Assembly: GCA_963402885.1 (NCBI GenBank)
Contig: OY727095.1
Coordinates: 19,349,001 to 19,413,000 of the forward strand
Source of the DNA: Antedon bifida
Taxonomy: Eukaryota > Echinodermata > Crinoidea > Comatulida > Antedonidae
Length of the DNA stretch: 64,000 bases
Reading direction: 5' to 3'
Shown: positions 1-64,000 of the stretch, piece by piece
Position numbering within the stretch: the first letter of the stretch is position 1
Layout: each line of letters starts with the position of its first letter
Position numbers and translations under genes: made by a program
The notes under the pieces: model-generated
Told to the model about the DNA's origin: nothing
What the model saw: the letters and a program-made list of their open reading frames with translations, nothing else
Database searches by the model: none

Positions 1-215
1 GATGATGGTTATAAATATGACAGAAAAATGGACTGACCAATCACGTGCTTCGGCCGGGCTTTTCGGAACGCACAAGATCACGTTCAGTTCAGTTCAATCT
101 TTTTGGGGATTTTTATTTTTTTCCTGGAAATATTTTTCATTAAACCAAAGAATTTCACTGTGTAAACTTGAATAAAAATGGTGCTGAGTTAAATTGGTAC
201 GTGTACGTAGGCCTA

Positions 216-1266
216 CCGTATATTTCGGTGTATAAGACGCACTTTTGACACGCAAATTTGACCTCTAAATTTTACCCTAATTAATTTAATTACCTACTAA
301 TAGTATACTTAAATTAATTAAAAATAGTGTACTACTCTGCAATGTAGGCCTAGCTAGTTACTCACTCCTGTCTAACCACATTGTGGTAACAAGTTTATTG
401 AATTTTTAGTTAAGGTAAGCATTAGATATTCTACCCAGGCCTAGTAGTACTCTCTGAACTCGCGGCATGCAGCATCACAGCGCAACACATTTATGGAAGA
501 GTCCATTAATTACGGTGGTGTCACATTTTAATTACACAATAACTATGTCCCTTGATCACGGTGGTTTATTTTATTACATCTCTATGTCAACAATCACATA
601 ATTTTATAATCATGTAGGCAATAGTTCGTATGTCAAGCGATATCTAAAAAGAGTGTGTTGTTATTGTGTTAAGTAGCTTCCCCTAATCTCATAATGTATA
701 TGGCCAACAGTGCTGGCCACCAGGCAAGGAGCACATGGTTAGTGCTCTCCTCTCCTCATATTGCTGTAATGCATGCATGGAAATAGGAAAGATTTTCATA
801 TAGGCCTACCCAACATGATATTCCTGGTTCATTATCAGCCCAAAAAACTGAACATCATTTGGATTGATTTTATAATGGTCATACACACAATAAGAAGGTA
901 TATATTTAAATAATATGAAATTAAAGTTACTTAAATAGACATAGGCTAGCCCTACCCACACAGTGCATCGTAACTGAAAAAATATGGGGATCTCCCTTTT
1001 CATTGAACGTTCAGTTGAAGTAGAGACTGATTACGATGTAATAATAAAGGAAATCAAACAAAATTATATCATTTGATTCTAATAAATATGTCTCAAATAT
1101 CGTTGTTTTATTATTAAAATACCATTGTTTTGATTGTAAAATGTTTAAATTTCGGCCTAGAAATAAGTGCGTCTTATGCATCGACTACATAAAAAATACT
1201 AATATTTCAGTCTCCGTTATGGGTGCGTCTTATACACGGGTGCGACTTGTACACCGAAATATACGG
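216..1266. mobile_element. MITE with ~27-bp terminal inverted repeats and TA duplication
   Basis: The left end reads CCGTATATTTCGGTGTATAA and the right end is its reverse complement with a few changes. Both ends are flanked by TA (214-215 and 1267-1268), which fits a Tc1/mariner-type target-site duplication. The motif GCGTCTTAT recurs inside the right end. No coding potential is seen in between, so the element is non-autonomous. The superfamily rests only on the TA duplication. Confidence 0.7.
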
Positions 1267-1268
1267 TA

Positions 1269-2828
1269 CTATTTGTTTTTTATGTTTATAGGATAAGAAA
1301 TTTTTAAGGGCCTAATATAATATACTTTTTTGCAACAATAAAGCTGTATTTCATGATCAGTACTACTAACTTCCATAATACTGTACTATATAATTTCTCT
1401 GCATAACTCAGATTTTAGTAGGTAAAAAATGTCTCTGTAAGCTGATTAAAACAACCGATGATTGCTCTGAGAGCCAAAGCTTCCAGGGGCCATCGGCCCC
1501 TGGACCCCGAAAAAAACTTGGTGTCAAGAAAACCCCCCTCTGATGCATTCTGGCTACGGGCCTGGTTTTGATACTTTATAGTTGTTTTTTTCAATTAAAA
1601 ATAAAAATAATCAAACGGAGATAACACAACGTTCCTAACAACGTTGCACACAATATAGAGGCCTACCACTACTACTACTACTACTAGGCCTACTACTAGT
1701 ACTATACTACGCTTGTGAGCTTTAGCCTGGTTCTCTAGGCCAGTAGTACTAAGTAGTAGTATGCCTAGCCTACTTACTTAAAAAACCACTCTCCATCTCG
1801 TTCCTTCAGCATCATAAAATGGGCATGGTACTGTTGAGTTGACCGATGTGATAACACATCTCTCACCCACATCCTGTGTTTTCTTCTTTTTTCCTGGTTT
1901 TTATTTTGCCGTCTAGCTTCCATTAATATTATTAATTTTCTAAGTTTGGATCACTTATCCTCTGCAGGCGCCATGTCGATTTGTGTTTGTAAACAAATGC
2001 ACGTCGCGTCATGTCATAAGATGTCACAAACACAATTTAGAACATTTCAACTTTAACGATCGTGCGATCGCGCAATCACAGCGTTAATATCTGCGGTCTG
2101 ACACGATTACTCTTGATCATTATAATTTTCAACTTTAACGATTTTAAACTCAACGCAACTTAGCTCAACTTATCGCAACAAAGTTAACCAATGATACATT
2201 TTCAACCTCATATTTTCTCATTTTCATATTTTTTCAACATTCTGACATACCTCAGCATTGCCTTATCCAAATGTTTTTTAACCAAAAAAATTTTCAGATA
2301 TAGTTCACACAAATGTATTTTACCTACCATAGGCCTTTTTACAAATAAAATTTTTCCAGAAATCAACAAAATAACTTTTTTTTTGTAACAGAATCATGAT
2401 TAAATATGTGTTGGATTCGTATGTTTTTTAAAGTAGGCTTATGCATATAAAAAAAGAATGCAAATTTTTAAAATCACTAATATTATTTGAACATGGATTT
2501 TTACTATTTTATTATGGATGTAGCAACTTATTTGAACAAAAGAGTATATATACCAATTTTCAAAAGTGTTTGAATACAAAAAGTAATTTTGCCTGTGATG
2601 CCTGTCTATTCTTTTTATCTTTCCTGGTACACATTTTTACATTTTACATCTACATGCACTGATTGAATGAAAAACGTTGTGTCCAACACTGCCGCGTATT
2701 ACGCGCAAAGCTTTTTTATTGACAAAACATGTATATTTTTTTTTTTACAGGAAAAAATTATTAGCATTTTTTATGTGGCCTTATCAAAAGCGTCAACAAA
2801 AAGCAACATAAATTGTTAAATATGTACA
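1269..2828. other. non-coding stretch, no gene seen
   Basis: AT-rich sequence with only short chance reading frames. It holds a perfect 9-bp-arm hairpin (CCAGGGGCC/GGCCCCTGG, 1483-1503), a (CTA)n run near 1667-1690 with TAGGCCTA clusters, and a segment near 2100-2190 (CAACTTTAACGATTT, CAACGCAACTTA) that recurs near 30480-30540, so it belongs to a dispersed repeat. Confidence 0.5.
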
Positions 2829-3856
2829 TAGGGGAGGATGGGGTGTGGTCCATTCCATGTATGGGCAACTGGTCCAATTACTAAGTTTTTCTTCAATTAC
2901 TCCTATGCTACCTTCTATGCTACCCTCTATGCTACTAATGAGCACGCTGTCTCATTAGTTTACTTATCAAATCGCAATTTTCCAACTTTCGTCTATCAGT
3001 TATCTATTGAAAAATGCACTCTTAGAAGGATTGTTTCAAGAAGGTAAGTTTAAAGTGATTTTTAACTACTTTAAAGATAAATAACTCATTCTAGGCAGAG
3101 TACATCTTGTAGCTTGAAAAAAATGAAAGCTGACAGTGTGCGTTGTGCCTGTGTCAATGGCACTTTCTTTAATTAAGTGACTGAACCAGATAGTTCAGAA
3201 TAATTTTTTTTACGACCTCATTTTTTAAAACTGGAAGTACAAAAACGGCGCAATAGGCCTTATTAATATTGCTTAAATGGCCTAATTTAATATGATGTTC
3301 TATTGTTAACATTTTTGTAAAAATAGAAAATATAAATTAGTTAGAATTAATATGAGTGGATCTTGTTGCTTAAATTGGTATTAAAAATTCCATATTTTAG
3401 GCTTGATTTGTACCCTGTTTAAAGTACCCATAAAGTGTGGATTTTAATATGGCTGCCAACCTACTAAAAACAATAGGCCAAACTATAAAAACGGTCATTC
3501 TTGCCATCTAATTAGATAAATAGGTTTAATTATGAATAATTACTAAAATATGTATGTTAGTCATCTATAGAAAATAAATTGTTAGCGTATATACCAAAAA
3601 TTGAATTTGTAATGTCATATTTTAATAATGTTAAAATTATTGGGGTAAGTGGTCCAGTGGGTATTGGGGTAAGTGGTCCAACCATACCGCTTATGTCTTT
3701 GGCTTTAACTTTGTATTAAAACACTCTAAAACAGTTAGTTATGGTGTTATATATGCAATTATGAATTATTATTATTTAATTATGATCTTTTTGTTTTATG
3801 TATTAATTTTTTAATTATTTAAAAAACGCCTATACATATTTCAGTATGGTTAGAAC

Positions 3857-4096
3857 ATGAAACGGGGCACCCAAAATAAATGGGACATGGAGTCAATTGT
3901 GAATGCGGTGGAGGCAGTAAAGAATGGGGAAATGAGTATGGTGTACAAGACAAACACACCTGTATCGCCAGTGAGTGAATGTCGCTCATGTAGTGCATGG
4001 TACCATGATGAATGTACTTCATGGAGAGGACAGATGCATAAATTCATTTGCACAAACTGTATAAATAAATTTGGGTATGGTGATGATATCGAATGA
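3857..4096 (+). pseudogene. pogo/jerky-type transposase remnant: HTH joined to C-terminal PHD-like finger
   Basis: This 79-residue frame starts with KRGTQNKWDMESIVNAVEAV and continues KNGEMS, the pattern of the N-terminal Psq/CENP-B helix-turn-helix of pogo transposases. From about residue 41 it shows CRSC-x3-WYHDEC and then CTNC, the cysteine/histidine pattern of the PHD-like finger at the C-terminus of many pogo/jerky-type transposases. Roughly 400 residues of DDE catalytic domain that normally lie between are absent, yet the frame stays open across the join. It lies inside the pogo-type terminal repeats, which supports the assignment. A small DNA-binding protein could be made, but that is inference. 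Confidence 0.7.
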
Positions 4097-4165
4097 ACTT
4101 GCAATTGTCAAAACCCTATGAATAATACTGTGAAAAACTTTTGCGTATGATAAAGCTATGTTTAA

Positions 4166-4513
4166 AGATGTATTGTCCCCCAAAAACATAAAAAATGAAG
4201 ATTATTAAATCAGACTTTGAATAGGTTATTTTGTAGTTTTAACAAAGTTAATCATTTCCATAGAAAAAAAAACGGGAAAAAGTAACGTTTTCACTTATAA
4301 AATGACAAAATAAATGGTTAAATTCAAACAAAAATCCATTGGCTGGCAGCTAATTTGACTATGTTTTGCTTTAAATTACACTTTTTTCAGGTATATACAT
4401 TTTTTTTTTCGATCCAATTTTTGGTCAAAGTGGATAAATATTATGTAATATTAAAATGGCATATTCAACACAAAAATGTTTAAGAATTATTTTTTCAGGG
4501 GGACAATACATCT
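4166..4513. mobile_element. TTAA MITE, TIR AGATGTATTGTCCC, copy 1
   Basis: The ends AGATGTATTGTCCC and GGGACAATACATCT are exact inverted repeats, flanked by TTAA at 4162-4165 and 4514-4517. The 348-bp interior has no coding potential. It resembles the copy at 56009-56320 along its length (same subfamily) and shares only termini with the copies at 15419 and 18921. The TTAA duplication suggests mobilisation by a piggyBac- or Kolobok-type transposase. Confidence 0.85.
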
Positions 4514-4881
4514 TTAAAAATGAAAAATTGAAGTTTAAATAATATGTAATTATTTTATTAAATGACTTGCTTTTGTAAATATGTTATGATAAATAAAAAA
4601 CAATATTATGTCATCAAAAATATTTTTTTTTATGTATTTTATATGTTGGTCCAGTTACCCCACTGACAGGGCAAGTACAGTAGTCCAGTAGCCTACAGTA
4701 GTCCAGTACCCCTTTCACACCAAAACTCCGGAGTGATCTCCGGAGACACTCCGGGGTTTATGACCATTCAAAACGTCGAGAAACTCCGGAGATACCCCTT
4801 TCACACCAACCTAGCAACTCCGGAGTTTTTTAAATAAAAATATAAATACCGCCCTCTATTCTGTTCGTTTACATCGCGACG

Positions 4882-7411
4882 ATGGACGATCAAAATCAAT
4901 CAATTTTACTAATTAATCACATGTTATCAAATAATTACCTTTTTTTATTACAAATCAACAACGCCAATCAACAGTTAAGTTTTTCTATAAATGAAAGCAA
5001 TTCCAATTTCAGAAGAGGACGCGTCCATCGTCGTGAGAGATTTTGTAGGCTGCAGCAACAAACCATCACGGCCCACTTGATCGCGGCGACCATCAGATCT
5101 TCAACGATCGAGCGAGGCCTATGGGCTCGAAACAGAGAGTATGGACGTTTATTTTGGACTTATGAAGTCAATCATTATAATAATCAAATTTTTCGTTCGC
5201 ATTTTCGCATGTGTCGCGATACATTTAATAATTTATGCGAGTTATTGAGGCCCGAGATAGAGAAGAGCGACACAAATTTCCGGCGATCAATCCCATATCA
5301 GGAACGAGTTGGAATCACTCTTTGGTGGTTGGCAACGCCAACCGAATATAGGTACTGTATTGTATCTATCTCTCTAGTGATTGATAATTTATTTCATTCT
5401 ACTATATGTCATACATAGGAATAACAAAGATTCCCTTCAATCAATCAATTAGGCCTAGGCCCTAGCCTAAATTAATTACTGAGATCAGCTCACTCCTTTT
5501 TGTAACTAAAAAAATATAGGCCTCCTACATTCTCTAAATTCTTTTACTCCTACCTTGGAATTAGATATATGTCCACTACATGAGTCAATAAAAAATATAA
5601 GGCTATATCAGAATTATTTCCTTTTTAATCTAGGCCCTAGGCCATATATGTGAGCCTACACGTAGCACCTACACACCGAGAAGTTAGAGTCACAAATGAA
5701 TGATATACAGCCGATGCGTGCAAATGCCAAGGGCTTTTGCGCGTCGTGAGGAAATTGTAACATTTTGTTACAATTTTCATCATCTGTGTTTGCGGGTCAA
5801 TAGTTTGCTTTTACTATGTTTACTAGGCCTATATAAACAAAACAAAAACTTATAAAAAAGATTTAATTTCCCTTATAATATGGCCCGTAATATGGATAGG
5901 CATAATGAAAATTCACTCTGCACCATACCATAATTGATAACTCAAAATGTTATTAGCTATATTACCCGACTATAACAAAATGCTTTTTTTTAAATTGTCA
6001 GGTCTCTGGCCAATATGTTTGGAATAGGAATATCGACGCTATGTACAATAGCACATCAAGTTGTGGCTGCCTTAAAGAATAGAGAGTTTCTTCAACGCTA
6101 TATTTCACTGCCAAAGGGTATATGCGATTTTTTTTTTTTTTTATTATAAAAATACAACATAGTTATTTTCCCCCTGAAAAAAAAACTTGGATCAGAAAAA
6201 TCGATTGTTTTTTCATAAAAATCTGTAATTTAAAAAAAAAAAAAGTCATATCTGGCCTATTCAAAGTTTTTTTTTTAATCCTCATTTTCCATGTTTTTGT
6301 GGGACAATACTGTACCTCTTTAACAATATTGGACAACTTATTTATTTTATCATTTACCAAATGGCATTTTTTATTTACAAATATACAGGTCAAAGATTAG
6401 ATGATACCATCAGTGGATTTGAACAGAAAGGTTTTCCACAATGTGCTGGCGCCATTGATGGTACGCACCTTCCGGTTCTCGGCCCATCAGAGAACAAGGC
6501 GGACTATCACAACAGGAAAGGATGGTACAGCATCATTCTTCAAGCCGTTGTGGACCATAAGTATAGGTACCATATAACAATTAATTTATAAGTTACTGTA
6601 ACTGGTATACTGTATCCTTAACAGTAACTGAATGATATTCTTTCACACACACACCATTCTTGATAAAATTTAACAGCTGATGTAAAAAGTATCAATAATG
6701 TATTTATAGCACTGTTTTTAAGGTTTCTTAATAATAATTTTACAGATTTACTGATATATATGCAGGATGGCCAGGTCGCACACACGATGCTAGGGTCTTT
6801 GCCCACTCAGCTCTGCCTGAATTAGCTGCCAACAACAATGGCCTACTCTTCAGTGCAGAGGTACATTTCTTAAACATGTTTGAATATTGCTATACATAAA
6901 ACATTTTATTTGACATGAAATGCAATTTAGATACTGTTCAGTACATAATATGTCATTTCCCCTTTTGTGTTTGTAGAAAAACAAGCAGTTGAGTGGGTTG
7001 AATGTCCCAGTGTGTTTAATTGGCGATCCTGCATATCCGTTGCAGCCATGGTTGATGAAAGGTTATATCAACAACAACAACCTAACTCCAACCCAACGTC
7101 ATTTCAACCGGCAATTAAGTTCAGCCAGAGTTGTAGTGGAAAACGCCTTTGGAAGACTTAAAGGGCGATGGAGACGACTACTTAAGCGCAACGACACCTC
7201 CACAATATTTTCAAGTGACATTGTTGCAGCCTGCTGTGTGTTGCACAACTTTTGTGAAATTCACAAAGATGTGTATAACCCACAGTGGGATGTGACAATA
7301 AATGAAGAGGTGCAGCATGGTTTGATTCAACCCGATGAAGATCCAATTAATGACCGACCTGAAAGAGCATCTGATATAAGAGATGCTATTGCAGCATACC
7401 TCACGATGTAA
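4882..7411 (+). CDS. HARBI1-like PIF/Harbinger transposase, five exons, apparently intact
   Basis: This is the DDE transposase of the surrounding element; it would cut and rejoin DNA at the terminal repeats in the nucleus. Exons are 4882-5351, 6002-6117, 6389-6566, 6746-6860 and 6977-7411. All junctions are GT-AG and the phases agree, giving about 437 residues without an internal stop. The N-terminal part has RLFWTYEVNHYNNQIFRSHF and a helical segment. The catalytic motifs are GAIDGTHLPV (first Asp), GWPGRTHDARVF (second Asp), IGDPAYPL and VVENAFGRLKGRW (Glu). The length fits HARBI1-like proteins. I chose the ATG at 4882 because it is the first in the frame just inside the terminal repeats. 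HARBI1 is also a host gene in vertebrates, but the terminal repeats and duplication make this a transposon copy. The splice sites are predicted by eye. Confidence 0.85.
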
Positions 7412-7672
7412 TTTAAAAAGTAATTCAAATACCAATAAGCTTTGTTTTTTAATTTTATTTTTGTACACCATTTGTTAATTATAAATACTGTATGAATGGG
7501 TCATTTTCAAATACAGTTCAGTAGTTTAATCAATATTTTATTAATTTAGCACATATCTTACCTTAATAATAATTTTTATTTATTATAAATTCAATATAAT
7601 TATATAACAACTTGGTGAGGCAGCATAAGGAACATATGTATTCATTAATGTATTCATTTAAAACAAGTTATT

Positions 7673-9511
7673 TTATTGTGGAGGATTTTGTGGGCGAGGA
7701 TTATAATTGGGAAGCATTGGAGGCAGAGCGTAATTAGGGCGGGGATGTTGCAAAAATTGGGCAAGCGCCTCTGGCTTTCTTGAAAGGATGCCATCATTGT
7801 TTGCATATTTTCGTTATGCTGCCTTACCAAGTTGTCATTCGCCATCTGATGTCGCTCCTCTCTCTGTCTTTCTTCTTCAGCAAATTGCCGGTTTTGCTCC
7901 CCCATGACCTGAACTAAGGAGCCAGAGTTTCCTGTAGTTTAGTCTTCTTTTTGGCCTTTTTTGGTGGTCCTAAAAATGCATACATGAAATTTTATATTTA
8001 ATTTATACTCTGCCAAAAAACTGAAAAAATTGAAAATGTTGATGAAAGTAAATTAAGTGGGTCTTGACAAAAACTTCCATTTTGTGCAGTTTATGGTTTG
8101 TTAAACATGAAAATGTTGCCACGGTTAGACAAAACACTTTCTGTTAAACTTTATTTATGAATTTTTTAAGTAAGTAATTGCCACCACCTACTTCTTGCAG
8201 GTAATGCTGGTTCTGCAACTGGTACAGCAACCTCTTCTTCTTCTTCACCTGATGCTTCTTCTGCTGATGCTTCTTCTTGTTCTTCCTCCTCTTCTGCTGC
8301 TTGTTCTCCCTCTGCATCTAATCCTCTTTCTACCATTTGCATATCAACAATTGCATTGGCAATCACTGAAATTAGTTTTGATAAAATGTATCAACATACA
8401 AATAAGCCATGCATCATATCTTGAAAGTAAATAGTTCTTGTATACTAATTATTTCTTGAAACCTGATTAGTAATTTTAGTTAATTTTTCAGTTGTAAATG
8501 AGCATTACAAAATAATTTTTTTTTAGTACTGTCGTACTTTTTAGATGAATTGAATGCTATGCTGTTGTGCAATATAAACAAGTTTTAAATTGTACAAGTA
8601 ATAAAACTTTCAAATAATTACAGTACTATAATATTCTATGCTTTTTAACGTTATTTGTAATTTTACCAATTGTAATACCGTTCAACAAGGACTTAAGTGA
8701 TATTACCCAAAAATAGTATAAACTTACCAACTGGTATATCATTATTTTCATCTATCTGTACAGTCGACATTGAAGTGCCTTCCTCATCATCACTGCTGTC
8801 GGATGACTCTTGCTTTCTATGTACAGCACTTATTATATTAACTGGTTTAGCTAATGCTGAGTTTCCCCATATTGCCTGGCACTGATCATAAAATTCATAG
8901 TTCCGTCTCCTTTCTCCCGATGTCTTGTTTAATCGTAAAATTTTAAAAAATTGTGCCTTTAATGCCTTAAGTTTATACACTATCTGTGCATGTGTTTTAT
9001 CTAAAACACCCATTTCCTAAAAAAACAAAAAAAAGTCAGTCACTCGCAATAAATATTCAATTTAATACACGGAATAAATTCTAAATCAGCCACATGAATA
9101 ACAATAAAGGAAGTATACAGTAGGTCAGTGTAATTATTTATTACCTACAGTATTTACTAGGCCTAGGTCTATTGTATTAATAATTAGTTACCATTTCAAA
9201 CTGACCTTTAGTCTCTCTGCTACTTTGTCGTAGCAACGACGATCCCTACTTGTACCATTTACCATGGCATTGACGGCAGCCTCACCCCGGATATCTAGTA
9301 GTAGGCGGACTTGTCCTGGGGTCCATGTTCCATTGGGCTTAATAATAGGCATAGCATTACTACTAGTAGGCCTACTACTACTACTACGAGGGCTACTGTT
9401 AATGTTATTCCTACTAAGGCTACTGCTCGTACTACTACTAGGCCTAGGCCTAATAATAGGGACAGGCCTGCTACTACTACAACTACTTTTCTTCTTACTC
9501 TTCACCGACAT
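7673..9511 (-). pseudogene. Harbinger accessory protein, Myb/SANT-like, frameshifted at the C-terminus
   Basis: Harbinger elements encode a second protein that helps bring the transposase to the nucleus and the DNA ends. Reading on -, likely exons are 9511-9206, 9016-8728, 8365 to about 8190, and 7969 onward. The protein starts with a Ser-rich tract, then WTPGQVRLLLDIRG and CYDKVAERLK, continuing into EMGVLDKTHAQIVYKLKALK and RNYEFYDQCQAIWG, the Myb/SANT-like trihelix pattern. An acidic Glu-rich stretch and a basic PPKKAKKKTK segment follow. A stop (TAG, 7914-7916) follows LQETLAP, but Gln/Glu-rich coiled-coil coding (EERQREERHQMANDN) continues in another frame, and a further shift leads to a Pro-rich tail ending at 7673. 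At least two frameshifts, or missed splicing, are needed to read it through. Confidence 0.65.
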
Positions 9512-10273
9512 TTTAATAAGGGTAGGCCTAGGATATTACTGTAACTTGTAAGTGTAATTGAGTCTGACGTTCTCTGACGCTGTGTAACTAGCCTAGAAGG
9601 CCTATAATATAGCAGCTAACTTGATCGATCGAAGTGACTGCTGATCACGCACATACCCGCGCCGCCTACAGTACCTAGCTATAGTCTGGTAGCTAAATTG
9701 CTAGGCTACGCGGCCCAATTCTAAGCGCCTACTAGTTAGTAGCCTCGCTAAGTATTACTATTAGTAGGCCTAGTATTTTTAGGCCTATTACTAGGCCTAG
9801 GTAAATGAGTATTAGAAATATACTTATCTTAATACTTAAACTGTCATATATTATTGTTGAAACGATAGATTATTGGCTAATAAAAGTAAAAAATCTATTC
9901 AACTCCAGCGAAACCAAACAACAAAGCTATAAAACGAAACGTGATAACTTTGGCGGGCAAAATACTGCGAACAATAATTATACTTACTTATTAATATTTT
10001 TATGCTTTACTAATTATTTTAAAATTTCTCAAAAATCCTATAATATTTTATTTATCAATTTTTATTTTCTAATACATGCTATATATTTGTTTACTAAATT
10101 TAAAGTTTTTTGAAATAAAACTAAATAAATCTATAAAGATAATTGATCGTGCGAGGATAACCTTTTGACCCGAAACACTCCGGAGTTTCATGTTGGTACC
10201 TTTCACACCAAAACACCGGGGTGTCCCCGCAGTTCGCTCTCTGGAGAATGTTCAGCTGTTCAACCCCGCAGTT
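9512..10273. other. non-coding right part of the Harbinger element, TAGGCCTA-rich
   Basis: This stretch lies upstream of the Myb/SANT-like gene and holds many TAGGCCTA/CTAGGCCTAG motifs (for example 9767-9800). The only reading frames are AT-rich ones without recognisable features. An internal copy of the element's terminal motif (CCTTTCACACCAAAACACCG) starts at 10199. The promoter of the minus-strand gene is presumably here, but I see no clear TATA box. Confidence 0.45.
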
Positions 10274-10277
10274 TTAA

Positions 10278-11885
10278 AGGGGGATTCTGGGTTTAAAATT
10301 GCTTTTAAATATCGTTTATTTATTAAATAAAAAATATTATAACAATATAGACATGTCAGAATGAAGAAGTAATAACGAGAAATTAAAAAAATTAAATTTC
10401 ATATGCATTTTAGGGTAAATTCATGGAAAGTCTGTTTTTCAGCAGCTTAGGGAAGCTCATTAATATTCATGAGATATTCACAAAACACGTCATCAGTGGA
10501 TCCCAAACTCGCGACGTCAAGCTTGTACGTTGTGTTTGTCAACTTGCATCTCTCTCCCCTGTCAAACGACGACCACCCGATCATTGTGAAATACATTTTT
10601 TGTAGATTTTCTAAGCTAGGCCTAAAGTGTAATAATAACAGTAGTAGCATATATTTATTTGACATTTAATACAAAATTTAGTACAGATTACGGAGTCATA
10701 AATTATACTATTTTTATACCTCGAATAGTACAGATCGTATATCGGCTTCACGTACTAGGCTAGGCCTAGCCTAAATCATTTTATTCATGGGTGAGAGCCA
10801 TTTCTGACTAGGGATTCCATGCCACGATGGCTACGTTAAAACATTGGGGCCATCATGGGCCTAGCTAGCCTACTATAAACGATTGGCCCATAAATAACAA
10901 AACTCAGTGGATTCCAAACCCATCCTATCAACCAAACTCCTAAACAATCTAAACCTAAAACGTTCTACAAAATCGGCTGTAAATATTGAGGCAAAACGAG
11001 GTCCGATCGCCTTCCGCACGTATGGTGTCCCGATCGTCTAATAAGTAGGCCTAAAATAGACCTAGTTTACTCTCCAAAAAAGCGGATACTGCATCAAGCA
11101 AGTAGACCAGGTAGTAGGAAGGAGACCTAGCCGATCCGGCCCAGTTAAAAATTGAGCTAGCTAGTGTAGTAGACCCTATGCGAATTGATACTACCAGGCC
11201 TTTTACTATAGGCTACACTTTTTAAAATTAGCAATACTTATGTTTACAAATATTCCAACTCTCTCATTCAAGCTATATTATCTATACCATTCCGGTAGGT
11301 CGAATCGACCTTCAATCAAATACTGTACATCGTTCATGTTGTGATTATTATAGACGGGGTATACTCGACCCGACCAGTTTGGTATTGTATATTGTATCTG
11401 CTTATCACGTGACGATGCCAGGCATGGGCAGAGAGAGCACGTGTATCGTCGTCTCGCTCTCCTCGCTCAGCAGGAATGTATACGTTACGCTTCATTGATT
11501 TTGAAGGCTTTCCCTAAGTCAGTGCGAAAATCGGCAAACGTAAAGTGCAAACATATCTAATTTTTCACTGTTTTGATGGATTTTCATAAAAAATTGACTT
11601 TATAAATGGGAAGACCGACTAAAATTACATCAGATAAGTATAATTTTACAAAAGTAATTGATATGGCTAATGATAACGAGTCGTCGGAAGATTGACCATT
11701 TCACGAATTTCGTATTCTGTAACCACAGTGTGATTTTGCCGTAGCTGCACTTGTAATCTGGCCTCATTTCACAGCCTTCGTTCTGCTTCACTGGGCGCTT
11801 ATATAAATTGAAACTTTTACCGTTCAAGAGACAAACAAATATACTTTACATTTTTTACTATTCATTTTAAACCCGGAACCCCCCT
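10278..11885. mobile_element. non-autonomous TTAA element with AGGGGG termini (Kolobok-like?)
   Basis: The left end AGGGGGATTCTGGGTTTAAA and the right end TTTAAACCCGGAACCCCCCT are imperfect inverted repeats, flanked by TTAA at 10274-10277 and 11886-11889. TTAA duplications with purine-GGG ends are described for Kolobok; piggyBac also uses TTAA but usually starts CCC. The 1.6-kb interior has no credible gene. It is inserted in the right part of the Harbinger element and so is younger than it. Confidence 0.7.
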
Positions 11886-12180
11886 TTAAACTCCGGAGTT
11901 GCTTGATTTTACCTTTCACACCAAACAGCGGGGCGTCAACTCCGGGGTGTCTCCGGGGTTTCTCCGGAGTTTTGCTTTTGGTGTGAAAGGGGTACAGCAG
12001 AGCAGTCGTAATTCAAATTAATTATTTCCAAATACTAAATCCAACTTACTTTTGGATATAACTTTATAAGTACAGTATATAGACCATCTAATCATGGTAT
12101 TTATATTAAGTTTTACTACCACTGGCTGTATTTATTTTATGATAAGTCACTAATTGGACCACTTACCCCATCCTCCCCTA

Positions 12181-13200
12181 CATAGGCCTACCTCTCTTTT
12201 ATTTTACTTCATTCTTCTGTTTTCAGAGCACCACATGCGCTGGTGGTGGACACTGCACTGGAGGCGAGTCTGCTGTGTGTACTTCTCTGTGTTATAAATG
12301 TGAATCAGTGGTGTTAGGACAGTAGCCTACTCTACTGCCTATGATACTGTAGGCCTAGCCTATATTCTTTTTTGGATTGCTTGCTGCATATTGATGGTGG
12401 AGAGATCAAACAAACCCAAATAATATTGTTCCTCTCTAGGCCTTGCTCCGAATCCGATCCCGCTTGCAGCGCATATGCTTTAATTCTTCACGTACTCGAT
12501 CCACCCGCCACCACACCATCATCAAACCATGTGACTCCGCCGACGACCGATTTGCATGGCGCGCATAAGGCGAATTTGTTCGCGTGCGAATCGAAAGCCA
12601 GAGTAGAGAGTGTGCAGTGATAATGAAGTAGGCCTACGCATGCGTACAAGCTGGCGCTTTCGATTATAGGCTTTTTACTTATTAATTATTATTTTCTATA
12701 ACCAGAATATCGGCCTATATATACAGTATTTCTTTTATAAGAATATTTCTATAAGTTGAATCTAAATCATAATGAACGGAAAACATGGTATTTGATACAA
12801 AATGGGTTATCCAACGAACACCGTATCTAATTAGCAAATAAAAGTAAAAATATAAAATATAAATAAAAAGTAACAAAAGTGAACTAACTCTACATGAGTG
12901 AGTATTTATTTATTAATAGTTTTTGTATTTCTTTTTACAAATTAGGCAATACTTCTCTAGGCAATACTTCTCTAGGCAATACTTCTCTATGTCCTATATT
13001 TTGTTCTTTTTGGAGCAATACGGAAATCACTCTTCTTCAGCGTACTATAGGCCTACTCATGTACAGATTCCATTTTTGTATTAAAAAAAGAGTTAACTGA
13101 AACTGGTAAATTGCCCATACGGAATTGAAACATAAATACAGCAGTGTACTTCTCATACAAGTCAAAAATATTAAATAGGTTTTATTGCATAGGCCTATAT
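12181..13200. other. non-coding stretch after the pogo element
   Basis: No recognisable gene. A frame at 12372-12620 has no domain I recognise. The stretch contains TAGGCCTA motifs and the 15-bp tandem repeat listed separately. Confidence 0.45.
12944..12988. repeat. 15-bp tandem repeat, three exact copies
   Basis: The unit AGGCAATACTTCTCT occurs three times without change at 12944-12958, 12959-12973 and 12974-12988. The lack of divergence suggests a recent slippage or duplication event. Confidence 0.9.
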
Positions 13201-13259
13201 TAGGTGAGGTAAAATTAACGAGTTGTACATTATTAACAGAACATTTGATTGAACAATAT

Positions 13260-13960
13260 ATTTAAGTTTGTTCAATACACCAATGAAAACCTTCTAATTT
13301 TCATAGTAATGGTATCTATATGACTATGGAATGTTACAAACTCATAAAGAATGACACCTAAGAACTTAATTTTACTAACTCTTTCAATTTCAACATCATT
13401 AATAAATAAAGTATAGTTATTTGTATCTTTTTTCTTATACATGCTTTTAAATTCGATAAACTTGGTCTTTTTTGTATTCAGACTCAGTTTGTTCGCAGTT
13501 GATTTACTTAATTATGTATTTAAAATGTTAATTTAAAGTTAATATCTTTGTGCTTAAAAAATACGTTAGTATCGTCAGCAACAATGACAACTAAATATTT
13601 ACTACTTTCAACAATGTCATTTGTATAAATTATAAATAGTAACGGCCCAAGAATTGAGCCCTGTGGTACTCCATAATCAATCAGTTTTAATTCTGATTCT
13701 GGTTTCCCGTGTGAACATATTGTTTTCTTATAAGTAGCTCTTAAACCATTTAAGAACAATGCCCCTAATACCATAACATTTGAGTTTTTGTAAGAGAATC
13801 TCATGATCTATCGTATCAAATGCCTTAGAAAGGTCTAGAAGACGCCGATACTTACCATTTGTTCATCTATTCCTAAATTATTTTTTATATTGTTTGTGAA
13901 AGTGCATGACTCGCGTAGAGTTGTTTTTGCGAAAAACCAAACTGTGATTCATTAATGATG
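13260..13960 (-). pseudogene. LINE reverse transcriptase fragment
   Basis: On the minus strand the reading contains [20 protein letters not shown], the motif preceding the active site of non-LTR reverse transcriptases. It is followed by VADDTNVFF, a variant of the catalytic F/Y-A-D-D box with Val in place of the aromatic residue. Coding continues in broken frames down to about 13260 and up to about 13960 (NESQFGF-like text), so the fragment is frameshifted. The endonuclease fragment on the same strand at 16290-17075 may be the 5' part of the same element, separated by later insertions. Confidence 0.7.
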
Positions 13961-13974
13961 TTAAAGTTAACGTT

Positions 13975-15414
13975 TATTTGCAATATTGTAACATTATCTG
14001 GGCAGCCGACTTTACCACTAATATCATGAAAATTTTTTAATTACAGAAACGAGTTGTAAGAATTATTTCTTTATCTCATTTTATTGCTCATAGTGAACAT
14101 TTAATAAGAAGTTAAACATTCTAAATATTTATGATCTACATAACTTACAAGTTTTATCTATTATTTATAGGTAAATATTTTTCAGATTGGGCTGATGTTT
14201 GTGGTGGTATCCCGCAAGGAAGCGTTGTTGGACCTGTTCTTTTCATTATGTTTATTAATGATATACCTTCTGTTATTTCTTCCTCTGTACGCATGTTTGC
14301 AGATGATACTAAATTGTATAGAGTAGTTAACACTGTGAATGATGCTCAAGTTTTACAAGAAGATTTAGAGAGAGCATGTGACTGGTCTGACAAATGGCAA
14401 TTACCCTTTAACGAGGGTAAGTGCAAAGTAATGCACTTTGGGAAGAAAAACAACAAGCATCTGTATGCCATGCGTGGTTTCTTATTGAATGAAGTTGATC
14501 ATGAAAAAGACCGCGGTGTTACTATTGACTCTAAACTTGTTTTTAATGTACATGTGGCAGATGATGTAGCAATGAGAGCAAATCGGAAGTTAGGCATGGT
14601 ATATCAAGCTTTCAAATTTTTAAATATGGATGGTTTTCTTCGTTTATATAAAGCTATTATTCGTCCGACCCTGGAATACTGCAACGTTGTTTTTAACTCA
14701 CTCCATTGTAAGGAGGAAGACCTATTGGAAAAAGTCTAAGAACGTGCCACCAAGCTTATTTTTTCCATTCGTCATTTACCTTATTCAGAAAGGCTGAAAA
14801 TTCTCAACCTACCTACTTTCGCATACAGAAGGCAAAGAGCTCATTTGATACAGATTTTTAAAATTTTACATGGAGTGGATAGTATTTCAGCTGACTCTTT
14901 TTTTGAGCTTGATGAAGATGTCAGAACACGTGGTCATTCTTTTAAATTAAAATTTAAGTTTTCACGCACAAATTGGATAAGGGACTCATTTGGTCGAAAA
15001 GCTATTATACTATGAAATTCGTTATCGGAGGAGGTAGTATCTTCAAGATCAACCAATCAATTTAAGTCAGGTCTTGAACGGGCATGGTCCAACCACCCTC
15101 TAAAATTTGCGCCATATTCAAGAGTTGATGTAATATCAAGAGGGGCTTATAGGCATGGCCTAACCTCGACTCCGGGCCCAGCAATGCTGAGCTCTGGAAA
15201 CAAGTAAAAAAGTAAGTAAACAAGTAAGTAAGTAAAGTAAATAATATATTGCCAATCTCTACCTCAAACATAAAGTACGTAACATTTATCATCTTAGAAA
15301 TACCAAAATATTGGAAGTACCATTTACGAGGCTTAAAAAGATTCAATTTTTTTACAATATATGGTCCTAAGTTATGGAATGAACTGTCTATAGAACAAAC
15401 TTGCTGTAAAAACC
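13975..15414 (+). pseudogene. LINE 3' coding region split by a younger LINE insertion
   Basis: Two plus-strand pieces look like one old LINE C-terminal region. The first (about 13975-14168) reads YCNIIWAADF and LQKRVVRIISLSHF, the thumb-region pattern of jockey/CR1-type polymerases. The second (about 15250-15414) reads FFTIYGPKLWNELS and CCKNLKDVL, the typical extreme C-terminus. Between them lies a separate plus-strand LINE fragment with its own repetitive 3' tail, and the second piece is ended by a TTAA MITE at 15419. The pairing of the pieces is inference. Confidence 0.5.
14172..15207 (+). pseudogene. 5'-truncated LINE (CR1/jockey-type) reverse transcriptase with GTAA-rich tail
   Basis: The frame opens within the polymerase domain: GGIPQGSVVGPVLFIMFIND, then VRMFADDTKLYR, the catalytic FADD box. 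It continues through WQLPFNEGKCKVMHFGK, LGVTID-like text (RGVTIDSKLVFNVHV), IIRPTLEYCNVVF and the C-terminal RATKLIFSIRHLPYSERLK. Two in-frame stops interrupt it (after LLEKV at about 14737 and at IIL*NSL near 15013), so the copy is dead. It ends in a (GTAA)n-like tail at about 15208-15245, the kind of 3' end seen in CR1/L2-like elements. It begins mid-domain, typical 5' truncation. Confidence 0.85.
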
Positions 15415-15418
15415 TTAA

Positions 15419-15949
15419 AGATGTATTGTCCCTTGAAACACAAAAAATGAATGTCAAAATATTCTAAATTTAAATTAGCCATATTAAAGTTATTCACTTT
15501 AAGTCGAAAATTCGAGCCAAAAACAACAAGTTTACGTAATTAACAGGTAAATTAATTTGATTACATTTTCGTCTGGAAAATCGTCACGAGTGAAAGTAAA
15601 CAAAGATTTCAAACCACGAGTGTGCATTATGCATGATGCTAATTAGGATTGTTTACAACTCGTCACGGTTGAGAAGGTGTTTTCGCACAGATCGCAAGGA
15701 AGTTTTATGATTATGCATACAGAGTAGCCAAACAAGCGCGTTGCATTATGAGATATGTTTGATCGAAAACTGGAAGTCAAAGTTATTTTTTGAACAAAAA
15801 AACGTCTGTATTTCAGTTAGGCTAAACTTTTTTTTTCGACTAATTTTTGGTGAAAGTTAATAGCTATTATGATATTTCAAAATGACCCTCTCTTTTTCGG
15901 AATCTTTTTTTTTTATTTTTTTGGAATTAGTCAAAGGGACAATACATCT
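15419..15949. mobile_element. TTAA MITE, TIR AGATGTATTGTCCC, copy 3 (subfamily B)
   Basis: The termini AGATGTATTGTCCC/GGGACAATACATCT are flanked by TTAA (15415-15418 and 15950-15953). The 531-bp interior matches the reverse complement of the outer parts of the element at 18921-20502 (for example GGCTCGAATTTTCGACTTAA). It is inserted in LINE coding sequence and ends its reading frame. Confidence 0.85.
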
Positions 15950-16289
15950 TTAATATATTAAAAAAAAATTAAAAAAACATATGTTTCCAAATACAAATAA
16001 TGTGCCGTAATTAGATTTTTTATTTGTTAAATGAAATATCTAAAACATTTATGATTTTTTTTAGGATTGTAATTTATAGATCTACTATTATTAATATTAG
16101 CTAATGATTTGTTGTTTTTGTTTAATTTAGGGGTTGGTATTTGACAAGTTCTTTTACTTCTTTTTCTGATCCCTGAAACAGTTCTTATTTAATGTTACCA
16201 TTTTAAGTTATTATTAATGTATGCTGTTTTTATTTCATGAACTGTTTCTAAATAAATGTTGTTGTTGAAATTTAAATGAACGTACGACT

Positions 16290-17075
16290 CATTTGCATAA
16301 CAGCTGCTAATTACATTCTCCCAGTCTTGCCGTTCTATTTCAGTTCTGAATAGTTCTTTATTGCGACGGAAGTAGCTACGCTGTAACTTATATTTGTGTT
16401 CATGTTTTAACCGATTTATTTATGCAAAAGATATAGGATAGTGGTCTGAAATATCCGTGTAAATTATTCCCGATTCTATCTGATGATATTGCTGTGAATT
16501 CGTAAGAATATTGTCGATTATTTAAGTTTGCTGTTACACGCGTTGGCTTGTTTATGATAGAGATGAAAGAATGTGTGAAAAGGGTGTCTGTATGCATCTG
16601 TACGTTACTTTCCGTGTGATTATCTAAATCAATCTTATAATCTCCTGCGAGATATGAATCTTTATTTTCACTATTAATAATGTCCATACTTTACCCAATT
16701 GTTCGTTAAACTCTTTAGAACATTTATCCGGGGTCTGTATATTTTGATGTTCAACTTCAACAAATAATGATTCTGATTGATCCATCATAGCCGAGATATC
16801 TTCTCTTATAGCATAGTATGCATTGTGAGGTAAGTATTAATAATATCCGCCACCCCTTTTATTATGTCTGTTTTGTAGATAAATCTGTAATTTGGTAGGC
16901 TATATATATTAGGTATATATCACTTTTCGTTAGCCATGTTTCAACTCAGAGCTTACAAGAAAATTCTCGGTTTAATGAGGATATATACTCACTTATGCTA
17001 TCAAACTTGTTTACAATACTCCGACAATTCAGGAAGATGATGAAACACATGCCTGAATTTTTTCAAATTTTAGGA
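16290..17075 (-). pseudogene. LINE endonuclease-domain fragment
   Basis: Minus-strand text includes KFDSISEYISSL near 17000, LAGDYKIDLDNH (the GDFN-type metal-binding motif of apurinic-like endonucleases), and SFISIINKPTRVT with a downstream SSDRIGNNL in place of the usual S-x-IDHI-type ending. This is the endonuclease domain that nicks target DNA for target-primed reverse transcription. Several stops and frameshifts break it. It may belong with the minus-strand polymerase fragment at 13260-13960. Confidence 0.65.
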
Positions 17076-18916
17076 GCATTATAGTAATTGCAATACATAA
17101 AAACGAACAACAACAAAACATGTTGACAGTTTGTAGGCACGGAAGATAATAATAGCAGAAAATAATGTTAAAGATGTTTAAAATAATAATTGTACTAGCA
17201 TTATGTTCGATTTTGTTTATATAAAACAGTAGGCCTATAATACACAGTAAGTACAGTGTAAGTAAGAGATTAATAAAAGTGGCGTAAGTTACAAAAGAAC
17301 GTACAATCCTTCAAACCAATCCAATTGGATTAATATTAACCGCAAATCTATATCAACAATTATCTTTTCATTTTGTTGTATTGTTAGAGAATTGTTTATA
17401 AAGATATTAAGTGATGAACTTATTTGGTCATCAGCAATGCTATCTGGCATGAATTTTTTTTCTTCAAGGAATCAAGATTAGTGCGAGATTTTGTTTTTGC
17501 ATTTTATATACTTATTTATGGAGTACAGTAAAGTAAGCAAACTGTACCGCGGTGGCTGGTTTTTCTGGATGACACTGGTAATAACTGCTGATTTAACTGC
17601 AGGGTCAGATACATATAAAGACGTGCCATGATTCACAACAGAAATCATGACCCTTTTTAGCCAAGTGTAGCCGTGAACCTTCTTTCCGAGCCTGAAAGAC
17701 CAATGCCGCCACCTTCATTTACTTCAACACCCTAAAAGTTTGCTGCGTAATCAAACACAACTCTTAACTTTTTTGTATGATACACTCAGTGGTGTGGTAC
17801 TACATTTACCATTTGTTACTCCTTTCACTAATATAGTCAGCTGGGATACGTTGGGCATGATTTTAGGTATAAAAGCAACGTAGGCCTACTTAAAATGATT
17901 TAGTCGTTGACATGTCTGTATTTTGTGGTAATGTTGTTCTCTTCAACGGCAATTCTTAGTGGTAGTTAATTAGTTTTTACATTCATATATCATTTCGAAT
18001 GGGGGTTTGTACTTCGAAGTGAAGAAGTAAAATGTAAAGCTTATTAAAAATTAAAATTCTTATTTTTCTATAAAGTAAAAGGAAACTGTTTCATAGTTTT
18101 GCGAATTTTGATGAAACATCAAATTTACCAAAGGAATTGGTATAAAATTTAAAAAAATTATGTTTTTTTAGCATTTTTCATTTGCGCTATACATTTGTTA
18201 TTGTTTATCAATAACCATGATATAACGTTGAAGAAACATTCTGTCGGTAACGTTAATCAATGGCATTAATGTACACATTGACGTTAACAAAAAATACAAC
18301 TTTAAAACGTTACTGTAATGAAATTAAAATTGAAATATTTTATTTATACTGGGCGACCTCTTCATGAGTCAACGCCTGGTCTCCCAGAGGGCCCAGTTAT
18401 GATCAGTGGCTGTGATGTACTAATACAAAGTAACGGTGGTAAAACATTATTGTATAACGTTTAATCAACATAAAAACAGTCAACGTTAATGTAACGATGC
18501 TATTTGCAGGTTGTTTTCGAGTTATTTGTTTTTATTTATTTATTTCAAAAACCTTCATACATACTGTAACTATTTGTAAGTTTTCTAAAATGTTGTCTAT
18601 ATTGTAGCCATTAGGGACTTTTAGATTGAGTGAACGTGCACACTAAGGTCATGTCCACATGGGTCGTAGTCGACTCGTCGGAAGATATAAATTTGAGATG
18701 AAGTGGACATTTACGTTTACGTGCCAGTGAACGTATGACGTAATAACCTTAAGATCTGACCTTGTAATTTCTTTAGTAGCGCTCATCCGTGGCATTCCAC
18801 CTCACTGGGCCGGTTAAAATACTCGGGTAGGCCAGACAAGTAGTGTGTAGCCTAGATCCTTAATTCTATAAACGAAGGCTGGCGTCCTAGTGATAAGACC
18901 TGTATTAAAGCTTTAT
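17076..18916. other. non-coding stretch, no gene seen
   Basis: AT-rich sequence with scattered stops on both strands and no recognisable motifs. I find no RNA gene or paired termini. Confidence 0.45.
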
Positions 18917-18920
18917 TTAA

Positions 18921-20502
18921 AGATGTATTGTCCCTTTGACTAATTCCAAAAAAATAAAAAATAAAAGATTTCGAAAAAAGGTGGGTCATTTTAAAGTATC
19001 ATAATAGTTATTAGCTATCACCAAATATTTGTCGAAAAAAAAATCATTTAACTGAAATACAGACGTTTTTTTGTTAAAAAAATAACTTTGACTTCCAGTC
19101 AAAGCTTTTGATCAAAACATATCCCATAATGAAACGTGCTTGTTTGGCTACTCTGTATGCATAATCATAAAACTTCCTCACGATCTGTGTGAAAATATAC
19201 CTATTACTACTAACAATCCTAATTAGCATCTATATATAAATTTACGTAACGGCAAAATTCGGTAAATCGCGCCTTACTTCTAGAATTTTTACTCGATGGT
19301 ATATAAAGTTGGTTCGTACTTTCGGTACTGATTTTAACCACCTGATGTAACCCTGTTTACTAATTAAATTAAGTTAGATAATTAGTTATTGACGATTAAA
19401 ACGAATTTAGGTTCAACGATTTGCCCCAAATAGGGGTGTTTTTCGATCGTGGTATACACTGTCTAATGGATGTCCATCTTAAAAAATACCCGCCACAAAA
19501 ATGCGAGGAGGCTTCGCATTTTCCTATCTCCTCCTACGATAATTGTTTTTAATAGCTGAAAACCGGTTGAACAGCTAGAGTACAGCATCATAATGTTGAA
19601 GACAGGCCGATTTTCTTAAAAAAATATTATTTTGATAGATTTAATATATGATTATACAAATGTATTGATTTGCGATGAATGGAACATCCCAATCTCTCAG
19701 TCTGCCAGAGTTTGGTTTAACACAAGTAGGTAAATTTATGAGCCCTTGGTTTAACACATACGGTAGGTAAATATATGGGCCCTTTGAGAATAAACTTGCA
19801 ATACTTTGAAAAATACTGTAAATACCTATTAATTATTTTTGGTCCTCACTTGATTCAATCGATTATGACAGTGAAAGTTTTAACAAAGTATTATATCGCA
19901 AATGTTTTACTGTATTTAGAGGTATATAATTTATAGGCCTATAAAACATGAAAAAAATATTTTGTTACTGAGTGGATAAAGAATATATTTAAAAATTGTT
20001 CCTCTTTGTACCTATCCGCTTTCCCATCCCTCAACCTTAATGTTACATACAAAACACAAATTGGGTTTCTTTAAATGAGTCCAAATCAAAAATTTGGACT
20101 CATTTTGTGATAAGTTTCTCCTTCGGAAGTAATTCCCAGTGTGTTAATTTTAGTTGACTACATAAATCATCGTGTCTATTTATTCGTTTCTGTAAACGAC
20201 AATGTATTATAGTCCTGCGGTACGTACATTTGAAATCGCCAGTTTTGTTACGCTGAAATTACTGTGTACAGTATTCGAGAACCATCTGTGGGCACGACCT
20301 AGATGGTACGCGAGCGAAGCGAGCGTACCTTTTCCAGACGAAATGTAATCAAACTAATTTACGTGTTAATTACGTATACTTGTTATTTTTGGCTCGAATT
20401 TTCGACTTAAAGTGAATAACTTTAATATTACTTTGATATGGCCAATTTAAATTTAGAATATTTTGACCTTCATTTTTTTGTGTTTCAAGGGACAATACAT
20501 CT
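18921..20502. mobile_element. TTAA MITE family, long copy 4 (subfamily B with ~1.1-kb interior)
   Basis: The termini AGATGTATTGTCCC/GGGACAATACATCT are flanked by TTAA (18917-18920, 20503-20506). The outer ~300 bp at the left and ~165 bp at the right match the 531-bp copy at 15419 in inverse orientation. A block of about 1.1 kb (roughly 19230-20335) replaces or interrupts the middle. That block has no recognisable gene, and its right end carries the repeat shared with 24052-24232. It is either an insertion or the longer ancestral form. Confidence 0.75.
20085..20330. repeat. dispersed repeat with GCGAGCGAAGCGAGCG end, copy a
   Basis: The segment runs from TTTGGACTCATTTTGTGA to CACGACCTAGATGGTACGCG followed by AGCGAAGCGAGCG. 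Much of it is repeated in inverse orientation inside KYNU intron 4 (24052-24232: CTTCGCTTCGCTCG, TCTAGGTCGTGC, AAAATGAGTCCAAAT). No coding potential is seen. Confidence 0.6.
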
Positions 20503-20506
20503 TTAA

Positions 20507-21801
20507 GATAACCAATACAAATCAATAAAATAATTATAATTATACTTTGACTGACACTGTAAAAATCAGAAAATCATCGCGAGATTCGATCAGCCATGGT
20601 TTTTGTAAGCGTTTGCGTCACACTGTTTGTAAAAGTCGATTTACAGGTCTAATTAGAATCACATTTTGATTTTCATTTTCTCTAAAACATAAAATAATAT
20701 TACCAAGCAATTTTTGTTTATTATCAATATTGTGAGAGTACCGTATTATACTTCCCAGTTAACATTAAAATATAAAAGTTGATATAACAAGCATTTTCGT
20801 TGCGTTCGGTTTTTATATTGAAATCACTAGGGTCAACCCAATCTTTTCTGTTTTCTTATTATTTCTTTATAGCTCACTATGTCGGTCGGTTGGTTGGTAA
20901 ACACTAATTCAAATTTGCACACGCGACTGCAGCCATGCATATGGCCTTGAGAGAGCCTGGTTCGAAACTTTGATTAGCCAGCAACATTATTTGCAGTAAA
21001 TTAGTTGCAGGTTGTGAATAATAGTATTATTGGTAATACCAGCAGCACGGTCATGTGAGTGCTTCAACTCTTGCAGAATATTATCGAGAAACATTTTAGC
21101 TTGTATCTTTCTATATTTATTTATATGATCGTCGTCGAAGACGGAAGAGGACAAGAAGTAACGACATTGTGGGTTTTGATTACTCGTTTATTTATTCATT
21201 CTAGGGTAGGTCTATTACTATAAATGTACTTGTAGGGGTTTTCTTGGCGTTGTTTGATAATCTCGAAAAGGGTTTAGGGAAGATTGGTGATTTATAGAAA
21301 TTGTGCTTGAAATACGGATACTGTTAGGGGTTGATTATTGCTTGGAAATTGGATTGAGTTTTTTGGGTGAAATTTTTCGGGATTCAGAAATAAAAGAATT
21401 ATTTTTCCAAACGTTATTTATTACATTTTCTAATATATATAATTGAGAGTTGTACAGTTGTAGATATTTCCCTTTGTTCACTGATAGTTCAAATAATTTA
21501 CATGCCCGAAAGAGCCGGCCGTAGATGCGGCTGTTTGACATCATTATAGAACCACCTCTATTAAGGGGACAATTCGTTGGGTCTCGAGGAAGCCTCGTAA
21601 AATAGGGGTTCTACTGTAAATAAATGCTACTAGGTCCGGTAGGGTATTGAACATCTTTGTTTTTTACCAGTCCAGATCTGTGATTCTACCTTCACTTTAC
21701 TTACTCTTTCTAAAAAATAATCGTCAGTATTTTGTTTTCGTAATTTAATGTAAATTTACTTTTAATTTTTGTCAGATTGTTAACAGTATCGTCAAAAAGT
21801 G
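20507..21801. other. upstream region of KYNU
   Basis: No recognisable gene. The 5' untranslated sequence and promoter of kynureninase probably lie here, but I see no clear TATA box or initiator. An in-frame TAA (21802-21804) sits two codons before the chosen ATG and supports that start. Confidence 0.4.
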
Positions 21802-21807
21802 TAAATA

Positions 21808-24800
21808 ATGTCAACAATTGAGGGAAATCCTACCATTGGACTGAGTACATCTATCACAGACATGCCACCGCTTCTTCTTCAGAAAAAAGCGGATAAATTT
21901 GGGTGCAATGTGACTGATAAAGAGTTCCCACTCAAGATGGACTTGCAGGACCCCATTGCCTTCCTACGGAGAGAATTTAACGTTCCAAAAATGAGAACTT
22001 TACCCGGAGGTAAGTTGTTAATTGATCCATAAACCCCTAAGCCACATTTAGTGCGAGAACTAGTTGGAAAGATGTAACATTTTGGTCAACTGGCTTGATA
22101 TTAGAAGATGTATGTCACTCTTCACTGTATGCCTGCTTAGGCCTATGCGTTTAAACTATTACTCAAAGTTCATCCCAATATACACTAGCCAAAAACCTGC
22201 TATCAATAAAATCACGACTTATCCTTATTTTTGTTTATGCAACATATGTCATATATGCAACATTGTCGTCTACATTATATATCATTTCAACGATATGACT
22301 TGACATTTTATTTTGTTAATGTTTATTTTTCTTGTGAATCGAGAAAGAAATAACGAAATAAGAAAAAACATAGCAAAGAGGAAAGTATTTAGTCCTGGCT
22401 GCCACTTTAGTAAAATGTGTTTTTAAAATAATCTATATAATTAAACATACAAGGAAGCCAAGCATTTTGTAAGTTTTTAAAAAGTAATCAAAGACATATT
22501 ATATTTCTTTAGATAAAATGAATAATTGATGATCCTAATACCATTAGGAATTTGAAATCAGCACTGCTGATTCTTATGGCATCCCCTGCATCTAATGTCT
22601 ATTGGCCCATGACTTTCCGCTGGTCAAGGTGGGCACTAGACGAGAGAAGCCCTTGATCAATGTTATGACCAATCAAATGTTAATGTTGTTCGATTTATAA
22701 TGTGCTTTAAACAGTCCTGGCTTAGTTTCATCCATCATTCAGATGAATGTAAAACTAATTGAAATTGTCGTTCACGACAGACGTCGGCCTAAACTAAACT
22801 TAAACTATTTCAAATCTAATTTGTCAAGTAAATATTGTTCAAGTTTTTGTGTCCTTAAATCGAACATAATCTGTCAAAATGTCTTACAAACAATAATCTG
22901 TTTTCAATCATACTTTTTTTTTACCAATTAGTGTTTTAATACAGTATGTGCCATTACTAACCATGGTATTTCTAGTTAACCAGTTGATATAAAGTGATAC
23001 AACACCAGCGGTAAGCCAGCAGAGATATCTGCCTGATTTAACGTCTCGTCATAGACAAAAATGTTCCATTTTGTAAATGGCGAAAATAATATTTAATTGC
23101 TGGTAAACACATAACTATATAATAATAATAATTTGTTATCAGTGGACCTATCTTTAATCGATGGAGAGGAAGATTGCATTTACATGAGTGGTAATTCATT
23201 AGGGTTGATGACTGCTACAACGAGACATTATCTGAACAACGAACTAGACAAATGGTCTAATATGTAAGTAGTCGCATTCAGCTTACAGTATCATTTTTTA
23301 TAGCTTTTTTTCAGGGCCGTATATAAAAGAGGTAACTTACTATACATTGGACATTACTTACATACGTACATACATACCTTCTCTGGACTAGCATAGGTAT
23401 AGCAATATGTGTTGACTAAAACCGAATTGAAAAGATACAAATACAAATATATATTCAAGTTCCAATAAGATCGTTGAAAGTTCTAACCTGATAACCACAT
23501 ATTGATATATCGCTAGTACGTTTATTGATATTCAACTTTTATATATTGTATTTTAATGTTACTATGCTTTTGAGATTTTCTTCAATTTTGTAGAGGTGTA
23601 CATGGATATTTTACGGGTGAAATACCATGGAGCAAAAGCGATTTAAAAGTACAGGCTGATATGGCCAGGATAGTTGGTAATGAATGAATGAATTAATTAA
23701 TAAAGATCATGACGACGGTGAGGACGACGATGATGATGATGATGACAATGACGATAAATGGGGTGGTGCATTGTTATGATAGATGATGAATTTGAATGGC
23801 TTGATTGATGTTTCACCACAATGTCTAAAAGCATACAGTACTATGTGATCATTACGGAAAGCTTGGTAATTGTATCTATTCATTTTAGGTGCTAAGACTA
23901 GTGAAGTGGCTGTGATGAATGCACTCACTGTCAATCTCCACATTTTACTCGTGAGTAGAAATTGAAAATATGATATACTGTATATGATTATTAAGATAAG
24001 ATTTTGATCTAAAAGAGTTTACAGATAGGCCTATACTGTAAAAATAATATATTGATAAATTCTTCGCTTCGCTCGCATACTATCTAGGTCGTGCTGCAGA
24101 TGGTTCTTCAATACAATGAAGCTTCTGCTTAATAACTGGCAATTTTCAATGTGTGTCGCAGGACTAAACCTTATGTAGTCAAATACACCCTGGGAATTAC
24201 ATCCGAAAGAGAAATTCATAAAATGAGTCCAAATATTGAATCAAATTTAAGCAAAACCAATGTTGTGTTTTGTATGGTATCACTCTCATCGAGACTGACA
24301 CATTTCATGAAATAGTGGCAGTGGCATAAATAGTTTATTCCACAGCTACGCTTTTTAAAATAAGTTTCCAAATTACAATAATAAAGTTTAAATAGTTATT
24401 TTGGGGATCTCCATACTAAACACAGAAAACAAAGTACCTTGACTATAAGACCTAGCTCTTCTAGGCAATTCTCTCAACAGCACCAAAGATAAATTAACGT
24501 ATTTGAATTAAATAGGTCTAAATGTGTTTTCTTTTTAGATTTCATTTTACAACCCAACAGAAACCAGAAAAAAGATCTTAGTGGAATCAAATGCATTTCC
24601 TTCAGATCAGGTAATGAAATTGAAATCAAAATTAATTTATATTTCTTTGTTAATTTCAAGAACGTATATAATTGTATAAATGGCGATCCCAAAAATTCAA
24701 AAGAGAATATTCATTTTGAATAGTTGAGGTACTCTGGCCGAGTGTTAGTTGAACATAAACAAATTCTCATCACAACAATATAAAACATTTTCTTTCATTA

Positions 24801-27800
24801 GACTCCCAGGTTCAAAGCCGAACACACTCACTATTACTGTATTAGATGGTAAAACTATTGGATATTTAAAGAACATAATTTTATATTCGTGAATAATTTT
24901 GTGCAGTATATGATTGAAAGTCAAATAAAACTACACGGTGGAAATCCAGAGGATTGTATCATTTATGCAAGCCCAAGAGAGGTATAAATCAATTTATTCA
25001 ATTCAACATTATTTCGACCATAATCAACATAGTATGTACATCGACTAAACAACAAAATAGTATCATTTTGGTGGACGAGGGACGACATAGAGACTAAAAC
25101 AAGTCCGTACTGTCTCTTTAGGATTCTTAATGAAAAGTTGTTTGAATGTTGAACATGTTTTTGCAGATTTTAGGTTATATTCAGATATCTACAAATGTTG
25201 ATCCACAACATTTGTTAATGTATTTTAATGGAATGTTTACTTTTACTAAAGGTTGGTCTAGTTAACAGTAATGCCGCTGACGTATAAGTAGTATTTATAT
25301 TTTTTTTATATCGCTAAGAATTTCCATTATTCTTTCAGGCAAGAACACATTTTTGTCATTTTTTAAAAAAATGTCTATATAGTAGAAGTACGTATATTTG
25401 TAATAGTTTGTGCTGTTTTTAACAGGGAGAAATTAATATACGAATGGAGGATATACTAGCGTTAATTGAGAAGCATGGTTCTGAGATTGCAACAATAATG
25501 TTTTGTGGTATCCACTATTATACAGGTCAATTATTTGACATGCAGGCAATTACAAAAGCTGGACATAGTAAGGTAGGTAGCATCTCGAACCTTGTTGGGC
25601 TTACGAGTCCCAACATTTAAAAAGCATTGATTTATTTCTCAACTAATAATGAATAAATAAATAAAGAATAAGGTGATTCTAAGAATCAACAATATCAACA
25701 TGCTAAGAATTCCTATTCTTATTGTTAATATAATAGTAGGATCGTTTTGGGTGTGTAATATTTTGTATTTCAAATTTCTAAATTTTCTAAACTTGAGTGA
25801 CCTATAAAATATTACTCATATCCATTCATTAATTTTTGTCCTTTTCCTCAATTTTAAGGGTTGTTTTGTAGGCTTTGATCTTGCACACGCCGTTGGCAAT
25901 GTTGAGTTGTGTCTTCATGATTGGGATGTTGACTTTGCTGCTTGGTGTAACTATAAAGTTAGTTCTTCAATTCCAATTATTTTTTAATCTCATTGAGAAC
26001 TATAAAAGGAATAGCGTTTTCGAAAGTTTGACACTTCTTTCTAATAATTTAGCATTTTGATTTAGCTTTTTGCTTATGTGCTTGTATCTCAATTGAGATT
26101 CAATAATTTTGTCAGTATTTTGCCTTTGGATTTAGAAATTCAGCTTTTCTTTTTGTTTATCACGTCACCTAAAAATGTAAAGATATTTGGTCAAAATGAA
26201 AGTTAAGCAAAAAACAAAGATTGACAGTTTATGGCCAAATGCATAGAAAAAAAATATGTTTCCATTATTCCAGCATTACACTATGATGATGTATACTTTA
26301 TATATGGTTTTCTTTGCAGTATATGAATGGTGGGGCTGGTTGTGCAGGTGGTGCGTTCATACATGAAAAACATTCAGAAACTGATAAACCAAAGTAAATA
26401 GGCTCTGTATTAGAAAATAATTAAAACAATGTATTAGAAAATAATTAAAACAATGTATGTTACAGTTTCTTCTCTATACATAATCACTATTCGAGGAACA
26501 TTTTTGCCAGTTTTTTTAGCCAAATGCTACAAGTACCACCTTGTTGCTACACATTGATCAAAAGGTATAGCCAATACAAAACGGTTTCCTACTCCAAATT
26601 GACATAATCTGTATACTCATCCAATGATTGTTAAAACACTTTCTATTTAGGAGTATCTAGGCATACATATTTTTGTTTTCAGTGGATACATTGAGCCACA
26701 TTACTAGAGCTGTATTAATTAATCGTGTACAAGGTTCTCCATATCGTTAAGATCTTTTTCTTCCGACAGTCTAGGCCTACTTTTGCTTCTTACATTCTAG
26801 TAATCGTGAAATATGTTTCTTGTCATTGTAGATTGAGCGGTTGGTGGAGTAATCGAGAAGAAACAAGATTTGAAATGAGTAAAAGTAAGTTGTAAATTAA
26901 ATACTATTGTGTACATCAATGTATTAACATGATATTTGAATATTCATTTATTGTGCATTACATGTGTGATTTTGTTTTGATCATTTTTGTGACGTGTTAC
27001 GGATAAGCTGATCTGAACTTAACAACATTGTATTATATCTCTTTTATATTAGAAGCACCCCAATGAGATGTGCAACGACTAGGTCTGCAGTATACATAAT
27101 AAAAATATAAGAACAAAATACACCATATTTCTAAATATGCTTTGTAATGACATTTGTGGTCAAGCATAATGTGAACTGGAAAAAATAACAAATTAAAACA
27201 CTGAAAAAACTAGTTGAGATCTTCAAATATTACCTTATAGGCCTACAGTTTTTAAAATAAACTGAGAACAATTAAAACTGAGAAAAGGGAAAATTAAATT
27301 TGAGAAGGAATTGTATTATAGGGCCCATATAATATGTCATGTCGTGAGTTCTATGCCTTGGTAAGAAATATTTTACAATGTTTGTAAAAATCACTGACTT
27401 CTGAATAATGCCTAAGTATAGGCTTAATAATTAATGTGTATAATGAAAAATAATTAAAAGCAATGTAAGCTAAATATAGATAAATTGTCATCCTACTGTA
27501 GTAACAAATATCTGAATACAAGTATCTGAACTGATGTATATAGTAATAATGTTCATATTGACACATAATTTCTGTGAATATTTTTCAATACAACATCTAT
27601 ATTTATATAGACATAGACCTGTCGCCTGGAATTGAGGGCTATCGTATCTCTACTCCCTCGGTTATGGCAATAATTCCATTAAAGGCCAGCCTTGAGGTTC
27701 GTAATTTTTAAAATATTTTACTTTATCTTTAAATTTTACTAGGCATACTTATTGATTGTGTATATTTTAAAATAATTGTCTATGAACACTTAAAATGGTG

Positions 27801-28956
27801 TTTGCTTGTTAATACTATATTGATATTTCTTGTTACTTTGATGTAATGATATTAAATAATAATAAAAAAAAATGGTAGTCTGACATAGCGCCTAATACAA
27901 TGTTTCTAAGCGCATTACACAAAAATGATACATTAAATATCTTAAGATAAACAGAAAAGGTAGAAGAAATAAATGAACCATTTAAACCGCTTTGTTCTTC
28001 ATGGAGAACGAAGGCAGTGGACTTTGAAGCTTCCATATGAGAGCTCACCGGAACAGAATTGAGTGAGCTTGAGTGAAAAGGCTGTCTATCCTATCCTACT
28101 AAAATATAAAGTAAAATGCTTAGGTTTGTTTAAGTGTAAATCAATCGCGGTTCTTTTTATTTGCAGGTTTTTAATAAAACAAGTATGTCAGATTGCGTTT
28201 CCAAACAAGTACTTCTGACGGGTTATTTTGAGTATTTATTAAATAAAACATTAGTTAAGAGTGTAGTGGAACCAGGAAAGCCTTACATCAACATCCTGAC
28301 ACCATCAGATCCGAAGCAAAGAGGATGTCAGTTGTCGTTGGTGTTTTCAATTCCTGCCAATCAAGTTCAAGTAGAATTGAATAAGAGAGGAGTTACGGTA
28401 AGTGTGTGGAGGTTGTTTGAAGTCTAGGGATATTCCAAAACACTGTAATTTTATTTAAAAAGTACCGTACACAAGTCATGTAGGCCTACAAATGTTATCA
28501 AAATTATGGCATTGATCTAAAGTTTTTTCCTTTTTTACACCTGCTCGCCTTTTCTTGATTTTATTCCTTAATGTAATATTTGAATTTTCCCTTATTGATC
28601 TGTGAAATGTTTTGGAGGGAAAGTGTGACAAATTAAATAATACCGTAAGCCATCGATATCCCGATTGTTGCTCTTTACTCCTAGCCTGACGTCAGGATCA
28701 CAATGGATTCCACAGGCGCCGATTGTCGATTCCAAAGGCGTCTTTGAAATACATAATTCATGGTTTTCACTATATATTTTATATTTATCCCATACTTTTA
28801 TAGAGTGATAAACGTGAACCAGATGTCCTTCGATTTGCTCCATTTCCTTTGTACACAAGGTATAATGACGTTTATCGTCTCGTTTATGCAATACAAGATG
28901 CTATGAATGCAACCAAATTAAACTCAGTGCATTATATGCCTTGTGGAACCAACTGA
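21808..28956 (+). CDS. KYNU: kynureninase (13 coding exons)
   Basis: Kynureninase is a cytosolic pyridoxal-phosphate enzyme of the kynurenine (tryptophan breakdown) pathway. It cleaves kynurenine and 3-hydroxykynurenine to anthranilate or 3-hydroxyanthranilate plus alanine. Exons: 21808-22009, 23143-23263, 23594-23676, 23889-23950, 24539-24610, 24907-24981, 25426-25572, 25859-25957, 26320-26393, 26832-26884, 27611-27696, 28167-28397, 28804-28956. All introns are GT-AG and every phase agrees, giving 485 residues against about 465 in vertebrates. Landmarks: [46 protein letters not shown] (Asp that contacts PLP), NYK at the end of exon 8 (PLP Schiff-base lysine, about residue 287), [10 protein letters not shown], and [18 protein letters not shown] at the C-terminus. 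An in-frame stop just upstream supports the ATG. No frameshift or missing catalytic residue was found. Possible AATAAA signals lie at 29588 and 29603. This is the only clear host gene here. Confidence 0.95.
24052..24232. repeat. dispersed repeat copy b inside KYNU intron 4
   Basis: It is the inverse counterpart of 20085-20330, starting near TTCTTCGCTTCGCTCGCAT and ending near AAAATGAGTCCAAAT. It lies wholly inside the intron between the exons at 23889-23950 and 24539-24610, so it does not touch coding sequence. Confidence 0.6.
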
Positions 28957-31900
28957 TTTTCATGACAAGTTCAAGATAGACAAGTTTAAGAAGGTTTCAC
29001 AATTACTATCTTATATTCAGAAATATTAACATAATGTTTATATTGTACTGTATACTGTACTCAATATCTATCTATCACTAATTATATTATCAGGCCTACT
29101 GATAGTGGGCGTTTGTTTCAGTAAAGACATGACATGTCGCGTTTTGAAAATTAACATTTGAATGCCTTTGGAGCAAGCAATCTTATTTTTAGTATAAATC
29201 GCATAAACTCGCATAAAAACACGATACTTCAGTACTAGGCAAAAATTTGTTTATTTCATTCAAGTAATTCAAGCATGGAACTAAATTATTTTTTTTTCTC
29301 TCTTTTGTGGCGTTCACCGCAACTTTTATTCATATTAACTTCAAATAATCGTATAACAAATTTTATTCCGATAAAGCATGGATTAAATAGCCTAAAGTTA
29401 TAAATTATAAATTCCTGTTTGAAATGGAAAATGATAATTGAACTTACTTAATTTTGTAAACTATGTAAAATTGAAGGTGAGTGATTATGAACATAATTAT
29501 AGTTTTAGAGAGGTACGGTATATGCAATTTTAAAAATCTCACCATTTCTATAAACGGAATATCTCTAAGGAATAATAGATGTGTGTTAATAAAATGGCAT
29601 TTAATAAAGTTTGTTATTAGGGAAAGACGATGTTTTCACATTTTTTGTACTCTTTTAAAGTCCGATATTTCAAAATAACAAGTGTAAGTAAAACTAAATT
29701 ATAATATAAAAACAATTTAATTGAATGTTTGTCTTTAGAGTAATCTTCTGAGTTAAAATATTTTTTAATAATCTCCGTAAGTTTCTTATTAAACATTGTT
29801 AGTAGTTTAGTTTAATATTTTTTATTGTGTTTGTACGTGTTTGTCTGTGTTCCCTCCTGTAAGTGGTGAACCATGAGTTCACTGTTGGTTGGGAAATGAA
29901 AAAAAAAAAATTAAAAAAATAAAAAGCCTAGATTAAGATATCAGCGAAAACATGTCCTAGGCTGGGTTGAAGAATCAAAACACCTAACTTTTTCAATTTT
30001 CACGCGGGCCCGACACTGCGCGTGACCGGCCTTTGCTTTGCAAAACTTCACGTCCATGTGTCCCAGCAACGCTCGAAAGAACCAAGAAACCATTAACGAT
30101 CGCGTAAAAATGTGTAAATATTCGCGGTCCGGCTCAAGATTCAGTTTATTGTCACATATTATTACATACATGAAATTTGTTTTCCAGAGCTTAGAAACAT
30201 AGATACAATACAATTTAAAACACAATATAAAAACGTAACACCTTAGCTAATTATGTCTTGAAAAATGTAAATTATATAGACAAGCATATGGGAAAAAAGA
30301 GTCTCTAAAACGGTTGGTTTTAACATTGCATTGCCGAATTCTACCAGATCTATTAAAATTACAATACTTTCTAGTGGATAAGTCACATCTAATTAGTAGG
30401 CAAATTGATGTGGATCTGCAAACATCTGTGTCTGCCTAATTAAAATATTCTTAATCGATCATCGTTTATATCGTTATTTATTTTCAACTTTAACGATTTA
30501 AAAATTCAACGCAACTTAATAACGCAACTAATCGTAACGTTTCGTCGACGGGAAAACAGGCTTTAGGCTATTGGCGCAAAAAAAACCCCAGTTTTGTTAA
30601 ATATGGTCTATAAACCCCACTATATTCAGATAATTATGACAAACGACAGGCCAAAACGCCTCAGATGCTATCTCCGGTTGTCTAGATCCCCTAGACGATT
30701 ATCTTTCCATATCAGAATTTTTTTCACCGCAATGCATTTCTTTGAGGTTTCTTTGTGCAAGCGCAGTTCGCGTTTGTCAACCAATCAGAGCTCAGGAATA
30801 TCTCTCTCTCAGCTCTCTGTCCCCATCATCATCATATCGACGACACACCGACGGCAAAAATGGTGGCTGCAGAGGTCTTTATGGAAATTCTTTGTTAATT
30901 ATACCCTTTTTTACGATAAGGATATTAACTGAAGTCATACAGAGACAGAAACATAAGGATTAATGCATGGAAGACAATAAGTTCACAGACAAATATTTGT
31001 GAGAGAAATGCCAGAAAACTACCTAGGCTAGCTAGGCCTAAACGCATCAGAGATAAATGTGTAAAGTGAGTTAGAGCCTATAGGCTAGGCCTAGTAGTAG
31101 GACGACCTAGTAGGCTAGGCCTACCTATCCTAGGTCCTAGTCTAGGCTAGGCCTAGGGCTACTGTATCTACAAATCACCCTACTCTAGTAGGCCTAGAAT
31201 AGGCCTAGTAACTAGCTACTAGGCCTACTACACTATAGGCCTAGTAGGTAGCAACTAGCAAAACCTCTAGAGGGCAGTAGAGCCTAAAGGGAATACAAAA
31301 TCGTGACCAAAAAGAGGGGTCAATTCAAGTAGGGTCTTTTGCGCAATGTTTTTCAGTATCTGATTGGCTAAAAAAAAAACAACTGCGTGTACGATCTTCT
31401 CTGATAATATAATAATAGATATTATAAATCTGGAATTCCTGCTTTTTTGCGGTCATACTTTACATCAGAGTCGTTTTTACATAAAATTAGAAAAAATAGA
31501 AGGTAAGTATAAAATTGTTGGATTTTATTAAAAGATTAAAGATTTATGTATGTATACCATTCATTTTGGCTAAATTTGGTCACAGTCACAGCCAAGTGTT
31601 TAAATATCGACTATAAGTATACGTCTGCTTACTGGCAGTAGCTAGTCTAGCCCGCAACAGCGCGGTGACATCATCGCACAGACTAGCGGACGTTACTGTT
31701 CACCGCGAAGGATTCAGACACGTCGGCCTAGTAAGCCTAGAAATTGTTGAGAACATAGAAGTCAGTTTCGTCTCATTTTTTATCATTTGGACCACTAGTA
31801 ATGTACTAGTTATTTTCTTTACTTAACTAGTAAGTACTTGGTTAATGTTTCCATCATATGATTCAAATCTATTACTTTTTTTCCAACATATACAATCAAT

Positions 31901-32277
31901 ACTATTAATTAAATAGAGCGTACAATTGTGGTACACTGGTTATTTTGAAAAGGGTGCGGTTGGCGGGGAGAGGGATAAATAAAGCATTAAATTAACATTT
32001 TAATTAAATTGTGTAAAATGTATGATTTAATTTTTATTGTATTTTAAGGGTTATAGGCCTATACACATATTTTTGTTTTTATTAATAGGCCTATATTTAC
32101 TATAGCTATGTAATGTTTCTTCATACTAGTTTGTAGGCTTAATAATAATATATTATTTAATGACATTTATAAATATATATTTAATTATAATTTTTAATTT
32201 TAATTTTATTTACATTTAACAACTGATGAACTGATGAAATAACAACCATGAAATGTACTTTTTTGTTCTAAACAGTA
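28957..32277. other. intergenic region without a supported gene
   Basis: KYNU 3' sequence, then AT-rich DNA. The segment 30440-30545 shares CAACTTTAACGATTT and CAACGCAACTTA with 2100-2190. A CCAAT motif (ACCAATCAGAGC, 30779-30790) precedes GCAAAAATGGTGGCTGCAGA (30855-30874), which resembles a start-codon context but opens only a 12-codon frame. A dense TAGGCCTA cluster lies at 31020-31260. Confidence 0.45.
31020..31260. repeat. dense TAGGCCTA/CTAGGCCTAG cluster
   Basis: Within about 240 bp the motifs TAGGCCTA, GCTAGGCCTAG and TAGTAGG recur more than ten times in irregular spacing. Similar but shorter clusters occur near 1660-1760, 9360-9530, 43230-43440, 54360-54400, 57560-57780 and 61015-61090. 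It is simple-sequence-like DNA rather than a regular tandem array. Confidence 0.7.
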
Positions 32278-33055
32278 CTAGGTAGGGAATGTAAATTGGC
32301 CTCTGTGGCCCACTGCAATCGGTAGCCCAATTTTCTTAATCACATTTCTTTTGTAGTAAAAGATATTATCTTGTTTCAGGAGAGGCCACTTCCAGTTTTG
32401 GCCAGACTTATGCATAACGTAAACTCTTATTTCCTCACTCTGTGATCTCTCCCGGACACTCATTTCCATCATATCTTACCAACACCCAGTCACCTACATT
32501 CAACTCTAACTCTTCATCTGACTGCACTGATTCTGCTTCCTTATCCAACTCAATTTTACTTCCACTATCATCTGATTCTTCACCTTCACTATCATCTGTT
32601 TCTTCACTTACACTATCAAGTATCATCTGACTCTTCACTTATACTATCATTTGATTCTTGACCATCATTTGATTCTTGACCATCATTTGATTCTTCACTT
32701 TCATCATCAACTTTAATTCGTACTTCATGCAATTGATTTGAATCTGTGGTCTGGGCAACCCTTAAATGGCTCCGATCTATTGGCATTACAAAGTGTAGTT
32801 TAAGAGTGTTTGGCACTGTAGTTAGTAGTGCTCCAATGATCCTCTAACATCTGTTCATTCTGAGCTATACTCTCTTTAGACAAGTAGTATATGTTCATAT
32901 TTGGATTCCTATTTACAGCAATTTCATAAAACTCATAAGGTGTATTAGCTTGACCCTTACCACTACGGACAAGCGCCCAAACTGAACGTTTGACGGTACC
33001 ACCATGTCCATCTACTACGCCCTTCCCATGGGAAGTGGCGTGGTTTAGTAAATAT
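32278..33055 (-). pseudogene. C-terminal half of an invertebrate gene family with SHGKGVVDGHGGTVKR motif
   Basis: Reading on - from 33049, the text ATSHGKGVVDGHGGTVKRSV is followed by YEFYEIAVNRNPN and EQMLEDHW. After frame changes come KLHFVMPIDRSHLRVAQT, an acidic tract with three copies of ESNDGQ-like text (32640-32700), NVGDWVLVRYDGNECPGEIT, and HKSGQNWKWPL ending near GHRGQFTFPT. The order HGKG-VDG-GGTVKR, then an SH3/Tudor-like WVLVRYDG segment, then GKNW-WP matches a multicopy protein family I recall from cnidarians and echinoderms but cannot name. At least two frameshifts are needed and the N-terminal half is missing, so this copy looks broken. Its function is unknown. Confidence 0.55.
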
Positions 33056-33164
33056 TTTTAGAATTTTGTTTAATATAATAATAAAGGTTTACTTATAAAA
33101 CAAATAACAAATTTATCCATGACTTGAAATCTAATATTTTATAATAAATAAATCTATGATTAGT

Positions 33165-33905
33165 AGCATTACCTTCCTTAATTGACGAATCTGTTGTACC
33201 GTCAGAAATTACAGAAATGTAATTTACTCTCTCCAAAACTTCATGAAGTTTGCGTCTTTCAACCTATAAATAAAATTGTCTACAGTAATAATACCATGTA
33301 GCAAACATGGATAAAAATTGTCTAGGGGCTATGGACTACTGAATTAAACTATAATTAATATAAATTAATGTCAGCTAATAAATCTCAGCAATAAAATAAA
33401 TAAAGTGCTGTGCCGACTTGTCCGTCCGGTATGAGGCTCCAACTGAAAGTTCCTTCACTTCATCTAACTTACACATCCAAACAAAATCAGTGAAAGGTCT
33501 ACATACAGTGTTTACCAATTGCATGCGCGTTTCTGAAAAGCATGGTAAGTTTTTTCAACATTGTAGCAGCTTTGCTTGATCCTGGTTTTAAGAGCGTTGC
33601 TTTGTGTCTGTCGGTTGCTGTTATCTGGGCATGTGACTTATTATGTGATTTTAACGAATCTACCCCAAAATTATTGGTTCCTTCCAAAAGTAAATTACTT
33701 CGATCACCAGCATTAGCAAATTCACGGCACCACTTACAAAACATTGCATCGTCAGTCTTGTCATAGGCTATAGCCACTCAATATCTCTTTCCCAATCCGG
33801 CCTGTATGTTCTTCTCTTTGAATTATCATAATTTTGGTCATATTTCCGTTTTGACTCTTTTTGCTTTTCCTTTGGATCTTTCACATTTTCTAGAAACCGC
33901 CACAT
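33165..33905 (-). pseudogene. ZNF862/hAT-like N-terminal zinc-finger region, frameshifted
   Basis: From the ATG at 33905 the minus strand reads MWRFLENVKDPKEKQKESKR, then RPDWERDIEW. After a one-base shift it continues DDAMFCKWCREF, GTNNFGVDSLKSHNKSHAQ, RPFTDFVWMCKLDEVKEL and, in another exon (about 33262-33165), VNYISVISDGTTDSSIKE. This is the TTF-type zinc finger (C-x2-C, later H-x-H) and start of the RNase-H-like region found in ZNF862/KIAA1586-like, hAT-derived proteins. Frame breaks occur near 33775 and 33510. The catalytic part and C-terminal dimerisation domain do not follow; instead the unrelated HGKG gene half begins within about 120 bp. Confidence 0.6.
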
Positions 33906-34564
33906 CGTAAAACAAATCATAAAACATGCACACAAATTCGTTGTGGTTGTGGATATTTATCACCTCCACTGAATGGTCAAAAGTATATAGCCGTCATGTT
34001 CCAGTCGTTTAAAACCAACCCCATAGAATATGTACTATTTACATTCTTTTTACATTAAACAAAATACGGTCGAGACTCGAGCGAATGGCGTGGTGGTGTA
34101 TGTAGAGGAGGAGAAAGGCGATCAACGTGTCATGATATTGTTGAGCGGAGCGGTTGACGTTTTTTGGATTATCAAACGCAAAACTTAATGATAATTAAAT
34201 ATTAACAACAACATACAATCTTTTTTTGAAACTTTATTCATGTATTTTATTACCATATGACATTTTAATACCATTTCCTGTCGTAAAAAACCTGCTAGGC
34301 TAGGCCTTATATTCAGGTAAGCTAGGCCTTGACTAGGGGCTAGGTGGTTACTAGCCCACCGGGCTCAAAGGAAGGTAGGTTGACTAGCCCGGAGCAGTTT
34401 TTACTAGCCATTGTATGCCGGGTTAGTACTAAATCGAGCCCTGAGGTCGTTCACACCACGTGTACTGGCTGCACAACTCTTCGTCGCCAGGTCGTATAAC
34501 CGTTGTGATTAGTCAACACAAATAAAGGAAACTTCAGTGACTGATTTCATCTATAGTATTATGT
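33906..34564. other. non-coding stretch before the DIRS-like element
   Basis: No recognisable gene. The sequence contains TAGGCCT-type motifs (34290-34340). Confidence 0.4.
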
Positions 34565-34609
34565 GTCTATTTCGTGAGATCCCTACCTGTATAGACTCTA
34601 CATATGCCA
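34565..34609. repeat. 45-bp terminal repeat of the DIRS-like element (partner 37203-37247)
   Basis: GTCTATTTCGTGAGATCCCT through CATATGCCA is identical at 34565-34609 and 37203-37247. An inverted near-copy (CTATACAGGTAGGTATCTCA) lies at about 37148-37167. In DIRS elements such inner and outer complementary segments serve the circular intermediate. Confidence 0.85.
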
Positions 34610-34616
34610 TTATTCC

Positions 34617-34711
34617 CAATATGGACACCCCTCGAAAGGAAAATGGAATAGTCCAGGCGCCGTAGCGGGCCGTACAAACGTCTCTCACGCATGACATCGT
34701 CCTCATATTCC
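34617..34711. repeat. 95-bp repeat of the DIRS-like element (partner 37012-37106)
   Basis: The segment from CAATATGGACACCCCTCG to CCTCATATTCC is identical at 34617-34711 and 37012-37106, in direct orientation. The second copy begins exactly where polymerase coding breaks off, so it marks the rearrangement junction. Relative to the 45-bp repeat the order is permuted between the two sites. Confidence 0.9.
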
Positions 34712-34883
34712 TTTCGCTTTCCATGGAAAGCGGACGTGTGACCTTGAAACCTTGAAGGAAAACTAATTAAAAGAACAATAACAAAGGCACCTGGCTAGCA
34801 ACGCATACCTTTGTGGATTTATTGTGTTTAGCATTCTTGTGAAGGAAGCTTCTACCAACAGTATCCTTACTTGTTTTGTAGCC

Positions 34884-36338
34884 ATGTCTGCTCGTAAAGC
34901 CGCAGCCTGTTCCGTGTGTGGCGGGCCCCGCCCGTCCACGAAGCTGGACCGCCATTTGGCGTGCCCGCGCTGCCGCAAATGCAGCCAATCTGCGACCTGC
35001 GAGGTATGCATACGCTGGCCTGCGGCGAAGTTCATTACCGCCGATGAGTGGGCCTTGGCGCACTCTAGCCCCCCTGGTAGAGCCATGTCTGTTAGCTCCG
35101 GGGTCGTACTCCCTGACCCGCCGCCTGTACCTCAGGTGCTAAGCCCGGATATGCTGAAATTAATATCAGAGCAAGTCAGTAAGACCCTAGAGGAGAGGGA
35201 GCGAATTAAAACTGGATCCTCCAGTGCACCTCTTCCCGTCCCCTCGCTTAACAATCCAGGTATCGAGGTGCGGGTCTGTGGGGATTCCACTGACATAGAT
35301 GATGGGTCGGAGCCTGAATTTGACGATGATACGCCTCTCCCGTCTGGACTTCAGCAGCTCGTCTCTAGGGCGCTACCGGGTATTCTTTCCCACTTGGGAA
35401 TCCCGTATGAAACACCTGATGCTTCTGGAGGTTCTCTGGGTGGTGGTCTTTGGGACTCGCTCTCCCAAACTGCGACGACCTCTAATGTGCCTGTTGTGGG
35501 GATCCACCCAGACTTGCTGAGACGAATTAACCGTCAGGCCAAAATATTAAGGACCGCTAAGGTCATAAAACCATCGGCCCGGTGCCTGGCAAGCACCTTC
35601 CCCGTTCCCGAAGACCAATTTAAAACAATGATTCGGGAACCACAGATACCCCGGGCCGCAAAGAATCGGCTCCGGGATGATCAGCAATTAAAGCCATCAG
35701 CGAACATCTTCCCGGATAAAACGCAAGCAATCCTGGAAAGTACCCTGCGCACCCACGATAGGGCTGCCCGGGAAGGGATCCGCGCTGTTAACATCTGCGG
35801 GATCCTCCTCTCATTCCTCTCGGACAATGAGGCGGCTCCGACGTTGGTCCCAGACGCCGTTACCATTCTCCGGGAATGTATGGGGCTTATTGCCGATCAG
35901 TTCAACACCGTAGTGGTCTCGGCAGGGGATGCCCGGCGCACAAACGTCTTGCGTGCGTCGTCTATTGATCCGGGTCATTTTGAACGGTTCATGGATTCCC
36001 CTTCCTTCCAGTCCGAAGATTTATTTTCCGGTCTGTTTGCATCAAGGGAAGAGGCTTGGGCCCGCGAGCTAGAGGCGCGTCGCCAAACCAATTCTAAAGC
36101 GTCTGGCGGCGTTAAGCGTCGTGACCGTCGCACTTCTCGCTCGCAACGCTGGGCCACTAACCCTTACCAGGTGCCAAGCCAACCGAGGCCTCCTCCTCAG
36201 CCACATTCCTCGTCTTCCATCCCACCTCTCATGGGACCTACTTACTCCCCCCGGCCCTTTCGGGCCAGTTCCCACCCGGCCCAACATGCCTCCCGTGGGG
36301 GAGGGCGGCGTCGGGGTCGCCGTGGGAACCAGAAGTGA
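34884..36338 (+). CDS. DIRS-like gag-type protein
   Basis: The frame is open for 484 residues from the ATG at 34884 (MSARKAAACSVCGGPRPS). The N-terminal 50 residues hold paired cysteines (CSVCGG, CPRCRKC, CEVCIRW), a zinc-binding pattern. The middle has an acidic segment (DIDDGSEPEFDDD), and the C-terminus is rich in Pro, Ser and Arg (GGGRRRGRRGNQK), as in nucleic-acid-binding gag tails. Coding extends upstream without a Met to 34824. The end overlaps the start of the polymerase frame. Its role as structural/gag protein is inferred from position before RT; no catalytic motif is seen. No stop interrupts it. Confidence 0.75.
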   Translation: MSARKAAACSVCGGPRPSTKLDRHLACPRCRKCSQSATCEVCIRWPAAKFITADEWALAHSSPPGRAMSVSSGVVLPDPPPVPQVLSPDMLKLISEQVSKTLEERERIKTGSSSAPLPVPSLNNPGIEVRVCGDSTDIDDGSEPEFDDDTPLPSGLQQLVSRALPGILSHLGIPYETPDASGGSLGGGLWDSLSQTATTSNVPVVGIHPDLLRRINRQAKILRTAKVIKPSARCLASTFPVPEDQFKTMIREPQIPRAAKNRLRDDQQLKPSANIFPDKTQAILESTLRTHDRAAREGIRAVNICGILLSFLSDNEAAPTLVPDAVTILRECMGLIADQFNTVVVSAGDARRTNVLRASSIDPGHFERFMDSPSFQSEDLFSGLFASREEAWARELEARRQTNSKASGGVKRRDRRTSRSQRWATNPYQVPSQPRPPPQPHSSSSIPPLMGPTYSPRPFRASSHPAQHASRGGGRRRGRRGNQK

Positions 36339-36339
36339 C

Positions 36340-37011
36340 ATTCCTGGGGATGGGCTCGGTTCTTCTGTAACCGAGCGGGTGGGGGGAAGATTAGGGATGT
36401 TCGCACAGGTCTGGGAGTCCATGGGAGTAGACTCATGGGTTGTAAGTACCCTGTACGCGGGTTACAGGATAGAATTCACCTCACTTCCGCATATGGGTCC
36501 ACAGAGGCCAACTCAAATTCCTTCCTGCCCAATCAGGAAGAAGGCCTTATTCGATGGGGTCAAAGAATTAATGCAGAAGGGAGCAATCTCACGAGTCCCT
36601 CTGACATCCCTTACAAAAGGCTACCTTTCTACACTATTTCTCACAGAAAAGGCATCGGGGGGTTGGCGTCCTATTCTCAACCTCCGAAGTTTAAATCAGT
36701 TTATAATCCCGGTAAGGTTCAGAATGGACACGCTGGTCACGGTCCTACGTGGCCTGTGTCCCAGGGACTGGGCAGCATCTCTAGACTTAAAAGACGCCTA
36801 TTTCCACATTCCCATTTCCCCAGAGGACCGTCATTGGCTACGGTTTCTCCTGGACGGGGAACTATACCAGTTCAGAGCCCTTCCGTTTGGTCTGTCCACT
36901 GCCCCACGGGTCTTCACTCGGGTAGTCAAGGCACTGGGGGCAGTATTCCACTCGATGGGGGTAAGAATCTTCATGTACCTGGACGATTGGCTAATTCTCG
37001 CAAATTCCAAA
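36340..37011 (+). pseudogene. DIRS-like reverse transcriptase, N-terminal two thirds, truncated
   Basis: The frame after gag reads TKGYLSTLFLTEKASGGWRP, ILNLRSLNQFIIPVRF, AASLDLKDAYFHIPI (first catalytic Asp), LPFGLSTAPRVFTRVVKAL and FMYLDDWLILANSK (catalytic YxDD box). This is the DIRS/Ngaro type of polymerase. At 37012 the text changes to the 95-bp terminal repeat, so the thumb region is lost here. The missing continuation (SQSPLFLGARLDLIRSL) is found on the minus strand ending near 39478, leaving about 25-30 residues unaccounted for. Confidence 0.85.
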
Positions 37012-37301
37012 CAATATGGACACCCCTCGAAAGGAAAATGGAATAGTCCAGGCGCCGTAGCGGGCCGTACAAACGTCTCTCACGCATGACATCGTCCTCA
37101 TATTCCGAGATCCACGTGATCACGGCGAGGGGAGGCGGGAGGGATTGCTATACAGGTAGGTATCTCACTCATAGACTACCAACACCACTGTTGGTTTGTG
37201 TAGTCTATTTCGTGAGATCCCTACCTGTATAGACTCTACATATGCCAGAGTAGCACCGGCATCAGGAGGAGGGCGTGATTGTGACTAAAACCAAACTTAC
37301 C
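37012..37301. repeat. displaced terminal region of the DIRS-like element
   Basis: It contains the second copies of the 95-bp (37012-37106) and 45-bp (37203-37247) repeats, plus a hairpin made of CTATACAGGTAGG and CCTACCTGTATAG. It lies between the two divergent element halves. Confidence 0.8.
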
Positions 37302-38350
37302 CTACTTAGAAGGCCGACAAATCGCCGACGCTACGGTCGCCTGGGACGAGACAACGTCCTGAAGGTAGCACGATGAAAAAGTGGTCTGAGCTCTCCACCA
37401 TGCCGCCGCTAAAATATCCGAAACGGGCACACCCCGAAATAACGCCCACGAAGCCACTGAGCCACGCACCTCGTGCATATGAGCTGGCGGCGGCAAGCGT
37501 GAAGATGCATACGCTGACTTGATGGCGGAAACGACCCAACGGGCTATCGTATCCTTAGAGGCGGGGCCATGGGGTTTTATTGTCGTCACAAACAGATGTG
37601 ACGTTCCGTTTCGTAAATGTTGCGTGCGATTAACATATATTTGTATCGCACGCACTGGGCACCAAAGCCTGTCTTCTCGCACAGAGGAGTGCGAGGAAAT
37701 TTTAGAAATAAAAATGGTTGGTGGAGAGTGATTCAGGGTTTGGGTCTTTGCTAAGAACCCTGCTCGGAAAGTGAGACGAACACCGTTGTTCTCAAACCGA
37801 ATATGGCCAGGGTCTAAGGAAAGTGCGTGAATCTCACCCTTACGCTTACATGACGCTGCGGATACTAGAAACGCAGTCTTAATAGAAACATCGAGCAGAG
37901 AAGCTGAACCAAGGGGTTCGTATGGCGGTTTTGTAAGGGCCTCAAGGACCGAGTTTAAGTCCCACCGGGGAAGCAAAGACCGCACGGGAGGTCGAACATT
38001 AAACATTCCTCTTATCAGCATCGATAGTTCTAAAGAGGAGGATACTGACGATCCGTCGGGAAACCTCGGTAATACTACCGCAATAGCTGACCGGTACCCC
38101 GCTATGGTTCTGACCTGGAGTCCCGACTCAAATAGGTCATGGAGGAACCGGGAGACTTCGCCTAGAGAGGCGGAATGAGGATCGATTTCATAACCGGCAC
38201 ACCATTGATAAAAACGCTTAAGGCGGCTGTTGTATAGTGTTCTTGTCGACTCCCGTCGAGACTGGGCTGCCAACAAGGCAGGCCCGTCTGGAATTCCTGC
38301 ACTTCTGAGGCGATTCCTGACAAGGGCCAGGCAGTCAGCGTCAGGGATTG
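37302..38350 (-). CDS. tyrosine recombinase of the DIRS-like element
   Basis: This is the phage-integrase-like enzyme that would integrate the circular DNA copy without an aspartic protease or DDE integrase. The minus-strand frame is open upstream to 39338, but recognisable recombinase text starts near 38330 with ADCLALVRNRL, then RRESTRTLYNSRLKRFYQW (core-binding region). The catalytic region shows AASCKRKGEIHAL (first Arg), MHEVRGSVASWALF (His-x-x-Arg) and AAWWRAQTTFSSCYL (Trp/His position and Tyr nucleophile). The complete R-HxxR-W-Y set is visible and the frame ends at a stop at 37302. The start is unclear because the frame overlaps RNase H. It might still be active, though the element is rearranged. 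Confidence 0.85.
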
Positions 38351-39478
38351 CAGGTTGTGAAGGCCCAGCCGGGCCCGGGATTGAACTAAGAGATCGGGCC
38401 GAATTGGCAGGGTCCTGGGCTGAGAATAAAGCAGACTCAGCATTGTGGGAAACCAAGTTTGGCGAGACCACCATGGAGCTACCAGGAGGATTTTGCATTG
38501 ATGGCGGCGAATGTGAGATATGACCAGAGGGATGAGGGAAAGAGGCGGAAAGGCATACGCCCACATCCCGTTCCATGAGATCGACAGGGCGTCGGAGGCC
38601 CAGGCCGTGGCTTCTGGGTACCGGGAGCAAAAAATCGGAAGTTGAGCATTCCGGTTCGTCGCAAACAGGTCGATGAGAGGTCGTCCAAACGTGTTGAAGA
38701 TCTGTTGGACGACGGCTGTCGATAACATCCACTCGGTCGGAAGGACAGAGCCCTTGCGACGGGAGAGGGCATCGGCAATCGTGTTGAGTTTGCCGGGAAT
38801 GTGAATTGCTTTTAGGTGGATCCCCTGCTGGTGGCACCAGTTTAGGAGCTGCCATGTGTAACAACACAGGGTTGGGGAGTGCGTCCCGCCCTGACGGTTG
38901 ATGTAAGATACCACCGTGGCGCTGTCGGACAGCACCAAAACAGCCTCCCCGTGACATAAGTGGAGCAGGCTGTGTAGAGTATTTGAGACTGCAAGAAGTT
39001 CTAGGACATTTATGTGGAGGGCTGATTCCAACATGGTCCAGGTTCCCGCTACCTGCTCGGAGGGCGCATGACCGCCCCACCCAGAGAGGGAGGCGTCGAC
39101 GGTGACTCGCACCGACGGAATAGGATCGGAGAAAGGTTTTCCCCCGTCCAACCCTCCTGGTTGAAGCCACCACTGAACGTGAGAAGCTACGAATGTATTT
39201 AGCGGGACCTGGGCCAGAATGTTTCTGGAGGAAGGGGAAAAATGATAAAGGAGGTGGAGTTGCATCGGACGCATGTGAAGTCGGCAGTCCGGAACTAAAT
39301 CTACGAAACTCGCAAGGTATCCCAGAACTTTCAGCCACATCAGGGCTGGAGATGATGGTCGGGACAACAGGAGTTTTATCGCTGCCCGACAGGTCTCTAT
39401 GCGAGCTTGTGATGGGAACGCCAGGGACCGAATGAGATCTAGACGGGCCCCAAGAAACAGTGGGGACTGAGACGGGGT
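38162..39478 (-). pseudogene. RT C-terminus and RNase H domain of the DIRS-like element
   Basis: Reading on - from about 39478: SQSPLFLGARLDL is the polymerase connection, followed by WLKVLGYLASFVDLVPDCRL. The RNase H domain then shows VTVDASLSGWGGH (Asp), INVLELLAVSNTLHSL (Glu), VLVLSDSATVVSYINRQGGT (Asp) and IPGKLNTIADALSRRKG (final Asp). A conserved tail follows (DLFATNRNAQLPIFCSRYPE, ending in LVAPWWSRQTWFPTML). The frame stays open to 38162, overlapping the recombinase. It is cut off at the 5' side by the rearrangement, so it is the displaced continuation of the polymerase at 36340-37011. Confidence 0.85.
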
Positions 39479-40250
39479 GAGAACTGATTTTTGATAATTG
39501 ATAATGATTTAATAAACGCCGACCTCACGTTCTGGCAAACGGTAACTGCAATGATGAAAACACAACAATATAACAGAAAATTCGCTTCAACTCTTTTCTC
39601 TAGGCTAGGCCAAGCTAGGCAAAATAGGCCTAAATTAAGCTACAATACAATATGAATATGATCTAAATAACAAGATAGATAAAAACGAGCAACTTACAAT
39701 AACTGATATCCACTAGGGGAACGGTATGTCCGTGTTGCAGTGTATTGTTAAGCTTTAAGTTTTATTAATTAAGTCAAGCAATATATTTTAATCTCTTCTT
39801 CAATTCAACCAAACAACTTTCGTCACCAAGGCTACGTGCGCGTACGCAAAAACACGTTGAGCCCTCAAGTAGTTAACATAATGCAAACGATTATAAAACA
39901 ACACACTCCCCCTATAGCGTTAACAATGCTATTAAATGATAATTAAGTCTTATGCCTCTTCTAAAAACAGCATCACTATCTCAGACACTGGTCATAGAAA
40001 CATCTTCGCCACTCCTTTTCTTATCATCTTTTGTTTGTTTCCTAATAAAAACCCTATTATTACTCGAATTATGCCATCATTCTTTAAACTATGTACACAG
40101 TTCTCTAAGATAAGTATATTTTTGTTTATATTGAATAAAATTAAAGGGAAATAATATTGTCGCCTGCATAGGTTAACCTGTTACATCTAGTCCTTATGTG
40201 TTGAATATAAAATAATGATGAAAAAAAACATTACTTACCAATCACAGTTA
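39479..40250. other. non-coding stretch after the DIRS-like element
   Basis: AT-rich, no recognisable gene. TAGGCCTA-type motifs occur near 39600-39630. The right flank of the rearranged element must start close to 39479, but no short duplication could be matched to the left side. Confidence 0.4.
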
Positions 40251-40253
40251 TGT

Positions 40254-42350
40254 CCTTGCCTCTGACTTTGTCAATTGCGGAGTCCATGGTCTTGTTCCGA
40301 AATGCTTCAATTGATGGACATGTATATTAGTGATTGGCTTCTCTGATGGGTTGATAATGAAACGAAACCCCATTTACAAAAAGAAAATAACCGTTGGTAC
40401 TGAAGTTATTACCACTCAGTAAAATGTTGTAACTTAAAACAAAATCCCCAAAATGCATATTCTTGAACTTTGGTTGTGAATACCAGTGATGTACGAGATA
40501 GTTTTGTGCACAGACCTGTCGGCCTCAAAAGTAAAATAAAATGATATCAAATCAAGATCAAATTACATGGAACATATACATTTTTAATTAAGAGTTGTAT
40601 ATTAATTAGGCCCGAGTTAAGTATTTGATTGCTTTTTTATTAAAATTGTATTCATCTGATACGTTTAAATTAAATTCATCCTCACTAGTACTATATTATT
40701 TAAGATTAATTTAGACATATTTGCATTTCTTGGATTATAGTGAGTGATAATACATTTTTGAATTAAATACAGTACATACCCACTTTAAATTAATTGATGT
40801 TGCAACACTTTCAACTTTCATGGCAACCTGCTCTCCACAAGTTGGGCACATTATGGGAATTGTCGTGTTGGCAAGGTCCATTAGGCAGGATGCATACGCA
40901 ATCTCACCTATCTGTTTTTGTGTCTCATCAAGACTTTCTAAGTCACGCCTACAAGTGCTACTACTGTCGTCTTCCAATTGCTCCTCCTCTTGTTGGTTTT
41001 CAATATTTTGAATCTTCAGCTCATGCAGCGTGAAAAGTTTAGTGATGTCAACTGGTCCAGAAGTGCTATGTACAACATGTATGCAATGTAATTCAAAATT
41101 CAATTTGGCATTTAAAAGAGTATCTACTTAGGCACCGTCAGCTTGAACAAGTTTGACTGAATATAAAATATAAGCTGAGATCTGTAAGTGTAATTAAAGA
41201 AATTTGGGATATCATCTCTTTTTATGTAGATACTATTAAACCAAAGAAACTGCAAAATGATAAGGCTATCTAAATTCAAAACAGGTTGACTAAAAGTATC
41301 TTCATAATACAAGTGGATTGCTTTTGGAAGCATGCAATCCTGAGTCAAAACCCATGGAGTACCGTCTCATTTTATGAGTTAACAAGTTTTACTGTATGTA
41401 TGATATAATGAAGGAAAAGGATTAAGAAAAGAAAAGCTGTATTATTAATACTTGGATTTTTCGTTTGTCGTTCAATAATTTTTAAAAACAACTTGCTTCA
41501 CAGACATATCAATGTTAAAGCTCAGGTACAGGCATGAATTTTAAATATAATATCTGGTTAATTGTACATAAATCAAATATTTGTAACAGAAATCAAGACG
41601 AAAAAACATGAATTTCCCTTAATATGGTCAAATACAAAATTTTGCAAAATTCTGCCATAAAAACCAGGAAGACTTTTTTCAGTAGTTAGGTAGTTTAACC
41701 TAATGTAATAACATGTCTTGTGACTCCCTAGAAGGTAAAAAAAGATGGTGGATATACGGTGGATAATTTTTGCTATAGCATGAAAATAAAAATCTGAAGT
41801 TGAATAAAAATATCAGAAATGTAAAATTCAAGTTATATTACCTATATTTAGTTATCTGATAACATTTGTTACCACACCGTTTATTTTTCATAGCTTTTTA
41901 AAATGCCTCTCTATTTACAAAATTTGTGTACAAAAGAATAGAGATTTTACTGTGTAATTTGAACTATCCCCCCACTGATAAGAAAGTGCTTATTTTCAAC
42001 AAGCTCCTGTAACACAAATAAAATCCAAAAAATTATGAAACATAGGGGAAGCTATAGATCGATAATTATTGGAATGTATGATAAATAGAAATTTTTTGCC
42101 CGCACCTGGCCTTTAAATCATCAAACTCATCTGTCTGCGGAAACCATGTTGCATCAGAGTCAGCCTGATCGGAGTTGATTGAATCAGCACCAACCTCAGA
42201 TATATTATCACAAACTACTTCTTCATCACTAAAAAATGAATATATTTTGTATCTAAAAATAAAAACATTTAGGGATAGGAATTGTTCCCCAATCTCTTCT
42301 TGATACCGTTCATACGCTGATAGCAAAGCTATTCTCATCCTATCGTGCAA
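40254..42350 (-). pseudogene. zinc-ribbon transposon-type gene, 3'-truncated
   Basis: Minus-strand exons appear in order: MRIALLSAYERYQEEIGEQF (about 42350-42280), an acidic exon SEVGADSINSDQADSDATWF (42240-42100), and a longer one (41035-40760) with acidic QQEEEQLEDD, then IPIMCPTCGEQVAMKVESV, a C-x2-C zinc ribbon continuing LKWVC. A further exon (about 40460-40254) reads LSYNILLSGNNFS and PSIEAFRNKTMDSAIDKVRG, with one stop between. I recall this order from a multicopy invertebrate family whose later exons carry a GDGR-DSPG motif and which I suspect is Kolobok-related, but I cannot confirm that. The later part is absent before the DIRS-like element. Confidence 0.4.
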
Positions 42351-42545
42351 TAAGTTTTTTTTTGTTTTTTACTCTCCATATCTCGTCGTCGAAGCAGCAG
42401 AGACCTGGTAGACGATATATTATTATCACAAACTACTTCTTCATCACTAAAAAATGAATGTATTTTGTATCTAAAAATAAAAACATTTAGGGATAGGAAT
42501 TGTTCCCCAGGAACTCTTTACCTATCATACAATCTCTTCTTGATA
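42206..42545. repeat. local duplication of a ~90-bp exon segment with an inserted 105-bp block
   Basis: TTATCACAAACTACTTCTTC through GGGATAGGAATTGTTCCCCA occurs at about 42207-42292 and again at 42421-42509. A 105-bp block at about 42308-42412 (TTCATACGCTGATAGCAAAG to GCAGAGACCTGG) recurs at about 43612-43713, immediately left of the HARBI1-like gene at 43886. Confidence 0.75.
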
Positions 42546-42649
42546 CTTTATATGCTGATTTGCAAAATTAGTACCTTTCCATTGGCATTTCACCAAGTGA
42601 TGATATTGAACTTTGGGAGCAGCTCAACTGGTGAACTCCTTTTATAATA

Positions 42650-43605
42650 GGTGTAGATGTTATTGGGTCCTCATCTGACTCTATTTGATGCCCAAACCTA
42701 GATAGTAAATGCAATAATACAGGACACAGTACAGTTAGAGTAGTTAACTAGGATATAGAGTGGTAGTGCTCTGGGCATCAGTGCTTACCTTTAAGTGTTC
42801 TTACCCTTAAAAGTGATATAGCAGGTACTCGTGACTATCTGCACAAACAAATTCAGTCAGCCCTGCAGTTTTGTGATGGTGCAATGGTGGTGGTAGTAGT
42901 AGTACATAGTACAACAGTACCTTATAGGCTTGTTATAGTAGTAGTTGTAATTGTGATTTGTTAAGACTTCATTGCAATTGCATGGACATTGATTAGATCA
43001 CCGCCAAGCAGAAAGCAGTAAAGTAGTTACAAAACCACTAAATATTAATAAATCATTCTTTGACCAGGCAGGAAACATACTTCAGCTTAATTTAGAAACT
43101 TTATGTCTATCTTGTACCACATGCCAACTGTGTTACTATTGGAAACAGAAAACAGAGCTTGTGAGTGTCGGTATGTTATTGTTAGTAATTAGTAGTTAGG
43201 TCTGGTGGTAGTACTAGTACAAGTAGTATGTATAATAGGCCTAGCCTAGTATTGAATTATCTATCTGCCCTCATCTGCCCAGTCGGTCCTGCAGCTTCAT
43301 CATTTCTACTTAGGGCCTAGCCTAGGCCTAGGTATTGTTAGATTGCTAGACTAGGACTAGCCTATTCTAGGCCTATAGTGTAGGCTAGTACTACTGTAAC
43401 CTAGTAGTAAATAGTAGGCTAGGCCTAGCCTAGACGTAGTAGTAGTAGTAGTAGGCGCCGACTGACCCACAACGGAGATCCGGGAGAGCGAGTGGCTTCT
43501 ACCCTCCTCCAGCCAACACAGGATACCTACCAGAAGTCCATTAAAACGTCTGCAATTTCGGAATCCCCGCATTTGTCCAGGCCTACTAACTGTATCTTCA
43601 ACGTT
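42650..43605. other. non-coding stretch with TAGGCCTA cluster
   Basis: No gene recognised. TAGGCCTA-type motifs and a (GTA)n run are dense at 43230-43455. Short reading frames on both strands are built largely from these motifs. Confidence 0.45.
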
Positions 43606-43885
43606 TGTCATCGTTCATACGCTGATAGCAAAGCTATTCTCGTGCTATCGTGCAATAAGTTTTTTTCGTTTTTTACTCTCCATTTCTCGTCGTTGAAGCA
43701 GCAGAGACCTGGGGCAGATTGCTATAAGCGGTCTATAAACGGTCTTAGCACTTAGCTGGCTATAATTCGTGACCTAGCAAGTAGTCTTATATTATAGACC
43801 ATTGCTATACCGCGGTCTAACCTGTGAACGGTCTTTAAAATTAAAGCCTACTCGAGGGAGTCTTAAACCTATTTTTGTTGTCAAC

Positions 43886-44570
43886 ATGGCGTTGCCGATA
43901 ATAGGCCTTGGTATTATTGATCGTGAAAGACCACGCATTGAACAAATTTTCCATGATAGATCACATCCTTTGGATACATATAATGACGATGAACTGTATA
44001 GAAAATATAGATTTCCTCGCGCTGAAATTTTAATGTTAATAGATTTAATTATAAATGATTTAAGGCAATCAAATAAAAATCATTCGGTTCCGCCAGTTCT
44101 ACAAGTGTGCACAGCTCTCCATTTCTATGCTACAGGTGTGATGCATAATGTATCTGGTGACAGCAGGTAGTCCTTTTTTATCGCATAATCTATTAAATAT
44201 TTGTTTTATTGTAATAAAAATGCAATCGTTACTGTATTTTATATATATAATTATTTTAAATGACAATTTAATGGACAAATGTAGTCTTACAAAACTGTAT
44301 TCCCTTTTTTTAAAGGAATTCATGAATCGACAGTTTGTAGAATAATTAGAAAGGTTTCTCTGGCATTTGAGGCCAAACTAAAGCTCTGTCTACACTATCA
44401 AATTAGTTTGACAAAAAAAGTGTGATGTACCCAAATATGGTAGTGATATGCCCAAATATGGTAGTGATATGACATCATCATGTCCATATATGGGCACATC
44501 ACATTTTTTTGTCACATAAAATTTGATAGTGTAGACAGAGCTTAAGGCAATATGTTACCTTTCATAACAA
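43886..44570 (+). pseudogene. HARBI1-like transposase N-terminal region, interrupted by a MITE
   Basis: The frame begins MALPIIGLGIIDRERPRIEQ and continues DDELYRKYRFPRAEILMLID and ALHFYATGVMHNVSGDS, the N-terminal region of HARBI1-like proteins. After an apparent intron (44167 to about 44314, acceptor imperfect) comes GIHESTVCRIIRKVSLAFEA, the helix-turn-helix-like segment. At 44379 a 161-bp MITE interrupts the codons for KL-RQYVTF, which rejoin in frame if the insert and one TAA are removed. No DDE part follows, so the copy is truncated as well as interrupted. The convergent Myb/SANT-like remnant at 44850-45815 suggests this was a complete Harbinger element. Confidence 0.7.
44382..44542. 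mobile_element. Tourist-like MITE with TAA duplication
   Basis: The ends AGCTCTGTCTACACTATCAA and its inverse at 44523-44542 form strong terminal inverted repeats, flanked by TAA at 44379-44381 and 44543-44545. The inner part contains two copies of CCAAATATGGTAGTGATATG. The 3-bp TAA duplication fits a PIF/Harbinger-mobilised (Tourist-type) MITE. It sits in the coding sequence of a Harbinger transposase. Confidence 0.85.
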
Positions 44571-44849
44571 CAACCACGAAATTATAGCTATTATATATAA
44601 CTATAGTAGCACCAAATGGGAGAATTGTTAGGGATATGATTGCCCACAAGACAATGCATAAAGTTCATATTATGTAAAAATATTTTAATTAAAACCGTAT
44701 TCTCACAATGAATCAATTGATTTAAATACCGTACTGTTTGATTATTTAGGTTTTAATTTTAATTAATTAAATTACTATTGTATTTACAAAAGTTTGATTT
44801 GATTATACAGTATAAATTATTAATATTAAATTATTGTTCAATCACATAA

Positions 44850-45815
44850 ACTTGTGGCAATGGCAATTTCTAAATTTAATTTCTGTTGCTCTAGATTTAA
44901 TTTATTTATTTCCTCGTTCAATTTGATTTCTTCAGTTTTGTTTTTTTGAATTTTTGACCAGCTTGACGCCCCAGTCCATATATTCATCCTATAAATTTCT
45001 TTTCCTTTGTGATGATGCGTTACTCATTTGGATCATTTAACTGCTGGCTCGTTATGGTTGGTTGTAATTGAATGACATCATTTAAGTCATCATCATTACC
45101 TGAAAATAAAATTTTAACATTTACTTCCTATTTTTATAACAATATAAGCCTAATTTAATTAATCATAACAATGGGTTTTAACTTACTACCAGTTTCTATA
45201 TATGTTTCACACCCTGTCGAAACACCAAACATCGCACTATTTAGTCCTCCGTAGATGTCACAAATAATTTTAGAAATTTTGCTCATTTTATGAGGTGGAC
45301 CACCGCCGGCCCCTGGATGTTCTTAACCTACAAAATTAAATTAAATACTTCACTTTATCATATATGACTTAATTATGTCATTTTCTAGACTTAGCTACTT
45401 TAATATTAGCCTATACTTATACTATAATATAGGTTTACTTTGTGAACACAGCTATACTAGGCCTAGTCTACCTAGCCTTTATTTTCTGCGTTTATTGTTT
45501 ATTATTGTATTAATTAAACATATTCTTAAAAGGAAATATATGGGTAAGATTTGTTTTTAACTTATTGATATCTTTTTTGGTTTCCGCCACTAAGTTCTTC
45601 CACTTTTTTTTTATTTCTTCTCGCGTTCGTTGAACTCCAGGATTAATTGCATTTATGCTATATTACAAATTATGTCCCATTGCTTTCTTTTAATTTCAAC
45701 ATTAACATTCGCATTTAATTGCGATAGCAGTATTGTTTTTGATTTGTTAAATAGCTCGACTAATGCTATCTTTTCACATTCTGAAAACGCCGGCCTTCTT
45801 TTATTCACCTTCATT
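44850..45815 (-). pseudogene. Myb/SANT-like accessory protein remnant of the second Harbinger element
   Basis: On - the text MKVNKRRPAFSECEKIALVE starts near 45811. After one frame change it continues INPGVQRTREEIKKKWKNLV, the Myb/SANT-like trihelix pattern (SECEK..., KKKWKNL). A second exon (about 45315-45190) reads GGGPPHKMSKISKIICDIYG, matching the Gly/Pro linker seen in this family. A third (about 45110-44850) shows EEIKLNEEINKLNLEQQKLN, a coiled coil. Frameshifts are present. The orientation, convergent with the transposase remnant at 43886, is the usual Harbinger arrangement. I did not find terminal repeats for this element. Confidence 0.6.
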
Positions 45816-45909
45816 TTTACACATGTAAACTGAATTGTGATTTGAGCGAGTGTGACGAACATAACCTTATTTGGTATTATACGTGTAAAGTGCGCCCTCA
45901 AGGCCTATA

Positions 45910-46980
45910 TAATAATATCCAAATTTTGTCTTTTCACACCTAGTCAGAGTAGTCTGAAATGACAGTAAGTTTAAGATCGTTATCAGTATCATCCCCTATA
46001 TCTGCGGTCTTCTTTTTTAGCTACACGGACGGGGTGCCACCGGGTGGCATGAGCGGAGGCCTACATCAGTACACGCAAATTAGCATGACGTAACGTTTTT
46101 CAACAACATCGCGAGTATGCTATATATCTATATTATGTTTTAAAATTACAAATCACAAATTATAACTCTTGCCTCTTGTACAAAAATGAAGTTTTTTGAA
46201 CAAATAGTTCTCGAGAAAATGCAATTTCAGTTTACTTGTTACTTTAAGACTGCTCGCCGGCTTTTGAAAATTGTCTCCTATCTTTTAACACTAGCCGGTC
46301 TGAAAATAATATCATTTATTAATAAACCAATTTTGTTGATATTCAATAGGCATGGTCTGAAAGTATATACCTATCTACACCCAAAAATTCAGAACGATAA
46401 CTTGAAAACTGTAGGCGCTATCATTCTAACAAACAAACAAACATACATACATACAAACAAAGTAAATACTATACTTGGCAAAATTTTATTTGCCAAGTAA
46501 CAAAAACACGCGATCGATTACATATACCTCCTTGGCGGAGGTAAATGAAAGATTAGTTGTTGCTGTTAAAATTATGAATTATGAAAAAAAAAAATGATAA
46601 ACTACCTGATTACAAGATTTAAAGTCATTATTTGTTGGGGAATACCTGATTTTTCCGTCGTAACAACAACACAGCACAAAACTTATTCGACCAATCACAA
46701 CAATTTCTGACAATATTACTACGCCGAATACGAACATATTTTAATGAAATAGTGCTATGACTTATCGTCTTTCCGATTTTAGTAGACTTTTTCTAAGGTT
46801 TTTTATCATAAAATTCAAGTTGAATAAAAAAAATCTTTTGTTGCAATTTTGTCTATTTTGGTAGTTGACACTGTAGATTGACTGGACTATAATAAAAAGA
46901 ATTAGTTTCCATTGGGGTCCGACTAAAATATCAAAGGCACTAAACAACATTGAAAATAAAAAGTATGAAATAGAGATAAA
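45910..46980. other. non-coding stretch with a dispersed repeat ending in a hairpin
   Basis: No gene recognised. The segment from about 46140 to 46550 ends in a CAAA/CATA-rich tail and the hairpin ACCTCCTTGGCGGAGGT (46525-46541), which looks like the 3' part of a dispersed repeat. Its 104-codon frame (46186-46500) has no recognisable domain. Confidence 0.4.
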
Positions 46981-46984
46981 CAAA

Positions 46985-47690
46985 CTACCATATCCCATGC
47001 ATCGTCCCATGCATCTCTTATCCATACAATAGGCAATGATGTGGCGCGCATATTTCCTGCTGGTGTAAATGTTTTTGGTCCATTTGCCATCCAGTCCATT
47101 TTTTTCTGATATTGTCTTTGAATGGTTTGTTGATACTAACATCCAAAGGCTGCACCATGGATGTCGGACCTCCTGGAATAACCGTATTATCGGTATGCCC
47201 ACTCTTAATTTGTCATTAAGAACACGACCGGGCCGTCGTTCCCATACCTTTTCAATCCATTTGTTACAGCCATCCTCGTCCATCCACCCCTTTTATGAAG
47301 GATGAGTCCTGGTGGGAAGATGTCCTTTGGCATAGTTTTCCTCTTGAAAATGACCATTTTAATTTTGTACCATCAGCCATGCATGCGATGTGCTGTTTTT
47401 CATGGCCAGTTGTTTTTACCATAATCGTATTTTCTCCCTTCTTACTGACTGTCCGATTGCCGGTAATGTCAAAGTACATTGGCATTTCGTCCATGTTGCC
47501 AATGTGTGCAAGATTATATTCATTGGCCTGTCTAAGTCGAATAATATTCTGTTGAAAAGACGTAATTTGTTCTTCCATGTCTTTTGGAAGTTTTTGTGCC
47601 ATTTTTGTCTTTTGGCGCAAGCATAAGTTGTGTTGGCACATAATTCTTGTACACCAAGTGGGGTTTGCCGTGAAGTCCACGGATTGTTGG
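46985..47690 (-). pseudogene. pogo-type (Tigger-like) DDE transposase fragment
   Basis: On - the text runs WCTRIMCQHNLCLRQKTKMA (end of the CENP-B-like DNA-binding domain), then NLAHIGNMDEMPMYFDITGN (first catalytic Asp), HIACMADGTKLKW, GWLDEDG-type text (WMDEDGCNKWIEKVWERRPG) and MVQPLDVSINKPFKDNIRKK, the conserved end of the catalytic domain. Frameshifts separate the segments. The N-terminal helix-turn-helix is missing. The fragment is joined directly to a piggyBac transposase fragment at its 5' side. Confidence 0.8.
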
Positions 47691-47704
47691 TTTGGTACCA
47701 TATC

Positions 47705-48570
47705 ATTATCTTATGGTCATACTCTAGGTATGACCGAAATTGATCGCTACGGTCAACACCAGACATAAATCTGTTATAATCTAAAACAGACTGTGGCAAA
47801 TATTCGTCCTTCATCTTCTCTTTCACCGCGGTTACGTCGCTCCTTCTGGATGTTATCATGTACTGTTGACAACAATCGCACTAAACCAGAATCTTGCCAC
47901 TGCACAACTATGGAATCGTCCTTCACAAATAAAATAGGATCATCCCCTTTCGCAAGTTTTGGTCTTGGATAGGCAGCAGCTCCTCCGTGCCTTTACAGGT
48001 GGTGTTAGCAATAGGGTTTCCTATCCGATTTGCTTGAAGTGTACAGCAAGCACCAGTATCTTTGTTTTTGAGAGACCGGAAAAGTGTGTCAGATGAATAC
48101 AAATTATCCATTTATACAATATGGCCTTTATCCGAAAATTCATCTTCGAGTAGACAATTTACAATGTCATCCACAGTTCCATCACCTGCACCAAGGTAGA
48201 CAAACCAACGCAACATATAGCCATTGTGACTGTCACATAGTGCCCATAGTTTCAATCCCCATTTTGTAGGCTTTTGGATCATGTACTGTTTCAATATTGC
48301 TCTGCCCTTAAAAGCAAGCATTGCCTCATCTAAGCAAATCTCTCTATGAGGCTGGTATAAGTTGACGTACGTGTCCTTCACAATTGATATTGCATCACAA
48401 ACTTATAATGGGTCATACCCAACTTGTCCTTGGGGAACAAACTGCCTGTTATCCGAAAGTTGAAAATTTGGCTTCAAAGCGATTCTTAGACATTACACTA
48501 GAAAAGCCTGGTGTTGATGTAAGCCAGTTTGTTGAAGTGTATAGGCCTAGGCCTATAAAGTATTTTAAAA
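47705..48570 (-). pseudogene. piggyBac-type transposase fragment
   Basis: On - the order is TPGFSSVMSKNRFEANF, KDTYVNLYQPHREICLDEAM (first catalytic Asp of the DDD/D set), LKLWALCDSHNGYMLRWFVY, MDNLYSSDTLFRSLKNKDTG (second Asp region), and VLDYNRFMSGVDRSDQFRSY (third Asp), ending HKIMIWYQTNN. This covers most of the catalytic core of a piggyBac transposase, which would cut at TTAA sites. At least three frame changes or stops break it (near 48410, 48110 and 47930). The C-terminal cysteine-rich domain is replaced by the pogo-type fragment. Confidence 0.85.
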
Positions 48571-48639
48571 AAAGGAATTGAAATATAAGTACCTCAAGCA
48601 TACTGCCAACCTTTGTTCGATAGAAATACTTGGTCTAAC

Positions 48640-48903
48640 TTAGGTAGTTTCTTTTGCGATATCGTCTTTGATTAGTTCTAGGATTTCATAAAAGCATTGT
48701 GGGGATACTTGGAAATAACTAACAAGTTCAGGAAAAAGCGTATGGAATTCACCATAAGTCTCTCTTGATTGATTTATGGAGTGAACCCATAAATTTTGAT
48801 CTCTTTTTTTCAGTTGACATCTTTTTTTATATAGCAGAAGGTATAACAAATAATCGTCGTCTTCTGAGTCCGTCGTGATTGTGAAACAAAAGGCGCACGT
48901 CAT
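48640..48903 (-). pseudogene. HARBI1-like transposase N-terminal fragment
   Basis: The 87-residue minus-strand frame reads KKRDQNLWVHSINQSRETYG, EFHTLFPELVSYFQVSPQCF and YEILELIKDDIAKETT, the N-terminal pattern of HARBI1-like proteins (WVH-N, GEF, F-Y-R-MS-F-LL). The usual continuation (DTNFR...) and all DDE parts are absent, so it is a fragment. It is distinct from the HARBI1-like copies at 4882, 43886 and 54507. Confidence 0.65.
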
Positions 48904-49289
48904 GCGCGTACTTCGCGAGTCATAGAACGATAAAATCGTTGTAGACGCGACACAGCGTTAAAACTCTTACGTTTACAATATATAGTTATAGTTATCATCG
49001 TAGTATAAACAGGCCTTAATGGTATGATTGTATATAAGTAAAAAAAATTGAATCAGTTTTAGTATTTTAAACCTTAACTGGAATAAAAAGATTGGTTTTT
49101 ACCCACCTTTCCAATATCCCCATCTGGTTTTGTACTTGGTTTTTCTTTAGGGTCATTTTCCATCATTTGCAGTTAAAAATCCACAATTTCTACGTTGATA
49201 TCCTTTCGGTTCGTTTTACTTAGTGTTGTCAGACCATGACAATTGCACTTAAAAATACCGTTGGGTGATGCGCCAATCTAGGGTTTATG

Positions 49290-50170
49290 AGGATCATACT
49301 AGTCGAAATCCAAGTAGCATTCAGTGCCTGTTCTTTAGTTTGTTTAAATCCCTCTTTTCTTGATATCGGCATCCTTTCAATAAACGTTCATATTTTTTCA
49401 TCATTGTCAATTGATAGAGTTTCAATTTTATTTATATTTTTCTATCAATTCTTGTTTTTTAGGTGGTCAATAACAGGATTAATACTGGTAAACAGTGCTG
49501 CGTTTGGCACTGCGTCGTCATGCAGCTCTCTATACCAGTGTGTAACTTCTTCCGTTTTTTTTGTGTAGGTAAGCGAGGATCAATTTCATTCATTGCTTAA
49601 TATTATCTTAACATCACTTTTGCTGAAGCAACATTCTTTTAGATTTATTCTACCTGCAAGGTATCAATGTACATTCTGGATCAATAAACCCATGGATATT
49701 GGAGTACTGCAATAACATGATTTCAACATCTGCTACTTCCTGCCATACAAGAGCACCAACAAACAATTATTTTTACAGGGTCTTTCTCTACATCAATCCA
49801 TGTGCTATTGATGTCTTTCTTCATTGATTTATTTTACATCACAGTAAATAAACATGTGTGATGGTGCATCATAAGTAAAAATCTCACTGACGTGTCCACT
49901 GTCCCAATATGAATATTATGTTTTTTGGTCTTATAATGTCCGATATGTTCCTCATCAAAGTCCCTTACTTTCAAAATCCAAGAAAAAATATGTGTTAATT
50001 TTTGGCCAAGTCGTTACATTTTCAATGCACTCTTTTTCATGAATTAAGAGCGGATCCCTGATGCCAATACTTCTTAATCGAGATGTGTACTCGGATTTTA
50101 ATTTCTTTCTTTGCTCTTCACTAGATTGAACAATTTGAACATTTTCAGATTTGAATCAGTTATGTCAACT
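49290..50170 (-). pseudogene. SWIM zinc-finger / YqaJ-type gene remnant
   Basis: On - the text EEQRKKLKSEYTSRLRSIGI and ENVTTWPKINTYFFL is followed by a SWIM-like zinc-binding segment WCSCMAGSSRCCNHVIAVLQ (C-x-C-xn-C-x-H). Then come EIDPRLPTQKKRKKLHTG, EVTHWYRELHDDAVPNAALF and FIERMPISRKEGFKQTKEQA. I recall this order from multicopy invertebrate proteins in which a SWIM finger precedes a YqaJ-type recombinase domain; the nuclease motifs are not present here. Stops and frameshifts occur throughout. Family assignment beyond the SWIM pattern is tentative. Confidence 0.5.
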
Positions 50171-50526
50171 GAATATTACATTTTTCTGCATTTACCTAAA
50201 AAAAACAATTAACTCTGTATAGTAATTTCAATAAAACAATTAATAATTTAATATAATTTTTGTTGACATTAATCAATTGTATAATAAAAATATAATTCAT
50301 ATACTGTATGGTTTCAGTAATAATATCATTTTATGAAAATATATGAATATCGATGAAATGAATAAATATTAAATTACTACTATTGAACATTTTATAGTTG
50401 GTAATTGTCTTATCTTGGCATGCCTCATTTGTTAAATTTAAAGGTTTGCATGGTAGGTAAACAAGGCTAGAGCAATCTACTTTTAACCTCATATTGCCAT
50501 TTTTCTTGCAATAAATAAATATGTAT

Positions 50527-50590
50527 GTATTACGTGATTAATACTCATGCATAGTGAAGTATTACGTGATTAATACTCATGCATAGTGAA
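50527..50590. repeat. 32-bp direct tandem duplication
   Basis: The unit beginning GTATTACGTGATTAATACTC and ending CATAGTGAA occurs twice exactly, at 50527-50558 and 50559-50590. Confidence 0.9.
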
Positions 50591-51020
50591 ATATTCTTCA
50601 TTTGTTGAATGTCTTCCTCAATTTGTAGAATTAGTTGATTAATTTTTCTCTTCACTTCAATTTGCTTTAATTTTGAAAACTTTGAACAGTTGCAAGATTT
50701 GATTTAAAAAATATAGTTAGATCATCAGCTTCTTTCTAGTTATCGCTTGCCCTCTTTGAATGTAAATATTCGACTAACTGCTCTGCTCTTCATCTTTTTT
50801 GCTGCATGTCGATTTAATAGTTTCTTCATTATCTTAATGCACAAGGTTCCTTCTACATCAGCTGCAGAAGCTTCAGCTACCATGGCCTTCATAGTCAGTG
50901 GACGTTGGAGTTGACATTTCTGTAAGAATTTACTGAAACATCTGTAAGTTAAATAAGTTGGTTTAAATTGGTAGAAAGATAGACTGATTACAGTAAAATA
51001 ATAGTAAATAATAACATTTA
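50591..51020. other. stretch without a recognised gene
   Basis: A minus-strand frame (50740-51063) contains KAMVAEASAADVEGTLCIKI and a basic tail RHAAKKMKSRAVSR. I do not recognise it and cannot say whether it is coding. It lies next to the Merlin copy. Confidence 0.3.
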
Positions 51021-51234
51021 TAACAACAATTGAATAGCGTCGGAGTAAAATTACAGAATACACGATTGTAAATTTAGGGATGTAAATAAATAAATGTTTT
51101 GGCTAAACAGTGGGTGATGCACGTGTTTAATAGGCTCTTAGATAGTGAACACCCTCCATAATTAATGTACTCTACCAAATTATTGTTGTTTCTACAAAAC
51201 AACGAACGGATTTTCAGAAATGTGAGATAACATA

Positions 51235-51630
51235 TTAGTAAAAGCTTCCTCCCCTGTCCTGCCATCTTTCCCGCCACATAAATTCGTCAAGGTATACCGG
51301 CAACCATTCTCGTTTACACCCTCGCATTCTTTTTAACTTTAATTTAGCACGATTCCAGTAGGCCTCTATGTACTGTGGTTCACTGTTAAATGTCCATCTA
51401 CCACATCCATGTCCTACACTCTGTAATACGTCTTCCATTTATCAGAATATATTATGGTTCCAGGAATGTACGTGTGCTTCAATGATTGGTAGTAGAGTTT
51501 GTGCAGATCTGTTTTCCACCACCTCCATATAGCCAAGGGCTGGCTTATAAGTCGTGTCGGCCAGACCAAACACCCACAGTGTCGGGGCTTCTCTACCTCT
51601 ACCATTCTGGAATGAAATGATAATGTACAT
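51235..51630 (-). pseudogene. Merlin (ISXO2/IS1595-like) transposase, copy 1
   Basis: On - the first exon reads NGRGREAPTLWVFGLADTTY, EVVENRSAQTLLPIIEAHVH and SDKWKTYY, then a second frame gives QYIEAYWNRAKLKLKRMRGC and LPVYLDEFMWRERW. This is the ISXO2-like DDE domain: WVFG, the S-D-x-W-x-x-Y box with the second Asp, and the IE-x-YW-N-R-x-K segment with Glu. Compared with copy 2 it lacks the stretch encoding HSKNCVDP through HTQN, and a frame change separates the two parts, so it is inactive. Merlin elements are the eukaryotic relatives of IS1016-type insertion sequences. Confidence 0.8.
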
Positions 51631-52304
51631 TAGTTTCTTTTCTTAATATACGGTAGGCATATAGATATTTCCCCTTCGCTATGCTTATCCGTGTATTAAT
51701 CTTAATTAATAGCATATGGGTAATATGCTCAATATTTGTAAAGTAATTATCTAGAAATTAGGCTGTCAATGTACGAACATTCAAATATAAATTGTTTGTT
51801 TACCATGGTTTCTTGTTTTAATTTACTAATAACAGTAATTACCTGATTTATTTAATAAGGTTAGGCATGAATTGATTAATTATTAAATTACTGTCCAAAT
51901 GGTTTTTTAAACTTTTTGTTTAATGATGGAAATAATGGTAATTTAACAGCTTTAACTACTTACATTAGCATTTGGTAAATCCATAGCCCAGTAGTAAATG
52001 GTCAGTAGCCAAAAGTCCAGTGTTATCTTAACCCGCTGCAAGAAGGTCCCAGTCAGTAAACTTATGTTTGAGGAGCATTTCCCACACCTCCAAGCATAAG
52101 TATCAATACCTTAAAAATATAAAACATTAAGTGACTTTAAATAAATATATAGAGTAGGCGAAATTAAAGAACAAACTTTCATAAATAAAATGAGGTTGTT
52201 AGGAATCGGAAAAATTACAACTCAATGTATTATAATATGGAAAAAGTGAAATAAATATTATTATTCATTATATTGCTAAAATTTAAAAGAGTGAAAATAA
52301 CTTA

Positions 52305-52413
52305 TACATCGTTTACACCGGACTACATTTCCGCATTTTTGCGTCCCGGGTACGACTCAGGTTATACAATTCCGGATAAACTCCGCATTTTTACTGGCAG
52401 TGTAAAAGGGGTA
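52305..52413. mobile_element. 109-bp Tourist-like MITE with TTA duplication
   Basis: The ends TACATCGTTTACACCGG and CAGTGTAAAAGGGGTA are imperfect inverted repeats that resemble the TACCCCTTTCACACC end of the Harbinger element at 4707. TTA flanks both sides (52302-52304, 52414-52416). The same place in the second copy of the repeat (about 63820-63840) lacks this sequence, which supports a separate insertion event. Confidence 0.7.
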
Positions 52414-52539
52414 TTATATATAATTGAATTGATCACTTTATTTTCGAATAAATATTCCATATATACAACAAATACAAAACGGAAAATCACACAAAAATAG
52501 GAGTGAAGATCATAACAGATAGTTCATAGCAACATTCTC

Positions 52540-52725
52540 AATGTTGTTGAGGTATGATTTTTGATATATTGAGTAGAGTAGTGTATTTTGTTTGTTGACA
52601 GTGTTGTGTAGTTGATGGAAATGTGTGTTTCCAAATATATCATATTTGTGGTATTGTAAGTAAAGTTAAGTGGAATATTGTGTGGGTATGTTAGAGGTGG
52701 ATTTAATAAGATCAAGAGACTTTAC
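52540..52725. repeat. Penelope-like tail, duplicate of 53335-53516
   Basis: About 185 bp (GTGTATTTTGTTTGTTGA to GATTTAATAAGATCAAGAGA) are repeated with few changes at 53335-53516. On - both encode PLNFTYNTTNMIYLETHISI and NKIHYS, the region after the polymerase core of Penelope-like elements. A LINE fragment lies between the two copies. Confidence 0.8.
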
Positions 52726-52734
52726 TTTATTGGC

Positions 52735-53290
52735 CCAAGTATTGACTCTTGGGGTATACCACATATACTTTTTCTGCTAGTCGAATGGGTGCCATTAACA
52801 TAATTTGTGCGAGAATAGTCCTTAAGATAATTAGAAAACCATTGATAAGAATTGTCCGTATCAAATGCCTTTTTTTAAGTCTATTGCAACTAGACCTGTA
52901 AATTGCCCACTACCATTTATCCAGTCTTCAGTTACATTTAATAATGATGACATGGTAGACAAATTTGATCGAAAACCTGATTGACAGTTATAAATTAAAT
53001 CGTTTTCATTAATGCTCTTTCTAATACTTTTTATAAAATAGGTAAAATAGATATTATCTATAGTCGCTAGGTTTAGTCCTGTCACCATTCTTATGGGACA
53101 AACTCTAGCACTTTTCCACTTGAATGGAAACTTATGTTAGTATAGCAACAATTGAGAGTATAGCAACTTTAGCTAGTTTAGCAGGTAATTCATCATTACC
53201 CATTGCTTTCTTGGGAGAAATAAGTTTTAAAATATAAAGGGTGATAATGTGTCGAAATTCTTTTATGTTGCAAGATAGTCGATTGTATCA
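52735..53290 (-). pseudogene. LINE reverse transcriptase fragment between Penelope tails
   Basis: On - the text reads FIKSIRKSINENDLIYNCQS, GFRSNLSTMSSLLNVTEDWI (polymerase motif with GFR and T-x-x-A/L), GLVAIDLKK (first catalytic Asp). After a frameshift come FDTDNSYQWFSNYLKDYSRT and CGIPQESILGP, the motif before the FADD box. The FADD box itself is missing. It resembles the fragment at 13260-13960 in motif style and may be the same family. Confidence 0.75.
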
Positions 53291-53329
53291 GTTTTGATGA
53301 TACTTTTAAATATTGGATGTTTTATGGAT

Positions 53330-53807
53330 GTATGTATAGTTTTTGTATGGTTTTTTATATACTGAGTAGTGTATTTTGTTTGTTGATAGTGTTGTGTAGT
53401 TGATGGAAATGTGTGTTTCCAAATATATCATATTTGTGGTATTGAAAGTAAAGTTAAGTGGAATATTGCGCGGGTATGTTGGAGATGGATTTAATAAGAT
53501 CAAGAGAGTTTACTTTAATGTTGATGATTAGTGCGCCTTCTTCTATATATATCGGGTAAATAAGAAGTTTGAAGGGTTAAGTTGAAATCTGTTTAGTGGT
53601 GGTGAGGAAGTCTAATTCGTTCAAGAGGAGGGTTAAATTAGCAATTTGGGCGCTATGATATCCCATAATAATTCCTTGTGTTGGTTTATAATGGTCGTCT
53701 CCTACTTTGAAATAAGCGTTGTTATTAATAATGTTGTTTAATTTAGTAAGGTATAATTTTGTTTCATTGTTATAATTTAAAAGGTTACAAGCATTTATAA
53801 TGGCGTC
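53330..53807 (-). pseudogene. Penelope-like reverse transcriptase, C-terminal part
   Basis: On - from the insertion site the frame reads DAIINACNLLNYNNETKLYL, YFKVGDDHYKPTQGIIMGYH and SAQIANLTLLLNELDFL. After a frame change it continues into PLNFTFNTTNMIYLETHIS and KIHYSVYKKPYKNYTYIHKT. The QG-x-x-MG and downstream IHYSVYKKP patterns fit Penelope-like polymerases. The N-terminal part (DFESLYTNLTIKDTN) lies at 61614-61775 on the same strand. The two rejoin in frame when the 7.8-kb Harbinger element and one ATT copy are removed. The GIY-YIG nuclease expected in many Penelope elements was not found. Confidence 0.75.
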
Positions 53808-54506
53808 ATTAGGCAGGTTTCGCATTTTACGAATTACTGATACCGATACTGATACGTCATATGCGTATTTCGATATCCGCAGACTGTAAAAAAAGTTGTT
53901 TCGCGCTTTGACAACGAAATACGTGAATAGAGGGCGCTTTACTATGTAAATATTATGATTGCATAATAATCGAACGTTGCATGTAATAATAATCGAACAT
54001 ATTTTGATTGTGTAAGTATTACTTTAATTATGTTATGTTGTGAATATATAATGTTTGCATTCAATAATAGGATCATATATTATAGTTATTGTGTATGCAG
54101 TCGATTTTGGTGACCGGTCTCAACACCAAACAAAGTCATTAGCCTAGGCCCCTAGGCCCAGCCCTCTCGATGAGCCTGAACGACGATCTAAAAATAAACC
54201 AAACTTGTCAAATTATGTTTATTTCTGTACTTAGTCTATTGACAGATTGTCTAGGCTTTGGTCGTGTATTATTTTAAAATACCCATGTTATTTAACCTTT
54301 ACTAGACCTAGGGCCAGGCCTACACAGTTTAAACTATTTTAATGTGTGCTGTGTACTAAATGAGCTAGTACTAGGCCTAGGCTAGGCCTAGCTAGTTGTG
54401 TAGATAGGCCTCTCTCTAGGCGGTAATTCCTCTAGGACTAGCCTGGCTACTACTACTAGTAATACTACTTTCTACATTTTTTTAAAATGTTAGTATTTAT
54501 GGCGAG

Positions 54507-55792
54507 TTGTTAAAGCTTGCTATTGAAAATGATGATGATGAGTTAGTATACTTTCTAATTTCTAAACGACCCGAATCAACATTTCGTCATTTCACAAGAT
54601 TCAATATTAATAATTTGACAAATTCTCAATGTATTAATAATTTCAGGTATGTATACAGTACTTTATTTATTTTTTGTACTCTGTATATTAAACATGCAAG
54701 TGATTTAATTACTGTAGTAAGTAAATGTAATGTAATGCGACATTTATATAGCACTATTTCATGAAGATCAGAGCGCTCTTTCCATATCATTCTTCTCCCC
54801 TAAGGATACCTTCGTGTCTGCAACACCAAGACTGCCTTCAACTGTCCAAAAGTAACTATGTATTGAATTCAAATAAGCTAAATTAATTCCATTTCAGATT
54901 TGACAAGCACATGATTTTTCAATTGGCCAATTCACTGAACTTGCCAGAGAAAATTGTCTGCCCGAATAGAACAGTTGTGTACCAGGTCGATGCACTCTGC
55001 ATGCTGCTCAGAAGGATGGCATATCCAAACAGATTGTCAGACCTTGAATCATTGTTTGGTCGCCCGAAGAGCACCCTCTCCTTCGCCATTTCGAAAACAT
55101 TGGACATCATACATGATAGATTTGGACACCTGCTAAAAAATCTCAACAATGCATGGTTTAACGGCAGACTCCAAATATACGCAGACAAGATAAATGAAAA
55201 AGGTGCCCCTCTCAAGAACTGCATTGGGTTCATAGATGGAACCGTGAGACCAATATGCCGGCCTACTCACAATCAGAGGGTGTGCTTTAACGGGCACAAA
55301 CGAGTACATGCACTGAAATTCCAATCAATTGTAAGCCCGGATGGCATGATTTGTAATTTGTATGGTCCTATGGAGGGAAGGCGCCATGATTGCGCTCTGC
55401 TTCGAGCAAGCAACATAATGGAGTATTTTGAGACAGACATGCGAAGGGATAGAGGTGGGTTACCATATTGCGTGTATGGTGATCCAGCCTATCCAATTAG
55501 GGATTATATCATTTGTCCCTTCAAGGCAGCTCAGCCATCACCGGAAGAAGAAATATTCAATAGAAGAATGTCTAGCGTAAGGCAATGTGTCGAATGGCAG
55601 TTTGGCAAAATCATAGCTAACTTTGCGTTCCTAGATTTTAAAAAGAATCTGAAGATTTTTCTTCAGCCTGTAGCCAAGTACTACATTGTAGGTGCTTTGT
55701 TGACAAATTGTCACTCTTGCTTATACAGTTCACAAACATCAGAGTATTTTGATCTAGAACCTCCTACTTTGGAAGAATATTTACAAAGATAA
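54507..55792 (+). CDS. HARBI1-like transposase, two exons, start codon out of frame
   Basis: Exon 1 (to 54646) encodes LLKLAIENDDDELVYFLISK and ends INNFR; exon 2 is 54898-55792 after a GT-AG intron with matching phase. The catalytic motifs are intact: CIGFIDGTVRPICRP (first Asp), MEGRRHDCALLRASN (second Asp), VYGDPAYPIRDYI and RQCVEWQFGKI (Glu). About 345 residues are encoded, within the HARBI1-like range. The nearest upstream ATG (54500, ATGGCGAGT) is one base out of frame with exon 1, so a single-base indel has removed the natural start or the true start lies in an unseen exon. Together with the convergent Myb/SANT-like gene it forms the standard Harbinger pair. Confidence 0.8.
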
Positions 55793-56008
55793 TTATAATT
55801 CATAACATATTGAATTGAACTAATAAAGAAGAAAGACAAATTGTTATTTCAATTTTACAATTTATTTAGTACAAACTTTTGTACTGGAAGTGGTGATAAA
55901 TAAATAGTACATATACTGTACTATATGTGTCTTGAGGTGTATGTTACAACAATACATAACACAAATAAATAAATATTTATTGTCTTTAAATATTAAGTAT
56001 TAGTTTAA

Positions 56009-56320
56009 AGATGTATTGTCCCCCCAAAAACATGAAAAATGAAGATTAATAAAATCTGAGTTTGAATAGGTCATTTTGTAGTTTTAACAAAGTTAATCAC
56101 TTCCATAGAAAAAAAACCCCGAAATATAATGTTTTCACTTATAAAATAATAAAATAAGCGATTAAATTCAACCAAAAACTTGACTATTATTTTGCTTTAA
56201 ATTACAGTTTTTTCAGGTAAATAATTTTTTGGTCAAAGTGAATAACTATTATGTGACATTAAAATGGGGTATTCAACAAAAAACATTTACAAATTATTTT
56301 TTCTGGGGGACAATACATCT
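56009..56320. mobile_element. TTAA MITE, TIR AGATGTATTGTCCC, copy 2
   Basis: Exact terminal repeats AGATGTATTGTCCC/GGGACAATACATCT are flanked by TTAA (56005-56008, 56321-56324). The interior matches copy 1 (4166-4513) along its length, including CATGAAAAATGAAGATTA-like text, with about 35 bp less. It lies between the two convergent genes of the Harbinger element. Confidence 0.85.
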
Positions 56321-56461
56321 TTAAATATTGCTATTTATATTATTACACTGTTTTATAGGAATTTTCTCAACATAACAAATAACAAAATCAACACAACCCA
56401 CAACAAACTACACACTTTTCCTATATGCAAAAAACACATTACACAATATATAATTATTAAA

Positions 56462-57241
56462 TTATTGTTCTTTGTTGATTAACTGCTGCAAGAGAGCAAG
56501 CACGGACGCATCATGCTGAATGCGTGCTTCTCGCTCTTTTTTCTCCAAATCAAATTTCTCTTTCTCCAGCTCATGCTGCTCTCTCCGCAGTTGTAAGTAA
56601 TTATTCACATTGCTCTCTTTCTTTTTTTTTTGAGCCCCAGTTACCTCGTCATCATTCCTCTCTCTTTTCAGCGACTGCATTGCAGCGTCACGCACATCTT
56701 TTCCTTGTTGTTCTTTAACTCTATCCTCAGCTGCCTTATTTGACTGTACCTCCATTAAAGCAACAACTTCTGTCAACAAAGTCTGCCGCTCAGTGTATTC
56801 TTCTGCTGTACCAGATCTGCAAATGTAATAATAAATAAATAATATATTGTCACACACAAGTCCGATTCCTTACCGCTCCACCATGTGCTCAGCGGACAAC
56901 TCTTGTTCTGAAAACTTTTGCTTCCCTCGTCACATCCGTCGGCAAAGCCAGGTAGGGAAAATTATTGTTTTTAGTCAACCAAAAAAAATACGACTAAAAA
57001 AAAATAATAAAATTACTTACGCCCTTAAACTCTTCATCTCATCCTGCTTATGAGCTTTTATAAGTACTTTCATTCTCTCTTTGGCAGCTCTTATAGTTGT
57101 GTTTATTAGGTGTGTACTATTGACTCTGCTCACTATGCCTTCCCACGTTTTTGTCCTATCCACAAATGGTACAGAAAATGGGGCATCTGCCACCACCTCT
57201 TTCAGTAGAACAATGTCCAATTTTGGGTTGAATCGATTCAT
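56462..57241 (-). CDS. Myb/SANT-like accessory protein of the Harbinger element
   Basis: Two exons on -: 57241-57021 and 56816-56462, with GT-AG ends and agreeing phase, giving about 191 residues without a stop. Residues 1-75 (RFNPKLDIVLLKEVVADAPF, TWEGIVSRVN, RAAKERMKVLIKAHKQDE) form the trihelix Myb/SANT-like DNA-binding domain, joined to SLRA-SGTAEEYTERQTLL. A basic patch QKKKKES and a strongly charged coiled coil (LRREQHELEKEKFDLEKKER) follow, ending LLQQLINKEQ. In the family this protein binds the transposon ends and assists nuclear import of the transposase; that role is inferred here. It is convergent with the transposase at 54507. Confidence 0.8.
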
Positions 57242-57559
57242 AATCTTGGGAGAATAAAATATTATTATTAATTAATTATTGATGTTGATTATGTCATCAT
57301 ACCATTAATATTATGATTGCACTTGTTATTGTCACTATCTTTTTTTTCCCATGTTATTCTTCTATCTTTCCACGAATTTTGTTGGCAGCGTATCTCTAAT
57401 TGTGGCAAACATAAGACTGTATTGTATAACGTTGTCATAAGATTGACCTGTTGCTGTATATGCGTAAGTTACGCGCGATTTTATGATTTTCCTATTTTGA
57501 CATAGGTGGATAATCATACAACAATTTAAATTAAAACTTAGCAAAGTAAACCCTACCAC

Positions 57560-57775
57560 TAGGGTTAGGCCTACATACAGACCTAGGGCCTAGTAGCTAG
57601 AGAGAGAGGCATAAGTAGGGCCGGCCTACCTAGCTAGGATCCTAGGCCTACTACTAGGCCTAGCTTAGGCCTCTACTACTACTACTACTACTAACTAGGC
57701 CTACTAGTACTAGTAGAGGCCCTAACTATCTAGGCCTAGCCTATGCCCTCATATAGGCTAGTAATATAGCCTATA
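57560..57775. repeat. TAGGCCTA/(CTA)n cluster
   Basis: Dense irregular repeats of CTAGGCCTAG, CTACTACTA and TAGTAG directly precede the left arm of the palindromic element. A similar cluster (61010-61090) directly follows its right arm. Confidence 0.6.
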
Positions 57776-58718
57776 GTAGAGTAGAACTAATGAAAAAAAG
57801 GGGCCAACCTCAAAAAAATTGCAACAAAAGGTTTTTCAACGGATTTTGGTAGTATTGGGTGTACTAAATAACAGAAAAAAAGTCTCAAGAATTTTGACCA
57901 CCGGAAAGTGGTTTTTTTTCAAGATGGCCGCCAAAATAGATAAAACGTTAAAATGTCAATACCTCCTAAACTACTTGGTCTATTGATATGATTTTGGTAC
58001 CAAAATACTCAGAACATACATATTTATATTTGCCCTAATAGAACATTTTGGCCAAAAATGACCGGAAATGCTATTTCTTGCATGTTTGACCTTTGACCTT
58101 GATATGTTGTATCTTGGTAACAACTGACCGTAGGGAAACAAATTGTGACTCAAATTTTTCAGAATGTACATATTTACATTTATTGTAATGAGACATTTTG
58201 TCAAAAAATGGTTAGAAGTAAAGGTTATTGACCTTTAACCTTTATCTATGTAGAATGTCCATATCTCGGCAACTATGTGTGGTAGAGATTTAAAATTGGG
58301 CTCTAAATACTGAGCATATGCTTATTTATATTTACTCTAATGAAACAGTTTGACAAAAAATGACCAGAAACGACATTTTTTGATGATTGACCTTGATATG
58401 CTATATTTCGATAATGACTGACTAAGACATACTATTTATGCCTCAATTTGTTCAGAATATAATTATTTTTATTTCGTATAATGGTCTAATCTACCCATGG
58501 AATTAAGAGCTTTCCTGGGTAACTGTAATATTTATAAAGACTTTTAGAATATGAGTTCAAGTTCAAATTGTTCAGAACATACTGTATACATTCTTAATAA
58601 TAATAGTGAATAAAAAACCCGAAAAGTAAACAAAAACAAATATAATAATAATTTTTAATTTCTAATTACGGTATAGCAGCAGTTGATTGGATATTGTGCA
58701 TGTATTTAGTACGGCTTC

Positions 58719-59225
58719 CTAAACAACTTTTTTAACTTCGTCTTCATCATCGTCATCAATCTCTCTATCTACGTTGTTCCATTCTTCTAGTTGACACACT
58801 CCCCAAACTGAAGTACATGCCAATCCATAGCATCTACAACTGCAACATACAGTTTTACATCCAGTAGTACAGTTACAATGGATGATTTTCAAAAGTTCTT
58901 CTGAAGCAGCAGTTTCAATCGTCATTATTGGCACAAATGTTTTATTAAAAACTTCCCCGACTTGGTAGCATCCATGGTATTATCTTTCTTTATCCATTGC
59001 ATGATTTGATAGTATACTCTAAGACTGTGACATTTTGTAGCAGATGAGGTTGGTGGTAGTAGTTGTTGAGGTTTGATAAATTATTTACCCTCAGCAACTT
59101 TCTTATTAAACAGCTTGCATCTGTAGCTATTTGGGAAATCCAGTGACTTGGCTCCAAAACGAATAGACATGGCCTTTAATCCAAACTCCTCGATAGTTTG
59201 AAGTTTCTGATGCGGTTGAGTGAAA
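58719..59225 (-). pseudogene. C-terminal half of a PIN-like/CXC gene (left arm copy)
   Basis: On - the text runs TIEEFGLKAMSIRFGAKSLD, YRCKLFNKKVAEG, LLPPTSSATKCHSLRVYYQI, QWIKKDNTMDATK, VPIMTIETAASEELLKIIHC and then a cysteine-rich tail NCTTGCKTVCCSCRCYGLAC, ending in a Glu/Asp-rich segment. The spacing C-x-C-x3-C-x3-C-C-x-C resembles CXC (tesmin-type) zinc-binding motifs. I recall this order from multicopy invertebrate proteins whose N-terminal part has a FEN1/PIN-like motif. At least one stop and one frame change break it. Its function is unknown. Confidence 0.6.
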
Positions 59226-59324
59226 CTATCGGCACACATCAGTGTCATATTCTAGGTTACTTTCTATCAATTTATTGATTTATTTGCCTTCCTAAAGATG
59301 TCTTTAGGCTTTGAAGAGTGAGGG

Positions 59325-60010
59325 TGGAAACGGACTTCATATTTCATTACATCGTCTAGAGAGATTTGTCCTAACTGAATTTGATGGAAAGAAAGAAGAA
59401 TTCCTGTCAAGGCATGAGAACAAACACAAATTTATCAACATGCTTTCATATGAGCTATAGAAAAAAGAGTGGAGTGGTGGCTTGATGGTTATGATGCTTG
59501 GCTACCACTCCAAGGGTCCTGAGTTCAAGTCCCGTCACATGTCAGGATTTTTTCTAAGGACCAAATTACTCCACTCCCAAAGACTTGTAATAAGACTTTG
59601 TTTACGTAGAGCATCTTGTGTATATGTTTGTCTTGTGAACCTCTGAGGGTCCCTAATGATCAGCAATAGCTGGATGGATCACCCTCATTAAATATGGTTT
59701 AAAAAAAAACAAAAAAAGCGATGTTGACATTGCTCTGGCAACAGTTGAAGTCTCTGAACATAATACAGTAACTTTGATTGGAGAAGACACGGACTTACTG
59801 GTACTTTTACTGTATCATGTAAATACAACAAACCGAGAAATGTACTTCAGATTAGACAAAGGAAAAGATGGGCCTACTAGAGTGATTAATGTAACCAGAT
59901 TGAAATCTGTTTTAGGATATAAAATCATCCATTGTAACTACTGGATGTATGTTGCAGTTGTAGAAGCTATGGATTGGCATGTACTTCAGTTTGGGGAGTG
60001 TGTCAACTAG
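59325..60010 (+). pseudogene. central part of a PIN-like/CXC gene, split by a SINE
   Basis: The + text LERFVLTEFDGKKEEFLSRH and NKHKFINMLSYEL (to about 59455) is followed, after the SINE, by DVDIALATVEVSEHNTVTLI, GEDTDLLVLLLYH and REMYFRLDKGKDG. The paired acidic text (DVDIA..., GEDTDLLVL) resembles the metal-binding core of FEN1/XPG or PIN-type nucleases (E-A-D-A..., SEDSDLL). From about 59919 it runs into the right palindrome arm, where KIIHCN opens the CXC tail but soon loses its frame and stops at 60010. The segment that should link the two parts is missing here, although the left-arm copy retains it. Confidence 0.6.
59468..59711 (+). mobile_element. tRNA-derived SINE
   Basis: The 5' part reads AGTGGAGTGGTGGCTTGATG and GTTATGATGCTTGGCTACC, a box-A-like segment. 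GTCCTGAGTTCAAGTCCCG follows, matching box B (GWTCRANNC) of an RNA polymerase III promoter. The remainder is non-coding and ends in an A-rich tail (59701-59711). AAAAAAG occurs before (59461-59467) and after (59712-59718) and may be the target duplication, though it is low-complexity. The tRNA species of origin is not clear. It splits the coding text of the PIN-like gene. Confidence 0.75.
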
Positions 60011-61013
60011 AAGAATGGAACAACGTAGATAGAGAGATTGATGACGATGATGAAGACGAAGTTGGAACAGTTGTTTAAGATGCCGTACTAAATACATGCA
60101 CAATATCTAATCAATTGCTGCTATACCATAATTAGAAATTTAAAAGTTATTATTATATTTGTTTTTGTTTACTTTTCGGTTTTTTATTTACTATTATTAT
60201 TAAGATTGTATACAGTATGTTCTGAACAATTTGAACTTGAACTCATATTCTGAAGGTCTTTATAAATATTACAGTTATTTGATTCCCAGGAAAGCTCTCT
60301 ATTTCATAAGTAGATTAGACCATTATACGAAATAAAAAATAATTATATTCTGAACAAATTGAGCCATAAAAGGTGTATCTCAGTCAGTCATTATCGAAAT
60401 ATAGCATATCAAGGTCAATGGTCAAACATGTCGTTTCTGGTCATTTTTTGTCAAACTGTTTCATTAGAGTAAATATAAATAAGTATATTCTCAGTATTTA
60501 GAGCCCAATTTTAAATCTCTACCACACATAGTTGCCGAGATATGGAAATTATACACAGATAAAGTTAAAGGTCAATAACCTTTACTTCCAACCATTTTTT
60601 GACAAAATGTCTCATTACAATAAATGTAAATATGTACATTCTGAACAATTTGAGCCATCATTTGTTTCCCTACGGTCAGTTGTTACCAAGATACAACATA
60701 TCAAGGTCAAAGGTCAAATTGTCAGAAATGGTATTTCCGGTCATTTTTGGCCAAAATGTTCTATTATAGCGAATATAAATATGTATGTTCTGAGTATGTT
60801 GGTACCAAAATCATATCAATAGACCAAGTAGTTTAGGAGGTATGGACATTTTAACTTTTTATCTATTTTGGCGGCCATCTTGAAAAAAAACACTTTCCGG
60901 TGGTCGAAATTCTTGAGACTTTTTTTCTGTTATTTAGTACACTCAATACTACCAAAATCCGTTGAAAAACCTTTTGTTGCAATTTTTTTGAGGTGAAACC
61001 TTATTTCTACTCT

Positions 61014-61560
61014 ACTACTAGGCCTAGTACTATAGTAGGCCTACCAGCCAGTAGCCTACTAGGGCCTAGCCTAGGCCTAGTAGTAGGCTTTTTTTTAGGT
61101 GAAAACCTACGTCTACGAACGACGCCAATGAGGCAGGAAAGTTGGTTTTATTTTGGTAGGGAATTCGATAATAGAAGGGTAGGTCTAGGCTAGAGCGGAA
61201 CCATCTCAGAGGCGCCTACTAGAGGACGGGGTAGGCTAGCTAGCTAGGCTGATTATTCGCGCGCAAATTGAAACAGACTACAGTACAGGCCTGGCTACGT
61301 CGTGTGGATGGGTGGAAAGGGCTAGCTTGCATGAAAGACAATCCTGATGACATTGATTTATTTTTTGGGGTAAATTAGTTGCAATATATTATATATTTTC
61401 AAATCCTAATCATAATTTCGTACATTTAAAGCAAAAAGTTGATAAATATGTTAAATATTGTATCAGTATTTCTACTTACGGATACAGCGGTTGATTCCAG
61501 TAAAACACAAATACCAATTTACGGATATGAATTAGGGATCAGCTCAAAAAGTTTATAATG
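61014..61560. other. right non-coding part of the Harbinger element
   Basis: A TAGGCCTA-rich stretch followed by AT-rich sequence leading to the right terminal repeat. No gene seen. Confidence 0.45.
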
Positions 61561-61613
61561 ATGACGTATCAGTATCGGTATCAGTAATTCGTAAAATGCG
61601 AAACCTGCCTATT

Positions 61614-61775
61614 GGTATCTTTAATTGTAAGGTTAGTATAAAGACTTTCAAAGTCCCATGTAATAAAAAATTGCGTATCGGAACATTTTGTGTTGATTAA
61701 TTGTGTCTTAGAAATTAAATTGATCACAAATGTAAATATTATGTGTGTATTGTTTTGTTTGTGCTTTTCTGCCAA
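61614..61775 (-). pseudogene. Penelope-like reverse transcriptase, N-terminal part
   Basis: On - the frame reads SKTQLINTKCSDTQFFITWD and FESLYTNLTIKDTN. DFESLYTN is the motif with the first catalytic Asp of Penelope-like polymerases. It stops exactly at the Harbinger terminal repeat. The continuation (DAIINACNLL) is found at 53807 on the same strand. The upstream finger region is not recognisable. Confidence 0.7.
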
Positions 61776-61817
61776 GAAAGCAATTATTATTATACTATGT
61801 ATGAATGACTTAATAAA

Positions 61818-61995
61818 TCAAATCTGAATCTCCTGATCTATTATGTCACTTATGACACCCTCATTGGGTTCTACGGCATCACTCACAGCGTCGATAAGTC
61901 TGTGCAACCGCTTCCTTTCACTAGAAAAGGCCTTAATCTTCACATCACGATTATATTCAAGACCCTTCTTGGTTAACTTTCTCTTTTATCCATAG
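61818..61995 (-). pseudogene. short retroelement-type N-terminal fragment
   Basis: On - the text MDKRES is followed, after one frame change, by LTKKGLEYNRDVKIKAFSSE, RKRLHRLIDAVSDAVEPNEG and VISDIIDQEI. KLTxKGLEY-x-x-x-x-K-x-x-F is a pattern I associate with the start of BEL/Pao-type or similar retroelement proteins in marine invertebrates. The piece is too short for a firm family call. Confidence 0.3.
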
Positions 61996-62530
61996 TTACT
62001 ACTTCAATTTTGTTACTTTAATTGCGACAACAATTAATTGAGTGTAGCTGGCTGGCGAGCAGTTTGTTTACGCAGAACATAAATAAAGGATACACAAAAT
62101 TATTGTAATTGAATCTTCTTTATGTATAACAGAATCCAAAAGCAACATAAATATAATCCAAAGCAACATAAGTATAATTCCAAAGCCACATAAGTATAAA
62201 TCCATCTAAGTAAACTCCAGGTTTATAATAAAAATGGTGTGCTGGTAACAAAAAATGAACTGCCCTTACTGGGTGCTCAGCTACAACTAGCTGGTAGAAC
62301 TAAGAACAAAAGAAACTGACTGCCCAATGCAGTAAACAACTGCTGGATAAAATAATATGCAAATTAGGCAATTGAACAAAAGAAACTTTAACTAAATACA
62401 GTTACACTAGACGTATTCGTTAATTCGGTTAATAATTAATAACACTTACATATAAACAAACATATACCTAGTCCTGTTCATCTACTCACACCTAGCTGTC
62501 GAATGTATTTCGCCTCCGCGATGAACGTCA
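61996..62530. other. non-coding stretch, no gene seen
   Basis: AT-rich sequence with a short local repeat (AAAGCAACATAAATATAATCC-like units near 62150-62200). No gene recognised. Confidence 0.45.
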
Positions 62531-62534
62531 AAAA

Positions 62535-64000
62535 CAACAATTGATTAGCGTCGGAGTAAAATTACAGAATACGCGATTGTAAATTTAGGGATGTAAATAA
62601 ATAAATGTTTTGGCTAAACAGTGGGTGCACAAGTTTAATAGGCTCTTAGATAGTGAACACCCCCCATAATTAATGTAATCTACCAAATTTTTGTTGTTTC
62701 TACAAAACAACGAACGGATTTTCAGAAATGTGAAATAACATATTAGTAAAAGCTTCCTCCCCTGTCCTGCCATCTTTCCCGCCACATAAATTCGTCAAGG
62801 TATTCCGGCAACCATTCTCGTTTACACCCTCGCATTCTTTTTAACTTTAATTTAGCACGATTCCAGTAGGACTCTATGTTTTGAGTGTGGACTCCTGTAT
62901 TGGGTCAACACAATTCTTACTGTGGTTCACTGTTAAATGTCCATCTACTGTACCACATCCATGTCCTACACTCTGTAATACGTCTTCCATTTATCAGAAT
63001 ATATTATGGTTCCAGGAATGTACGCGTGCTTCAATGATTGGTAGTAGAGTTTGTGCAGATCTGTTTTCTACCACCTCCATATAGCCAAGGGCTGGCTTAT
63101 AAGTCGTGTCGGCCAGACCAAACACCCACAGTGTCGGGGCTTCTCTACCTCTACCATTCTGGAATGAAATGATAATGTACATTAGTTTCTTTTCTTAATA
63201 TACGGTAGGCATATAGATATTTCCCCTTCGCTATGCTTATCCGTGTATTAATCTTAATTAATAGCATATGGGTAATATGCTCAATATTTGTAAAGTAATT
63301 ATCTAGAAATTAGGCTGTCAATGTACGAACATTCAAATATAAATTGTTTGTTTACCATGGTTTCTTGTTTTAATTTACTAATAACAGTAATTACCTGATT
63401 TATTTAATAAGGTTAGGCATGAATTGATTAATTATTAAATTACTGTCCAAATGGTTTTTTAAACTTTTTGTTTAATGATGGAAATAATGGTAATTTAACA
63501 GCTTTAACTACTTACATTAGCATTTGGTAAATCCATAGCCCAGTAGTAAATGGTCAGTAGCCAAAAGTCCAGTGTTATCTTAACCCGCTGCAAGAAGGTC
63601 CCAGTCAGTAAACTTATGTTTGAGGAGCATTTCCCACACCTCCAAGCATAAGTATCAATACCTTAAAAATATAAAAACATTAAGTGATGACTTTAAATAA
63701 ATATATAGAGTAGGCGAAATTAACGAACAAACTTTCATAAATAATATGTATTATATGGAAAAAGTGAAATAAATATTATTATTCATTATATTTCTAAAAT
63801 TTAAAAGGGTGAAAATAATAATATTAATAAATATATAATTGAATTGATCACTTTATTTCCGAATAAATATTCCATATATACAACAAATACAAAACGGAAA
63901 ATCACACTAAAATAGGAGTGAAGATCGTAACATAGTCTGTAGCAACATTCTCAATGTTGTTGAGGTATGATTTTTGATATATTGAGTAGAGTAGTGTATT
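62535..64000. repeat. direct repeat unit, copy 2 (Merlin segment plus Penelope tail), runs off the window
   Basis: Nearly identical to 51025-52575 in the same orientation. The last ~160 bp (63840-64000) match the Penelope-side tail at about 52417-52576. The unit therefore includes more than the Merlin element, and its right boundary lies beyond the window. Confidence 0.9.
62756..63182 (-). pseudogene. Merlin (ISXO2/IS1595-like) transposase, copy 2
   Basis: On - it reads GRGREAPTLWVFGLADTTYK, VVENRSAQTLLPIIEARVHS and SDKWKTYY, then DGHLTVNHSKNCVDP. After a single-base loss it continues TGVHTQNIESYWNRAKLKLK and LPEYLDEFMWRERW. The segment H-x-TVNHS-x-N-x-VDP-x-TG-HTQNIES-W is the hallmark end of ISXO2-like domains and is absent from copy 1, so this copy is more complete. 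The frameshift near 62908 and possible introns mean it is not shown to be functional. Confidence 0.85.

Follow-up and report, generated by a model that had tools for sequence, protein, structure and literature searches.

We show here that a 3244-bp near-palindrome in a 64,000-nucleotide stretch of the genome of the crinoid Antedon bifida (the window; positions 19,349,001 to 19,413,000 of contig OY727095.1) is a complete mobile element, with termini TAGT...ACTA, at least 47 copies in the genome and 3-bp target site duplications. Very probably it is a palindromic, non-autonomous offshoot of an AcademX-like cut-and-paste DNA transposon, one with a single large protein that has an XPG/FEN1-type nuclease and a Cys-rich tail at its C-terminal end. 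Most likely it was formed when a terminal inverted repeat (TIR) was extended through the 3' part of the gene, and it is moved in trans. The features of the window copy are collected in Table 1.

Table 1. Features of the palindromic element, in positions of the window. Residue numbers are those of the 1552-codon frame of L043, a relative described below.
Feature	Position	Strand	Remarks
Left target site duplication	57771-57773	.	CTA
Complete non-autonomous palindromic element	57774-61017	.	3244 bp; boundaries common to 20 fetched copies
Left terminus, long-spacer type	57774-57806	+	terminal repeat of 16 bp, TAGTAGAGTAGAACTA, followed by a spacer that exceeds that of the right end by 10 bp; from alignment of the ends
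Left inverted arm	57807-58889	+	aligned with 59921-60994
Diverged ~150-bp subterminal repeats, left arm	58001-58601	+	whole or partial units at 58001-58060, 58085-58236, 58228-58369, 58379-58483 and 58563-58601
Left gene remnant	58719-59251	-	C-terminal middle region and Cys-rich (CXC-like) tail, frameshifted; tblastn, L043 residues 1395-1474 and 1484-1552
Possible upstream piece of right remnant	59308-59460	+	SRHENKHKFINML; by eye against L043 residues near 1239-1253
SINE-like insertion at the centre of the window copy	59472-59718	+	box-B-like GAGTTCAAGTCC and A-rich tail (by eye)
Right remnant, XPG-type active-site piece	59720-59920	+	DVDIA ... GEDTDLLVLL; 40% to L043 residues 1276-1315
Right inverted arm	59921-60994	-	aligned with 57807-58889
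Right remnant, Cys-rich tail	59946-60078	+	internal deletion joins the tail to the XPG piece
~150-bp subterminal repeats, right arm	60196-60793	-	counterpart of the left-arm repeats
Right terminus, short-spacer type	60995-61017	-	reads inward as TAGTAGAGTAGAAATA; from alignment of the ends
Right target site duplication	61018-61020	.	CTA

An earlier note on this DNA had described arms of about 1.1 kb in inverse orientation, coding of the CXC type at each arm's inner end, complementary parts of a gene at the centre (the C-terminal half on the minus strand to the left, the GEDTDLL region on the plus strand to the right) and no visible transposase. All of this was borne out: the arms are 92.9% identical over 1092 columns, the coding pieces lie where they had been placed, and the window element itself holds no transposase core. 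The near-palindrome had been set at 57776-61013, an extent that alignment of the copies refines to the exact boundaries given in Table 1, with a CTA flank on either side. The gene pieces read outward from the centre, the layout expected if the 3' part of a gene had been duplicated in inverse orientation. The SINE-like insert between them yields no tRNA with ARAGORN, and an Rfam search of the window gave no match. The insert is absent from the diverged palindrome L029, where the reading frame by eye continues in frame through the site, and L030 has the same gap; thus the palindromic form probably predates the insert.

A genome scan with the pattern of the element's ends gave 83 matches, and the reversed control none. 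Seventy-four of the matches form 37 pairs, spread over 11 of the 27 contigs. Of these pairs, 19 measure exactly 3244 bp, 17 fall within 3236-3267 bp and one spans 2480 bp. Among the nine unpaired matches, seven lie in diverged palindromes and one in L035, inside a copy whose second end went unmatched. Since two more palindromes (L041 and L042) were reached via the coding piece, at least 47 copies of the window family were located (37 + 7 + 1 + 2). The diverged palindromes are L029/L030, L031/L034/L036/L037, L033, L041 and L042. Twenty further fetched copies are 99.4-99.8% identical to the window copy, with the similarity stopping at its two boundaries or a few bases from them. The remaining unpaired match, in L032, was rejected as an element copy, having neither a partner end nor arm homology, and is taken as chance or as a solo remnant: it consists of 19 bp that match the element's short end (L032:349-367) with no element behind it, ~150 bp from a Cys-rich stretch that by eye resembles the end of a metallothionein gene. 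At L041, an uninterrupted 620-codon frame of a LINE-like reverse transcriptase (L041:2-1861, by eye) adjoins the diverged palindrome.

The spread of the family appears in the differences among its copies. Twenty-four of the 37 paired copies were read, the window copy among them, and the 17 of exactly 3244 bp were compared with one another (the other seven of the 24 complete copies read were omitted for their different length). The 136 comparisons gave a median difference of 0.25% and a maximum of 0.37%, and the spread was therefore recent. Five columns of the 17-copy alignment divide the copies 9 versus 8, a pattern that suggests at least two source copies.

Target site duplications were read wherever both ends could be placed, that is in 31 of the 35 sequences examined. 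Exact 3-bp duplications flank 30 of these 31 copies, and in the 31st, L034, the locus stops after two matching duplication bases. The 30 matching duplications, read on the locus strand, represent 21 different trinucleotides. As the end-placing script favoured candidate pairs with a matching duplication, a separate scan with controls served as a check. Over 340 kb, exact TAGT ends with a 3-bp duplication occurred in 32 cases, of which 30 are window-family copies, one is L044 and one (L034, 4521-8830) is apparently due to chance, versus 0-3 cases for each of seven other tetranucleotides; apart from that chance case, no further TAGT family was found in the fetched DNA. The earlier note had held that a single copy, with no boundaries in common and no duplication, would speak against a mobile system; what we find is at least 47 copies with shared ends and 3-bp duplications.

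The nature of the gene pieces becomes clear in comparison with L043, whose frame is uninterrupted. The coding pieces of the window element match residues 1276-1315 and 1395-1552 of this frame, and those of L029 match residues 1239-1552; the possible upstream piece at 59308-59460 has no separate tblastn match in the window copy. A profile built from the C-terminal parts of L043, L044 and L045 gives a modest match to Exonuclease 1 chains in the PDB (4 distinct sequences) over ~230 positions, with a whole-sequence E of 5.6e-4, a domain E of 0.0014 and a mean accuracy of 0.61, and the FDG, xADx, EDTD and GCD motifs line up in the alignment. A phmmer search of the PDB with the single L043 protein gave nothing, Pfam gave only an insignificant match for the L043 protein and none for that of L044, with no XPG match in either, and NCBIfam gave none in L043. 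The CXC label was given on the cysteine pattern and on a sub-threshold match to Pfam TCR in L045 (10.5 bits, cut-off 23.5). Upstream of the nuclease, the acidic positions D454, D457, D624, D931 and E935 are invariant and constitute a candidate DDE core; profile A3 of this core region found no match in the PDB, and six short patterns from the L043 protein found none in IMG/VR. Judged from their sequence, the gene pieces are predicted to come from the C-terminal end of a transposon protein of roughly 1500 residues, where they would encode its XPG/FEN1-type nuclease and its Cys-rich tail.

Two relatives carry this gene intact. L044 (C10:3282526-3289368) is a complete element of 6843 bp with a 1458-codon frame, an AAA duplication, ends TAGTCYATGGGATTTAG and inverted repeats of 686 bp that are 99.3% identical and end before the gene. 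L043 measures 6023 bp and has a CAA duplication and inverted repeats of 122 bp (91%) with ends TAGTCTGGTAGTTGAA. All three elements start with TAGT and have the ~150-bp subterminal repeats in common: the subterminal unit of the window element is 72% identical to L043 over 110 bp (E 8e-16) and 72% identical to L044 over 152 bp (E 6e-24), and between the window arms and the L044 repeats the identity is 70% over 379 bp (E 7e-40). In the more distant L045, with a frame of 1501 codons, no inverted repeats or subterminal units were evident in the partly fetched flanks. Because the intact frames of L043 and L044 lie inside their own TIRs, with TAGT ends, 3-bp duplications and the shared subterminal unit, the XPG-CXC gene is most likely the transposon's own protein rather than cargo, and proteins of the L043/L044 type are putative transposases.

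This group is large in the genome, given that a protein search found at least 49 matches with 30 of 567 candidates scored. Among these scored candidates the matches cluster at C10:16.6-17.2 Mb and C11:12.6-13.6 Mb, where the transposon might have its graveyards or its control loci. A genome scan with the end pattern of L044 gave 80 matches, and one with a second, gapped pattern 75 (reversed control, 2 matches). Of the 75, 31 are unpaired and 44 make up 22 pairs; one pair spans all 6843 bp, and the others measure 1.6-2.7 kb. L044 thus seems to have produced non-autonomous derivatives as well.

How would the palindrome have been built? The ancestor would have carried TIRs, and one of these would have been extended inward through the 3' part of the gene, creating an inverted duplication, most simply through gap repair that copied the wrong (opposite) arm. 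The N-terminal part of the gene would have been lost, the product would have retained one long-spacer and one short-spacer end, and a transposase supplied in trans would still move the palindrome, leaving 3-bp duplications. The repeats reach ~1.1 kb in the window type and further into the gene in L029 and in L031 and its relatives, where both arms carry the middle and the tail of the gene. The earlier note had offered a duplication of the 3' region of the gene, inverted head to head and later spread, and this describes the build correctly; it is half of the answer, as the product is a mobile element too. We infer both the mechanism of the duplication and the identity of the helper. A search with the XPG piece, in which all 70 of 70 first-look candidates were scored, found no close full-length parent: the best 46 rows, all of at least 74% identity, belong to palindromic copies; ranked by E-value, the rows that follow outside these copies reach 42% and 39%. 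The helper would therefore either be absent from this assembly or be a less close relative, for example L044.

The absent parent could also be explained if the mobile element were at the same time a trans-silencer of its own autonomous source, with transcripts of the inverted gene tail folding into hairpins that feed small-RNA silencing, in the manner of Mu killer of maize. The inner Cys-rich coding is inverted in both arms, with more of the gene held in both arms of other palindromes. However, in the window copy no more than ~130-170 bp of coding sequence overlap in inverted orientation, and the absence of a parent may be a matter of chance or of the assembly, so that we regard such a second role as unlikely. 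Less probable still is the capture of a host PIN/CXC gene, as cargo, by a foldback-type transposon from another superfamily, a reading that is largely contradicted. The long, internally repetitive inverted arms and the lack of a transposase core in the element would fit a captured gene, which would need a transposase of that other superfamily between TAGTAGAGTAGA ends; yet intact frames of like kind sit in elements with matching ends, duplications and subterminal repeats, and the long repeats of L044 stop before the gene. The earlier note's foldback-type transposon accordingly survives as a mobile, foldback-like element, but its cargo does not. Finally, palindromes are a known assembly hazard and the window holds a single copy, but a false inverted duplication at one locus is contradicted, and its probability made negligible, by 37 end pairs on 11 contigs, flanks that differ among the 20 fetched copies and the variety of the duplicated trinucleotides.

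The palindromic element has unlike ends. When the tips are aligned, each shows a terminal repeat of 16 bp that a spacer separates from an inner block. In all three families (window, L044 and L043) the spacer of one end exceeds that of the other by 10 bp; in the window element the distance to the inner block is 34 bp at the long end and 24 bp at the short. Among the 31 window-family pairs read, the spacers differ by 10 bp in 30 and by 9 bp in the remaining one, L040. Relative to the gene, the long-spacer end is 3' in the window family and in L044 but 5' in L043. In the window family each of the 37 pairs joins a short to a long end, although the pairs do not count as independent, given the common ancestry of the copies; in the L044 family, again among copies of shared ancestry, 20 of 22 pairs are mixed, one is short/short and one joins a long end to an intermediate spacer. 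Of the 75 pattern matches in that family, 71 have the short or the long length and 4 another. The L044 repeats are 99.3% identical up to ~30 bp from the tips, and the tips still differ. This evidence comes from three families, with the window and L044 ends related to each other, and as shared descent explains much of it, the independent cases of unlike ends number at most three.

RAG/Transib elements have two-spacer (12/23) ends, a 5-bp duplication and a RAG1-like transposase. Window-type elements likewise have a short-spacer and a long-spacer end about one helical turn apart, although here the 10 bp follow a 16-bp terminal repeat, the duplications are of 3 bp and no RAG-like domain is recognised. 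We tentatively propose, as a possibility that we hold to be somewhat less likely than its opposite, that XPG-nuclease transposons may have a two-spacer rule of their own, in which the transposase would pair one short-spacer with one long-spacer end, 10 bp (a helical turn) apart, in convergence with the 12/23 rule of RAG/Transib; this might be why tips remain unlike on palindromes with homogenised arms. The 10-bp difference would then have a role in end recognition. Its occurrence in three families offers a testable idea of why unlike ends might be required, a question that to our knowledge has so far been tied to RAG-type recombination. The sole short/short pair among the 22 of the L044 family (C1:13479929-13481494, 1566 bp) is either a natural exception that speaks against a strict two-spacer rule or the outcome of recombination. 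Membership in RAG/Transib was rejected on the 3-bp duplications and on Pfam, which gave no match to a RAG-like domain in the L043 and L044 proteins.

Other superfamilies were likewise set aside. PIF/Harbinger elements have a DDE_Tnp_4 transposase and target a 3-bp TWA, whereas the 30 duplications comprise 21 different trinucleotides, and the L043 and L044 proteins have no DDE_Tnp_4 match. CACTA (EnSpm) elements have CACTR termini, in place of which TAGT...ACTA is found here. The AcademX nuclease is of the XPG type. Our elements resemble AcademX in a nuclease that forms part of the transposon protein (the profile match to Exonuclease 1, E 5.6e-4) and in 3-bp duplications (30 of 31 window-family copies, AAA in L044 and CAA in L043); the window element differs as a palindromic derivative without a transposase core. 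A passage of PMC10045372, which cites Kojima 2020, gives duplications of 3 or 4 bp for AcademX, in the Academ superfamily, and of 9 or 10 bp for AcademH, and ties this difference to the helicase and nuclease. By the described nuclease and duplication traits we place the elements beside AcademX, of which they are likely members; the Academ passages of PMC4455052 and PMC10799480 contain nothing decisive. Among the titles and beginnings of abstracts listed in the literature search, none described an XPG-nuclease transposon with palindromic derivatives or with unlike ends; full texts and other papers may differ.

Arms lengthened by internal sequence are, in contrast, already described for Galileo of the P superfamily. 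According to passages of PMC3573991, non-autonomous Galileo copies in Drosophila mojavensis have TIRs lengthened by inverted internal sequence, the longest TIRs occur in copies without a transposase frame, and tandem repeats in the TIR were suggested to be extra transposase binding sites. The window element is similar to Galileo and Foldback in its long, internally repetitive arms (~1.1 kb, with several ~150-bp repeats) and, as far as those passages go, to Galileo in having recruited internal sequence into the arms in inverted orientation in non-autonomous copies. It differs from Galileo as portrayed there in its 3-bp duplications and XPG-nuclease protein, against 7-bp duplications and a P-type transposase, and in that the recruited sequence includes the 3' coding part of the gene itself. 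Membership in the P superfamily was rejected on the 3-bp duplications and on Pfam, with no P-type or THAP match in the related proteins.

These results tie a multicopy gene family, not recognised by Pfam, to a mobile element that has built palindromes from the tail of its own gene. L044, with its intact frame and nearly identical repeats, is a candidate helper. Palindromes of such high identity could also serve as substrates for chromosome rearrangement. The window contains further mobile sequences. At 34782-39524 lies a G+C-rich (about 0.50-0.53) retroelement with RVT_1 on the plus strand (E 1.9e-15) and, on the minus strand, a 740-codon frame with a sub-threshold phage-integrase SAM match (E 0.0058), and this retroelement looks DIRS-like. 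An open frame of 301 codons at 54887-55792 matches DDE_Tnp_4 (E 1.2e-24) and is PIF/Harbinger-like, another DDE_Tnp_4 piece is found at 6977-7411 (E 9.5e-20), and a reverse transcriptase fragment (RVT_1, E 5e-10) occupies 14125-14739.
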